Positions 1-40,384 of a stretch of 40,384 bases of DNA are shown here, piece by piece (position 1 is the stretch's first letter; each line of letters begins with the position of its first letter). The notes beneath the pieces are model-generated. The model did not search any database. It was not told the DNA's origin and was given only the letters and a program-made list of their open reading frames with translations. Position numbers and translations under genes: made by a program. The DNA lies in the IMG/VR virus record IMGVR_UViG_3300048583_000339, positions 1 to 40,384 of that record. One strand, 5' to 3'. This stretch comes from a virus.

Positions 1-396
1 CGGCGTACGGTTCCCGGCCCCGGCTATGTGCATTTCCCGGCGGGCTTCGATGAAATCTGGTTCAGCGAACTGACCGCCGAAGTGTTGAAAGCGGGCAAAT
101 GGGTGAAGATGCGCCCGCGCAACGAAACGCTGGATCTGATCGTTTACGCGGCGGCGGCAATCATGCGGCCGCCTTACGCGCAGACCCGATCTGACATGGA
201 CTGGGTGCCGGTGGAATTCCGGGCACCCGAAGTAATCCCGCGGCTTGGCAGCCCTCCAGCCAGACCGGCCGCGGGCGCGGCGGTGGTGAATTTTCCCTCA
301 CCATCGCCGCCCCCCACCGCGCCGCGCCGGGTTTCCATGCCGGTAAACCGTTTCACTGGCCGGAAGTCCGGCAGCTACATGAAAGGGAGTGCATAA
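1..396 (+). CDS. Terminase large subunit, C-terminal end (partial)
   Basis: The 3' end of a GpA/TerL-type packaging motor gene; the 5' part lies outside the window. The reading frame is open from base 1. The visible 131 residues begin with PGPGYVHFP, followed by a segment WFSELTAE and then RNETLDLIVYAAAA. This order (GxGYxHFP, then an ELTAE-type motif, then RNExLD) is typical of the nuclease-end region of lambda GpA-type large terminases. The protein would cut concatemeric DNA and pump it into the prohead. The last 50 residues are Pro/Arg-rich and probably a disordered tail. It is followed directly by the next start codon (TAA then ATG). The family call rests on motif order; the ATPase domain cannot be seen. 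Confidence 0.85.
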   Translation, partial: RRTVPGPGYVHFPAGFDEIWFSELTAEVLKAGKWVKMRPRNETLDLIVYAAAAIMRPPYAQTRSDMDWVPVEFRAPEVIPRLGSPPARPAAGAAVVNFPSPSPPPTAPRRVSMPVNRFTGRKSGSYMKGSA

Positions 397-3276
397 ATGT
401 CGCGTCGCATCTCCCTGCCCATGGGTTCCATGGTGATCCGCAATGCAACGGGGCTGCTGACCGCGACGCCCACCCCGACGCCGACGCCGACGATTGCCAC
501 CACGCCCGGCACCAGCGTTGTCCAGCATGGCGTCACCATGCTGCTGTCAACGTCGATGCAGCGCGGCCAATACGCCAATGGCGACTGGTTCGTTTTCAAC
601 CCGGCCGGCGGCGCCGGTTTCAGCTTTGTGGCCGGCGGTTCGCATGATGCCGTAACAGATGCGCTGGGAAGTTGGTTTTTTCCAACCGAAGCGTGCAGTT
701 TCACCGATTCAACCAATGCGGTCACCGTGACCGGCCACCGGGCGACGGTAGGGCAGCAGGTTATGTTCATGTCGATCGTTGCGACGACCGGCATTGTCAC
801 CGCAACGATTTACTTTGTCCGCGCCATCCTGACATCCAGCACCTTCACGATTGCCGCCACACCCGGCGGCGCCGAGATCAATCTGGTGACCAACGGCACC
901 GGCACTATCCGCATGTATGGCGCGACCGAGCGGCGGCGCAATGGCGCGATGGTCAACCCCGGAAATTCGGCGATTGCCTATGGCGGCACCGGATCGGTGG
1001 CGACCAACCACCGGGGCAACAGTTTCGACCAAGGCTATGACCAGTTGACCCCGCCGACCGGCATCAGTTCATCGACCGGGCAGGGTTACAACGGCGCGTT
1101 GAACGTCGCCGAGGCCAAGACTTTTGCGCCCGGCGAGGAGGGCAGTTACGTCAAGGCGGTTTCGCGGTCGGCAACGCCGGATCGCGTGGGCCGCGATGCG
1201 CTGTCGGAATTGATCGTGGTGACGGTGGTCAACACCCTGCCGCCGGTCGGGTCGCTGCGCCCGCCGGTCGCGGCGACAAGCAAGACGCCGGTCATCAACC
1301 AGTCGCAGATCAGCCGGTCGCGCTTCCTGTCGTTGAGCCGCGCGACCAACAGCGCCGCCCCGGCCAATCTGACAACGCTGATCGGTTACACCACCAAGCA
1401 CTGGCAGTGCGGCTTCACCAATGGGCTATTCACGCGCGCTATCACGCCGTCCACTAACCAGGGGGTGATCGGGCAGGATTACGGGGCCGATTACGCCAAG
1501 CATTTGAGCGATTGCGCGGCGGCGCTGCACTATGATTTTGCGCCGGCGGAACTCGACCAACTGGCGATGAACCTGTGCGTCATCGGTGCGGACATCGCCT
1601 ATGTGGCGGCGCAAGGGGCCGAGTTCCCCGGGGGCACCACCACCGGCGGCGGCGGGGCCAACCAATTCTGGAAAATGCCGGTGGTGCTGGCGGCGCTGCT
1701 GGCGCCGACATCGCCGGCCTATGCCATAATGGCGGAATACTGCGATTTCGCGCAGCACCAGATTTTCGCCAACGACACCCAATTGTTCCGGGTGTCACAG
1801 ACCGAGTTCGACACACCGCGCCACACCGGCGACGGCAGAACGCGCAACGCCTATCTGCCGTATATGATTGGATCTCCGGAATGGGGATCGTCGGTCAAAG
1901 GCCGGGTCGATGGCGATGGCGGCGACAAATACGCCGGCGCCCAATTCGATGTTGCCTATCGGGATTTCAACGCCTCCCCGCAGACGGTGTTCTGGTGTTC
2001 GGCGGCGCGAGCAACCGGCGGGCTGGCGTTGGTCAACAATCCGCGATGGGACGCCTATCACCGCCGCTATGCCGATTGGAGCAACAATCTGGCGCTGAGC
2101 ACATCCAGTAACACCACCACTTTTGGCCGAGAGTTTCTGGCCGACAACATCCCTGCCTATCCGGCGACCGCGCCCGTTCTGGTGGCGCGTTATGCGCAGG
2201 AAAACTGGGTATATCTGGAATTCGACCGGCCGTTGCGGGTCAATGAAGCCAAGCCGGCGGTGGGCGATTTTGCCGTGACGGTGGACGGCCCAAGCGCGAC
2301 CCTGACCGGCACGGTGCAGGTATTCGACACCAAGATTGCAGTGCAACTGGCCACGCCGCTGACGGCATCAACACAAGCGGTGACGATCGGATACACGGCC
2401 GGCGCCAATCGTGTTCGCACGCTGGGCGGCACCGAGGTTCCAACTGTAACGGCGGGCGCGGCAACCAATCAGACGCTGTTGCCGCCACCACCGGCGGGGA
2501 CGATCGAATATGTCGCGGGCGACGGCAAATCGTGGCTGTACGCGCCCTATCTGGCGACCACGCCGGCCGAGCCCGGGATGGGCAAGCTGTTGGTCGGAGT
2601 GCAGTTCAAATTGACCGCGGCGCCGGCATCCGGCCAGTCGATCATCGGCAACATCAGCGACAATTCCGCCGGTCTGCGCGTGTTCAACGCGACATCGACA
2701 GCGGCACGCTTGAACCACCGGCAGGGGGTAAGCGGCGGCGCCGGCACCAATCGCCCCAGCACGATCCTGACCGGGCTGGTATCCGGCAGCGAAGCGATCA
2801 TCTGGTTCCTTGTCGATGGCGATCAGGTGGGCGCAGCCAACAACAACCGCGCCTCGATCAACGGCGTTGCTTCGCCCACCAGTTCATCGACCGATGCGCA
2901 GGGCAACACTTTCGACCCGTTTGCAGCGTTGATGACGTACGGAATTTCCCCGCTGGCACGCGGCGGCACAACCCGCCTGGATAATCTGGCTGAAAATGCC
3001 TTCGGCGGCGGCATTTCGCGCATCTTTATCGATTGGGGACCGCCGGGCGACACGGTAATTCCGTCCAACCCGGTGGGAACGAATTTCGGGCTGAGCTTCA
3101 ATTGGGGCGATTACGGCGAACTGGTCACCGGCCGGCGGCCGAAATTCTTTTTCCCGATCAACCGCGCCGATGCGCTGGCCGCCGGGATCGTCAACCGCGG
3201 CACGGTGCGCAACTGGGTTCTGGCTGCAACGACGCGCGATGCCGATGAAGTCACCCCGGTGTTCGTGACGGTTTAG
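397..3276 (+). CDS. Large multidomain protein, possible carbohydrate-active or adhesin protein
   Basis: A 959-residue protein starting immediately after the terminase stop, with a GGGAG ribosome site 8 bases before the ATG. Four zones can be seen. Residues about 1-230 are Gly/Thr/Ser-rich beta-type sequence with a TPTPTPTPT run near residue 24. Residues about 330-570 are helical, with many Trp and aromatic residues and a PEWG motif near residue 498; this recalls alpha-barrel carbohydrate-active proteins. Residues about 590-690 resemble a SwmB-like Ig-type repeat (VYLEFDRPL, then VGDFAVTVDG, then IAVQLATPL). Residues about 700-959 look like a LamG/concanavalin-type beta-sandwich. Such a protein is unexpected between terminase and portal genes. 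It could be a head decoration, a virion depolymerase or a displaced fibre. No catalytic residues were identified, and the domain assignments come from memory of family patterns. Confidence 0.55.
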   Translation: MSRRISLPMGSMVIRNATGLLTATPTPTPTPTIATTPGTSVVQHGVTMLLSTSMQRGQYANGDWFVFNPAGGAGFSFVAGGSHDAVTDALGSWFFPTEACSFTDSTNAVTVTGHRATVGQQVMFMSIVATTGIVTATIYFVRAILTSSTFTIAATPGGAEINLVTNGTGTIRMYGATERRRNGAMVNPGNSAIAYGGTGSVATNHRGNSFDQGYDQLTPPTGISSSTGQGYNGALNVAEAKTFAPGEEGSYVKAVSRSATPDRVGRDALSELIVVTVVNTLPPVGSLRPPVAATSKTPVINQSQISRSRFLSLSRATNSAAPANLTTLIGYTTKHWQCGFTNGLFTRAITPSTNQGVIGQDYGADYAKHLSDCAAALHYDFAPAELDQLAMNLCVIGADIAYVAAQGAEFPGGTTTGGGGANQFWKMPVVLAALLAPTSPAYAIMAEYCDFAQHQIFANDTQLFRVSQTEFDTPRHTGDGRTRNAYLPYMIGSPEWGSSVKGRVDGDGGDKYAGAQFDVAYRDFNASPQTVFWCSAARATGGLALVNNPRWDAYHRRYADWSNNLALSTSSNTTTFGREFLADNIPAYPATAPVLVARYAQENWVYLEFDRPLRVNEAKPAVGDFAVTVDGPSATLTGTVQVFDTKIAVQLATPLTASTQAVTIGYTAGANRVRTLGGTEVPTVTAGAATNQTLLPPPPAGTIEYVAGDGKSWLYAPYLATTPAEPGMGKLLVGVQFKLTAAPASGQSIIGNISDNSAGLRVFNATSTAARLNHRQGVSGGAGTNRPSTILTGLVSGSEAIIWFLVDGDQVGAANNNRASINGVASPTSSSTDAQGNTFDPFAALMTYGISPLARGGTTRLDNLAENAFGGGISRIFIDWGPPGDTVIPSNPVGTNFGLSFNWGDYGELVTGRRPKFFFPINRADALAAGIVNRGTVRNWVLAATTRDADEVTPVFVTV

Positions 3277-3287
3277 GGCAGCATCAG

Positions 3288-3503
3288 ATGGCTTTTGTTC
3301 CTGCGGATCTCGATATTGTCGAAGCGGCGCTGAAGTCCGGTGTGAAGCGTGTCACCTTTGCCGATGGCCGCACCACCGAATATAATGACGCCCGCGCCCT
3401 TCTCGAAGTGCGGCGCGCCATCGAAACGGAAATCAGCCTCGCTGCCCGATCGGCGGCGGGCATTCGCCGCAAACGCTTTGCCCGGTTCGGAACCGGCCTG
3501 TGA
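3288..3503 (+). CDS. gpW-like head-tail joining protein
   Basis: A 71-residue protein in the position and size of lambda gpW, directly before the portal gene. The pattern DLDIVEAALKSGVKRVTF, followed by a short strand, then LLEVRRAIETEI and a basic tail, fits the gpW fold of two helices with a short beta hairpin. In lambda, gpW sits in the portal channel after DNA packaging and prepares the vertex for gpFII and the tail. The stop codon overlaps the portal GTG start (GTGA), so the two are translationally coupled. No strong ribosome site precedes its ATG; it may depend on read-through from the preceding gene. Confidence 0.8.
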   Translation: MAFVPADLDIVEAALKSGVKRVTFADGRTTEYNDARALLEVRRAIETEISLAARSAAGIRRKRFARFGTGL

Positions 3504-5014
3504 AGCGCGGCAACTGGATCGACCGCGTGATTGCTGCGGTGTCGCCGGTAGCAGGCGTCGAACGGCTGAAGGCGCGCGGCGTTCTGGAAAAGGCGCGGGC
3601 CGATTATGATGGCGCCACCCAGGGCCGGCGTGCCGCCAGCTGGCGGCGGCGCAGCACCGATGCCAACGCCGAACTGTCGCCGGCGGCGCAACGCGCGCTG
3701 CGCGCCATCGCGCACGATCTGGTCAGGAACAATCCCTGGGCGGCGAGCGCGGTGCGCGGCATCGCCGATCACCTGGTCGGCCCGGGAATCACCTTTCAGG
3801 TGATGCGCGGCGGCGTGAAGGATGATCGGCTGCACGCCCTGGCGCTGGCGCACTTCGACACCACGGCCTGCGATGCCGAAGGCCGCCACAATTTCTATGG
3901 CCTGCAATATCTGGCGGCGCGTTCCATGGTGACATCCGGCGGCATGTTGGCGCGGCGGCGTTGGCGGCGGATGACCGATCGTCTGCCGGTGCCGATGCAG
4001 CTGCAACTGCTTGAACCCGATTATGTCGACATGAGCATGACCGGGGCGATCGGTGCCGGCGGCGCCTATCGCATTGCCGGTATCGAATTCGATCCGCTCG
4101 GCCGCCGCACCGGCTATCAGATGTACGCCGGTCATCCCGGCTCTTTGCTGCCGACCAGCCTGACCACGCGGTTCGTGCCGGCGGCAGATGTTGCCCACCT
4201 GTTTCGCGTCGATCGGCCCGAACAGCAACACGGCGCGCCGTGGTTCGCCCCGGTTGTGCTGCGCATGAAAGACTTCGGCGAATATGTCGACGCCCAGGTG
4301 GTGCGGCAAAAGATTGCCGCTGCCTACACGGCGTTTCGTTTTGGTGACCCGGAATCCGATCCGGCACCGCAAACCGACAGCAACGGCAACCCCGTCGATC
4401 TGGCCGCCGAACAGGAATATCTCGAACCCGGCATGATCATCGATGTCGCGGGCGATGGCGATATCAAGTTCAGCTCGCCGCCCGCCGTCGATGGCTATGC
4501 CGAATTCACCGATGTGACCGGGCATGAAATCGCCGCCGGCCTGGGGCTTCCCTATGAAGTGATGTCTGGCGATCTGTCGGGTGTCAGTTTCATTTCCGGG
4601 CGGCTTGGCCGCCTGCATTTCAAACGCGCTGTCGAATCGTGGCAGTGGAACACCTTTATTCCGCAGTTCTGCGAACCGGCGGCGCGCTGGTTTCTGGAGG
4701 CTGCGGCGATGATGGGCGAAGATGTCGAAGGCGTCAGCTTTGTCTGGGCGCCGCCCGAATTCGAAATGATGGACCCGGCAAGCGAAGTGCCGGCCACCGT
4801 CGCCGAAATCCGTGGCGGGCTGATCACCCTGTCGGGGGCGCTGCGCCGCCGCGGTCTCAACCCCAACGCCGAAATCGCCGAACGCGCTGCCGATAACGCC
4901 ATGCTCGATGCCGAAGGCATCGTGCTCGAATCCGATCCGCGCCGCGTCACCCAAGTGGGCAACAGCGTGATGATGCCCAACGCCGACACCCGTAACGGAG
5001 TGCCCCCGCAATGA
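3500..5014 (+). CDS. Portal protein, lambda GpB family
   Basis: A 504-residue protein close in length to lambda gpB (533). It forms the dodecameric ring at the packaging vertex through which DNA enters and leaves. The N-terminal part has the family feature of an RAxxRDLVRNNPWAASAVRGIADHLVG-type helix with VGPGI soon after (residues about 75-100). The central part carries LLEPDYVDM and a GxxFDPLGRRTGYQMY strand, and the C-terminal part has GLPYEVMSGDLSG followed by aromatic helices. The start is a GTG that overlaps the previous stop (GTGA). The end overlaps the start of the protease-capsid gene (ATGA). The assignment is secure from sequence and position. Confidence 0.93.
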   Translation: MKRGNWIDRVIAAVSPVAGVERLKARGVLEKARADYDGATQGRRAASWRRRSTDANAELSPAAQRALRAIAHDLVRNNPWAASAVRGIADHLVGPGITFQVMRGGVKDDRLHALALAHFDTTACDAEGRHNFYGLQYLAARSMVTSGGMLARRRWRRMTDRLPVPMQLQLLEPDYVDMSMTGAIGAGGAYRIAGIEFDPLGRRTGYQMYAGHPGSLLPTSLTTRFVPAADVAHLFRVDRPEQQHGAPWFAPVVLRMKDFGEYVDAQVVRQKIAAAYTAFRFGDPESDPAPQTDSNGNPVDLAAEQEYLEPGMIIDVAGDGDIKFSSPPAVDGYAEFTDVTGHEIAAGLGLPYEVMSGDLSGVSFISGRLGRLHFKRAVESWQWNTFIPQFCEPAARWFLEAAAMMGEDVEGVSFVWAPPEFEMMDPASEVPATVAEIRGGLITLSGALRRRGLNPNAEIAERAADNAMLDAEGIVLESDPRRVTQVGNSVMMPNADTRNGVPPQ

Positions 5015-7047
5015 CCGAAATCATGATTTATGGCGAGATTGGTGACAGTTTCGCCGGGCTTGATGCAACCACTGTCATCGAAAAGATCGGTGCCGGAAAT
5101 GACGCGATCGATGTGCGCATCAACAGCGGCGGCGGCTATATTGTCGAAGGTCTGGCGATCTTCAACGCGCTGATGCGGGCAAAGGATAATGGCCGAAAGG
5201 TCACGGTCTACATCGACGGCCTGGCGGCTTCGATGGCCAGCGTCATCGCCTGCGCGGGTGACACGATCATGATGGCCGAAAACGCCCTGATCATGATCCA
5301 CAACCCGTGGGATGGCATGTACGGCGACGCCAATGATCTGCGCAAGATGGCCGACCGGCTCGACCTGCTGCGCGATCAGATCGTTGACATCTACACCAAA
5401 CGCACCGGGCTCGATCCCGATGCCCTGCGCGCGATGATGGACGCCGAAACATGGTTCGACGCTGAAACCGCGCTGGCCAGCAACTTCATCACCGGAATCG
5501 TGGTAGCGACCTATGCCGCCGCCAGCATCGATCTGACAAAATTCGGATACCGCAAGGTGCCCGTCCACCTGCAGGCCGTGGCACTCCGCCCGGCAGGCGA
5601 TCCCCCGGCGGCAGCCGCCGTCACCCCCCTGAAGGAGAATGCCATGGACACTCCGGTCACCCCGGCGGCGCCCGGCCTTGAAGCGCCCGTCACCATCGAA
5701 ACCGTTGCCAACAGCGTGGAAACCGCCGTTGCCGCCGAACGCGGCCGCATAGCCGGCATCCGCGCCCTTGCTGCAAAGCACAACATCGACCCCGCCGCCG
5801 TTGACGCGATGTGCGCCGATGGCGCCGTCACCGTCGACAAGGCGCGTGCCAAGGTGCTCGACATCCTCGCCGAACGCGGCGACGCTGCCCGCATCGGCCA
5901 TCAGCCCGCGATCGTCACGCTCGACAGCCGTGACAAGTGGTTGCAGGGCGCAATGAACAATATCATCCTGCGCGCCGGCGTCGCCAACGACATCCGCGCC
6001 GCCGCTTCGCTGAAGGGTGAATCCATCGATCTCGACCCCGGTGAATTCCGCGGCGTGACGATGCTTCAGCTCGCCACCGAGGCGCTGGCGAACGCCGGCG
6101 ACCGCCCCAAGTCGCGGGCGCCTGAAGTCATCATCGGCCAGGCACTGACGGCGCGGGCATCGGGCGGCGCGAACGGCACTGGTGATTTCAGCGTGCTGCT
6201 GGAAAACGTCATGCACAAGACGCTCCAGTCGGCGTACATGATCACGCCCGACACCTGGTCGCGTTTTTGCGGCATCGGCTCGGTCACCGATTTCCGCGCC
6301 CACCCGCGCTACTTGGTCGGCAGCATCGGCGGGCTTGACGATCTGACCCAGCACGGCGAATTCAAGAACAAGCAGATTTCCGATGGTGCCCGCGAAAGCA
6401 TCACCGCCACCACCAAGGGCAACATCATCTCCATCACCCGCCAGGCGTTGATCAACGATGATCTCGGTGCCTTCACGTCGCTGGCCATGATGTTCGGCCG
6501 CGCGGCAAAGCTGCGCATCGAACAGGATGTCTATGCCCTGCTCGTTGCCAACCCGCTGATGAACGATGGCATCGCCTTGTTCGCCGCCGGCCATGGCAAT
6601 CTGGGCACGGCTGCCGCCCCCACGGTGGCATCCTTCGATGAAGCCCGGGTTTTGATGGGTTTGCAGCGTGATGTCAGCGGCAACGAAGTGCTGGATCTGA
6701 AGCCGTCCTATTGGGTCGGCCCGATCGGCCTTGGCGGCCCGGCCCGTGTTGTCAACGGCGCGCAATATGATCCCACCCCCGGCGCCGCGACGATGCGCCC
6801 CAACATCGTGCTGGGCCTGTTCCAGGATCTGGTCGATACGGCTCGCCTGACCGGCACCACCTGGTACACCTTCGCCAACAAGGACACCGCCCCGGCGATC
6901 GAGGTTGCCTTCCTCAACGGTCAGACCGAGCCCTACTTCGAAACCGTTGAAAGCTGGCGCTTCGACGGCACCGAAATGAAGGTGCGGCATGACTGGGCGG
7001 TCGGCGCTATCAACTGGCGTTCGGCCACCCGCAACGCCGGCGCCTGA
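5011..7047 (+). CDS. ClpP-like prohead protease fused to major capsid protein
   Basis: A 678-residue fusion. Residues 1-180 are a ClpP-type serine protease with Ser74 in GLAASMAS, His97 in MIHNPW and Asp144 in MMDAETWF, matching the ClpP triad in order and spacing. Residues about 185-330 form a low-complexity linker and helical scaffold-like segment. Residues about 330-678 are a major capsid protein resembling the gpT-type head subunit (SIGGLDDL, HGEFKNK, then KGNIISITRQALINDD). The protease would mature the prohead. Fusions of this type are known in phages. An internal ATG at 5644 with a strong ribosome site could also make the capsid part alone. The gene overlaps the portal gene by 4 bases (ATGA). 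Confidence 0.93.
   Translation: MTEIMIYGEIGDSFAGLDATTVIEKIGAGNDAIDVRINSGGGYIVEGLAIFNALMRAKDNGRKVTVYIDGLAASMASVIACAGDTIMMAENALIMIHNPWDGMYGDANDLRKMADRLDLLRDQIVDIYTKRTGLDPDALRAMMDAETWFDAETALASNFITGIVVATYAAASIDLTKFGYRKVPVHLQAVALRPAGDPPAAAAVTPLKENAMDTPVTPAAPGLEAPVTIETVANSVETAVAAERGRIAGIRALAAKHNIDPAAVDAMCADGAVTVDKARAKVLDILAERGDAARIGHQPAIVTLDSRDKWLQGAMNNIILRAGVANDIRAAASLKGESIDLDPGEFRGVTMLQLATEALANAGDRPKSRAPEVIIGQALTARASGGANGTGDFSVLLENVMHKTLQSAYMITPDTWSRFCGIGSVTDFRAHPRYLVGSIGGLDDLTQHGEFKNKQISDGARESITATTKGNIISITRQALINDDLGAFTSLAMMFGRAAKLRIEQDVYALLVANPLMNDGIALFAAGHGNLGTAAAPTVASFDEARVLMGLQRDVSGNEVLDLKPSYWVGPIGLGGPARVVNGAQYDPTPGAATMRPNIVLGLFQDLVDTARLTGTTWYTFANKDTAPAIEVAFLNGQTEPYFETVESWRFDGTEMKVRHDWAVGAINWRSATRNAGA
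5631..5646 (+). promoter_or_regulatory. Internal ribosome binding site and start inside the protease-capsid gene
   Basis: GAAGGAG at 5631-5637 is followed, after 6 bases, by an in-frame ATG at 5644 (residue 212 of the fusion). This is a near-perfect Shine-Dalgarno with ideal spacing, lying just after the protease domain in a Pro/Ala-rich linker. It would produce a 467-residue scaffold-plus-capsid protein in excess of the protease fusion, as lambda does with gpC and gpNu3. The arrangement is directly visible; use in vivo is inferred. Confidence 0.7.
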
Positions 7048-7069
7048 TCCTTCACCTTGCCGGATGTGA

Positions 7070-7097
7070 CGCGGGGGGGCCGTAAGGTTCCCCCGCG
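7070..7097 (+). terminator. Stem-loop after the capsid gene
   Basis: CGCGGGGG (7070-7077) pairs with CCCCCGCG (7090-7097) around a 12-base loop. It starts 22 bases after the capsid stop. There is no U-run after it, so it is more likely an mRNA-stabilising or attenuating structure than a full intrinsic terminator. Confidence 0.45.
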
Positions 7098-7126
7098 CCG
7101 TTCCGGTGCTGATCGAAAGAAGTCCG

Positions 7127-7309
7127 ATGATCATCAAACCGAAATGCATCCTGTTGTGGAAAAACAGCCGGATGATGCCGGGCCTCGAAGTCGAGGTTTC
7201 CGACGCCGATGGCGAACATTTGATCGCCGAAGGCGTTGCCGAACTGGTCGACACGCTGCCCGATCCTGAACCCCCCGCCGCCAAAGCGTCTATCAAGAAA
7301 GGTCATTAA
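7127..7309 (+). CDS. Small head-region protein of unknown function
   Basis: A 60-residue protein starting MIIKPKCILLW. I chose the ATG at 7127, preceded by GAAAGAAG, over an upstream in-frame GTG at 7106. The sequence has a beta-strand start, a GLEVEVSDADGEHLIAEGVA core and a basic end. Small proteins with this look (a strand, then a DA.GE.LI..G.AE motif) often sit between the capsid and decoration genes in siphophages and may be related to DUF7302-type proteins; that link is a guess. The gene is followed by the DUF2190-like gene two bases downstream. Confidence 0.6.
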   Translation: MIIKPKCILLWKNSRMMPGLEVEVSDADGEHLIAEGVAELVDTLPDPEPPAAKASIKKGH

Positions 7310-7311
7310 TC

Positions 7312-7650
7312 ATGCGTAGCTTCATCCAAACCGGTGACGTACTTGCCGTCATCGCCCCGCGTGCCGTCGCCGCCGATGTCGGCGTTCTGGTGGGAGCCTC
7401 CCTGTTCGGCATTTCCTGCCACAGCGCAGCCAATGGTGCCCCGCTTGAAATCAAAACCTGCGGTGTGTTCGGCCCGGTCGCAAAGGCCACCGGTCAGGCG
7501 TGGGCAGTCGGCACCCTGATTTATTGGGATAACACCAACTTCAACTTCACCACCACATCGTCGGGCAACCGGCTTGTTGGTGTTGCCGGTGCCGCCGCCA
7601 TCTCGGGCGCCGCCGTTGGCACTGTCATCCTTGATGGTGCCACGCGCTGA
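7312..7650 (+). CDS. DUF2190-like capsid decoration protein
   Basis: A 112-residue protein with the DUF2190 pattern: an N-terminal GDVLAV with APRAVAADVGVLVG, then LFGIS, IKTCGVF and AVGTLIYWDN, ending in GVAGAAAISGAAVGTVILDG. DUF2190 members include phage capsid cement or decoration proteins with a beta-sandwich, encoded just after the major capsid gene as here. The ribosome site AAAGG precedes the ATG by about 10 bases. A stabilising role on the outside of the head is inferred from the family and the position. Confidence 0.8.
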   Translation: MRSFIQTGDVLAVIAPRAVAADVGVLVGASLFGISCHSAANGAPLEIKTCGVFGPVAKATGQAWAVGTLIYWDNTNFNFTTTSSGNRLVGVAGAAAISGAAVGTVILDGATR

Positions 7651-7961
7651 TGCCGATCGCCGCCGCCTATGCCGTGCAGTTCACTGTGCCGGGATCGGTG
7701 GCGGCGGTTTACACGCCCCAGCTGGGTGCGCCGGTCAATTTGCGGGCTATCCGCACCAGCGACCCCGCCGGCAAGATCGCCGACCTTGGCGGCAACCCGT
7801 TGGCCGGTGTGGAATTCGAAATTCCGCACAGCTTTCTGCCCGCCCGGCCCGAACTGGGCGCGACGCTCGTTGAAGAAAGCGGCGAAAGCTGGCGCATCCG
7901 TGGCGCCACCGATATGGAATATGTGCCGGGTTGGCGGGTGATTGTGGAGCGGTCGGCATGA
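7650..7961 (+). CDS. Probable head closure or head-tail connector protein
   Basis: A 103-residue protein that begins inside the previous stop (TGATG) and overlaps the next gene by 4 bases (ATGA). It is mostly beta-type: FTVPGSVAAVYTPQ, then FEIPHSFLPARPELGATLVEESGESWRI. Position and size match gpFII/stopper-like head completion proteins of siphophages, and the motif of an aspartate-rich strand followed by ESWRIRG fits them loosely. I do not recognise the family with certainty. Confidence 0.6.
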   Translation: MPIAAAYAVQFTVPGSVAAVYTPQLGAPVNLRAIRTSDPAGKIADLGGNPLAGVEFEIPHSFLPARPELGATLVEESGESWRIRGATDMEYVPGWRVIVERSA

Positions 7962-8419
7962 TCGTTCGTGAAACCATCATCGCCGCCGTTGTCGCCCGGC
8001 TTCAGGCCATCCCCGGCCTTGCTTCGGCGCAGTTTCTGCCCCGGTCGCAGCCCTACGAATATCCCAATCTGTCGATCGATGATCTGGGGCATCGCCGTGA
8101 CAGCACCGACGCCACGCACAGCACCTACACGCTGGCGCTGCAAGTTCTGGGGATTGTCAAGGGCGACGCGGCCGGTGACATCGATGCCGCTGGCGCCAAT
8201 GCCCACACCCGCGCCAACGCGCTTTATGCCGCCACGGTGCGGGCCCTGTTCGCCGATCCGCCGTTGCTGGGTGAAATCCCCGGTGGCGTGGTGCAACTGG
8301 TCGATGAAGGCGCGTTTGACATCGATATCGCGCGCCTCGCCGCCGATGCGGTGATCAGCTTCACGGTCGATTTCGACATTCAATTCATCAACCGCAGTCA
8401 CGATCCAAACCTGACCTAA
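7958..8419 (+). CDS. Probable tail terminator or tail completion protein
   Basis: A 153-residue protein starting MIVRETIIAAVVARLQ. The ATG at 7958 overlaps the previous stop (ATGA), which decides the start over an upstream GTG. The layout is an N-terminal helix, then LPRSQPYEYPNLSID, a strand-rich centre with YTLALQVLGI, and a long helix with ARANAL. It fits the gpU/tail-terminator fold, placed between connector and tail tube genes as in other siphophages. These proteins cap the tail tube and dock it to the head. The identification is by order and general pattern. Confidence 0.65.
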   Translation: MIVRETIIAAVVARLQAIPGLASAQFLPRSQPYEYPNLSIDDLGHRRDSTDATHSTYTLALQVLGIVKGDAAGDIDAAGANAHTRANALYAATVRALFADPPLLGEIPGGVVQLVDEGAFDIDIARLAADAVISFTVDFDIQFINRSHDPNLT

Positions 8420-8437
8420 CCCTGAAAGGAGCCAGCA

Positions 8438-9676
8438 ATGGCAGACGGCATCACCATTCGCAGCGCCTTTGAGGCGATTCTGTTCAAGATCGAAACCACC
8501 GAAGGCGCTGACGCGTCGCCTACCGGCAGCGCCGACGCCATCCCGTTCGAAGCCGGCAGCTTCACCTGGTCCGATCCGTTCACCCAGCTTCAGCAGAACG
8601 AAGCCAGCGGTTCGCTGGTCGCCGGTGCGCCGCTGGTTGTTGGCCAGGCCGTCACGCTCAGCTTTCGTTTCCGCATCAAGGGGCCGAACCAGGTGCCGAC
8701 CGCGATTGTCACCCCGCCGCATCACGCGGTCTATTCCGCCTGCGGTTGGCGCGGCCAGTTTCAGGCGGCGGTTACCAGCGCGGTGGCCACCGCCGGCACC
8801 ACCACTTCGGCGACGCTGGCGGTCGGCTTTGCCGCCACGGCACAGCTTTATCGCGGCATGATGCTGCAATGCACCGCCGGGCCGAACGTCGGTGAATTCC
8901 CGCTGATCACCGATTACACGGTGGGCCGCCTCGCCACCTTTGCCGATCTGTTCCCCACCGCGATGACGACCAGCAGCAGCCTTGCGCTGCCTGCCAACTG
9001 GACCTATGCCAACACCTCGCCGGCAAGCGGGGCGGCACGTGCCACCGATCAGCCCAGCGCCACCGTTTATCGATACGTCGATGGCAAGCTGATCCGTTTC
9101 GCCGGCGTCCGCGGCCAGCTCGATTTCGACAAACCTTCAGGCGCCGCACCGGGCTTTGGCACGTTCAACGGCACCGGCATCTATCTCGGCGAATCGGATG
9201 CGTCGCTGCCGGCACAGCCGAACCTGATGACCCATGCCGCGCCGTTGATCCTGCAGGGTGCCGAAGCATCCGAAGCCTTCCTGATCAATCGCCGCGCGCT
9301 GCCGATCAGCACCTTCACCTTCAACAGCGGCGCCGTTCTGGAAAGCCCGGAGGACCCGAACACCAATTCGGGCTTTGGCGCCGCCGTCATCGGCGGTCGC
9401 ACCCCGCTGTTCAGTTGCGACCCACTGCAGACGCTGGTGGCCACCCGCAACACGCTGGCGGATATTGCCAGCGGCACGGTTTACCCCGGCGCCATCCGTG
9501 GCGGCTACACCGCCGGCAACCGCTGGGCGCTGACTTTCCCCCGGATGCAGCCGGTGGCGCGCGGCGATGCCGAACGCGGGGCGCTGAAATCCGAAGCGTT
9601 GCAGCTGCGCGTGCTCAACACCCCGACGCAGGACCCCGGCCTGCGCGATAACGACGCGATCCTGACCTTCGCCTAA
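8438..9676 (+). CDS. Tail tube (major tail) protein
   Basis: A 412-residue protein with a strong ribosome site (AAAGGAG, 6 bases before the ATG), suiting a highly expressed virion protein. It begins MADGITIRSAFEAILFKIE, followed by EGADASPTGSADAIPFEAGS, a typical opening of alphaproteobacterial phage tail tube proteins. The rest is beta-rich and Thr/Ala/Gly-rich with few charged runs. At 412 residues it is longer than the lambda tube protein, so it probably carries an extra external domain. Its position between the tail terminator and the frameshifting chaperone supports the call. Confidence 0.8.
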   Translation: MADGITIRSAFEAILFKIETTEGADASPTGSADAIPFEAGSFTWSDPFTQLQQNEASGSLVAGAPLVVGQAVTLSFRFRIKGPNQVPTAIVTPPHHAVYSACGWRGQFQAAVTSAVATAGTTTSATLAVGFAATAQLYRGMMLQCTAGPNVGEFPLITDYTVGRLATFADLFPTAMTTSSSLALPANWTYANTSPASGAARATDQPSATVYRYVDGKLIRFAGVRGQLDFDKPSGAAPGFGTFNGTGIYLGESDASLPAQPNLMTHAAPLILQGAEASEAFLINRRALPISTFTFNSGAVLESPEDPNTNSGFGAAVIGGRTPLFSCDPLQTLVATRNTLADIASGTVYPGAIRGGYTAGNRWALTFPRMQPVARGDAERGALKSEALQLRVLNTPTQDPGLRDNDAILTFA

Positions 9677-9704
9677 ACGAAGCGCAGCGGAGTGACCCCC
9701 TAAA

Positions 9705-10415
9705 ATGATTGCCCTTTCAACCGCCGCGCGCATCCCCTTCACCCCGCCCTGGCTGGCGGATCAGGCGGATGCGCCGGTTTTCCACATCCGCGCCGGGTCG
9801 GTGGTCGAACGCGGCCAGCTGGAGGCCGTGCTGGCCGGCCCGCCCTACAATGCGGGGCGGGTGATGCCATGGGATCTGGCCGATGCCGCCATGGATGCCG
9901 CCCGCCACCTGCTCGATGGCGAGGCGCGCGGTCAGGTGATCGAGGCGCTGCAGGCCATGAAGGCATCGCTGGGCCTTGCCACCCTGCCGCCGGAACAGCG
10001 CCAGCTGCTGATCGGCGTCGATGAATCCCTGATGGCCGCATGGCCGGAATATGCCGCGCTTCGGCAACGTGAAGCCCGGCGCGACGAATTGCTGCCCCTG
10101 CTGGCGGCGAAACACTTCCTGGTGGGCTGGGACAATTTCGACGCCGAATTTGTCACCGACAAGGATGGCCGGCCCAGTGATGACACGCTGCGCGCGCTGG
10201 GCATGTTCATCCTGCCGATGGTCGGGCGTGAAGCCTATCGCCTGCTCTATGCGGAGGATCAGCGCCCTTTGTCACCGCCGCCGTCGAAGTCTGGGCCCGA
10301 CCCGATGACTTCGCCGGCGGCATCCGCGCCCCGTTCGGCGGCGAAGGGTGGGAAATCTGCCACAGCGAAGGCGGACGAAAAGTCTGCAAAGTCTGGAAAG
10401 AAAACCCCCGTTTAG
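9705..10415 (+). CDS. Tail assembly chaperone, unshifted product (gpG-like)
   Basis: A 236-residue protein between tail tube and tape measure, the usual place for tail assembly chaperones. The first 188 residues are mixed alpha/beta with PPEQRQLLIGVDE and FDAEFVTDKDGRPSD. Beyond the slippery site at 10265 the unshifted frame gives 47 residues of Ser/Lys/Ala low-complexity sequence, which looks like a by-product of sharing the DNA with the other frame. The chaperone coats the tape measure protein and brings tube subunits. A GGAG lies about 12 bases before the ATG. Confidence 0.75.
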   Translation: MIALSTAARIPFTPPWLADQADAPVFHIRAGSVVERGQLEAVLAGPPYNAGRVMPWDLADAAMDAARHLLDGEARGQVIEALQAMKASLGLATLPPEQRQLLIGVDESLMAAWPEYAALRQREARRDELLPLLAAKHFLVGWDNFDAEFVTDKDGRPSDDTLRALGMFILPMVGREAYRLLYAEDQRPLSPPPSKSGPDPMTSPAASAPRSAAKGGKSATAKADEKSAKSGKKTPV

Positions 10416-10594
10416 TGCTGCCCGCATGGATCTGGCCGGTGCTCGATTTATGGGCGCTGTGCCGATCGGGCGGCGGCATGGGGGGCATCGTCAAACACCC
10501 GCCCGGCCCCGGTGGCATGGGCGATCAACCCGCCGCGCTGATGGATGCATTCGCCATGATCGACCGGCTGATGGCCGAACGGCAACCGAAGTGA
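9705..10594 (+). CDS. Tail assembly chaperone, -1 frameshift product (gpGT-like)
   Basis: Slippage by -1 at 10265-10271 gives a protein of about 296 residues: 189 from the first frame, then 107 from the -1 frame, ending at the TGA at 10592-10594. The -1 frame is open throughout the overlap and encodes well-formed sequence (VEVWARPDDF, GGEGWEICHS, then WIWPVLDLWALCRSGGG and MGGIVK), with a Trp/Gly pattern usual in the T part of such chaperones. It has no start codon of its own with a ribosome site. Its stop overlaps the GTG of the next gene (GTGA). Confidence 0.72.
10265..10271 (+). promoter_or_regulatory. Slippery heptamer CCCTTTG for -1 frameshifting
   Basis: In the chaperone frame it reads C CCT TTG, an exact X XXY YYZ heptamer, so both tRNAs can re-pair on CCC TTT. 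The -1 frame becomes the coding frame right after it, and the zero frame turns into low-complexity sequence. Lambda G-T and many siphophages use the same device at this gene. Confidence 0.7.
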
Positions 10595-11271
10595 TCGAAA
10601 CCAGCCTGGTGTTCGACAGTGCGCCGCTGCGCGCCGCCGCCGCCCGGTTCGAACCGGATGTGCTGCGCGCCGCGCGGGCCAGCGTCACCACCGTGTCGCG
10701 CACGATCGAAAAGGAACTGGAAGCCGCCACCGCCGGCGCCGGGCTGGGCCGCCTTGCCCGCGCCTGGCAAAGCACGGTTTACCCGAAGAACGGGCTGGCC
10801 GATGCGCCCAGCGCGACGATCTATCCAAAGGGCAAAAGCCGCACCATCGGCGCCATCACCGCCTATGCCACCGGCGTCACCATCAAGGGCACGCGCGGGC
10901 AATATCTGGCGATCCCGACCCCCGCCGCCGGGCCGCGGTCGACCGGGCGCGGCAAGGCGCCGCTGACGCCGGGCGAATGGGAACGCCGCACCGGGCTGCG
11001 CCTGCGGTTCATCTATCGCCGGAACCGGCCCAGCCTGCTGGTGCTCGATGAAGGGGTGTTGAGCGGCAAGACAGGCCGGGCAAGGCAGAACACCGCCCGC
11101 CGCCGGCAAACCGGCCGGGGCAACGCCACAATCGTGATCTTCACGCTGATCAAACAGGTGAAGGTGCAGAAACGGTTCAGCGTGTCGGCCATCACCGCGA
11201 ACAAGGACGACCGCCTGGCGGCGGATTTCACCGCGCGGATGAATGTGCTAATCGCGAACTTCAATAACTGA
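10591..11271 (+). CDS. DUF6441-like tail protein
   Basis: A 226-residue protein starting at a GTG that overlaps the end of the frameshifted chaperone. Recognised pattern: GLGRLARAWQSTVYP early, then a YPKGKSRTIGAI segment, then GQYLAIPTPAAG, TPGEWERRTGLRLRFIYRR, PSLLVLDEG, TIVIFTLIKQVKVQKR and a C-terminal helix ending in IANF. This order matches the DUF6441 family of phage proteins. The position before the tape measure gene is that of gpZ-like or tail-completion proteins; the molecular role is not established. Confidence 0.8.
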   Translation: MIETSLVFDSAPLRAAAARFEPDVLRAARASVTTVSRTIEKELEAATAGAGLGRLARAWQSTVYPKNGLADAPSATIYPKGKSRTIGAITAYATGVTIKGTRGQYLAIPTPAAGPRSTGRGKAPLTPGEWERRTGLRLRFIYRRNRPSLLVLDEGVLSGKTGRARQNTARRRQTGRGNATIVIFTLIKQVKVQKRFSVSAITANKDDRLAADFTARMNVLIANFNN

Positions 11272-11281
11272 AGGGATTGAA

Positions 11282-11728
11282 GTGTCGGGCAACAAGGCTT
11301 TTTGGGGCGTGGTGGCCTTCCTGGTGGTGGTCTATTTGGTCACCGTCAATCTGGCTTCAAGCGATGTTACGGAAGCTGCCAACAATAGCCATCGTACGCT
11401 TGAAACCGCGATGTTCGTTGCTCAAGACAAGATGGAGCGGCACTTTGAAAAGGCAGACCGGTTCAGCTATCGGAACCTTGAATTGGTCAAGTACGGCGCT
11501 CAGGATGTAATCTGCGGCGAAATGATCCCGATAGGCACGCCTCCGCTCGGTATCTTCTGGTCGCGTTTCGTGTTGTTTGTCGATGGCAACCACGGCTACT
11601 TCGGGGGTGATGAAGGCGGCTTTGAATTCCGCCGACGGTACGAAAAGCAGCCTATCGACGGCTCAGAGTTCAACTCGGTTTGGAAAAGGATTTGCTCTCC
11701 AGGCCGGCCCTCACAAGGCGGCGAATAG
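11282..11728 (+). CDS. Membrane-anchored protein of unknown function (accessory)
   Basis: A 148-residue protein beginning with GTG at 11282. Residues about 7-25 (FWGVVAFLVVVYLVTVNLA) form one membrane segment. A polar helical region with TLETAMFVAQDKMERHFEKA follows, then a Gly/aromatic region IPIGTPPLGIFWSRFVLFVDG. It is not a recognised tail component and its base composition is visibly less GC-rich than that of neighbouring structural genes. It is probably an accessory gene (moron), for example one acting at the host membrane. Its 3' end overlaps the antisense ribbon-helix-helix gene by 59 bases. Confidence 0.65.
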   Translation: MSGNKAFWGVVAFLVVVYLVTVNLASSDVTEAANNSHRTLETAMFVAQDKMERHFEKADRFSYRNLELVKYGAQDVICGEMIPIGTPPLGIFWSRFVLFVDGNHGYFGGDEGGFEFRRRYEKQPIDGSEFNSVWKRICSPGRPSQGGE

Positions 11729-11870
11729 CTTCAGGGCGGCTCATCTGGTCAGGTTGAGCTTCGATCCACAAATCAAGGTCGGCCAGCTCGATGGGTGGCA
11801 ACCGAACGCCAACCGTGGTCGCGCCAACAAAGGGGCGGCCGCGACCTTTTCTTTTAGCGGTTATTGACAT
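11670..11870 (-). CDS. Ribbon-helix-helix-like small DNA-binding protein
   Basis: A 66-residue protein on the opposite strand to all surrounding tail genes. A basic start (AKRKGRGRP) is followed by VGVRLPPIELADLDLWIEA and SRPEAIRRLVRAGLES. A beta strand, a helix, then SRPEAIRRLV is a common pattern in small ribbon-helix-helix proteins of alphaproteobacterial genomes. It would bind DNA as a dimer, most likely at the inverted repeat just upstream of its own start (11897-11931), and could regulate itself and the rightward antirepressor gene. Leftward transcription from it would run against the tail operon. Confidence 0.7.
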   Translation of the reverse strand: MSITAKRKGRGRPFVGATTVGVRLPPIELADLDLWIEAQPDQMSRPEAIRRLVRAGLESKSFSKPS

Positions 11871-11896
11871 ATCGAATTTCTTGTTACAGAAAAGAC

Positions 11897-11931
11897 GGGC
11901 CGAAGCAAGTATAGACCACTTGCCCCGGCCC
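11897..11931. promoter_or_regulatory. Long inverted repeat between divergent genes, possible operator
   Basis: GCAAGT (11905-11910) and ACTTGC (11918-11923) are perfect inverted arms around a 7-base centre. They are enclosed by GGGCC (11897-11901) and GGCCC (11927-11931). Read leftward, the centre contains TATACT (11914 to 11909), a good -10 element for the ribbon-helix-helix gene. A protein bound here could block that promoter. A consensus -35 TTGACA on the plus strand (11864-11869) lies nearby, but its -10 partner is weak. Confidence 0.5.
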
Positions 11932-11955
11932 TGACCTCAAGCAAGGAACTGACCC

Positions 11956-12171
11956 ATGCCCAAAGCTGCCAACGCCCATACACCGCCCGCTGTTGCGGGG
12001 TCATCAGGTAAATTCGAAACTGCCACCGCCGTCGAACGTGCTGCCGCCTTGTGGGCAAGCCCGGGGTTCCGGGCGCCGCCGCGCTGGTGGCAGGCGGCAA
12101 GGCCGGCGAACGTCACGATCATCAGGCCCCGTCGTCGGGTGCTCGTGCCGGCCCTCGGTGCCGCACAATGA
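11956..12171 (+). CDS. Leader ORF upstream of antirepressor (orf x-like)
   Basis: A 71-residue ORF with a ribosome site AAGGA 8 bases before its ATG. Its stop overlaps the antirepressor start (ATGA at 12168-12171), so antirepressor translation is coupled to it. The peptide (PRWWQAARPANVTIIRP) shows no domain, is Arg/Ala/Pro-rich, and lies over a region full of base-pairing potential. This matches the known P1/P7-type arrangement in which a short ORF precedes ant and is silenced by the C4 antisense RNA. The parallel is inference. Confidence 0.5.
   Translation: MPKAANAHTPPAVAGSSGKFETATAVERAAALWASPGFRAPPRWWQAARPANVTIIRPRRRVLVPALGAAQ
11986..12153 (+). ncRNA. Structured leader, possible C4-like antisense RNA region
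   Basis: Several complementary segments lie upstream of the antirepressor start. A hairpin GCCCGG (12059-12064) / CCGGGC (12069-12074) has a 4-base loop. CCCGC (11986-11990) / GCGGG (11995-11999) forms another. TGCCACC (12021-12027) pairs with GGTGGCA (12086-12092), and TGCCGCCT (12042-12049) with AGGCGGCA (12092-12099). Two upstream segments thus match two adjacent downstream ones, as the a'/a and b'/b pairs do in C4 RNA control. The GC-rich context raises the chance of fortuitous pairing. Confidence 0.35.
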
Positions 12172-13001
12172 CTGCGCTTTCGGTTTTCGCTTTCGGCGAA
12201 CAGGTGGTGCGGGTCAGTGATCGGAACGGGTCGCCGTGGTTCGTTGGGCAAGATGTTTGCTCATCGCTGGGCCACAAGAACTCGCGTCAGGTGCTTTCGC
12301 GGCTGCCTGAAGATGAAAAGGGGGTCCTTAATGTGGACACCCTTGGTGGCAAACAGGAGATGATCATCATTTCCGAAGCTGGAATGTACCGCCTGGTGCT
12401 GACTTCGCGCACCGAACCGGCGGAACGGTTCAAGACCTGGGTGGTTTCGGAAGTGCTGCCCAGCATCCGGCGCACCGGCGGCTACGCCCTGCCGGCGGCA
12501 AATGATCTGGCGGAAGAAGATGAAGCCGCGATTTTCAAGACCGAGCGCGGTTGTGGCGAGATTAACGCCAAGGTTGGGTTGGTCCGCGCGGCCGGTCGCA
12601 CCTTCGGCCCAATGGCGGCGCAGGAAGCTTGGCGGCGGATCGGGTTGATCGATGTCGATAAGGCAGCATCGCCGCATTACAACCGGGCGGGTGATGAAGG
12701 AATCGGCCAATGGTTCGCCGCCCGGATCGACCGGGCGCCAGAAGCAAAGACGCGGCTCGATGCCGTCTACAATGATTATCTGGTGTGGTGCCGCCGCAAT
12801 GGGGTGGTGGCCCGTGCGCTGCCCGTTCTGATCAGGGAATTGCGATTGTTCGGTGCATACATCCCGCCGGCCACGGTACGGTTGGTGCATGGGTTGCAAC
12901 TTCGTGAACTTCAATCCATCCTGTCAGATGTTCAGGCCAACCCGCAAAACGGCTGCCGCCTGAACAGGCAGCTAGCTGATGGGGTGCCCGGATGTCGATG
13001 A
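12168..13001 (+). CDS. Bro-N domain antirepressor
   Basis: A 277-residue protein. Residues about 5-105 are a Bro-N domain: SVFAFGEQVVRVSDRNGSPWFVGQDV, then RLPEDEKGV, then IIISEAGMYRLVL and RFKTWVVSEVLPSIRRTGGY, all hallmark segments. The C-terminal half (WRRIGLIDVD, VYNDYLVWCRRNGV) is helical and not recognised. Phage Bro-N proteins often act as antirepressors that inactivate the prophage repressor. The ATG at 12168 is chosen because it overlaps the leader ORF stop and begins the Bro-N pattern. Its place in the tail operon, far from the immunity switch, is unusual. Confidence 0.85.
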   Translation: MTALSVFAFGEQVVRVSDRNGSPWFVGQDVCSSLGHKNSRQVLSRLPEDEKGVLNVDTLGGKQEMIIISEAGMYRLVLTSRTEPAERFKTWVVSEVLPSIRRTGGYALPAANDLAEEDEAAIFKTERGCGEINAKVGLVRAAGRTFGPMAAQEAWRRIGLIDVDKAASPHYNRAGDEGIGQWFAARIDRAPEAKTRLDAVYNDYLVWCRRNGVVARALPVLIRELRLFGAYIPPATVRLVHGLQLRELQSILSDVQANPQNGCRLNRQLADGVPGCR

Positions 13002-13171
13002 CCCAAGCTGAAAAGACCAAGCGTAAGTTGATCCGCGTCGCCACTGAAACCTTCGGCGCTGATGCCGGCAGGGAAATGGCGCGGCGGATCAAGGTTGGCG
13101 AAGAGGCCAATGCTCGTTTCGTTGCTGCTGCTGCGAAGGTGCAGCCAGCGGACGGCAAGAAGCCCGAATAA
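12992..13171 (+). CDS. Small basic protein of unknown function
   Basis: A 59-residue ORF overlapping the antirepressor end by 10 bases. It begins MSMTQAEKTKRKLIRVATETFG and continues as amphipathic helix (GREMARRIKVGEEANARFVAAAAKV) with a charged tail. It is followed 24 bases later by a strong stem-loop, suggesting it is the last gene of the island transcript. No family is recognised. Confidence 0.55.
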   Translation: MSMTQAEKTKRKLIRVATETFGADAGREMARRIKVGEEANARFVAAAAKVQPADGKKPE

Positions 13172-13195
13172 CGTAACACCATCCCCCGCCCAACG

Positions 13196-13228
13196 GCACC
13201 CGCCCGGTCACCACCGGGCGGGTGCTTT
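13196..13228 (+). terminator. Intrinsic terminator of the accessory island
   Basis: A perfect 13-bp GC-rich stem (13196-13208 with 13213-13225) and a 4-base loop are followed by TTT. It stands between the accessory genes and the tape measure gene. Read-through would be needed for tail transcription, so it may act as an attenuator for upstream transcripts. Confidence 0.65.
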
Positions 13229-13249
13229 GGCGTGTCCATTGGAGATTGA

Positions 13250-16168
13250 ATGGCTTCAACCGCTGAAATTCAGGCGCGGCTCACGCTCAACGCCAAGAAT
13301 TTCACTTCGACCTTCGAAGGCGCCATCGATCAGGCGACGGCGCGTGCGCGCAGCGGTGGTGCACAGGTGGGGCAGGCGTTCAGTCAGACGGCAGGCGATG
13401 GCCTGCGCAATTTTGCCGGCCAGGTGCCGGTGGTCGGCGGTGCACTGACCGGGCTCAACGGCACAATTCTAGGTGTTGCTGCTGGCATCGGCGCTCTGGC
13501 AACGGGTGTTGGTTTCGCTATCTCCAACACCGAAGATTATGTGCGCTCGACGCGCGGCCTAGATGCCGTGTTGAAGGCCACCGGCAACCAGACCGGCTTG
13601 ACCAGTGCCCAACTGCGCGCCTTTGCCGAAGAACAAGAAGCGGCGTTGGGCATCAGCGCCGAGGCTATTCTTGATGCGGAAAAGGCGCTGGCCAGCTTCG
13701 ACGGGGTGGCCGGTACCACGTTCAAGAATGCAATCGTCGCTGCCGCTGATCTGTCGGCAGTCTACGGCGGTGACCTCAGCGGCAACGCTCAAAAGCTGGG
13801 CGTGGTGCTGCAGAACCTCGCCCAGGGCAATGTTGAAGGATTGACCAAAGGCTTCAAGTTCCTTGGCACGGCCACGCTGGATAGCATCGTGGCTCTTGCA
13901 AAGGCTGGCCAAACTGCCGAGGCGCAGACCACGCTGTTGGAGGCGCTGAAGAATACCGTGGGGGGCGCAGGCGGCGCGGCAGTCGATAACACCCTTTCGG
14001 GCGCGTTCTTCCGCTTGTCGGATGCAGTGGGCGATTCCACCCGTGCGCTGGCCACCCAGTCGGGGCTTTATGCGGGCACCGTTCAGTTTTTCAACCAGGT
14101 CGCGACGCTGGCCGAAAGCATCGCTGACAATTTCACGCGGGCCAACTCTGTCGATGTGAAGGTCAGCCCGTTGACCGCGCGGTTGATCGATGAACTCGAC
14201 AAGAACACCGACAAGGCGTCGGCAAAGCAGGCCGCTGATCAACAAAAGACTGTTGGCGACCGGCAGCGTGCCGCTGAAGCCGCTGCTGAAGCGTCAAAAA
14301 GGGCCGCCACTGAACAAGAGCGCGCGGCCAAGGCGGTCGAAAAGCAAAAGACCGATCTGGCCGCCAGTATCGCCGATCTGGAATTTCAGGCGGTGGCCGC
14401 CGGCAAGACCCGCGACGACGCCGAAAAGCTGTCGACCCTGCGCCGGCTTGAACTGCAATTCGGCAAGCTGTTGACGGTCAATGACCGCGAACGCATCACC
14501 CGTGCCATCGAGCTGCGCAAGATCAACGAGGATGGCCGGGCGCTGGATGAAGCGCGTATAAAGGTGTTGCAGGACACGCCCAGCCTGTTGGATGAAATTG
14601 AAGAAAAACGTAAGAAAGGCTATGAGGCCGACGCTAAGGCGGAAGACGACGCTAAGCTGCGCCGCGAAGCCGATTTTCGGTATCTGTCTGATGCTTTTTT
14701 TGAGGCATTCAGCGGGCGCAGCGGTAACTTTTGGAACCGGTTCAAGGAACTGGGTATTCGAACTTTGTCGGAACTGACATCGCAGTTTGTGTTGACCGGT
14801 AGCATCAACTTGGGTGGTACTGCCGCTGGTGGCTTGTTGGGTCGGCTTGTTGGTGGGAGCGGTGGTAATGGCCTGATCGGCTCGGTTCTGGGCAGCGGCG
14901 CGGCGGCGTCAATTGGTGGGCTTCTCGGGTCTACCGGATTGGGGGCCGTTACGATTGGTTCGTCCGCTGCGTCTGCTGCCGGTGTTGGGGCGCTTGGCGG
15001 CACTACGCTTGCCGCTGGGGGTGCTGGTGCATCGGGTCTTCTGGGCGCTGCGGCGGTGGCGGCCCCATGGCTCGCCGCCGCTGCCGGGCTCGCCGCGCTG
15101 GGCTATGCCGTGTTCGGCAAGAAGGATGATTTCAGCGATGCGGCGCTGGTCACCGCCGCCGATGGCATCGCCGTCGCCGCGCTGCGCACCCGTGGCAAGG
15201 AATCGGCCGGCAAGTCCGAACAGCTGACCGGGCTTGTCGATACCCAGCTGGAACAGATCGCGGCGGCGCTGGGCGGCACCATCGCCCCCGGCATCCGCGG
15301 CGGATCGATCGGCACCAACCGCAACAACTTCTATTTCAACCCGACCGGCGGCGACTTCAAGGACGCGGGCCGGGTGATCTTTTCAACGCCTGAAGAAGCC
15401 GCCGCCGCCGCGGTGCGCGACCTGGTGGCAAAGGGGGCGCTGGCCGGGGTTGATCAAAGCGTCACCCGCCTGCTCGCCACCGGCGACATCGCCACGCAAC
15501 TGGGCAAGGCGCAACTGTTGTCGGCCGCCATCCGCGAATTCAACACCAACGCCGACCCGACCGGCGAGGCGATCCGCACGTTGAACGATCAGTTCGCCCA
15601 GCTGCGCGACGTGATGGCCGAAGCCGGATCGAGTGCCGAAGATGTGGCGAAGGCGTCGGCGCTGTACGACAAGAAGCTGCAGGAAATCCGCGATTCCGCC
15701 GGCGGCGCCACCACCACGCTGCGCGCCTTTCTCGATGATTTGGGCTTCGGTGCCAGCTCGCCGCTGTCGCTGGGCGACCAGGCGGCGGCGGCGCGCGCCG
15801 CCTATGCCGCCCAGGTCGGCCGCATCGGCACCAGCGGCTTCGATCAATCGGCGTTCGTTGCCAGCGGGCAACGCCTGCTCGACATCGAAGGGCAATTGAA
15901 CGGCCGCACCCAGGACTTCTTCGCCGTGTTCAACCAGGTGCAGGCCGACACCAACCGGGCCATTGGCGCGATCAACAATGCCAGCGGCATCACCGGCGAC
16001 AATCCTTTCGCCCGCGCCACCGCCGACGCCACGGCGGCGACGGCCGATAACACCGCGCTGCTGCTCGCCGAAACCCAGGCGATGAACGCCAACCTGTTGG
16101 AGGCGTTGAACCGGTTCGGCATCGGCGGGTTCATCGGCGGCGATGGCCGCGGCTTTGCGGTGGCATAG
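13250..16168 (+). CDS. Tail tape measure protein
   Basis: A 972-residue protein, the longest in the tail core, starting after GGAG with 5-base spacing. Residues about 60-300 are Ala/Gly-rich with alternating helices. Residues about 305-510 form a strongly charged coiled coil (KQAADQQKTVGDRQRAAEAA, EEKRKKGYEADAKAED). Residues about 519-623 are a Gly/Ala-rich hydrophobic stretch suited to crossing or inserting into the host membrane. The C-terminal part is helical. The protein sets tail length and is released during DNA entry. By the lambda rule of about 1.5 angstrom per residue the tail would be roughly 145 nm. Confidence 0.88.
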   Translation: MASTAEIQARLTLNAKNFTSTFEGAIDQATARARSGGAQVGQAFSQTAGDGLRNFAGQVPVVGGALTGLNGTILGVAAGIGALATGVGFAISNTEDYVRSTRGLDAVLKATGNQTGLTSAQLRAFAEEQEAALGISAEAILDAEKALASFDGVAGTTFKNAIVAAADLSAVYGGDLSGNAQKLGVVLQNLAQGNVEGLTKGFKFLGTATLDSIVALAKAGQTAEAQTTLLEALKNTVGGAGGAAVDNTLSGAFFRLSDAVGDSTRALATQSGLYAGTVQFFNQVATLAESIADNFTRANSVDVKVSPLTARLIDELDKNTDKASAKQAADQQKTVGDRQRAAEAAAEASKRAATEQERAAKAVEKQKTDLAASIADLEFQAVAAGKTRDDAEKLSTLRRLELQFGKLLTVNDRERITRAIELRKINEDGRALDEARIKVLQDTPSLLDEIEEKRKKGYEADAKAEDDAKLRREADFRYLSDAFFEAFSGRSGNFWNRFKELGIRTLSELTSQFVLTGSINLGGTAAGGLLGRLVGGSGGNGLIGSVLGSGAAASIGGLLGSTGLGAVTIGSSAASAAGVGALGGTTLAAGGAGASGLLGAAAVAAPWLAAAAGLAALGYAVFGKKDDFSDAALVTAADGIAVAALRTRGKESAGKSEQLTGLVDTQLEQIAAALGGTIAPGIRGGSIGTNRNNFYFNPTGGDFKDAGRVIFSTPEEAAAAAVRDLVAKGALAGVDQSVTRLLATGDIATQLGKAQLLSAAIREFNTNADPTGEAIRTLNDQFAQLRDVMAEAGSSAEDVAKASALYDKKLQEIRDSAGGATTTLRAFLDDLGFGASSPLSLGDQAAAARAAYAAQVGRIGTSGFDQSAFVASGQRLLDIEGQLNGRTQDFFAVFNQVQADTNRAIGAINNASGITGDNPFARATADATAATADNTALLLAETQAMNANLLEALNRFGIGGFIGGDGRGFAVA

Positions 16169-16171
16169 CCG

Positions 16172-16534
16172 ATGCCCGCGACTGCTGCCGACATCGCCCG
16201 CGCCACCCGCGCGGCGATTACCGACATTCAATCATCCGGCACCGTGCTGGCCCGGCAACCCGGCGCGCGTGACGGCGTCGCCAGCCCGCGCCCCGGCTAT
16301 TTCGACAGCGCGGCCGATGCCGCCACTGTCAACACCGCCGCCTTCGCGCTGATCGGCACCGAACGGCGCCGGTTCGCGGTGCGGGTCGGTGAGGCGCTGG
16401 AACTTGATGTGTCGCTGGTGACGCCCACCGTCACGCTGGTCGATGCCAATCTGGCGGCAAATGGCAACTTCCTTATCGCCCGCATCGAAATCGATGACGA
16501 ACTGGGCCAGACGGCCATGGAGCTTTTTGGCTGA
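16172..16534 (+). CDS. Minor tail protein of unknown function
   Basis: A 120-residue protein between tape measure and tail tip genes. An N-terminal helix (ATAADIARATRAAITDIQ) is followed by a Pro-rich turn and then by strands (RRFAVRVGEALELDVSLVTPTVTLVDANL, FLIARIEIDDELGQ). Its stop overlaps the next start (TGATG), so it belongs to the tail tip operon. No family is recognised; a small tail tip adaptor is the most likely role from position. Confidence 0.6.
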   Translation: MPATAADIARATRAAITDIQSSGTVLARQPGARDGVASPRPGYFDSAADAATVNTAAFALIGTERRRFAVRVGEALELDVSLVTPTVTLVDANLAANGNFLIARIEIDDELGQTAMELFG

Positions 16535-17319
16535 TGGCCAACGCAATCATCATCGAACCGTTGAACCTGCCCACCGTGACGGCGGAAGGTTCGGGCGCCG
16601 GGACCGTGCCGGGCAATGTCAACAACGACTGGATCGGCGTTATTCACCGGGGCTCCAACACCGCGCTACCGGTGGCGCTGCAAGTGGATTTTGGCACGGC
16701 GGTAGCGGCCGACACCGTTGCGCTGCTTTCGTGTAACACCGCGATTTCAACCTGGAACGTGTCGTGCGGCACATCCGTGTTCGATGGCAGCGTTTATTTT
16801 GCCGGGGGGTTGCCGTTTGGCGCCGGGGCAGTGGTGCCGGTGTCGGGTCGGCTGAACGCGCTGCACCTGCTGCCGTCGCTGGTCACCGCCCGGCGTTGGT
16901 CGGCGAATGCCGAGGCGATGATTGGCGGCGCGGCGTTTGAATGCGGACGGATGGTCATTGGGCGCAAGATCAGCCCCCAGTATAATTTCAGCTTTGGGGC
17001 GGCGTTCGGCGTGCGCAGCCGCGGCGGCAGCGAATTCAGTCGGCAAGGCGTCTGGCTGCCGGGGCCGGGCGTGCGGCAGCGCACAGTCGGCCTGTCGTTT
17101 GCCCGGGCCACAAAACAGGAAATCGAAGAACTTGTCGGCCCGCTGCTGGAACGCATCGGCAACGACAAGATGATCCTGGCCGTTACTGACCCTGCGCCAA
17201 ATAGCCAGTTGCAGCGCCGGATGTTCTTTGGCCAGCTTGAAGGCAATCTTGAAATGATCTGGTCGCGTCCGGGCCTCGATGGCTTTGAATGGCGGGCGAA
17301 TCTGGTGTCGGTGATTTAG
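16534..17319 (+). CDS. Distal-tail-like minor tail protein
   Basis: A 261-residue beta-rich protein. The C-terminal half has VGLSFARATKQEIEEL, LERIGNDKMILAVTDPAP, then RRMFFGQLEGN, a pattern seen in distal tail or minor tail proteins where an edge strand is followed by a helix and a DP loop. It lies between the tape measure cluster and the large hub/receptor protein, as expected for a tail tip ring. The call is by pattern and gene order. Confidence 0.6.
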   Translation: MANAIIIEPLNLPTVTAEGSGAGTVPGNVNNDWIGVIHRGSNTALPVALQVDFGTAVAADTVALLSCNTAISTWNVSCGTSVFDGSVYFAGGLPFGAGAVVPVSGRLNALHLLPSLVTARRWSANAEAMIGGAAFECGRMVIGRKISPQYNFSFGAAFGVRSRGGSEFSRQGVWLPGPGVRQRTVGLSFARATKQEIEELVGPLLERIGNDKMILAVTDPAPNSQLQRRMFFGQLEGNLEMIWSRPGLDGFEWRANLVSVI

Positions 17320-20300
17320 ATGCCTGCCGGCGACCGTAACGTCATTCTTGCGGAATTCACGCCCTATGATCCGGTAAGCGGTGCGGCGGTGACAATGCGC
17401 GCCTGTTCGGTGGATGATGCTCGCGTCACCAGCCTGAACGGCGTGGCGTGGTGGCCGGCGATTTCGCAGGCGCCGCGCCGCACCATCGATCTGTTCGATG
17501 GCGAATTCGGCGGGCGGATCGGTGCGGCCATCGGTGATATCGAAATCGCCACGGCGGCGTTTCCGAACGCGCCGCGGTATAGCTGGGGTGAGCAGCCGGT
17601 AAAGCTGTGGCGCGGCGTTCTGGGTGCCGCCTGGGGCAGCTACACACAGATTTTTCAGGGGCTGACCCGCCCGGCGCGCGGCAGCAACGGCCGGCTGCGC
17701 ATCGGGTTGCGCGTCGATGACCGCTGGATGGATCGGCCGTTGCTTTCCACCTACGCCGGCACCGGCGGGGTGGAAGGGCCGGCCGATCTGAAAGGCGTGC
17801 CGAAACCGCTGGCGCTGGGCGCGCCGCAGTTTTGCGAAGGCGTGCTGATCAACCGCGCGCTCAACATTTACCAGCTGCACGGTTATGGCGGCATGGCCGG
17901 CGTGACGGCGGCGCTTGACCGGTTGAACCGTTTTGGTGCGGCGGCGGGCAACGACGCGAACTACACCGCACTGGCGGCGGCGTCGATCGTGCCCGGCGCG
18001 TGGCGCACCTGCCTTGCCGAAGGGCTGGTGCGGTTCGGTGCGCCGCCCGCTGGTGTCGCCAGCTTTCTGTTGCAGGGTGACAATGGCAGCGGCCTGGGCT
18101 GGGTGCGGACGCCGGGGCAGGTGATCCGCCGCCTGGCGTTGATTGCCGGGGCAACCGATCCCCAGATCAATGCCGCGTCGCTGGCCGCGCTCGATTCAGC
18201 GGTGCCGTTCAATATCAGCCTGCACATCCGCGACCAGACCACGGCCCGCGACGTTATCCAGTCGATCGCAGCCAGCTGCAACGCCAGCGCTGGGGTGTCA
18301 CACCTGGGCACGCTGTTCGTCGCCCGCGCTGTCATCGGCACCCCGGTGTTGACGCTGCGCAGCGACGGCGCCGCGCTGCCGCCGGTGGCCAGTGTCGAGC
18401 TGCTGGAAACCAGCGCGCCGTTCTGGCGCATTGCGCTCGATTCGGTACGCACCGAAAGGGTTCACAGCGCCGGTGAATTCGCAGCACTTGGGGCCGGCGA
18501 TATCGCCTATGCCGATGGCACTTTGCTCGAGGCGTTGAAGCCGGGGGACAGCGCCGCCACCCGCAACGTGGGGCGCGGCACCTATGCCGCCGGCGCCACC
18601 TATGCCTATGGCGACGAGGTGATTTTCAGCGGGTCGAGCTATCGCCTGATCATCGCCACCAGCACCGGCAACGCGCCGCCCGATGCGGCGCGGTGGCAGT
18701 TGTTCGCCGCCGCCGGCAGCGGCCCGCCGGGTGCGGACGGTTCGGAAGGGATCACCATCACCGCCACCAACCAGGCGCACAGCGTTCCGACCGAGGCGGA
18801 TGGCAGCGGCGGCAGTTATGGCAGCGCCGGTGGCACGATGATTCTGCGGCGCGGCGCCACGCTGCTTTCGCCGGTGTTCAGCGTCGCGGCGCAATCCCCG
18901 AACACCGGATGGGCAAGCATAGACAGCGGAACCGGGGTCTACACGATCACAGATCCCGGCGCGACGCTGGGCACGGCGACGTTGCGGGCGGCGGTGGGCG
19001 GCGTCAATTATGATGTGACCTATACGATTTCGAAAACCCTGCGCGGCGTGGCGGGGCCCAATCTGACGCTGGTGTCGGATGCGCAGGCATTCACCTTTGT
19101 CGATGGTGCGGCGACGCCCGGCAGCCAGACGATCACACTGAACGCGCTGTTGACCAACCTGTCGGGCACCGCGACCTGGACGGCAACGCCGGCGGTGACG
19201 CTGGGCGGCAGCGGCAACACCCGCACGCTGGCAATCGCGGATTTCGGCACCAACCGGCAAGTGACGATTGAGGCCACGCTTTCCGGCATCACCGACCGCA
19301 TCACGTTGGTTCGGTTGGAACGCAACATAGTGGCGGCCAACGCCGCAAATCGGGTGCCGTTCAGCCGTATCGAAAACGACAAGGGCTGGGCCGCGTTTTC
19401 CAATTCACCCAGTGGGGCCACGCCAGCCTATTTCACGACCGACAGTTACAAGGCCTTTTATGGCGGCGCGACGGCAACCGCTGTGGGGCAATTCGTGCGG
19501 CTTTCGCCTTTGCCCGAAGATGTGCCGATTTTCAGGGTGGCCGGCGGCGAGCGGTTGAGTGTTTCGGCGCGGATTTCCGGCGTCAACATTTCTCATTGGA
19601 CGCTCAATCTCGACTATTCCCGCGAGGACGGCAGCCGTGCCGAAGTCAACATCATTCCCACCGGCACCACCTTTTCCTGGACGACGCAGCGCACCGAAAT
19701 CTTCTTCGATGTGCCATCGGACGCGCGCGTCGCCACGATCAACCTTTATGGCTTTGCAGCGGCAACGGGCGCCTATGGCGTCTTGATCTCCGAACCCATG
19801 GTTACCGGCGCGGTTGCCGGGCAGACAGTGCATCCCGCGTTCAGCGCCGGGCCGAACGCTTCTGACGGCGCCGATGTGACGGGCCAGAACACCGCGCTCA
19901 ACACACAGAATGTCGCCAGCCAGACCGCCACGGCATTGGTGGCGCAGGCGGCGACAGCCGCGTCCGATTCCGCATCGGCGCTCAGCCAGATTTCGACCAT
20001 CGTTTCGGACAGTGTGCTTGACCGGTCAGAAAAGCCGCAGGTCTATCAACGGTGGCTTTCGCTGCAGACCGAGCGCGCGACCATCAACACCAGGGCAACG
20101 GCCTTTGGCATTACGACCGAACTGACCAACTACACCGCCGCCAACACCGCGCTTGACGCCTATCTTGGCGGGCTGTCGCCAGCCTGGAACAGCTACACGA
20201 CCGACACGCCGATCGTGCGCAGCACCTTTGAGGGCCGGTTCACCGATGTCTATTTCGCGCGCCAGGTGCTGCTGGATGCCATCGCGCGGGTGGCGTCGGA

Positions 20301-21531
20301 GCGGGCGACCTGGGCCAATGTCAGCGGCAATGGCAGGCCGGAGGATGGAGCAACGCTTGGCAGCAACAAGGTGTCGAACGCCGGCCTGATCGGCGGCACT
20401 CAGGAATGGGTGTTGAACGCCGGCATCACGCGCGTTGCGGCGCTGGCCAGCGACCCCGGCAATTATCTGAGCTTTGCCACCGGGGCCACGCGCTTTGCCC
20501 AGACCAACGGCGGCGCCGCCCGGCGGATCGATGGCGGGCCGCTGTTCTGGCAGGCCTGGACCTACATCGTGTCAACCTCCACCACGTCGATGACGGCGCT
20601 GTTCAACTGGTTCCGTGCCGATGGATCGGCGGCATCGACGGCGCTGACCAGCATCAACATCGCGCCGGCCGTTGCCGGTTTTTGGGTGCAGAACCGCGGC
20701 AAGATCACGCCACCGGCCGATGCGGTCAGCTTCCGCCTGGATTTCGGCGTCACGGCCGTTGGCGGCGTGGCGCTGGTGGCGGGTGCCGCCGTGGCGAACA
20801 GCGAGGCCGGCGCCGACATCACCACGGCGCAGCCGATCGTATCGCGGCTTTCATCAGCCACCGGGCAGGCGCTTGAAAATTTCGTGTTGGCCACCGGCCT
20901 GCCTCCATCGCAGATCGTCGGCCGGGGCGAGGTGCGCGACGGGCAGACGGTGGTGTTTTCGCCGCCGTTGGCGCGCCCCCCGGAAATCGTGTTCCTGCCC
21001 GGCGGCAACACCGGCGTTGCGGGGCAGAACAACCTGATCGCCGCCGTTGGTCTGACCGCCAGCGGTTTTGTGGCGCGCGCCGTCACCCAGGCGGTGACCC
21101 CGGGCACCACCATCACCGACACCGGCGCCACATCTGGCGGCGGCGGTGATCCCGATCTGGTGATGAACCGCAGCAGCGGCAGCGCGCCGTTCGATGGCCA
21201 GTTCACCTTCAAATTCGCGGTCAATGTCGGCGAAATTGCGCCCGGCGAGCCGGGCTTTGTCAGGGTTGGCCTGTTCGTTCGGCAGAGTGGCGCTTGGGTG
21301 CAGGTGGGCTTTGTCAGTCGGTCGGCAACGGGGGAAGTGGTTGTTTCGGTTTCGCCCGCCAGTGTCGATTTCGGCGCAGGCAATGAGTTCGGCATCGATC
21401 TGCTGGCGGCGGAGGGCGCCGGGTCGGGCATCGCAGAATTTACCAGCGTCGCCTATACGCCCGGCACGGTGACGGAAACCAGCCTGACGCCGGCCGGCGC
21501 ATCGGCAATTCCTTTTCTGGTGGTGGTCTGA
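17320..21531 (+). CDS. Tail hub and host-recognition protein
   Basis: A 1403-residue protein, the largest in the window. Residues about 1-380 are a compact beta-rich hub-like part (TIDLFDGEFGGRIGAA, PVKLWRGVLGAAWGSYTQIFQGL). A short collagen-like GPPGADG appears near residue 468, a usual hinge before fibre modules. The following part has Thr/Ser/Gly-rich Ig-like strands to about residue 680, carbohydrate-binding-like beta-sandwich sequence, a helical stretch with DNTALNTQN-like repeats near 860-920, and a receptor-type C-terminus. It probably combines baseplate hub and receptor binding, so host range should be set mainly here. Confidence 0.7.
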   Translation: MPAGDRNVILAEFTPYDPVSGAAVTMRACSVDDARVTSLNGVAWWPAISQAPRRTIDLFDGEFGGRIGAAIGDIEIATAAFPNAPRYSWGEQPVKLWRGVLGAAWGSYTQIFQGLTRPARGSNGRLRIGLRVDDRWMDRPLLSTYAGTGGVEGPADLKGVPKPLALGAPQFCEGVLINRALNIYQLHGYGGMAGVTAALDRLNRFGAAAGNDANYTALAAASIVPGAWRTCLAEGLVRFGAPPAGVASFLLQGDNGSGLGWVRTPGQVIRRLALIAGATDPQINAASLAALDSAVPFNISLHIRDQTTARDVIQSIAASCNASAGVSHLGTLFVARAVIGTPVLTLRSDGAALPPVASVELLETSAPFWRIALDSVRTERVHSAGEFAALGAGDIAYADGTLLEALKPGDSAATRNVGRGTYAAGATYAYGDEVIFSGSSYRLIIATSTGNAPPDAARWQLFAAAGSGPPGADGSEGITITATNQAHSVPTEADGSGGSYGSAGGTMILRRGATLLSPVFSVAAQSPNTGWASIDSGTGVYTITDPGATLGTATLRAAVGGVNYDVTYTISKTLRGVAGPNLTLVSDAQAFTFVDGAATPGSQTITLNALLTNLSGTATWTATPAVTLGGSGNTRTLAIADFGTNRQVTIEATLSGITDRITLVRLERNIVAANAANRVPFSRIENDKGWAAFSNSPSGATPAYFTTDSYKAFYGGATATAVGQFVRLSPLPEDVPIFRVAGGERLSVSARISGVNISHWTLNLDYSREDGSRAEVNIIPTGTTFSWTTQRTEIFFDVPSDARVATINLYGFAAATGAYGVLISEPMVTGAVAGQTVHPAFSAGPNASDGADVTGQNTALNTQNVASQTATALVAQAATAASDSASALSQISTIVSDSVLDRSEKPQVYQRWLSLQTERATINTRATAFGITTELTNYTAANTALDAYLGGLSPAWNSYTTDTPIVRSTFEGRFTDVYFARQVLLDAIARVASERATWANVSGNGRPEDGATLGSNKVSNAGLIGGTQEWVLNAGITRVAALASDPGNYLSFATGATRFAQTNGGAARRIDGGPLFWQAWTYIVSTSTTSMTALFNWFRADGSAASTALTSINIAPAVAGFWVQNRGKITPPADAVSFRLDFGVTAVGGVALVAGAAVANSEAGADITTAQPIVSRLSSATGQALENFVLATGLPPSQIVGRGEVRDGQTVVFSPPLARPPEIVFLPGGNTGVAGQNNLIAAVGLTASGFVARAVTQAVTPGTTITDTGATSGGGGDPDLVMNRSSGSAPFDGQFTFKFAVNVGEIAPGEPGFVRVGLFVRQSGAWVQVGFVSRSATGEVVVSVSPASVDFGAGNEFGIDLLAAEGAGSGIAEFTSVAYTPGTVTETSLTPAGASAIPFLVVV

Positions 21532-21758
21532 TGCCTGACATGACCGGTGAACTGCTGCCGATGCGGGCGCCCGCGCCGGGCAAGATTTCGTTCAGATGCC
21601 CGGCGTGTCGCCAGTGGCGGCCCGGTTTTGTGTTCAGCGAGCCGACCGCGCAGGACGTTCTGGATCTCGGGCTTGCCGAAGGCGTCGAATGGATTTGCGA
21701 TAATGAGCGAACCCACCTGGCCCGAGCGGGGGCGGCTGGATTGATCGGGGGCGAGTGA
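21531..21758 (+). CDS. Small Cys-containing protein after the tail hub
   Basis: A 75-residue protein starting inside the previous stop (TGATG). It contains FRCPACRQWRPGFV, a CxxC pair like half a zinc ribbon, with further Cys and His in WICDNERTH that could complete a metal site. A small zinc-binding structural or assembly protein is possible. No family is recognised. Confidence 0.55.
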   Translation: MPDMTGELLPMRAPAPGKISFRCPACRQWRPGFVFSEPTAQDVLDLGLAEGVEWICDNERTHLARAGAAGLIGGE

Positions 21759-21759
21759 C

Positions 21760-22137
21760 ATGCATCTGAGAGAAGTGCCGGGCGAACTGTGGCTGATTGC
21801 TGGCGGCGCCGCAGGCTGGATTGGCAAGAACGTGCTGTTGTGGGTTCAACGCCGCCGCCGCACCGATGCTGCCGCCGAAGCAACCTTGGGGTCGGCATGG
21901 GCGCAGTTGCACACCGAATGGATGAAGGACATCAACCGGCTGCGCGATGAAATGAACGCGCGGGACAAACTGTGCGACGAACGGATGCAGGAAATGGAAC
22001 GGTCGCTGCGCAACGATTTCGATGAACAGAATTTGAAACTGCGCAGCGTCATCTACAGCCTGGCCAAGAAGATCCCGCTTGATCCCAAGCAACAAGTCAT
22101 TCTGGCATCGATTGCTCCCGAGGCACCGGCGGCGTGA
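21760..22137 (+). CDS. Membrane-anchored coiled-coil protein, lysis region
   Basis: A 125-residue protein with one weak membrane segment at residues about 10-28 (LWLIAGGAAGWIGKNVLLWV), then RRRR and a long charged coiled coil (MKDINRLRDEMNARDKLCDERMQEMERSL), ending near the hydrophobic VILASI. It opens the lysis block. Proteins of this shape next to endolysins may be holin-like or holin regulators. The evidence is topology and position only. Confidence 0.6.
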   Translation: MHLREVPGELWLIAGGAAGWIGKNVLLWVQRRRRTDAAAEATLGSAWAQLHTEWMKDINRLRDEMNARDKLCDERMQEMERSLRNDFDEQNLKLRSVIYSLAKKIPLDPKQQVILASIAPEAPAA

Positions 22138-22397
22138 TGGCGTGGCTTGCTGGCGCGGCCATCGTCGCCCTGCTTGCTGGCACATTCATGCTGGCGTGGT
22201 GGTTCGGCCGGGTGCCGCCGATCGCCGACATCTACACCGAAACCGAACGCATGGCCGAACTTTTCACCGCCGAAGCGATGGGCGAGGCCGATTGGCTGGC
22301 CAACACCACCGGCCTGCCGCGCGATGTGACTTGGAGCATGGCCGAACAGGCGCTGCAACGCGCCGCGATGAAATTGAGGAACCGGAAACATGGTTGA
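22137..22397 (+). CDS. Small single-membrane-segment protein, lysis region
   Basis: An 86-residue protein starting at an ATG that overlaps the previous stop (TGATGG). It has a strong hydrophobic N-terminal segment, WLAGAAIVALLAGTFMLAWWFG, and a soluble helical rest. Its end overlaps the endolysin start by 8 bases. It could be a pinholin or holin partner; one membrane segment does not decide this. Confidence 0.6.
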   Translation: MAWLAGAAIVALLAGTFMLAWWFGRVPPIADIYTETERMAELFTAEAMGEADWLANTTGLPRDVTWSMAEQALQRAAMKLRNRKHG

Positions 22398-22899
22398 ACC
22401 CCCTTGGCTGGCGCACGCCCGCACCCTTGTCGGCACCCGCGAAACGCCGGGACCGGCAAACAACAGCCGGATCATGGGCTGGGCGGTGCGGGCGCGGGCG
22501 TGGCTGGGCGCGGCCTATGGGGCCGACGCGGTGCCGTGGTGCGGTCTGTTCATCGCCGAAGTGATGCACGCCGCAGGGTTCAAGCCGCCGCGAGCGTTTG
22601 TCGGCCTGCGCGCAAAGGCGTGGGCAAGCTGGGGCATCGCGGTCAGCACCACCGCCACCCGCCCGCCGCTGGGTGGTATTGGGGTATTCGGGCGTGAAGG
22701 CGGCGGCCATGTCGGCTTTGTGGTTGGCGCGTATCGCAACGGCGATCTGCTGATATTGGGCGGCAATCAGGGGGATGCGGTGAATGAGCGCCGCTTTCCC
22801 CGCACGCGGCTGATTGCAGTTCGGTGGCCTGCCGGCGTGGCGCTTTCTGACCCTGCGCCGTGGGTCGATGGCGGTCTGATAACAACGGGGGAACAGTGA
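22390..22899 (+). CDS. Endolysin, TIGR02594-type NlpC/P60-like peptidase
   Basis: A 169-residue protein with the TIGR02594 layout: LAHARTLVGTRETPGPANNS at the start, then PWCGLFIAEVMHAAGF carrying the likely nucleophile Cys51, GGGHVGFVVGAY with His107, and LGGNQGD with Asn126, which together suit a CHAP/NlpC-like Cys-His-Asn site. It would cut peptidoglycan peptide links at the end of infection. No signal peptide is present, so release needs a holin. The flanking small membrane proteins and spanins support the role. Confidence 0.88.
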   Translation: MVEPPWLAHARTLVGTRETPGPANNSRIMGWAVRARAWLGAAYGADAVPWCGLFIAEVMHAAGFKPPRAFVGLRAKAWASWGIAVSTTATRPPLGGIGVFGREGGGHVGFVVGAYRNGDLLILGGNQGDAVNERRFPRTRLIAVRWPAGVALSDPAPWVDGGLITTGEQ

Positions 22900-23213
22900 T
22901 GAAGCCACCATCGGCTGAATGGCGCGCATGGATTTACGGGGCAGCATGGTTGACTGGCGGCATCGCCCTGACCGGGTTGAGCATTTGGATGGTGTCGTTG
23001 ATCCGATATGACTGGCCACGCGGCACTGAATTAAAGCGGCTCGATATTCTCGGCATCGCGCTTTACATGCTGCTGACCGGCCCGTTGCTGGTGATGATCG
23101 GCCTTGGCCTGCGCAACGCGATCAGAACGATCAAGGGAACCGCCGCCGGGGCATCGCTGGAAGTCAGCGGGCATGAGACCGACGACGCGCCCGGCGAAGG
23201 CCGCGGGACATGA
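22899..23213 (+). CDS. Putative holin with two membrane segments
   Basis: A 104-residue protein starting at an ATG overlapping the endolysin stop (TGATG). Two hydrophobic segments (about residues 11-33 and 48-69, the second ILGIALYMLLTGPLLVMIGL) are separated by a short charged loop. A cytoplasmic charged tail follows. Size and topology fit a class II holin directly next to the endolysin. Of the small membrane proteins here it is the best holin candidate. Confidence 0.6.
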   Translation: MKPPSAEWRAWIYGAAWLTGGIALTGLSIWMVSLIRYDWPRGTELKRLDILGIALYMLLTGPLLVMIGLGLRNAIRTIKGTAAGASLEVSGHETDDAPGEGRGT

Positions 23214-23638
23214 CGGCAGCCACCGCCAGGCTTGCCGGCCGGATTGCCGCAGTCGTTCTGTTGGCCATCGGCATTGCTGTGCTGTGGTGGGCGCTTTTTA
23301 TCCGGCCCGGTGATCTGAAGAACGAAACCCGCGTGGCCACATCCGGCGCGGTTGTCGCCACCGGCGAGGCCGCCAAAGCAGCAGATGCGGCCCGCATCGT
23401 GGAGAACACCCATGAAATCGAACGCACCATTGAACGACAGACGATCACCAACGAACGTGTCATCAGGGCAGCGCCGGGCGCCGGTGATGCGGTGTCGGCC
23501 GATGTCGATCGCGCTGGCCGCGCTGCTTTGTGCCTGCGCCACGCCTACCGTTTACACCCGGCCTGCCAGCAGTTGTCTGGTGCTGGTGCCGGATTGGACG
23601 CGGGCGCCGACGCCGGGCGCGCCCCTGCCGGCGGGTAG
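23210..23638 (+). CDS. Inner-membrane spanin (Rz-like)
   Basis: A 142-residue protein starting in the previous stop (ATGA). Residues about 9-31 form one membrane anchor (GRIAAVVLLAIGIAVLWWALF). A periplasmic helical part with ENTHEIERTIERQTITNERVI follows, then a loop with LCLRHAYRLHPACQQL. The motif NTHEIERTI and the downstream Ala/Gly-rich segment are common in alphaproteobacterial phage i-spanins. It would join an o-spanin to fuse inner and outer membranes in the last step of lysis. The o-spanin gene is nested in another frame. Confidence 0.72.
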   Translation: MTAATARLAGRIAAVVLLAIGIAVLWWALFIRPGDLKNETRVATSGAVVATGEAAKAADAARIVENTHEIERTIERQTITNERVIRAAPGAGDAVSADVDRAGRAALCLRHAYRLHPACQQLSGAGAGLDAGADAGRAPAGG

Positions 23639-23801
23639 CACAGTCGGCGACTGGATCGTCTTTGGCGATGCGCAGACCGGACAGCTCGATCTCGCCAATC
23701 TTGGCAAGGCAACCATCGTTGAAATCGTGACCAGATGCGAAGCACGCGATGCTGAAACGGTGAAGGCGTTGCAGCCGAAGAAGTTTCTCGGCATTTTTTA
23801 G
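23487..23801 (+). CDS. Outer-membrane lipoprotein spanin (Rz1-like), nested in Rz frame
   Basis: A 104-residue lipoprotein whose first half overlaps the Rz-like gene in another frame. MRCRPMSIALAALLCACATP is a lipoprotein signal with a basic start, a hydrophobic stretch and an LCAC lipobox, giving lipidated Cys17. The start at 23487 is preferred because it keeps the two Arg residues. The mature part contains PDWTRAPTPGAPLPAG and VGDWIVFGDAQTGQLDLAN. The order of i-spanin with an embedded o-spanin is the classical Rz/Rz1 architecture. Mature length is greater than in lambda Rz1. Confidence 0.72.
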   Translation: MRCRPMSIALAALLCACATPTVYTRPASSCLVLVPDWTRAPTPGAPLPAGSTVGDWIVFGDAQTGQLDLANLGKATIVEIVTRCEARDAETVKALQPKKFLGIF

Positions 23802-23812
23802 GAGAATCCAGC

Positions 23813-24217
23813 ATGGCACTGCAATTCAGCGTCGAAGTGCGCAACGCGCGACTTGATGCGATCGAAACCGCCATCGGCGCATCGCCGATCCTGCGGCTGC
23901 GGACGGGGACTGTCCCCGCCTCCACCGCGACAGGCGATGCGGGAACAGTGCTGGCTGAAATGACGTTGCCGGCCGATTGGATGGCCGCCGCATCGGGCGG
24001 CAGCAAGTTGAAGGCCGGAACATGGAATGATCCCGCCGCCAACGCCGCAGGCATCGCCGGGCATTTCCGCATCTACACCAGCGGCGGCACCTGTTACGCG
24101 CAAGGCACGGTGACGATCACCGGCGGCGGCGGCGACATGGAGGTGGACAACACCAACGTCGCGGTCGGGCAAGACATCACCGTTACCACCTTCACTATCA
24201 ACGATCCGAACGGCTGA
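23813..24217 (+). CDS. Virion-associated beta-rich protein
   Basis: A 134-residue protein with a good ribosome site (AGGAGA) before the ATG. It starts with VRNARLDAIETAIGASPILRLRTG and continues with TVLAEMTLPADWMAAASGGSK and FRIYTSGGTCYAQGTVT. This pattern is widespread in phage genes near fibre modules. It is likely a structural protein associated with the tail fibres, although the lysis genes separate it from the tail tip genes. Confidence 0.65.
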   Translation: MALQFSVEVRNARLDAIETAIGASPILRLRTGTVPASTATGDAGTVLAEMTLPADWMAAASGGSKLKAGTWNDPAANAAGIAGHFRIYTSGGTCYAQGTVTITGGGGDMEVDNTNVAVGQDITVTTFTINDPNG

Positions 24218-24218
24218 C

Positions 24219-25058
24219 ATGGCCATCACCACCCGCGACCAGCTCATCAACGCGCTCGCCAACAACAGCAGCCGGTTGATCATGGACAAGTCATCGGTCG
24301 CCAACATGGTTGCCGGGCGAATGTGCAGCCTTTGGCGCGCAACCGGACAGCCTGGGCAGGGCGCCATCCCCACCACGGCGGCGGTGCCGACGAACGCCAC
24401 GCTGGGCAGCTTCGGCTTTGCCAACCAGACCGCGCCCACCACCACTTACCTTGGCTATCTGGCGGCAATGAGCAGCAACAACGCCATGACGTTGGAGATT
24501 CATGACCGGCTTGCGCACATGGGCGGGCTGGTTCTGAACGTGGCTACCCAACAAAACATCACCGGGCTTGATCTTGGGGCCGGCGGGTTGAACCTTGACG
24601 CCGAACGCCGCGGCGACGCCGATTACTCCGACGTGCAGTGGTGGCTTGAAGTCTATACCGATGGCGGCGCGACGGCGGCCAACGCCACGATCAACTGCAC
24701 CTTTGATGACAATTCGACTGGAAACCTGAACGTGGTGGCGGTCGGAGGCACCATTCGCGCCGGCATGATGTTTGCCCTGACGCCTTTGAAAACCACCGCG
24801 CAGCAGGCGCTTTTCATCCGCGCCATCAATTCGGTCACTCTTTCGGTCAGCACCGGCACCGCCGGCAACTTCGGCTTCACCGCCACGCGCCAGCTATCAA
24901 TGCTCAATCTGCCTTTGGCGAACAAAGCGGAAATCGGCGATTGGGCGCAGCTTGGTCTGCCCGAGGTGCCGAACAACGCCTGCCTGGTGCCGCTGGTGAT
25001 GCCGTCAACCACCAGTTCGGGCACGATGCGCGGCGCCGGCAAGTTGATCCATGGCTGA
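24219..25058 (+). CDS. Fibre-region structural protein
   Basis: A 279-residue protein, Ala/Thr/Asn-rich. It begins with an N-terminal helix (ITTRDQLINALANNSSRLIMDKSS), then beta-rich sequence with YSDVQWWLEVYTDGGATAANATINCTFDD and a C-terminal LGLPEVPNNACLVPLVMPST. This mix of a short helical anchor and a beta-sandwich body is common in phage fibre or adhesin proteins. It overlaps the next gene by 8 bases. A virion surface role is inferred. Confidence 0.6.
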   Translation: MAITTRDQLINALANNSSRLIMDKSSVANMVAGRMCSLWRATGQPGQGAIPTTAAVPTNATLGSFGFANQTAPTTTYLGYLAAMSSNNAMTLEIHDRLAHMGGLVLNVATQQNITGLDLGAGGLNLDAERRGDADYSDVQWWLEVYTDGGATAANATINCTFDDNSTGNLNVVAVGGTIRAGMMFALTPLKTTAQQALFIRAINSVTLSVSTGTAGNFGFTATRQLSMLNLPLANKAEIGDWAQLGLPEVPNNACLVPLVMPSTTSSGTMRGAGKLIHG

Positions 25059-25791
25059 ATTTCCGCGTGGCGGCGCCGATCTGTGGGATGATGGCGGCGC
25101 GGCCGGCACGATCCTGCGGGCCGATTTCTTTGGTGCGCCGCCCGTTGGCGGGGGAATCGCCGGCACCCTGACCTTGACGCTTTCGCCGGCGACGGCGGTT
25201 GCGGTGGGCAGGGTGGCAATCCGGGGCAGCACGGTGCGCACCTTGGCCGCTGCGACAATTGCCGCGACGGGCGGCGTCGCCGTTCGCGCCAGCACGTCGC
25301 GCACCTTGGCCGCCTCCACCGTCACCAGTGCCGCGACGGCCGCAGTTCGTGGCGCAGTCTCCGCGCAGTTGGCAAGTGCCACCGTTTCGGGCGCCGCCCG
25401 CGTGACCATCAGGGCGGCGACAACGGCGCCGCTGGCGGCATCCAGCGTTATCAGCGGCGGCAGGGTCAGCATCATCGGCGCGGCCTCGATGCCGCTTGCG
25501 CCGGCTGCGCTGGCATCGACGGCGGCCTCGGCTATTTCGGCCACGGCATCCGGCACCCTGCAGCCTGCAACCCTTCAATCCACCGTGACGACCGCTGCAC
25601 CGCCGGCGGTGTTCACCCCGGCAAGCCCGGGCAACACGCTGGCGATCGCGGGCGAAGGCCGCACGCTGGCGGTGATGGCCGAAGATCGCATCCTGGCGAC
25701 GATGCGCGATATCCGCGTTCTTGCCGTGGCGCCACAGGACCGGACGCTGCGCATCGCCGCCGAAAACCGCACCTTGAGGATCACCGCATGA
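25051..25791 (+). CDS. Repetitive Ala/Thr-rich fibre-region protein
   Basis: A 246-residue protein. An N-terminal stretch (residues 1-45) ends in TLTLTLSPA. Residues about 50-180 are imperfect tandem repeats of roughly 22 residues of the type TLAAATIxxxGxVAVRAST. Residues 202-246 are five 9-residue repeats of the form xxRTLAVMA (for example EDRILATMR, QDRTLRIAA). Both point to a regular elongated beta structure. The stop overlaps the next gene (ATGA), which is a fibre adaptor-like gene. A trimeric fibre shaft is a reasonable guess. Confidence 0.6.
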   Translation: MAEFPRGGADLWDDGGAAGTILRADFFGAPPVGGGIAGTLTLTLSPATAVAVGRVAIRGSTVRTLAAATIAATGGVAVRASTSRTLAASTVTSAATAAVRGAVSAQLASATVSGAARVTIRAATTAPLAASSVISGGRVSIIGAASMPLAPAALASTAASAISATASGTLQPATLQSTVTTAAPPAVFTPASPGNTLAIAGEGRTLAVMAEDRILATMRDIRVLAVAPQDRTLRIAAENRTLRITA

Positions 25792-26099
25792 CCTCCACCG
25801 AATTCCGATATGACGCGCTTGGCCCCTGGATCGAAAAAGACCCGAACGCGGCACTTGATTACGGGGTCAATTGGGGTGTGCCGTTTAACTCGTGGCTTGG
25901 TGAAGAAACCATCGCCAGCGTTGCCTGGACGGTAGCCGCCGGCCTGACCCAAGGTGCTGCCAGCAATAGTGACACTGTGGCCAAGGTGCGCCTGTCGGGC
26001 GGCACGGCGGGCGAAACCTATGCCGTCACCTGCCGGGTGACGACGAGCGGCGGGCAGATCGATGAACGCACGTTTCGTATTGTGGTGAGGGAGCGATAA
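25788..26099 (+). CDS. Fibre-tail adaptor-like protein (Gp77 type)
   Basis: A 103-residue beta-sandwich protein: FRYDALGPWIEKDPNAALDYGVNWGVPFNSWLG, then IASVAWTVAAGLTQGA, then AKVRLSGGTAGETYAVTCRVTTSGGQIDERTFRIVV. The DYxxxWxxFLG-type start and the SGGTAGETYxVTxRVTTSGG end are characteristic of the small phage fibre-tail adaptor family. It would connect fibres to the tail. The gene is coupled to the repeat protein by an ATGA overlap. Confidence 0.75.
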   Translation: MTSTEFRYDALGPWIEKDPNAALDYGVNWGVPFNSWLGEETIASVAWTVAAGLTQGAASNSDTVAKVRLSGGTAGETYAVTCRVTTSGGQIDERTFRIVVRER

Positions 26100-26155
26100 C
26101 CATTTCGGCACCAATCGTCCGCGCCGTGCCGGGCTCAATCTGGTAAAGCAAGATT

Positions 26156-26506
26156 GTGCTGCCGCTGCTCGCCCTCGCCATCGTCTGCATCGCCCCGCGT
26201 GCGGTGGATGGTGACACGATCCGGTGCCGTAACATGTCGGCCAGCGTCCGCCTGATCGGCATCGACGCGCCGGAAATGCCCGGCCATTGCCGCCCCGGCA
26301 GGGCCTGCACCCCCGGCGATGCCGCGGCGAGCAAAGCGGCGCTTACCCAGCTGCTCGATGCCGGGCCGGTCAAGGTGTTGCCGATCGGCAGCGACCGTTA
26401 CGGCCGCACCCTAGCCCGCGTCATCACCGCTCGGGGGGATGCCTCGTGCCTATTGATCGCCGCAGCCGCCGCCGTGGAACGATACAGCCCGGCGAACTGT
26501 CGCTGA
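26156..26506 (+). CDS. Thermonuclease-like (SNase) protein
   Basis: A 116-residue protein starting at GTG 26156 (an upstream stop at 26144 limits the start). Key staphylococcal-nuclease positions are present: Asp20 in VDGDTI, Arg32, Asp37 and Glu40 in VRLIGIDAPE, and Arg84 in DRYGRTLARV. The hydrophobic start (LPLLALAIVCIAP) may be a signal peptide, though it lacks a basic n-region. Five Cys residues suit disulfides outside the cytoplasm. It ends soon after the helix and is short for the family. It could degrade host or competitor DNA. Confidence 0.75.
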   Translation: MLPLLALAIVCIAPRAVDGDTIRCRNMSASVRLIGIDAPEMPGHCRPGRACTPGDAAASKAALTQLLDAGPVKVLPIGSDRYGRTLARVITARGDASCLLIAAAAAVERYSPANCR

Positions 26507-26719
26507 TCAGCCGCCCTTTTTGTACTGCGCACTGATTTCGGCCGTGCGCCGTTTATAGGCCGTCGCCCCATAGGCGATGGCAAAGGCACAGGCGACAAAG
26601 CCCGTGACCATGCTGCCGACAGCAGCCTGCTGGATCGCATTCGCGCCAAGCGACAAAACCAACAGCGCCAGCCCCAACCCCCCGACAACCATCACCAGAA
26701 TCCATGCCGCTTCGCGCAT
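26507..26719 (-). CDS. Small two-span membrane protein
   Basis: A 70-residue protein on the minus strand, convergent with the nuclease-like gene and meeting it with no gap. The ATG at 26719 is preferred over one at 26725 because the ribosome site AAAGG lies 8 bases before it. It has two membrane segments (AAWILVMVVGGLGLALLVLSLG and AVGSMVTGFVACAFAIAYGA) and a basic end. Its position beside attP suggests expression from the prophage, perhaps for superinfection exclusion; that is inference. Confidence 0.65.
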   Translation of the reverse strand: MREAAWILVMVVGGLGLALLVLSLGANAIQQAAVGSMVTGFVACAFAIAYGATAYKRRTAEISAQYKKGG

Positions 26720-26901
26720 GTTCATTGCCTTTCGTTCATGAACCTGCCCCGACAATGGCGGCGCGCCAGCGAATTGCAAGGCCAACTCTGGCCAATATCC
26801 CCCGAAAAAGTTTTACACTCGCCCGGCAAGCCATTGAAAAGAAACACTCCGAAATAGCCACGGTTTACCGGCAAGGTGTTGAAATCATTAAATGACTTGC
26901 G

Positions 26902-26940
26902 GCTTGGAAGGCTAGAGCATTACCACTATGCTACGCCCGC
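26902..26940 (-). other. Putative attP: 5' half of tRNA-Gly(TCC)
   Basis: Read on the minus strand from 26940, the sequence gives an acceptor 5' strand GCGGGCG, then TA, a D arm with paired GCAT/ATGC, and an anticodon stem and loop CTAGC-CTTCCAA-GC. The anticodon TCC is at 26908-26906. Then the match stops; the 3' half of the tRNA is absent. A partial tRNA lying beside the 3' end of a tyrosine integrase is the normal signature of an attachment core. Confidence 0.75.
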
Positions 26941-26943
26941 GAA

Positions 26944-26964
26944 ATCAGGGGGTTAGGCCCTGAT
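26944..26964 (-). terminator. Stem-loop between integrase and attP
   Basis: ATCAGGG (26944-26950) pairs with CCCTGAT (26958-26964) around 7 bases. On the minus strand it follows the integrase stop and is trailed by TTTC. It may terminate integrase transcription before the tRNA-like core. The U-run is short. Confidence 0.4.
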
Positions 26965-26969
26965 GGCTG

Positions 26970-28043
26970 TCATGGTTTTACAGTGAATTTTACACCGCTG
27001 TTCGCCAGACGTTCGCCCATTGCCACAACCGTGCGGGCCTGGTCAACGTACAGGCGGCGGATTTCGGCGACGCCGCTGGGGGACCATCCGACGATTCCCG
27101 CCACTTCCTGATCGGTCAGGCCGGCGATGCACAGCGCCGTGACGAAGGTGCCCCGGAAATCGTGCAGGTGTTTGTCGGGCAGGTGCAGTCGGGTGCGTTC
27201 GGTGATGAAGGCTGTGGTCAGGCCGGCCGGCGTCCAGTTGTTGCCGAAGCTGTTGACCAGCAGGGTGGTGACGTTCGCGCGGCGGTGGCGGGTGGCGAGC
27301 TGTTCGAGCAGGGTCTGCAATTCGGGCAGAACCGGCACCGACACGGTGCGGGCGCGGCCTGACTTTGCGGTCTGCCAGACCAGCGCGTGGCGCTTCACCG
27401 CGTCGATCGGCAGTGCGATCAGGTCGCCGCGGCGCAGGCCGGTCAGGCGGGCGAGGTTGACGGCATCGGCAATCGGTTGCCGTGCCGCCTGCCATGTTTC
27501 GATTTCGTCGGGCTCCCAAATGATCGCAGCGCGGTTGCCGCCGCGGTACAGGCCCGGAATGTCGGCCGCCATGTTGACCGCCAGATGGCCGGTCAGGCGG
27601 CCATAGGCGAGCAGCGCGCGCAGCACCTGGATGTGATAGTCGGCCTTGCGCGGGGTGGCGGCCATGGTGTCGCGCCACGCCACGATCTTGCCGCGCACCC
27701 GGCGATCGTCAAAGACTTCCAGCGGGGCGGTGCCGAATCGGGCTTCGATAGTGGCGAGGGCAAGGCCCCAGCTGGTGCGGGTAGCGGGGGCCAGCGCCGC
27801 CCAGGCGGCGCTGCCGCGCCAGCTGGCGGCGAGGGCCGACAAGGTGCCGGCGGGTTTCTGGCGCAGCTGTTGATGTGCTTCCTGATAGGCGGCGAGCGCG
27901 GCGGCATCGAGCGCGGGCCTGGCGCCGCCGGTCGCCGCCATGATCTGGGGGCCGCCCCTCCACGCATACACATACCAACGCACCGGTTGCCCGGGCGCGC
28001 GGCGGGCGACGAAGTGCAACCCCTTTAGTTGTTTTCCAGCCAT
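26970..28043 (-). CDS. int: Tyrosine integrase
   Basis: A 357-residue site-specific recombinase. It has an N-terminal arm-binding-like part, a core-binding domain (about residues 65-165) and a C-terminal catalytic domain. Catalytic residues: Arg204 in TGLRRGDL, Lys227 in TAKSGRAR, His294 and Arg297 in HDFRGTF, Trp320 in GWS (Trp in place of the second His, as in many phages), and nucleophile Tyr332 in RRLYVDQ. The set is complete, so it should be active. It is expressed leftward, overlapping a small upstream gene by 19 bases, and its end lies 30 bases from the tRNA-like attP core. Confidence 0.95.
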   Translation of the reverse strand: MAGKQLKGLHFVARRAPGQPVRWYVYAWRGGPQIMAATGGARPALDAAALAAYQEAHQQLRQKPAGTLSALAASWRGSAAWAALAPATRTSWGLALATIEARFGTAPLEVFDDRRVRGKIVAWRDTMAATPRKADYHIQVLRALLAYGRLTGHLAVNMAADIPGLYRGGNRAAIIWEPDEIETWQAARQPIADAVNLARLTGLRRGDLIALPIDAVKRHALVWQTAKSGRARTVSVPVLPELQTLLEQLATRHRRANVTTLLVNSFGNNWTPAGLTTAFITERTRLHLPDKHLHDFRGTFVTALCIAGLTDQEVAGIVGWSPSGVAEIRRLYVDQARTVVAMGERLANSGVKFTVKP

Positions 28044-28207
28044 TCATCGGCCTTTGTGCGGGCGGTTGCCGGCTTTGGCAACACCCGCACGGTGCCGTCG
28101 CGGGTGACTTCGAACCCGCCGGGATCCATGCCCATTTCCCGCGCCAGCGCAACCATGCGCCGGATGATGGCATTGGATGTGTAGGCGCGGGGTTTGGTGG
28201 CGGGCAT
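28025..28207 (-). CDS. Small conserved protein upstream of integrase
   Basis: A 60-residue protein overlapping the integrase start by 19 bases. Start ATG at 28207; upstream sequence in frame looks non-coding. The pattern SNAIIRRMVALAREMGMDPGGFEVTRDGTVRVLP, ending ADEWLE, is often met just upstream of integrases in alphaproteobacterial phages. A helix, then a strand pair, is compatible with a small DNA-binding accessory protein such as an excisionase, but no such family is proven. Confidence 0.65.
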   Translation of the reverse strand: MPATKPRAYTSNAIIRRMVALAREMGMDPGGFEVTRDGTVRVLPKPATARTKADEWLENN

Positions 28208-28209
28208 GG

Positions 28210-28914
28210 TCAGGCGTCGATGTTGCGCTGTTCGACGGTGAAGCTGACGGCCACCACCCAGGGGTTTCGGTCCCATGCGTCAGGGCCGTTGATGCTGTTC
28301 CAGAGGCGCTCGTATCCCAGCACATGCGAGAATGTGCCGCCCAGGTCGATCTTGTGGGCATTCGAAAGCCGGTGATCGAATTGCCGATCAACTGCCTCGG
28401 CGCCTTCGGCCAGCGCGTCAGCCTCGCTGATGTCCTGCAACCGCTGCACCCGCACGTCTGTCACCAGCAGGGTTAGGCGCGAGGCCCAGCGGGGCATGTG
28501 GATCGACACGCGCACCTTGCCGTGCTGGTCGCAGTTGTCGCGGTCGGCCTCATACCAAATGCGGCTGTAGCCGGGGCCTACAAGCTGGCTTGGGCGCAGT
28601 TCGTCTGCAACCTTGCTGGTGCGCCACGTTTCCTTCACCCAAAGCCGGTCGCCGGGTCGATACGGTGCAAGCCCAAGAAAGCGGTTGTATCCTTGCGGTC
28701 CATTCTTTTGAGCCCAAATGCCGCTTTCCGCCCATTGGTTCGCAACGCCCAGCGCGGGCACATCGGGCGGTGCAAACCATGTTTTGACGACATCGTGAGG
28801 CGCGTTCAACACAGGTTGCCACCCGTTTTTCAACACCCGCCGCGTCTGGGTCTTTGTGCCATCGAGCAGGGCGCGCACCATCGGCGCGCTGAACAGGATC
28901 GGGCGGTCGGTCAC
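28210..28914 (-). CDS. ASCH-like phage protein
   Basis: A 234-residue protein starting at GTG 28914, which overlaps the stop of the upstream gene (GTGA). PILFSAPMVRALLDGTKTQTRRV at the start, YRPGDRLWVKETW in the middle and VTDVRVQRLQDISEADALAEGAE, then LWNSINGPDAWDRNPWVVAVSF towards the end, form the known pattern of a prophage protein related to ASCH/EVE-type RNA-binding domains. Its function in phages is not known to me; binding of nucleic acid or a modified nucleotide is a possibility for this fold. It is co-transcribed with the integrase. Confidence 0.75.
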   Translation of the reverse strand: MTDRPILFSAPMVRALLDGTKTQTRRVLKNGWQPVLNAPHDVVKTWFAPPDVPALGVANQWAESGIWAQKNGPQGYNRFLGLAPYRPGDRLWVKETWRTSKVADELRPSQLVGPGYSRIWYEADRDNCDQHGKVRVSIHMPRWASRLTLLVTDVRVQRLQDISEADALAEGAEAVDRQFDHRLSNAHKIDLGGTFSHVLGYERLWNSINGPDAWDRNPWVVAVSFTVEQRNIDA

Positions 28915-29099
28915 AGCTGCCCCGCATAGATGATGACGGCGGCGATGATGACCAGACACCAGCTTAGGGTGCGGGCGTCATAGGCCGGGGGGCGGCGGTG
29001 GGTGGTGGGGGTCAGCGGGCCGTAGCTGTCGAAGCTGTGGCCGGGCTCGCCTGCTGCGAGACGCTGCACCGGGGTGCGCGGTTTGCGGGATTGTGACAT
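28911..29099 (-). CDS. First gene of the leftward operon, small tail-anchored protein
   Basis: A 62-residue protein. A basic polar N-terminal half (MSQSRKPRTPVQRL) is followed by a C-terminal hydrophobic segment, LSWCLVIIAAVIIYAG, giving a likely tail-anchored membrane protein. The ATG at 29099 follows GGAGG at 7-base spacing, and this ribosome site sits at the foot of a stem-loop (29110-29130). It is the first gene after the leftward promoter. No family is recognised. Confidence 0.6.
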   Translation of the reverse strand: MSQSRKPRTPVQRLAAGEPGHSFDSYGPLTPTTHRRPPAYDARTLSWCLVIIAAVIIYAGQL

Positions 29100-29109
29100 C
29101 GTGTTGCCT

Positions 29110-29130
29110 CCACCGGCCGGGTGCCGGTGG
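29110..29130 (-). promoter_or_regulatory. Leader hairpin before the leftward operon
   Basis: An 8-bp perfect stem, CCACCGGC (29110-29117) with GCCGGTGG (29123-29130), overlaps the start of the GTGGAGG ribosome site of the first leftward gene. It would partly hide the site and may limit translation. Confidence 0.45.
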
Positions 29131-29134
29131 CGCA

Positions 29135-29151
29135 AAGTTACAAATTGTATC
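29135..29151. promoter_or_regulatory. Repressor operator OL1-like
   Basis: AGTTACA-AAT-TGTATCC, an imperfect version of the GGTTACA-N3-TGTAACC palindrome, overlapping the leftward -10. Confidence 0.65.
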
Positions 29152-29162
29152 CTTCAGGTCAA
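29135..29162 (-). promoter_or_regulatory. Leftward early promoter (PL-like)
   Basis: Minus strand: -35 TTGACC (29162-29157), a 16-base spacer, then -10 TAACTT (29140-29135). An operator, AGTTACAAATTGTATCC on the plus strand (29135-29151), covers the spacer and -10. The layout mirrors the rightward promoter at 29649. It should drive the integrase operon. Confidence 0.6.
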
Positions 29163-29169
29163 GAGAAAA

Positions 29170-29186
29170 GGTTACACGCTGTAACC
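29170..29186. promoter_or_regulatory. Repressor operator OL2-like
   Basis: GGTTACA-CGC-TGTAACC, a perfect 17-bp palindrome, one base after the repressor stop codon and 7 bases upstream of the leftward -35. Same sequence family as the sites at 29135 and 29657. Confidence 0.75.
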
Positions 29187-29187
29187 G

Positions 29188-29589
29188 CTATCGCCGCTTG
29201 CTCCGTCGGGCGTTGGCGATCGCGGTGTCGAGATCGTCGATTGCCGACTTGGGCTGGAAGGCGATGACGGTTTCCGCAAGTGCTGCGATCTGTTGCTGTT
29301 GTGCGGGTGATGCGCGCGACCAGGTGTCCATGATGTCGGGTGGCAGATCGCGCGGGTGATGATCGAGCAGGTGGCCGGGCGTCGTGTTGAGCACTGGGGC
29401 AAGACGGCGCAGCCATTTTGCCGACAAATGCCGTTCGCCCGATTCGAGATGGGTGATCATGCTCTTGATCGTGCCGACGGCATCGGCGAGCTGCTGTTGT
29501 GTTAGGCCGCGATGCAGCCGCCACGCCTGCAGGTGGTTCGGCCCGCCGTTCTTTTCATCGAACCAATGGTCGGCATCATTTTCGTCCAT
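29188..29589 (-). CDS. CI-like repressor, HTH only
   Basis: A 133-residue protein. Residues about 20-75 are an XRE/Cro-CI HTH: LQAWRLHRGLTQQQLADAVGTIKSMITHLESGERHLSAKWLRRLAPVLNTTPGHLL. The C-terminal 60 residues are helical and include a Gln-rich PAQQQQIAALAETV. There is no S24/LexA-type protease domain, so RecA-driven self-cleavage is not expected. It is divergent from the Cro-like gene, flanked by matching operators. The start at 29589 begins the HTH-bearing protein; the longer frame upstream runs through the promoter region. GTTTACA at 29590-29596, touching the start codon, may be a further weak operator half-site. Confidence 0.85.
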   Translation of the reverse strand: MDENDADHWFDEKNGGPNHLQAWRLHRGLTQQQLADAVGTIKSMITHLESGERHLSAKWLRRLAPVLNTTPGHLLDHHPRDLPPDIMDTWSRASPAQQQQIAALAETVIAFQPKSAIDDLDTAIANARRSKRR

Positions 29590-29648
29590 GTTTACAATAT
29601 GCCACACCGCAAAGTGGCGGTCGTCGCACGGGATGTAAACTTTTCCGG

Positions 29649-29676
29649 TTGACGGCAAGGTTACGTTCTGTAACCT
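29649..29676 (+). promoter_or_regulatory. Rightward early promoter (PR-like)
   Basis: -35 TTGACG (29649-29654), a 16-base spacer, -10 TAACCT (29671-29676), with the operator 29657-29677 over the spacer and -10. A start site about 7 bases on would fall at or next to the Cro-like ATG at 29684, suggesting a leaderless or near-leaderless message. Confidence 0.6.
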
Positions 29677-29677
29677 T
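29657..29677. promoter_or_regulatory. Repressor operator OR-like
   Basis: The core GGTTACG-TTC-TGTAACC (29659-29675) is extended by AA and TT on the outside, giving 8-base inverted arms AAGGTTAC and GTAACCTT. Same palindrome family as the two operators left of the repressor gene. Confidence 0.75.
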
Positions 29678-29683
29678 GGGGGC

Positions 29684-29974
29684 ATGGAAGCGAACACGCC
29701 CCCCCCGATCCGACCTGTCGAACTGGCTGCTGCGCTGGGCATCGGCAAGGCTTATGCCTCCCTGCTGCTGGCTGGAAAGCGGACGCTTTCGCTGGCGATG
29801 GCGTTGAAGGCGTGGCGCGCCACCGGCCACAAGCTGGGCGGGCTGGAGGCGTTGACCGATGCCGAGTGCGACCAGATCGACAGGCTGACCGGCGCGGTGC
29901 GTGCCGCCGCTGCGCCCGATGCCCCGGCGCCGACCCGTCCGATCGTGTCGATGGGCGAGGGGTTTGCCGGATGA
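29684..29974 (+). CDS. Cro-like HTH regulator
   Basis: A 96-residue protein, first gene of the rightward operon. Residues about 8-50 are a short HTH: IRPVELAAALGIGKAYASLLLAGKRTLSLAMALKAWRATGHKLG. The rest is Ala/Pro-rich and likely disordered. Position directly to the right of the repressor, in divergent orientation and with an operator over its promoter, fits Cro. GGGGG stands just before the ATG, but may lie outside the transcript if the promoter call is right. Confidence 0.75.
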   Translation: MEANTPPPIRPVELAAALGIGKAYASLLLAGKRTLSLAMALKAWRATGHKLGGLEALTDAECDQIDRLTGAVRAAAAPDAPAPTRPIVSMGEGFAG

Positions 29975-30054
29975 ACGCCGCCTTTTTTCATCTCAGCACC
30001 ATCATGCTGTTTGGGCGCAACCCCCGCCCGCCCGGTCCGTTGGTCTGGCGGCGG

Positions 30055-30258
30055 CTATCGACGCTGCTGTTCGACCAGGGTGTCGGCAACCATTTTGAGG
30101 TGGTCGGCAACGGCAACGAAGTGATCCAGGCGAAAGCCTGCGTTGACCTCGATTCCGGTGACCGGATCGACCATGACAAGCATCGTGTAGGTGACGCCAT
30201 CGAGGACGGTTTGCCCGACCTCAATGCCTCCGTCTGGCCAAAGTTTGACGACTGCCAT
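30055..30258 (-). CDS. Small antisense protein in the early operon
   Basis: A 67-residue protein on the minus strand: MAVVKLWPDGGIEVGQTVLDGVTYTMLVMVDPVTGIEVNAG and so on, with a regular strand-turn pattern and a closing helix. The ribosome site CGGGAG is 8 bases before the ATG and lies in the 3' arm of a 6-bp hairpin (30266-30271 with 30280-30285). The plus-strand reading of the same stretch (29971-30297) is less protein-like, so I take this strand as coding. The gene opposes the rightward operon, so it would be read mainly in lysogeny. Family unknown. Confidence 0.55.
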   Translation of the reverse strand: MAVVKLWPDGGIEVGQTVLDGVTYTMLVMVDPVTGIEVNAGFRLDHFVAVADHLKMVADTLVEQQRR

Positions 30259-30293
30259 GGCGAATCTCCCGATGAAATGCGGGAGCCTAAGCC

Positions 30294-30551
30294 GTGACCC
30301 CGGCAAACGACAACGGCGCCACGGTGCGCGGGCTGGCGTTGCCGGTGGTCGGTCTGGGCAGCGGTGCGCCCCGCGGGGCGGCGCCGGCGATCACGAAGGG
30401 TGGCGGGGTTGACCATGGGTGCAGGCTTAACCTGACCCGGGCGCCGGCGTCATCGGGTAAATTTTACAGTTATACCGGGGCCGCTGCTCGCGCTGCCTAT
30501 CTGGTCAACTGGGCGACACGGCGCGGGCGCCGGGTCGATGTGCTGGCATGA
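30294..30551 (+). CDS. Small early protein of unknown function
   Basis: An 85-residue protein starting at GTG 30294 with GGGAG 8 bases before. It begins MTPANDNGATVRGLALPVVG and ends RAAYLVNWATRRGRRVDVLA, a Gly/Ala-rich sequence with a basic helical end. Its stop overlaps the next start (ATGA at 30548). No domain is recognised. Coupling to the next gene supports its reality. Confidence 0.55.
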   Translation: MTPANDNGATVRGLALPVVGLGSGAPRGAAPAITKGGGVDHGCRLNLTRAPASSGKFYSYTGAAARAAYLVNWATRRGRRVDVLA

Positions 30552-30736
30552 GCATGACCATCGGCCTTTGGATTTTGCCTTTGATTGTGACCGTGGTGGC
30601 TTTTCGGTGGGCCTTTGGCGACGAGTTTACGCGGGGCGATTACAATTTCGGCTTTATGTTCAGCTTGCCAGCAGCGGCATTTTTCGCCGCGGTTTCATGG
30701 GCGCTGTACTTTGCCGCGATATGGTGGGCGGCATGA
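30548..30736 (+). CDS. Small two-span membrane protein, early operon
   Basis: A 62-residue, very hydrophobic protein with spans TIGLWILPLIVTVVAFRWAFG and FSLPAAAFFAAVSWALYFAAIWW, joined by a short charged loop. Coupled at both ends by ATGA overlaps (30548 and 30733). Early-expressed small membrane proteins of phages often block superinfection or alter the host envelope; the role here is unknown. Confidence 0.65.
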   Translation: MSMTIGLWILPLIVTVVAFRWAFGDEFTRGDYNFGFMFSLPAAAFFAAVSWALYFAAIWWAA

Positions 30737-31200
30737 CGGTCAGCATTGCCCAGGCGCACATCAAGCGGGCGACGCGGGACCTGGTGCGCAGCGTTGGCGG
30801 CACATCCGAAGGGGCGGTGCTGTGCCGGGTGCGGCAGCAGGATCTTTCCGATTATCAAAACCGCGATCAGCCGGCGCGGTTCATGCCGGCCGATGTCATC
30901 CGCGACCTGGAGGCGGTGGCGCCGCGCCCGCTGGTGACCGAGGCTTTGGCGATCGAGGCGGGTTATTCGCTGTTCAAGCTGCCGGTGGCCGATGTGGTGG
31001 CCGGGGGCGACTGGCCGAGGATGCTTGCGGCGTTCGGCAAGGAATCGGGCGAGCTGGTTGCCAAGGTGGCGACGCACGCGATGGACGTGCTGACGGCGCG
31101 CGAAGTGCGCGACAGCGGGCTGATTTCCGAAATTGATGAAACGATCGCGGTGCTGGTCGCCATGCGCGCCTGTGCCGTGACGGTGGCGGAAGGGCAATAG
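30733..31200 (+). CDS. CII-like phage regulator
   Basis: A 155-residue protein, start ATG overlapping the previous stop. IAQAHIKRATRDLVRSVGG, then GAVLCRVRQQDLSDYQN, then MPADVIRDLEAVAPRPLVTEALAIEAGYSLF, and a C-terminal half with KESGELVAKV and REVRDSGLISEIDETIAVLV. This layout, an HTH-like N-terminal half and a helical C-terminal half with a DAREV motif, is that of the CII-like regulators of alphaproteobacterial phages. It probably activates or times early genes. Confidence 0.7.
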   Translation: MTVSIAQAHIKRATRDLVRSVGGTSEGAVLCRVRQQDLSDYQNRDQPARFMPADVIRDLEAVAPRPLVTEALAIEAGYSLFKLPVADVVAGGDWPRMLAAFGKESGELVAKVATHAMDVLTAREVRDSGLISEIDETIAVLVAMRACAVTVAEGQ

Positions 31201-31210
31201 GAGGATGCGG

Positions 31211-31648
31211 ATGCGGGAGTTCAGCACGGTGACGGGCGGGGATGATCTGGCCAGCGTCGCGGGCGGGGTGCACCCGGCGATCACGCCGCGCCGCACCGCC
31301 GAAATGGTCGAGCATTTTCACGCGCATTTCGGTGTCGAGCAGTTCGATAAATGGGTGGTGAAGGCACAGCCGAACGCCCGGCAGATTTACGGCGCGGGGT
31401 GGAACGTCACCACCGCATCCGCGCCGGGCGTCGCGGCGCGGATGCGGGCGCTGGCCGAAGCCGGGCTGGTGCTGCTCTGCGCCGTGCGCCGCACCCGGCC
31501 CGATGGCGACACCGCCCACCCGTTCGATTTCGTCGCCATTCGCACGTCGAAGCCGGTGCCGAAGGGGTTTCCCGCGCTGCCGCCGGTGGCGGCGAAGCCG
31601 CAGGCGCCGGTGGTGGTCAAGATGCCGAAGCGGGGGGATCGGGAATGA
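31211..31648 (+). CDS. Early protein of unknown function
   Basis: A 145-residue protein. Of two close ATGs, 31211 has AGGAGG at 6-base spacing, while 31205 would overlap the ribosome site. The central part VHPAITPRRTAEMVEHFHAHFG, then RQIYGAGWNVTTASAPGVAARMRALAEAGLVLL, looks like a winged-helix-type alternation of helices and strands. The C-terminus is Pro/Lys-rich. A DNA-binding role is a guess. Coupled to the next gene by ATGA. Confidence 0.6.
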   Translation: MREFSTVTGGDDLASVAGGVHPAITPRRTAEMVEHFHAHFGVEQFDKWVVKAQPNARQIYGAGWNVTTASAPGVAARMRALAEAGLVLLCAVRRTRPDGDTAHPFDFVAIRTSKPVPKGFPALPPVAAKPQAPVVVKMPKRGDRE

Positions 31649-31956
31649 GCGGGTTCATCGTGCCTTCGGATGATGTGCGGTGGTGCGCGGCGCTGGCGAC
31701 GGCGTTGTCGGTGTGTTGCGCGGCGCCGGTGTCCGACCGGGTGGCGGAAGTGCGGGCGTTGATCGCCTCGCCGCCGGTGCAGATGTTGCCGGTGATGTGG
31801 CACGCCCTAATCGGCGCGGCGGAAAAATGGCTGGGCCAGTGCGATGCGGCGAAGCCGGGCGATCTGTTGCCCCAGTTCGCCGCCATCCGCCTGATCGAAA
31901 TGGCTTTGCGCGACAAGCCGGTGCCGGTGCCGGCCTGGGCGGAGCGGTGCGCATGA
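31645..31956 (+). CDS. Early protein of unknown function
   Basis: A 103-residue helical protein with several Cys residues (VRWCAALATALSVCCAAPVSDRV) and Trp in VMWHALIGAAEKWLGQCDAAKP. No family is recognised. Coupled upstream by ATGA (31645) and downstream to a short peptide ORF at 31953, in a tandem-repeat stretch. Confidence 0.6.
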   Translation: MSGFIVPSDDVRWCAALATALSVCCAAPVSDRVAEVRALIASPPVQMLPVMWHALIGAAEKWLGQCDAAKPGDLLPQFAAIRLIEMALRDKPVPVPAWAERCA

Positions 31957-32020
31957 GCCGGCAAAAAAACGTCGGAGCGGTGCGCATGAGCCGGCAAAAA
32001 ACGTCGGAGCGGTGTGCGTG
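31941..32020 (+). repeat. Tandem 32-33 bp repeat with start codons
   Basis: Unit 1 (31941-31973, 33 bp) and unit 2 (31974-32005, 32 bp) are identical except for one extra A in an A-run. A third, partial and diverged copy begins at 32006. Each full unit contains GCGCATGAGCCGG, so the start/stop overlap signal itself was duplicated. Confidence 0.85.
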
Positions 32021-32021
32021 A
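31953..32021 (+). CDS. 22-residue coupling peptide in tandem repeats
   Basis: ATG at 31953 overlaps the previous stop. The reading frame runs through both repeat units (MSRQKNVGAVRMSRQKTSERCA) and stops at 32019-32021 inside the GTG of the next gene (GTGA). It probably exists to carry ribosomes from one gene to the next after the duplication, rather than as a functional protein. Confidence 0.4.
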   Translation: MSRQKNVGAVRMSRQKTSERCA

Positions 32022-32305
32022 CCGCCGTGGTGCTGATCATCGTGCACCTGGTCGCGGCGGCGTGGTTTGCCTGGTCTGTCGGCACGTTGCTGCGCCTGCG
32101 CCGGGCGAATGCCGGGCTGGCGGAGGCGTGCGCCGTGTTGGCGGGCGAACGCGACCGGATGGCGACGGCGGTGATCGAAGCGACGGCGGCGCTCGACCGC
32201 TTTGCCGGTCGCGGTGGCGGGGTTTGGCGGCGGCAGCGGGCGCGGGATGCGGCGCGTGAGGGCCTGCCCGCGCAGATTTTCGGGGATGCGGAGGGGAGAA
32301 ACTGA
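32018..32305 (+). CDS. Membrane-anchored protein, early operon
   Basis: A 95-residue protein starting at GTG 32018 (another GTG at 32012 is possible). It has one N-terminal membrane segment (AVVLIIVHLVAAAWFAWSVGTLL) followed by a basic, helical, coiled-coil-like tail (ANAGLAEACAVLAGERDRMATAVIEATAAL). Shares one base with the next start (TGATG at 32303). No family is recognised. Confidence 0.55.
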   Translation: MTAVVLIIVHLVAAAWFAWSVGTLLRLRRANAGLAEACAVLAGERDRMATAVIEATAALDRFAGRGGGVWRRQRARDAAREGLPAQIFGDAEGRN

Positions 32306-32685
32306 TGACGGATCAATTCAGCCTGCGCCAGAATGTCAGTGAGCCGATTCACCGGGTGCTGGATTGCCTGGAGGATATCGCCGAAGGGCCGCTGGGCCGG
32401 GTGTCGGCCGAAGTGTTGATGGCGGAAATCGGCCTGGTGGGCGACACGGTGTTCGGCATTGCGCTGGCGCTGGCCGCGCCCGGGGTGGAGGAGACGGGCC
32501 CGGAACAAGCCGACCGGCAGCGGCGACAGGCCATCGCCGCGCTGCGCCACCCGCAAGCGGTGCAGATGGCGGCGCTGATGTTGCTGGCGATCGAGCATTG
32601 CGACCCGGGCCGCGCGCTCGACAGCGTGTTGCCGCCGAAGTTTGCGCTCGAGGATGGCGGGCCGTTGGAAGGTGCCGAACAATGA
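32305..32685 (+). CDS. Helical early protein of unknown function
   Basis: A 126-residue, mostly helical protein: QNVSEPIHRVLDCLEDIAEGPLG, then VSAEVLMAEIGLVGDTVFGIALALA, then HPQAVQMAALMLLAIEH. No motif is recognised. Coupled on both sides by stop/start overlap (TGATG at 32303 and ATGA at 32682). Presumed accessory to replication from its place in the operon. Confidence 0.55.
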   Translation: MTDQFSLRQNVSEPIHRVLDCLEDIAEGPLGRVSAEVLMAEIGLVGDTVFGIALALAAPGVEETGPEQADRQRRQAIAALRHPQAVQMAALMLLAIEHCDPGRALDSVLPPKFALEDGGPLEGAEQ

Positions 32686-33662
32686 GCGGCGGCGATTTCA
32701 TTTCGCGCAGCGAAGGCGCGATCTGTGCCCGGCGCGGCATCGATGACCGGGTGACGGTGGTGCGCGACCTTCAGCGGGTGATTGCCCGGCATGGCGAGGC
32801 CGGGGCGGCCGACCAGTTGACGGTCAGCGCCGGCTATCTGGCCAAGGTGATCGACCGCAAGGCCGAAATCAGCCGCGACCTGTTGGTGGGGATGTACGGC
32901 GTGGCGGGGTCGAAGCTGGTGCGCGGGCTGGCCAACACCGCTTTCGACGACGAAGTGGCAAAGCTGCTGTCGGCGGCGGGGGTGGGGCAGGCGTCGGGCA
33001 AGCTGGAAAGCGCGGTGGTGGCCAAGGTGCCCGCGCCTGAACCTGAACCGGTGGCGGCGAAGCCGCCGCCGTGGCGCCGCGAGGTTGACCCGACCGATGC
33101 CGGGCATCTGGAACTGGTAGCGATCTTGCGGCGGGCCGTCGAGGCGTTCGGCAGCAGGCGGCAGGCGGCGGAGCATTTCGGGTGGGGCATTTCCACGCTT
33201 GATTTCTTGAAGGCGGGGAACCGGGCGTTTTCACGGGCGCAGGCCGACAAGCTGCGCGCCTGGGCGGCGGCGAACCCTGAACAGGATGCATCGGCTGTCG
33301 TGCCCCTGGCGGCCGATGACAGGGGGGCGGAGGAAGTGCCGCCCCCCGCACCAGTTTCACCAGATACCGCCGACAGAGCCATGGATGCAGTTCCCCCGGC
33401 GCCCGTGGCCGCTGCTGTGTCGGCGGTGGCGGCGGTGCCTGCGGGGTGCACAACCCCTGATGTGGCGGCGCCGCCGATTGTTTCGACCTGTGAGGCCGAA
33501 GCGGCCAGCGATGCCATCGCGCGATCGGTCGACCTGTTGCAGGTCGAAGCCGATCTGCTGGCCAGCTGGTGCGACGCGGCGCGCATGGAAATCGGCATCT
33601 GGGAAGCCCGGCGCGGCAAGGTTATGCGCGCCATCGAGGCGCTGCAGGCGGTGGCGGCATGA
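32682..33662 (+). CDS. Protein with two HTH-like segments and Pro-rich linker
   Basis: A 326-residue protein. Residues about 22-80 resemble one helical DNA-binding unit (VIARHGEAGAADQLTVSAGYLAKVIDRKAEIS). Residues about 145-195 resemble another (AVEAFGSRRQAAEHFGWGISTLDFLKAGNR, then RAQADKLRAW). Pro/Ala-rich linkers lie at about 107-125 and 210-265, and the C-terminal 60 residues are a predicted helix. Tandem DNA-binding units and a placement before the replication genes suggest an origin-binding or regulatory protein. No family is recognised; the HTH reading is by eye. Confidence 0.5.
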   Translation: MSGGDFISRSEGAICARRGIDDRVTVVRDLQRVIARHGEAGAADQLTVSAGYLAKVIDRKAEISRDLLVGMYGVAGSKLVRGLANTAFDDEVAKLLSAAGVGQASGKLESAVVAKVPAPEPEPVAAKPPPWRREVDPTDAGHLELVAILRRAVEAFGSRRQAAEHFGWGISTLDFLKAGNRAFSRAQADKLRAWAAANPEQDASAVVPLAADDRGAEEVPPPAPVSPDTADRAMDAVPPAPVAAAVSAVAAVPAGCTTPDVAAPPIVSTCEAEAASDAIARSVDLLQVEADLLASWCDAARMEIGIWEARRGKVMRAIEALQAVAA

Positions 33663-33958
33663 GCGGCCAGCTCGACCCTGCCGTGCAGGAAGCGTTGCGG
33701 GTGGCGGGGTTTGCCCTGTTCCAGTCGATCAACCATGAAATCAACCGGCAGATCGCGCGGATGGTGGCGGGCGGGTTTGCGCCCGAAGTGGTGGCGCTGG
33801 CGGCGATCAACGCCAGCGCGACGTTGCTGGCCAATGCCCTGACCAGCCAGATTTGCGCCGACCGCCGCGAGGAAGTGACCGCCGATATTGTCGGCGAAGT
33901 GACCGCCGCGGTGCGCCACGGGATGCGGCCGCACGCCGGGCCGGTGACGATCCAGTGA
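33659..33958 (+). CDS. Helical early protein of unknown function
   Basis: A 99-residue protein: VQEALRVAGFALFQSINHEINRQIARMVAGGFAPEVVALAAINASATLLANALTSQI, then a charged stretch with REEVTADIVGEV. Mainly amphipathic helix with no membrane segment. Starts within the previous stop and ends within the GTG of the thioredoxin-like gene. No family is recognised. Confidence 0.55.
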   Translation: MSGQLDPAVQEALRVAGFALFQSINHEINRQIARMVAGGFAPEVVALAAINASATLLANALTSQICADRREEVTADIVGEVTAAVRHGMRPHAGPVTIQ

Positions 33959-34323
33959 CGGCCGCCGACCTGCCCGCCCTGCGCGCCCTGACCGATGCGG
34001 ATTTTGCCGCGGCGGTGTCGGTGCCGGGGGCGACGCTGGTGCATTTCACCGCGACCTGGTGCGCGCCGTGCACGCGGGCGGCGGTCGAAGTGGCCGGGCT
34101 GTTCGCCGATCTGCGCGGGCGCAAGCGGGCCGCGCGCGCGCCAGCGATTCCTGTGGTGATGACGGCCGACATCGATGCGGCGCCGCACGCGGCCAACGCC
34201 GCCGGCCTGACCGGGGTGCCGTGCCTGGTGCTGTACCGCGACGGGGCGCGCGCCGCCCAGCTGACCGGGCAATGGTCGCGGCAAACCTTACGCGAATGGT
34301 TCGATGGGGTGATGGAGGGATGA
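33955..34323 (+). CDS. Thioredoxin-like protein
   Basis: A 122-residue protein with a thioredoxin fold pattern: a strand TLVHFTATWCAPC, whose WCAPC places the redox Cys pair at residues 41 and 44, then a long helix, a strand IPVVMTADIDAA, and GVPCLVLYRDG with the cis-Pro. The order of strand, active site, helix, strand, cis-Pro and strand is the thioredoxin core. It starts at GTG (GTGA overlap). Lying directly before the sliding clamp gene, it might feed electrons to nucleotide reduction or to sulfur chemistry, or serve polymerase processivity as host thioredoxin does for T7. Confidence 0.8.
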   Translation: MTAADLPALRALTDADFAAAVSVPGATLVHFTATWCAPCTRAAVEVAGLFADLRGRKRAARAPAIPVVMTADIDAAPHAANAAGLTGVPCLVLYRDGARAAQLTGQWSRQTLREWFDGVMEG

Positions 34324-35468
34324 CGGTGACGAAACAGGCGAAGATCGCGGTGCCGGTGGTGCTGGAACGGGCCGCGCTGGCCAAGGTGCTGGCGGTGGTG
34401 ATGGGGGCAGTTGACCGCCATGCGACGATTCCGGTGCTGGGCAATGTCGCGTTGCGGCATGAAAAGGGCGTGCTGACGATTGCAGGCACCAATCTTGACC
34501 AGGTGTTGACGGTCGATGTCGACACCGGCGGCGGCGATGATTTCGCCACCACGGTCAACGCCGGGCGACTGGCGGCGCTGGTGAAGGCGATGACCAGCCC
34601 GGAAGTGGCGCTGTCGATCAGCGACAAGGGCAAGCTGGTGGTGGCCGGCGGCGGCAGCGACGCGGTGTTGCACACCATCGCGCATGACGATTTCCCGGCG
34701 GCGCACGGCGTGCCGGAAGTCATCAGCAGCATCGACCCGGTGCGCTTTGCCGCCGATCTGGCGTTTGTGATGCCGGCGGTGTCGACCGACGAAACGCGCT
34801 ATTATCTGAACGGTGTCTGCCTGTGGCCGCGCGGCGGTGATGACGAAGATCTGGCGGTGGTGGCGAGCGATGACCACCGGTTGCACATGGTGTCGATGCC
34901 GCGCATTCCGGCGGTGTGCGACCTGCCGCGCCCGCCGATTTTGCCGACACGTTTCTGTGCGATGATGCGGCAGTTGATCGCGGCGAATGCCGGGGAAGCG
35001 ACCGCCGATTTCGGCCTGACCAACGGCAAGGCGGTGTTTCGCATCGGGCGGTGGCAGCTGACATCAAAGTTGATCGATGGGACATTCCCGGATTGGTCGC
35101 GGGTGGTGCCGGCGCCCGGCGGGGTTGAGGTGACGGTTTTGGCCAAGGCGTTGACCGATGCGGTGGGCACGGTGGCGGCGATCACCAGCGAAAAAGTCAG
35201 CGCGGTGACCCTGACCCATGATGACGGGGCGCTGGTCACTTCATGCGTGTCGCCGGAGCATGGCGAGGCGCGGGCACGGGTGCGCGGCGGCACGGTGCCG
35301 GCGTTCGATTTCCGCATCGGGTTCAACCACAAATATCTGACCCAGGTGATGCGCATTTTCGCCGGGGCCGATGTCGCCGCCCAGTTTATCGACCCCGCCG
35401 CGCCGGTGATCTGGCGGTGTCCGGATGTGCCGGGGCGGTTGGTCGTCCTGATGCCGATGATGGTGTGA
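34320..35468 (+). CDS. dnaN: DNA polymerase III beta subunit (sliding clamp)
   Basis: A 382-residue protein, close to the usual DnaN length of about 366-375. Three clamp domains can be traced. Recognisable segments are LERAALAKVLAVVMGAVDRHATIPVLGNVAL at the start, TIAGTNLDQVLTVDVD, RYYLNGVCLWP, VVASDDHRLHMVSM, IDGTFPDWSRVVP, and the end LVVLMPMMV in place of the usual VVMPMRL. A phage-encoded clamp would tie host or phage polymerase to the phage template. The start overlaps the thioredoxin-like stop (ATGA). Well supported. Confidence 0.93.
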   Translation: MTVTKQAKIAVPVVLERAALAKVLAVVMGAVDRHATIPVLGNVALRHEKGVLTIAGTNLDQVLTVDVDTGGGDDFATTVNAGRLAALVKAMTSPEVALSISDKGKLVVAGGGSDAVLHTIAHDDFPAAHGVPEVISSIDPVRFAADLAFVMPAVSTDETRYYLNGVCLWPRGGDDEDLAVVASDDHRLHMVSMPRIPAVCDLPRPPILPTRFCAMMRQLIAANAGEATADFGLTNGKAVFRIGRWQLTSKLIDGTFPDWSRVVPAPGGVEVTVLAKALTDAVGTVAAITSEKVSAVTLTHDDGALVTSCVSPEHGEARARVRGGTVPAFDFRIGFNHKYLTQVMRIFAGADVAAQFIDPAAPVIWRCPDVPGRLVVLMPMMV

Positions 35469-35470
35469 CG

Positions 35471-35668
35471 ATGGCCGGCAAGGTGCAGGTGGTCGAGGCG
35501 GCGGCGGCCTTGCCGCGGTTTCGGATGTGGCGGCGGCGGGGCGGGGTGATGGCCTATGCCGAATATGCGCTGGGGCGGCAGATGGTGTCGGCGACGGTCG
35601 GGCCGTTCGACACGGCGGATGCGGCGGCGCGGGCGTTGCTGACGGCGACGCGGCAGGTGGTGCTGTGA
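35471..35668 (+). CDS. Small basic protein after the clamp
   Basis: A 65-residue basic protein: QVVEAAAALPRFRMWRRRGGVMAYAEYALGRQMVSATVGPF, ending with a hydrophobic helix. Two bases separate it from the clamp stop, and its end overlaps the next GTG (GTGA). A DNA- or clamp-binding role could be imagined, but nothing in the sequence proves it. Confidence 0.55.
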   Translation: MAGKVQVVEAAAALPRFRMWRRRGGVMAYAEYALGRQMVSATVGPFDTADAAARALLTATRQVVL

Positions 35669-36018
35669 GCGTGTCCGGGGATGCGCCGGTGGGGCGGGTG
35701 GTGCCCGATGCGGGGCAGCGGGTGCTGGCGATTGCGGTTGACGCGCTGGGCCGGCCGCGCGCCGAAATTCTGGGGCGGTGCCGGATGCCGGGGGTGCTGC
35801 GCCCGCGGTGGGCGGCGATGGTCGCGCTGCGCCGGGCCGGCATGTCCTATTCGGTGATCGGGCGGCGGATGCGGCGCAACCACACATCGGTCATTCACGC
35901 CGTGGCGCGCGGCGAGGCGATGGCGGCGCGGGATGCGGAATTCGCCGCCCTGGTCGACCGGATGGTGGCGGCGATCGTGCCGGCGGCGGCCGTGCCGGTC
36001 GATTCCGGCGAGGGCTGA
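35665..36018 (+). CDS. DnaA domain IV-like DNA-binding protein
   Basis: A 117-residue protein starting at GTG 35665. RPRWAAMVALRRAGMSYSVIGRRMRRNHTSVIHAVARGE matches the C-terminal DNA-binding domain of DnaA in pattern: a first helix, SYxxIG, then RxHTSVIHA, the signature that reads the DnaA box. No AAA+ domain is present. It may bind DnaA-box-like sites at the phage origin or at host oriC. Clamp and primase genes nearby support a replication role. Confidence 0.8.
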   Translation: MSVSGDAPVGRVVPDAGQRVLAIAVDALGRPRAEILGRCRMPGVLRPRWAAMVALRRAGMSYSVIGRRMRRNHTSVIHAVARGEAMAARDAEFAALVDRMVAAIVPAAAVPVDSGEG

Positions 36019-36022
36019 ACCC

Positions 36023-36226
36023 ATGACAAGCGGGGATGATCGCGCCGATGCGGCGCAACAGGAAACTGCCCCCCAAATTCGGGGCGCAATCCGGGGTGGG
36101 GCGGTTTGTCGGCCGGGGGAACATCGTTGCCTGGCGCTGATGCTGGGGTTTTTTGCCATTGAGGCGACGGGCGCCATCGATGACCTGACCCGAGCGGCGG
36201 TGGCGCGGTGTGAGGCGCAACTGTGA
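36023..36226 (+). CDS. Small early protein of unknown function
   Basis: A 67-residue protein (MTSGDDRADAAQQETAPQIRGAIRGGAVCRPGEHRCLALMLGFFAIEATGAIDDLTRAAVARC). Gly/Ala-rich, one helix at the end. Its stop overlaps the primase GTG (GTGA). No family is recognised. Confidence 0.5.
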   Translation: MTSGDDRADAAQQETAPQIRGAIRGGAVCRPGEHRCLALMLGFFAIEATGAIDDLTRAAVARCEAQL

Positions 36227-37401
36227 CCGGTGGCGATCTGTTCGAGCGCGCCAAGGCGGTTGACCTGGTGCAGCTGGTGCGGGCGCTGGGGGTGAAGTTG
36301 CGCGCTGGCGCGCGGGCGCGGGGGTTTTGTCCGATCTGTCGGGCGGGGGAAAAGTCGGGTTCGACGCCGTTTTCGGTGGATGGAGCCAAGGGGCTGTTCA
36401 AGTGCTTTGCCTGTGGCGCCGCCGGGGATGCGGTGCAGTTCGAGCAGCTGACCGGCGGGTGGGCGAGTGCGGCGGATGCGGCGCGGGCGTTGCTGGGCGA
36501 GGTGCGGGGCGATGCGGTGCGCGTGGCGCGACCGGCGGCGGTGCGGGTGGTGCCCGAGGCACGCGGCGATGCGGTGTTCGTTGATGGTGCGGCCGTGGCC
36601 GCCTGGCTGTCCGAACACTCCGTGCCGGGGATGGCGTCGCCGGTGTTCGACTGGCTGGCGGCGCGGGGGTTGATGCCGCTGGCCATCGATGGGGCGATTG
36701 ACCGGTTGCGGTGGTGTTCGGCGGCGCCCGTGGCGGCCTGGGCGGTGCGGGGGGCGGGGGATGAGGTGCGGCCGCCCGCCGGCGTGCCGCGGTGCGGGGC
36801 GATGGTGGCGCCGTTGGTGCGCGGGGATGGCAGCGCGGCCGGGGCGGTGCATGTGACCTATCTGGCGCCGGGCGGGCGGGCGAAGGCGGATCTTCGGCGG
36901 CGGGATGGATCGGCGATGCCTTCGCGCAAGATGTTCGGTGCGGCGCGCGGCGCGGGGTTTCCGCTGACCGATCTGGACGGGCCCGGGCCGTTGCTGGTCG
37001 GCGAGGGCATCGAAACGGTGTGGGCGGTGGCGCAGGGCTGGGAGGGGCCGGTGCGGGCGGTGGCGGTGCTGTCGCTCGATAATCTGCAGGGCAGGGTGGT
37101 GAAGGATGACGCCGGCAGCTGGCGGATCGATGCGCCGGAAGCCGACCCGGCCAGGCCGCCGTTCACGATTCCGGCGGCGGGTGACGTGGTGATCCTGTGC
37201 GATGCCGATATGGCGCCGGTGCCGGCCCTGGTGCGCGACGGGCGGCGGGGCAAGCCGGTGCAGGTGCGGCTGACGGCGTTGCAGCGGGCGGAGCTGTGCG
37301 GGGCGCTGGCGGCGCAGGCGTGGCTGCGCGCCGGGGCCACCAGCGTGCGGGCGATCAGGCCGCGCTTGGGGCTGGATTTCAATGATGCGGTGCGGGGATG
37401 A
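36223..37401 (+). CDS. DNA primase, CHC2 zinc finger plus TOPRIM
   Basis: A 392-residue protein starting at GTG 36223. Residues 36-64 hold a CHC2-type zinc site, CPIC (36, 39) and CFAC (61, 64), with SFxxxKGLFKCF between. Residues about 257-330 form the TOPRIM part: LLVGEGIETVWAVA with Glu261, and VVILCDADMAP with Asp327 and Asp329. A FNDAVRG-like end is typical. This is the layout of phage primases of the toprim domain family. It would lay RNA primers, working with the helicase encoded two genes downstream. Confidence 0.9.
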   Translation: MTGGDLFERAKAVDLVQLVRALGVKLRAGARARGFCPICRAGEKSGSTPFSVDGAKGLFKCFACGAAGDAVQFEQLTGGWASAADAARALLGEVRGDAVRVARPAAVRVVPEARGDAVFVDGAAVAAWLSEHSVPGMASPVFDWLAARGLMPLAIDGAIDRLRWCSAAPVAAWAVRGAGDEVRPPAGVPRCGAMVAPLVRGDGSAAGAVHVTYLAPGGRAKADLRRRDGSAMPSRKMFGAARGAGFPLTDLDGPGPLLVGEGIETVWAVAQGWEGPVRAVAVLSLDNLQGRVVKDDAGSWRIDAPEADPARPPFTIPAAGDVVILCDADMAPVPALVRDGRRGKPVQVRLTALQRAELCGALAAQAWLRAGATSVRAIRPRLGLDFNDAVRG

Positions 37402-38630
37402 GCGATCTGCTATCCAGCGCCAGCGAAATCGCCATGGTCGGCGCGGAAGCTGTCGAACTGACGCTTCAATCGCTGCGGGCTTATTGGGACCGCCACGATC
37501 ATGTTTCTGTCGCATGGTCCGGGGGTAAGGACAGCACGGCGGCATTGACCGTGTTAATTCACTTGATCGATGCCGGGCTGCTGCCGCAGCCGCAGCGGCT
37601 GTGGGTTTTCTATGCCGACACAAGGCAGGAACTGCCGCCGATTCAGGTTGCCGCCGATGCGATGATCGTGAAGCTGCGCCAGCGGAACTGGATCACTGTC
37701 GAGGTGGTGCGCGCGCCGGTCGATAAGCGGTTCCTGGTTTATATTCTGGGGCGCGGTGTACCGCCGCCGAACAACAACACGCTGCGCTGGTGCACCCGGC
37801 AGATCAAGGTCGACCCGATGGCGGCGGCGCTTGAAATGGCGCTTGAGCGCATTCCTGGCAGTGTGTTGATGATCACTGGCGTGCGCCAAGGCGAAAGCGC
37901 CATCCGCGATGGTCGCATCAGCATGTCGTGCAGCAGAGACGGCGCCGAATGTGGGCAGGGCTGGTATCAGCAGGTGCTGCCGCAGGCGAAGGGTATTCGC
38001 GGCCGGATGGCCACGCTGGCGCCGCTGCTGCACTGGCGGGTTTGTCAGGTCTGGGACTGGTTGAAGATTTGCGCGCCGCAGGCGGCTTTTGGTGGGTGGG
38101 ACACGGCAATTCTTGCCGATGCCTATGGTGGTGACGATGCGACCGAGATTGAAGCGCGCACGGGCTGCATCGCCTGCCCGCTGGCGTCTGAAGATGTCGC
38201 CTTGAAAACCATCGTGGCCATGCCGCATTGGGCCTATCTGTCGCCGTTGCTGCGCCTTCGCCCGCTGTATCGTTCGCTGCGACTGATGGAGAACCGGCTG
38301 CGGAAAGCCGAACCGGAAGTGTTGAAGGATGGAAGCCTGTCTAAATCGGGCCAGCGGGCCGGGCCGATCAAGCTGGAAGCGCGACTGTCTGCGCTTGAAA
38401 CGGTGCTGGAAATCCAGCGCGAAGTGAATGCTGCGGCTGATCTGCGGGGCAGGCCGCGGCTCGACATTCTGAACGGCGAGGAAGAAGCGCGCATTCGCCA
38501 GCTGATTGCCCAAAACACTTGGCCCCAGCGGTGGGACGGCACCGAGGTCAGCGCCGATGCGTGGCTTGATCGCATCAATGAGGATGGCACCGTCGAGCCG
38601 ATCCTGTTCAGAGAGCTGGTCGGCCGATGA
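37398..38630 (+). CDS. DndC/PAPS-reductase-like sulfurtransferase protein
   Basis: A 410-residue protein. SGGKDST at 41-47 is the PP-loop, followed by FYADTRQELPP, RWCTRQIKVDP with Cys132, GVRQGESAIRDGR at 161-173 (close to the G(V/I)RxxES signature of DndC), and Cys178, Cys185, and GCIACPL with Cys257 and Cys260, which may hold an iron-sulfur cluster. Such proteins activate sulfate or sulfur for transfer; DndC acts in DNA phosphorothioation. No dndA, B, D or E neighbour is present. The base composition looks less GC-rich than in the adjoining primase gene. It is overlapped on both sides (ATGA). Confidence 0.8.
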   Translation: MSDLLSSASEIAMVGAEAVELTLQSLRAYWDRHDHVSVAWSGGKDSTAALTVLIHLIDAGLLPQPQRLWVFYADTRQELPPIQVAADAMIVKLRQRNWITVEVVRAPVDKRFLVYILGRGVPPPNNNTLRWCTRQIKVDPMAAALEMALERIPGSVLMITGVRQGESAIRDGRISMSCSRDGAECGQGWYQQVLPQAKGIRGRMATLAPLLHWRVCQVWDWLKICAPQAAFGGWDTAILADAYGGDDATEIEARTGCIACPLASEDVALKTIVAMPHWAYLSPLLRLRPLYRSLRLMENRLRKAEPEVLKDGSLSKSGQRAGPIKLEARLSALETVLEIQREVNAAADLRGRPRLDILNGEEEARIRQLIAQNTWPQRWDGTEVSADAWLDRINEDGTVEPILFRELVGR

Positions 38631-40150
38631 CCCGCCCTATCGAAATCAGCCTGGTCAACAATGAAGTGTTGGCGTGGAAAGAGACGAACGACCTGGGCAA
38701 TGCGGAGCGGTTGCAGGCGCGGTTCGGGGCGAAGCTGTGCTGGTTGCCGGTCGGCGGGTGGGCGTTCTTTGATGGCACGCATTGGTCGCTGGCCGATGGC
38801 GCGCGGCAGGCGGTGCTGGCCGCGCAAAAGACTGTCCGGGCTATCCGTGATGAGGCGGATGCTTTGGAGCGTCTGGCCGAAGCGCCTGAACGCTGGTTCG
38901 CGGGTTGCAGTGTCGAAATGCTGACCGAGCGGGCGATCAGCCTTCGCAAGCATCAGGTGACATCGGGCAACACACCGAAGATCAACGGGATGCTGGCGCA
39001 GGCCGCCAATCTGATGATGGTGCCCGATGAGGAATTCGACACCGACCCGCTGGCGCTCAATGTACGGAACGGGACTTTGCGGTTTGTCAAGGGGGATGAA
39101 GGGCTGGAGGTGACGCTTTCGCCGCATGATCCGGGGGACCGGTTCACCAAATTGGCGAATGTCACCTATGATCCGAAGGCGCGGGCGCCGAAGTGGGAGG
39201 CGCATCTTTCGACCTGTCTGGCCGATGACAGTGCGCGGGCGTTTTTTCAGGATGCGCTGGGCTATACGATGACCGGCCTGACCACCGAACAATGTGTGTT
39301 CATGGACCAGGGGCGGGGTGGCGACGGCAAGTCGACCGCCATGATGGCGTTTGCGCACATGCTGGGCAGCTATGCCGCCACGGCGTCGATCAATTCCTTC
39401 CTTTCGAACGGCAAGACGGCCGATGGATCGGGGCCGTCTAGCGACCTGGCGCGGTTGCATGGCGACATCCGCATGGTGTCGGTGGGTGAGCCGCCGAAGG
39501 GGTCGACGCTCAACGACAGCCGGATCAAGATCTGGACCGGCAGCGGCGATGTGGTGGCGCGCAAGTTGCACAAGGATGATTTCAGTTTCAAGCCGCGGTC
39601 GAAGCTGTGGTTCGAATGCAATGGCCGGCCGAAGATTTCGGGGGATGATGATGGCATCTGGCGGCGCATCCTGATCCTGTTGTGGCCGCACCAGTTTCCG
39701 GTGGAGCAGCGGGTTCTGGGGTTTGAGGAGCAGCTGTATGCGGAAGCCGCCGGCGTGCTGAACTGGGCGATCGTCGGGCTGGGGCGGTGGTTGATGGCGG
39801 GGAAGCTAAGCAAGCCCGCGGTGGTGACGGCGGCGGTGGCGGAATATCGCCGGGCGAACAACCATTTCGGGGACTGGCTGGCGGAGTGCACCATTGCGGA
39901 GGCGGGGGCTTCGACGCTCTCGAAAACGCTTTATGCCAAATACAAGGAATGGTGCGAGAAAAACGACATCGGCGAACGCGACGTGATGTCAAGCACGAAA
40001 TTCGGGCTGGAGCTGGGCGACCGGCAGTTCATGACCCGGAAGAATGGCCAGGGGAACATCGAGCGGCGGGGGATTCGGCTCAAGACCGCGCTGGAGGATG
40101 ATGCGACGCTGGCGGCTTATGATGCGATGGCGGAGGAGGTGGGGCGGTGA
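38627..40150 (+). CDS. SF3 helicase of the P4/D5 primase-helicase family
   Basis: A 507-residue protein. GRGGDGKST at 229-237 is Walker A; DIRMVSVGEPP near 284 is the Walker B-like strand; SRSKLWFECNGRP near 325-338 is sensor-like, and RRILILLWPHQFP follows. The N-terminal part has the D5-type lead-in (LCWLPVGGWAFFDGTHW, LALNVRNGTLRF). This is the C-terminal half of P4-type primases without a primase domain, so it probably unwinds DNA for the separate primase encoded upstream. Overlaps the DndC-like gene by 4 bases (ATGA). Confidence 0.88.
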   Translation: MTRPIEISLVNNEVLAWKETNDLGNAERLQARFGAKLCWLPVGGWAFFDGTHWSLADGARQAVLAAQKTVRAIRDEADALERLAEAPERWFAGCSVEMLTERAISLRKHQVTSGNTPKINGMLAQAANLMMVPDEEFDTDPLALNVRNGTLRFVKGDEGLEVTLSPHDPGDRFTKLANVTYDPKARAPKWEAHLSTCLADDSARAFFQDALGYTMTGLTTEQCVFMDQGRGGDGKSTAMMAFAHMLGSYAATASINSFLSNGKTADGSGPSSDLARLHGDIRMVSVGEPPKGSTLNDSRIKIWTGSGDVVARKLHKDDFSFKPRSKLWFECNGRPKISGDDDGIWRRILILLWPHQFPVEQRVLGFEEQLYAEAAGVLNWAIVGLGRWLMAGKLSKPAVVTAAVAEYRRANNHFGDWLAECTIAEAGASTLSKTLYAKYKEWCEKNDIGERDVMSSTKFGLELGDRQFMTRKNGQGNIERRGIRLKTALEDDATLAAYDAMAEEVGR

Positions 40151-40227
40151 GCCGATGCTGTCGCGTTTTCCGAAGCCCGCATCGCCGCCTTCGACCACGC
40201 CTGAACCCTTAAACGAGGAGACGAACA

Positions 40228-40384
40228 ATGACGACATACAATGGCATCCACCGTGGCAACCTCCGGCTGAAAGCCGGTGATGTGGTGGAGGCGCTGACCG
40301 AGGTCACCGGCTATGTCGATGTGCAGCCGGGCGCCACGCTGACGGCCCCGGCGCTGACCGAGGTCACCGGCTATGTCGATGTGC
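40228..40384 (+). CDS. Repeat protein, 5' end (partial)
   Basis: An ORF with a strong ribosome site (GAGGAG, 7 bases before the ATG). It begins MTTYNGIHRGNLRLKAGDVV and then runs into 20-residue repeats of the form ALTEVTGYVDVQPGATLTAP, recalling leucine-rich-like or beta-solenoid phage repeat proteins. The gene runs off the end of the window in the second repeat. It lies between the helicase and, presumably, the terminase end of the genome. Confidence 0.7.
   Translation, partial: MTTYNGIHRGNLRLKAGDVVEALTEVTGYVDVQPGATLTAPALTEVTGYVDV
40291..40384 (+). repeat. 60-bp tandem repeat at window end
   Basis: The 34 bases at 40291-40324 are repeated exactly at 40351-40384, giving a 60-bp period (20 residues in frame). 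The window ends within the second copy. Confidence 0.9.

Follow-up and report, generated by a model that had tools for sequence, protein, structure and literature searches.

An orphan DndC-type PP-loop protein of temperate phages and its putative role in phage DNA modification

A gene for a DndC- or PAPS-reductase-like protein, located between two replication genes of a phage, raises the question of what such an enzyme does when it is encoded on its own. The window analyzed here is the entire IMG/VR virus record IMGVR_UViG_3300048583_000339 (40,384 bases), and the presence of integrase, anti-repressor and CII-like matches indicates that it represents a temperate phage. The gene (37398..38630, plus strand) runs from ATG to TGA and encodes 410 amino acids; its match to PHROG 12882 (E = 1.2e-207) and an abundance of 60-73% identical relatives exclude a chance open reading frame. 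It is flanked on the same strand by a primase-like gene upstream (36223..37401; CHC2 zinc finger, DUF7146 and a weak Toprim match) and a D5-type primase/helicase gene downstream (38627..40150), and both junctions are exact 4-base ATGA overlaps, in agreement with the start/stop overlaps described in the sequence-only reading. The surrounding gene run also encodes a DNA polymerase III beta clamp, a thioredoxin-like protein (33955..34323, plus strand; WCAPC motif) and a DnaA-C-like protein. The phage thus has its own clamp and its own DnaA C-terminal-domain protein near the primase (34326-35468 and 35665-36018); the clamp is also encoded in 10 further loci of our set, the DnaA-C protein in no other. 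At the far end of the window (40290-40384) an exact 35-base repeat, with its copies 60 bases apart, lies inside an ORF that is still open at the extreme end of the contig. The contig thus ends at position 40384 within a 60-base tandem duplication, where the assembly probably broke off, and genes past the D5-type helicase are therefore unseen.

The sequence-only reading had taken the protein to be made together with the replication machinery and its gene to differ in composition from its neighbors. The compositional difference holds towards the upstream primase (62.4% versus 73.9% GC) but not towards the helicase gene, which also has a GC content of 62.4%. A conserved tie to replication genes is not supported: the position of the gene varies among loci, and its adjacency to D5 helicases is weak (p = 0.036). 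Likewise, the thioredoxin-like gene that had been suggested as a possible source of reducing power does exist in the same operon (Pfam, 1.9e-12), but the other loci of the set yielded no relative of it, and we therefore rejected it as a dedicated electron donor. The protein is far more conserved than its surroundings, with no other gene family being common to more than 35 of 79 loci.

The conservation of the protein itself is clear. It matches the phrog_12882 profile over its full length (residues 10-404 on profile positions 10-403/404), PHROG labels this family phosphoadenosine phosphosulfate reductase, and PAPS_reduct (PF01507) is the only match in a Pfam search. We found 306 relatives in IMG/VR and 117 in GTDB species genomes; the 80 GTDB relatives examined belong mainly to Alpha- and Gammaproteobacteria, in addition to Hymenobacter and Tangfeifania, and prophage copies of the gene occur in both Pseudomonadota and Bacteroidota. 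Relatives with 60-67% identity are encoded by the Pseudomonas phages Dobby, D14A and phiC725A, the Rhizobium phage RR1-A and the Microcystis phage Mae-JY29, which share the same six cysteines with the window protein but differ in their gene neighbors. The gene is thus an ordinary member of an already catalogued phage family, which represents a separate, orphan variant among the DndC-type enzymes. In several Pseudomonas members (L083:8779-10209, L047, L076, L081 and L128) the protein carries an N-terminal extension of about 65-70 amino acids without a Pfam match.

An alignment of 164 family members bears out the motifs and the conserved-looking cysteines noticed earlier. The ATP pyrophosphatase motif (PP-loop) SGGKDST at residues 41-47 (37518..37538; this and the following positions are on the plus strand) has S41, G43, K44, D45 and S46 invariant in 164 of 164 members, and R76 and E78 are invariant as well. 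In the motif GVRQGES at residues 161-167 (37878..37898) only Q164 varies, the other six residues being invariant. Six cysteines are each present in 163 or all 164 of the relatives, with a single exception at C185: C132 in RWCT (37791..37793), C178 (37929..37931), C185 in ECGQG (37950..37952), C216 (38043..38045), and the pair C257-x2-C260 in GCIAC (38166..38177). Such near-complete conservation of the six cysteines and the PP-loop, in Pseudomonadota as well as Bacteroidota, indicates that catalysis is under strong selection.

Among named proteins the best match is DndC (PADLOC DndC, 5.9e-27; TIGR03183, 88.1 bits). Both proteins have the PP-loop, GxRxxES, RWCT and GCxxC motifs, and their alignment is long, extending to residue ~370. 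In an alignment with genuine Salmonella DndC, C132, C257 and C260 correspond to C146, C280 and C283, of which C280 is indispensable for the [4Fe-4S] cluster and its mutation abolishes phosphorothioation (PMC11662687). However, identity to DndC is only 25%, the score falls far below the curated TIGR03183 cut-off of 290 bits (family members in other genomes reach ~78-112 bits, true DndC proteins 570-680 bits), and the protein lies outside the DndC clade. The five-cysteine set of DndC (146, 262, 273, 280 and 283 in Salmonella) is incomplete: all 8 DndC sequences in the comparison have C262 and C273, whereas the window protein lacks both and has C178, C185 and C216 instead. The presumed Fe-S cysteine set is thus kept in its three-cysteine core, while two of the five DndC positions are missing and replaced. 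The C178/C185/C216 trio was not found in DndC, SspD or plasmid PAPS-reductase-like proteins and is private to the phrog_12882 family and the PAPS reductase of Thermus phage Tsatsa (PMC11437467), which has all six cysteines but shows only 36% identity over aligned positions, is shorter (352 amino acids) and is encoded by a different type of genome. The alignments suggest that each lineage may keep the three-cysteine core, while the additional ligand or persulfide carrier is specific to the lineage.

In phylogenetic trees comprising the phrog_12882 family, Tsatsa, DndC, DndC-like, SspD, plasmid, CysD and CysH/APS reductase sequences, the family and its sister Tsatsa form a single clade (support 99/99 in one tree and 98/91 in a second), which falls inside the DndC/SspD superclade, its order relative to SspD and single DndC-like sequences not being fixed. 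The motif combination of this superclade, a PP-loop SGGKDS together with RWC and RxGCxxC, is completely present in the window protein. An exclusive union with true DndC was rejected by the AU test (p = 0.0002). The second tree, to which the AU tests refer, leaves out four supposed CysH sequences that are wrong-strand ORFs. The SspD proteins and the PAPS reductases of BREX type 4 (BrxP) belong to the same superclade, and the three-cysteine core is shared with SspD; in contrast to these systems, the window contains no SspBC or BREX genes, the additional cysteines differ, and the profile scores are low (BrxP, 48.5 bits; SspD, PADLOC PDLC02782, 34.6 bits versus 307-456 bits in six strong SspD loci).

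The most obvious alternative is that the gene encodes an assimilatory PAPS or APS reductase, i.e. a CysH-type auxiliary metabolic gene channeling sulfite into cysteine synthesis during infection. The Pfam and PHROG names imply this, the literature mostly lists PAPS-reductase-like genes of phages as cysH auxiliary genes and treats them as sulfur assimilation (PMC10914622, PMC5463345), the fold is shared, and the cysteines of APS reductases align with the same C132/C257/C260 triad, which corresponds to their cluster ligands, C132 aligning with the second cysteine of the APS reductase CC pair. Yet the adjacent CC pair and the C-terminal ECGLH tail are missing, the protein's own ECG sits between GVRQGES and CxxC, the CysH model PRK02090 yields only 12 bits, and grouping with CysH/APS reductases was rejected by the AU test (p = 0.0015). 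An AlphaFold model (mean pLDDT 79.5, pTM 0.79) is confident in the PP-loop domain, but the cysteine loops have a pLDDT <50, and we rejected the model as a source of cysteine geometry. Its best Foldseek matches are an APS reductase, an FAD synthase, a CysD subunit, TilS and a PAPS reductase, but these matches cover the shared PP-loop domain only (query TM ~0.3); a search by sequence detected no relatives of the protein in the PDB. Profile scores, cysteine pattern, tree and AU test thus agree that the protein is DndC-like and not CysH-like, as the sequence-only reading had suspected, and its placement among CysH-type reductases is rejected. We rejected the CysH assignment on the basis of profiles, motif position and the AU test, and consider an assimilatory role extremely unlikely.

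The protein is also an orphan in the sense proposed at the outset. A PADLOC search of the other 49 called genes in the window detected no Dnd, Ssp or BREX partners (DndB/D/E, SspB/C), and dndB, dndD and dndE are not recurrent across 79 viral loci; unlike DndC, the protein is thus encoded without them. A PADLOC match labeled 'MTase_II' suggested a fusion of a PAPS reductase with a methyltransferase, but this was rejected: proteins of the DndC type are what the underlying profile PDLC03333 recognizes, a true DndC reaching 291 bits. Automatic defence annotation may therefore mislabel PAPS-reductase-like genes as methyltransferases through PDLC03333.

DNA methyltransferases encoded by separate genes are the only recurrent neighbors that we found for the PAPS-like gene. 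Among 107 immediate neighbors encoding at least 120 amino acids, 20 belong to the C5 DNA methylase family, compared to at most one of 107 more distant genes, for which this family is not among the 25 families listed. Where a viral locus holds a C5 methyltransferase, the two genes are direct neighbors in 20 of 28 cases (5.2 expected), and in the respective bacterial loci in 16 of 30 (4.6 expected); an antisense ORF at L134 was disregarded. Because the viral and bacterial sets have some prophages in common, the loci were collapsed at 85% identity of the PAPS-like protein to 79; adjacency was then found at 15 of 30 loci holding a C5-type enzyme (5.0 expected, p = 2e-4) and at 10 of 23 loci holding an N6/N4-type enzyme (3.5 expected, p = 8e-4). 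Annotated examples are found in Dobby, phiC725A, RR1-A, Mae-JY29 and the P. aeruginosa plasmid pF023. The C5 partners occur on either side of the gene and comprise at least two unlike enzyme groups, with an SPDC or an SSPC motif, respectively. No methyltransferase is located beside the gene in the window itself, and in roughly two of three non-redundant loci none directly adjoins it. The repeated adjacency favors DNA over RNA as substrate; however, accessory phage genes generally cluster, and the association may thus reflect only a shared anti-restriction island. That neighbors are otherwise unconserved is expected for a one-gene function drawing on host sulfur donors.

Several of the adjacent C5-type enzymes (among others L085:6743-8968, L008:5831-7759 and L083:10223-12286) show a conserved S-P-D-C, AWFSPDCKHFSK-like, at the site where canonical enzymes have Pro-Cys, and their specificity or chemistry may differ.

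We tentatively propose, with a probability of roughly 0.4, that the protein is a putative sulfurtransferase which depends on ATP and an Fe-S cluster and takes part in modifying phage DNA to counter restriction. By analogy with known families, C132, C257 and C260 would hold an Fe-S centre, and C178, C185 or C216 would contribute the fourth ligand and probably the thiol carrying a persulfide. Sulfur would be delivered by a host cysteine desulfurase of the IscS type, enzymes that can replace DndA (PMC11662687). The target would be activated through adenylation at the PP-loop, and phage DNA (at the backbone or a base) or a DNA precursor would be thiolated in the absence of DndD and DndE. Often produced next to a DNA methyltransferase, the enzyme would thereby help phage DNA to escape host restriction; DNA as the substrate and anti-restriction as the purpose are our guess. 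Known DNA phosphorothioation requires an ATPase and a DNA-recognizing partner (PMC12707154). Both are absent here, which leaves the DNA-binding part unexplained and counts against DNA thiolation. The missing counterparts of DndC C262 and C273 and the low model confidence at the cysteine loops are further points against the proposal. In its boldest version, a single phage protein would suffice for DNA thiolation: supplied with sulfur by host IscS and independent of DndDE or SspBC, it would place sulfur onto phage DNA or nucleotides. In many phages it would act jointly with a neighboring C5-type methyltransferase, often one with the unusual SPDC motif, and the product would be a sulfur-containing mark on a base or the backbone, of a kind so far undescribed in phages. 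In this full form we regard it as rather unlikely.

Two alternatives retain the catalytic PP-loop but change either the substrate or the chemistry. tRNA sulfurtransferases combining a PP-loop with an Fe-S cluster are an established class, and TilS, a tRNA-modifying PP-loop enzyme, is among the fold matches; the protein might thus be a phage tRNA thiolase following the logic of TtcA or TtuA, which adjusts translation or evades tRNA-targeting defences. Its nearest families by tree and profile are, however, DNA phosphorothioation enzymes, the TtcA model PRK10696 gives only 13 bits, cysteine positions are not shared with TtcA and the TtcA order of CxxC followed by a single Cys is not found, and the neighbors are DNA methyltransferases rather than RNA enzymes, all of which makes a tRNA target quite unlikely. 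PP-loop enzymes also adenylate substrates without any sulfur chemistry, which counts against a sulfurtransferase in general. NadE and GMP synthetase appear beside TilS in the fold search, and an adenylating or ligating enzyme that acts in base hypermodification next to a methyltransferase would fit the association with DNA methyltransferases. If neither a cluster nor a thiol were involved, six invariant cysteines including the ligand triad of DndC and APS reductases would be difficult to account for, and we consider this alternative unlikely.

The sequence-only reading had also suggested that the protein might imitate or block host Dnd systems. Such an anti-Dnd protein could be a DndC mimic poisoning host DndCDE or could give phage DNA a mark that protects it from DndFGH. 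Its DndC ancestry might be adduced for this, as might PMC10945359, which cites previous work for an anti-Dnd action of a phage PAPS reductase. DndC above the cut-off was detected in 5 of 61 carrier genomes compared to 11 of 469 sampled class members (6/240 and 5/229, each sample including its center genome), an excess uncorrected for genome size or completeness that we do not interpret because carrier genomes are larger than those in the class samples. The remaining 56 of 61 carriers lack DndC; neither a general dependence of the protein on host DndDE nor Dnd as its sole target is therefore tenable, and dependence on host Dnd was rejected. In addition, the invariant PP-loop and cysteines point to catalysis rather than mimicry. 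Imitating or blocking Dnd is thus not its general role, and an anti-Dnd function is very unlikely. The genomes in which DndC above the cut-off and a prophage with a phrog_12882-type protein occur together are L139/L201, L149/L202, L162/L227 and two more.

A regulatory role similar to that of IbrA or YbdN, altering gene expression in the lysogen, is suggested by the occurrence of YbdN-type PAPS-reductase-like proteins beside ParB-like partners, as in E. coli ybdN-ybdM. We consider it highly improbable: no ParB-like partner is among the recurrent neighbors, Pfam detected no DUF3440 match in the protein, and YbdN lacks the cysteine pattern and forms a very long branch in the tree. Sulfur transfer to DNA remains the reading that we prefer, at the tentative level given above.

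Apart from sulfur assimilation, phage PAPS-reductase-like genes have been treated as host-metabolism genes (PMC11318856) or as possibly DndC-related (PMC8092301), and have been described as deserving study (PMC11437467); in the literature searched we found no functional test of the phrog_12882 family. Temperate phages of Pseudomonadota and Bacteroidota widely carry members of this family, whose type of gene is routinely reported as cysH. The private six-cysteine signature provides a simple means to separate phrog_12882-type genes from true cysH. If the proposed role in DNA modification is true, inferences from environmental cysH genes need correction, and a compact counter-restriction chemistry could be tested in laboratory Pseudomonas phages.

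Several further observations concern related proteins and the remainder of the window. A distinct, related PAPS-reductase-like protein of ~800 amino acids is encoded on an IncHI2 plasmid and a Providencia plasmid (L240:3773-6157 and L243:3800-6199); in total, 1,112 plasmid records matched our query, nearly all with low identity. An Rfam search of the window gave no match. Directly before the portal gene lies an ORF of 959 amino acids (397-3276) with a sub-threshold Pfam repeat match and no PHROG match. A phrog_874 protein of unknown function (234 amino acids; 28210-28914, minus strand) recurs near the PAPS-like gene in a few loci, and its relative in L056 begins with a IIFSAPMIRALLAGRKTQTRR-like motif. 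Finally, tandem repeats of 32-33 bases (CGGAGCGGTGCGCATGAGCCGGCAAAAAACGT) at positions 31940-32021 extend from the final part of a small gene into the beginning of its successor.
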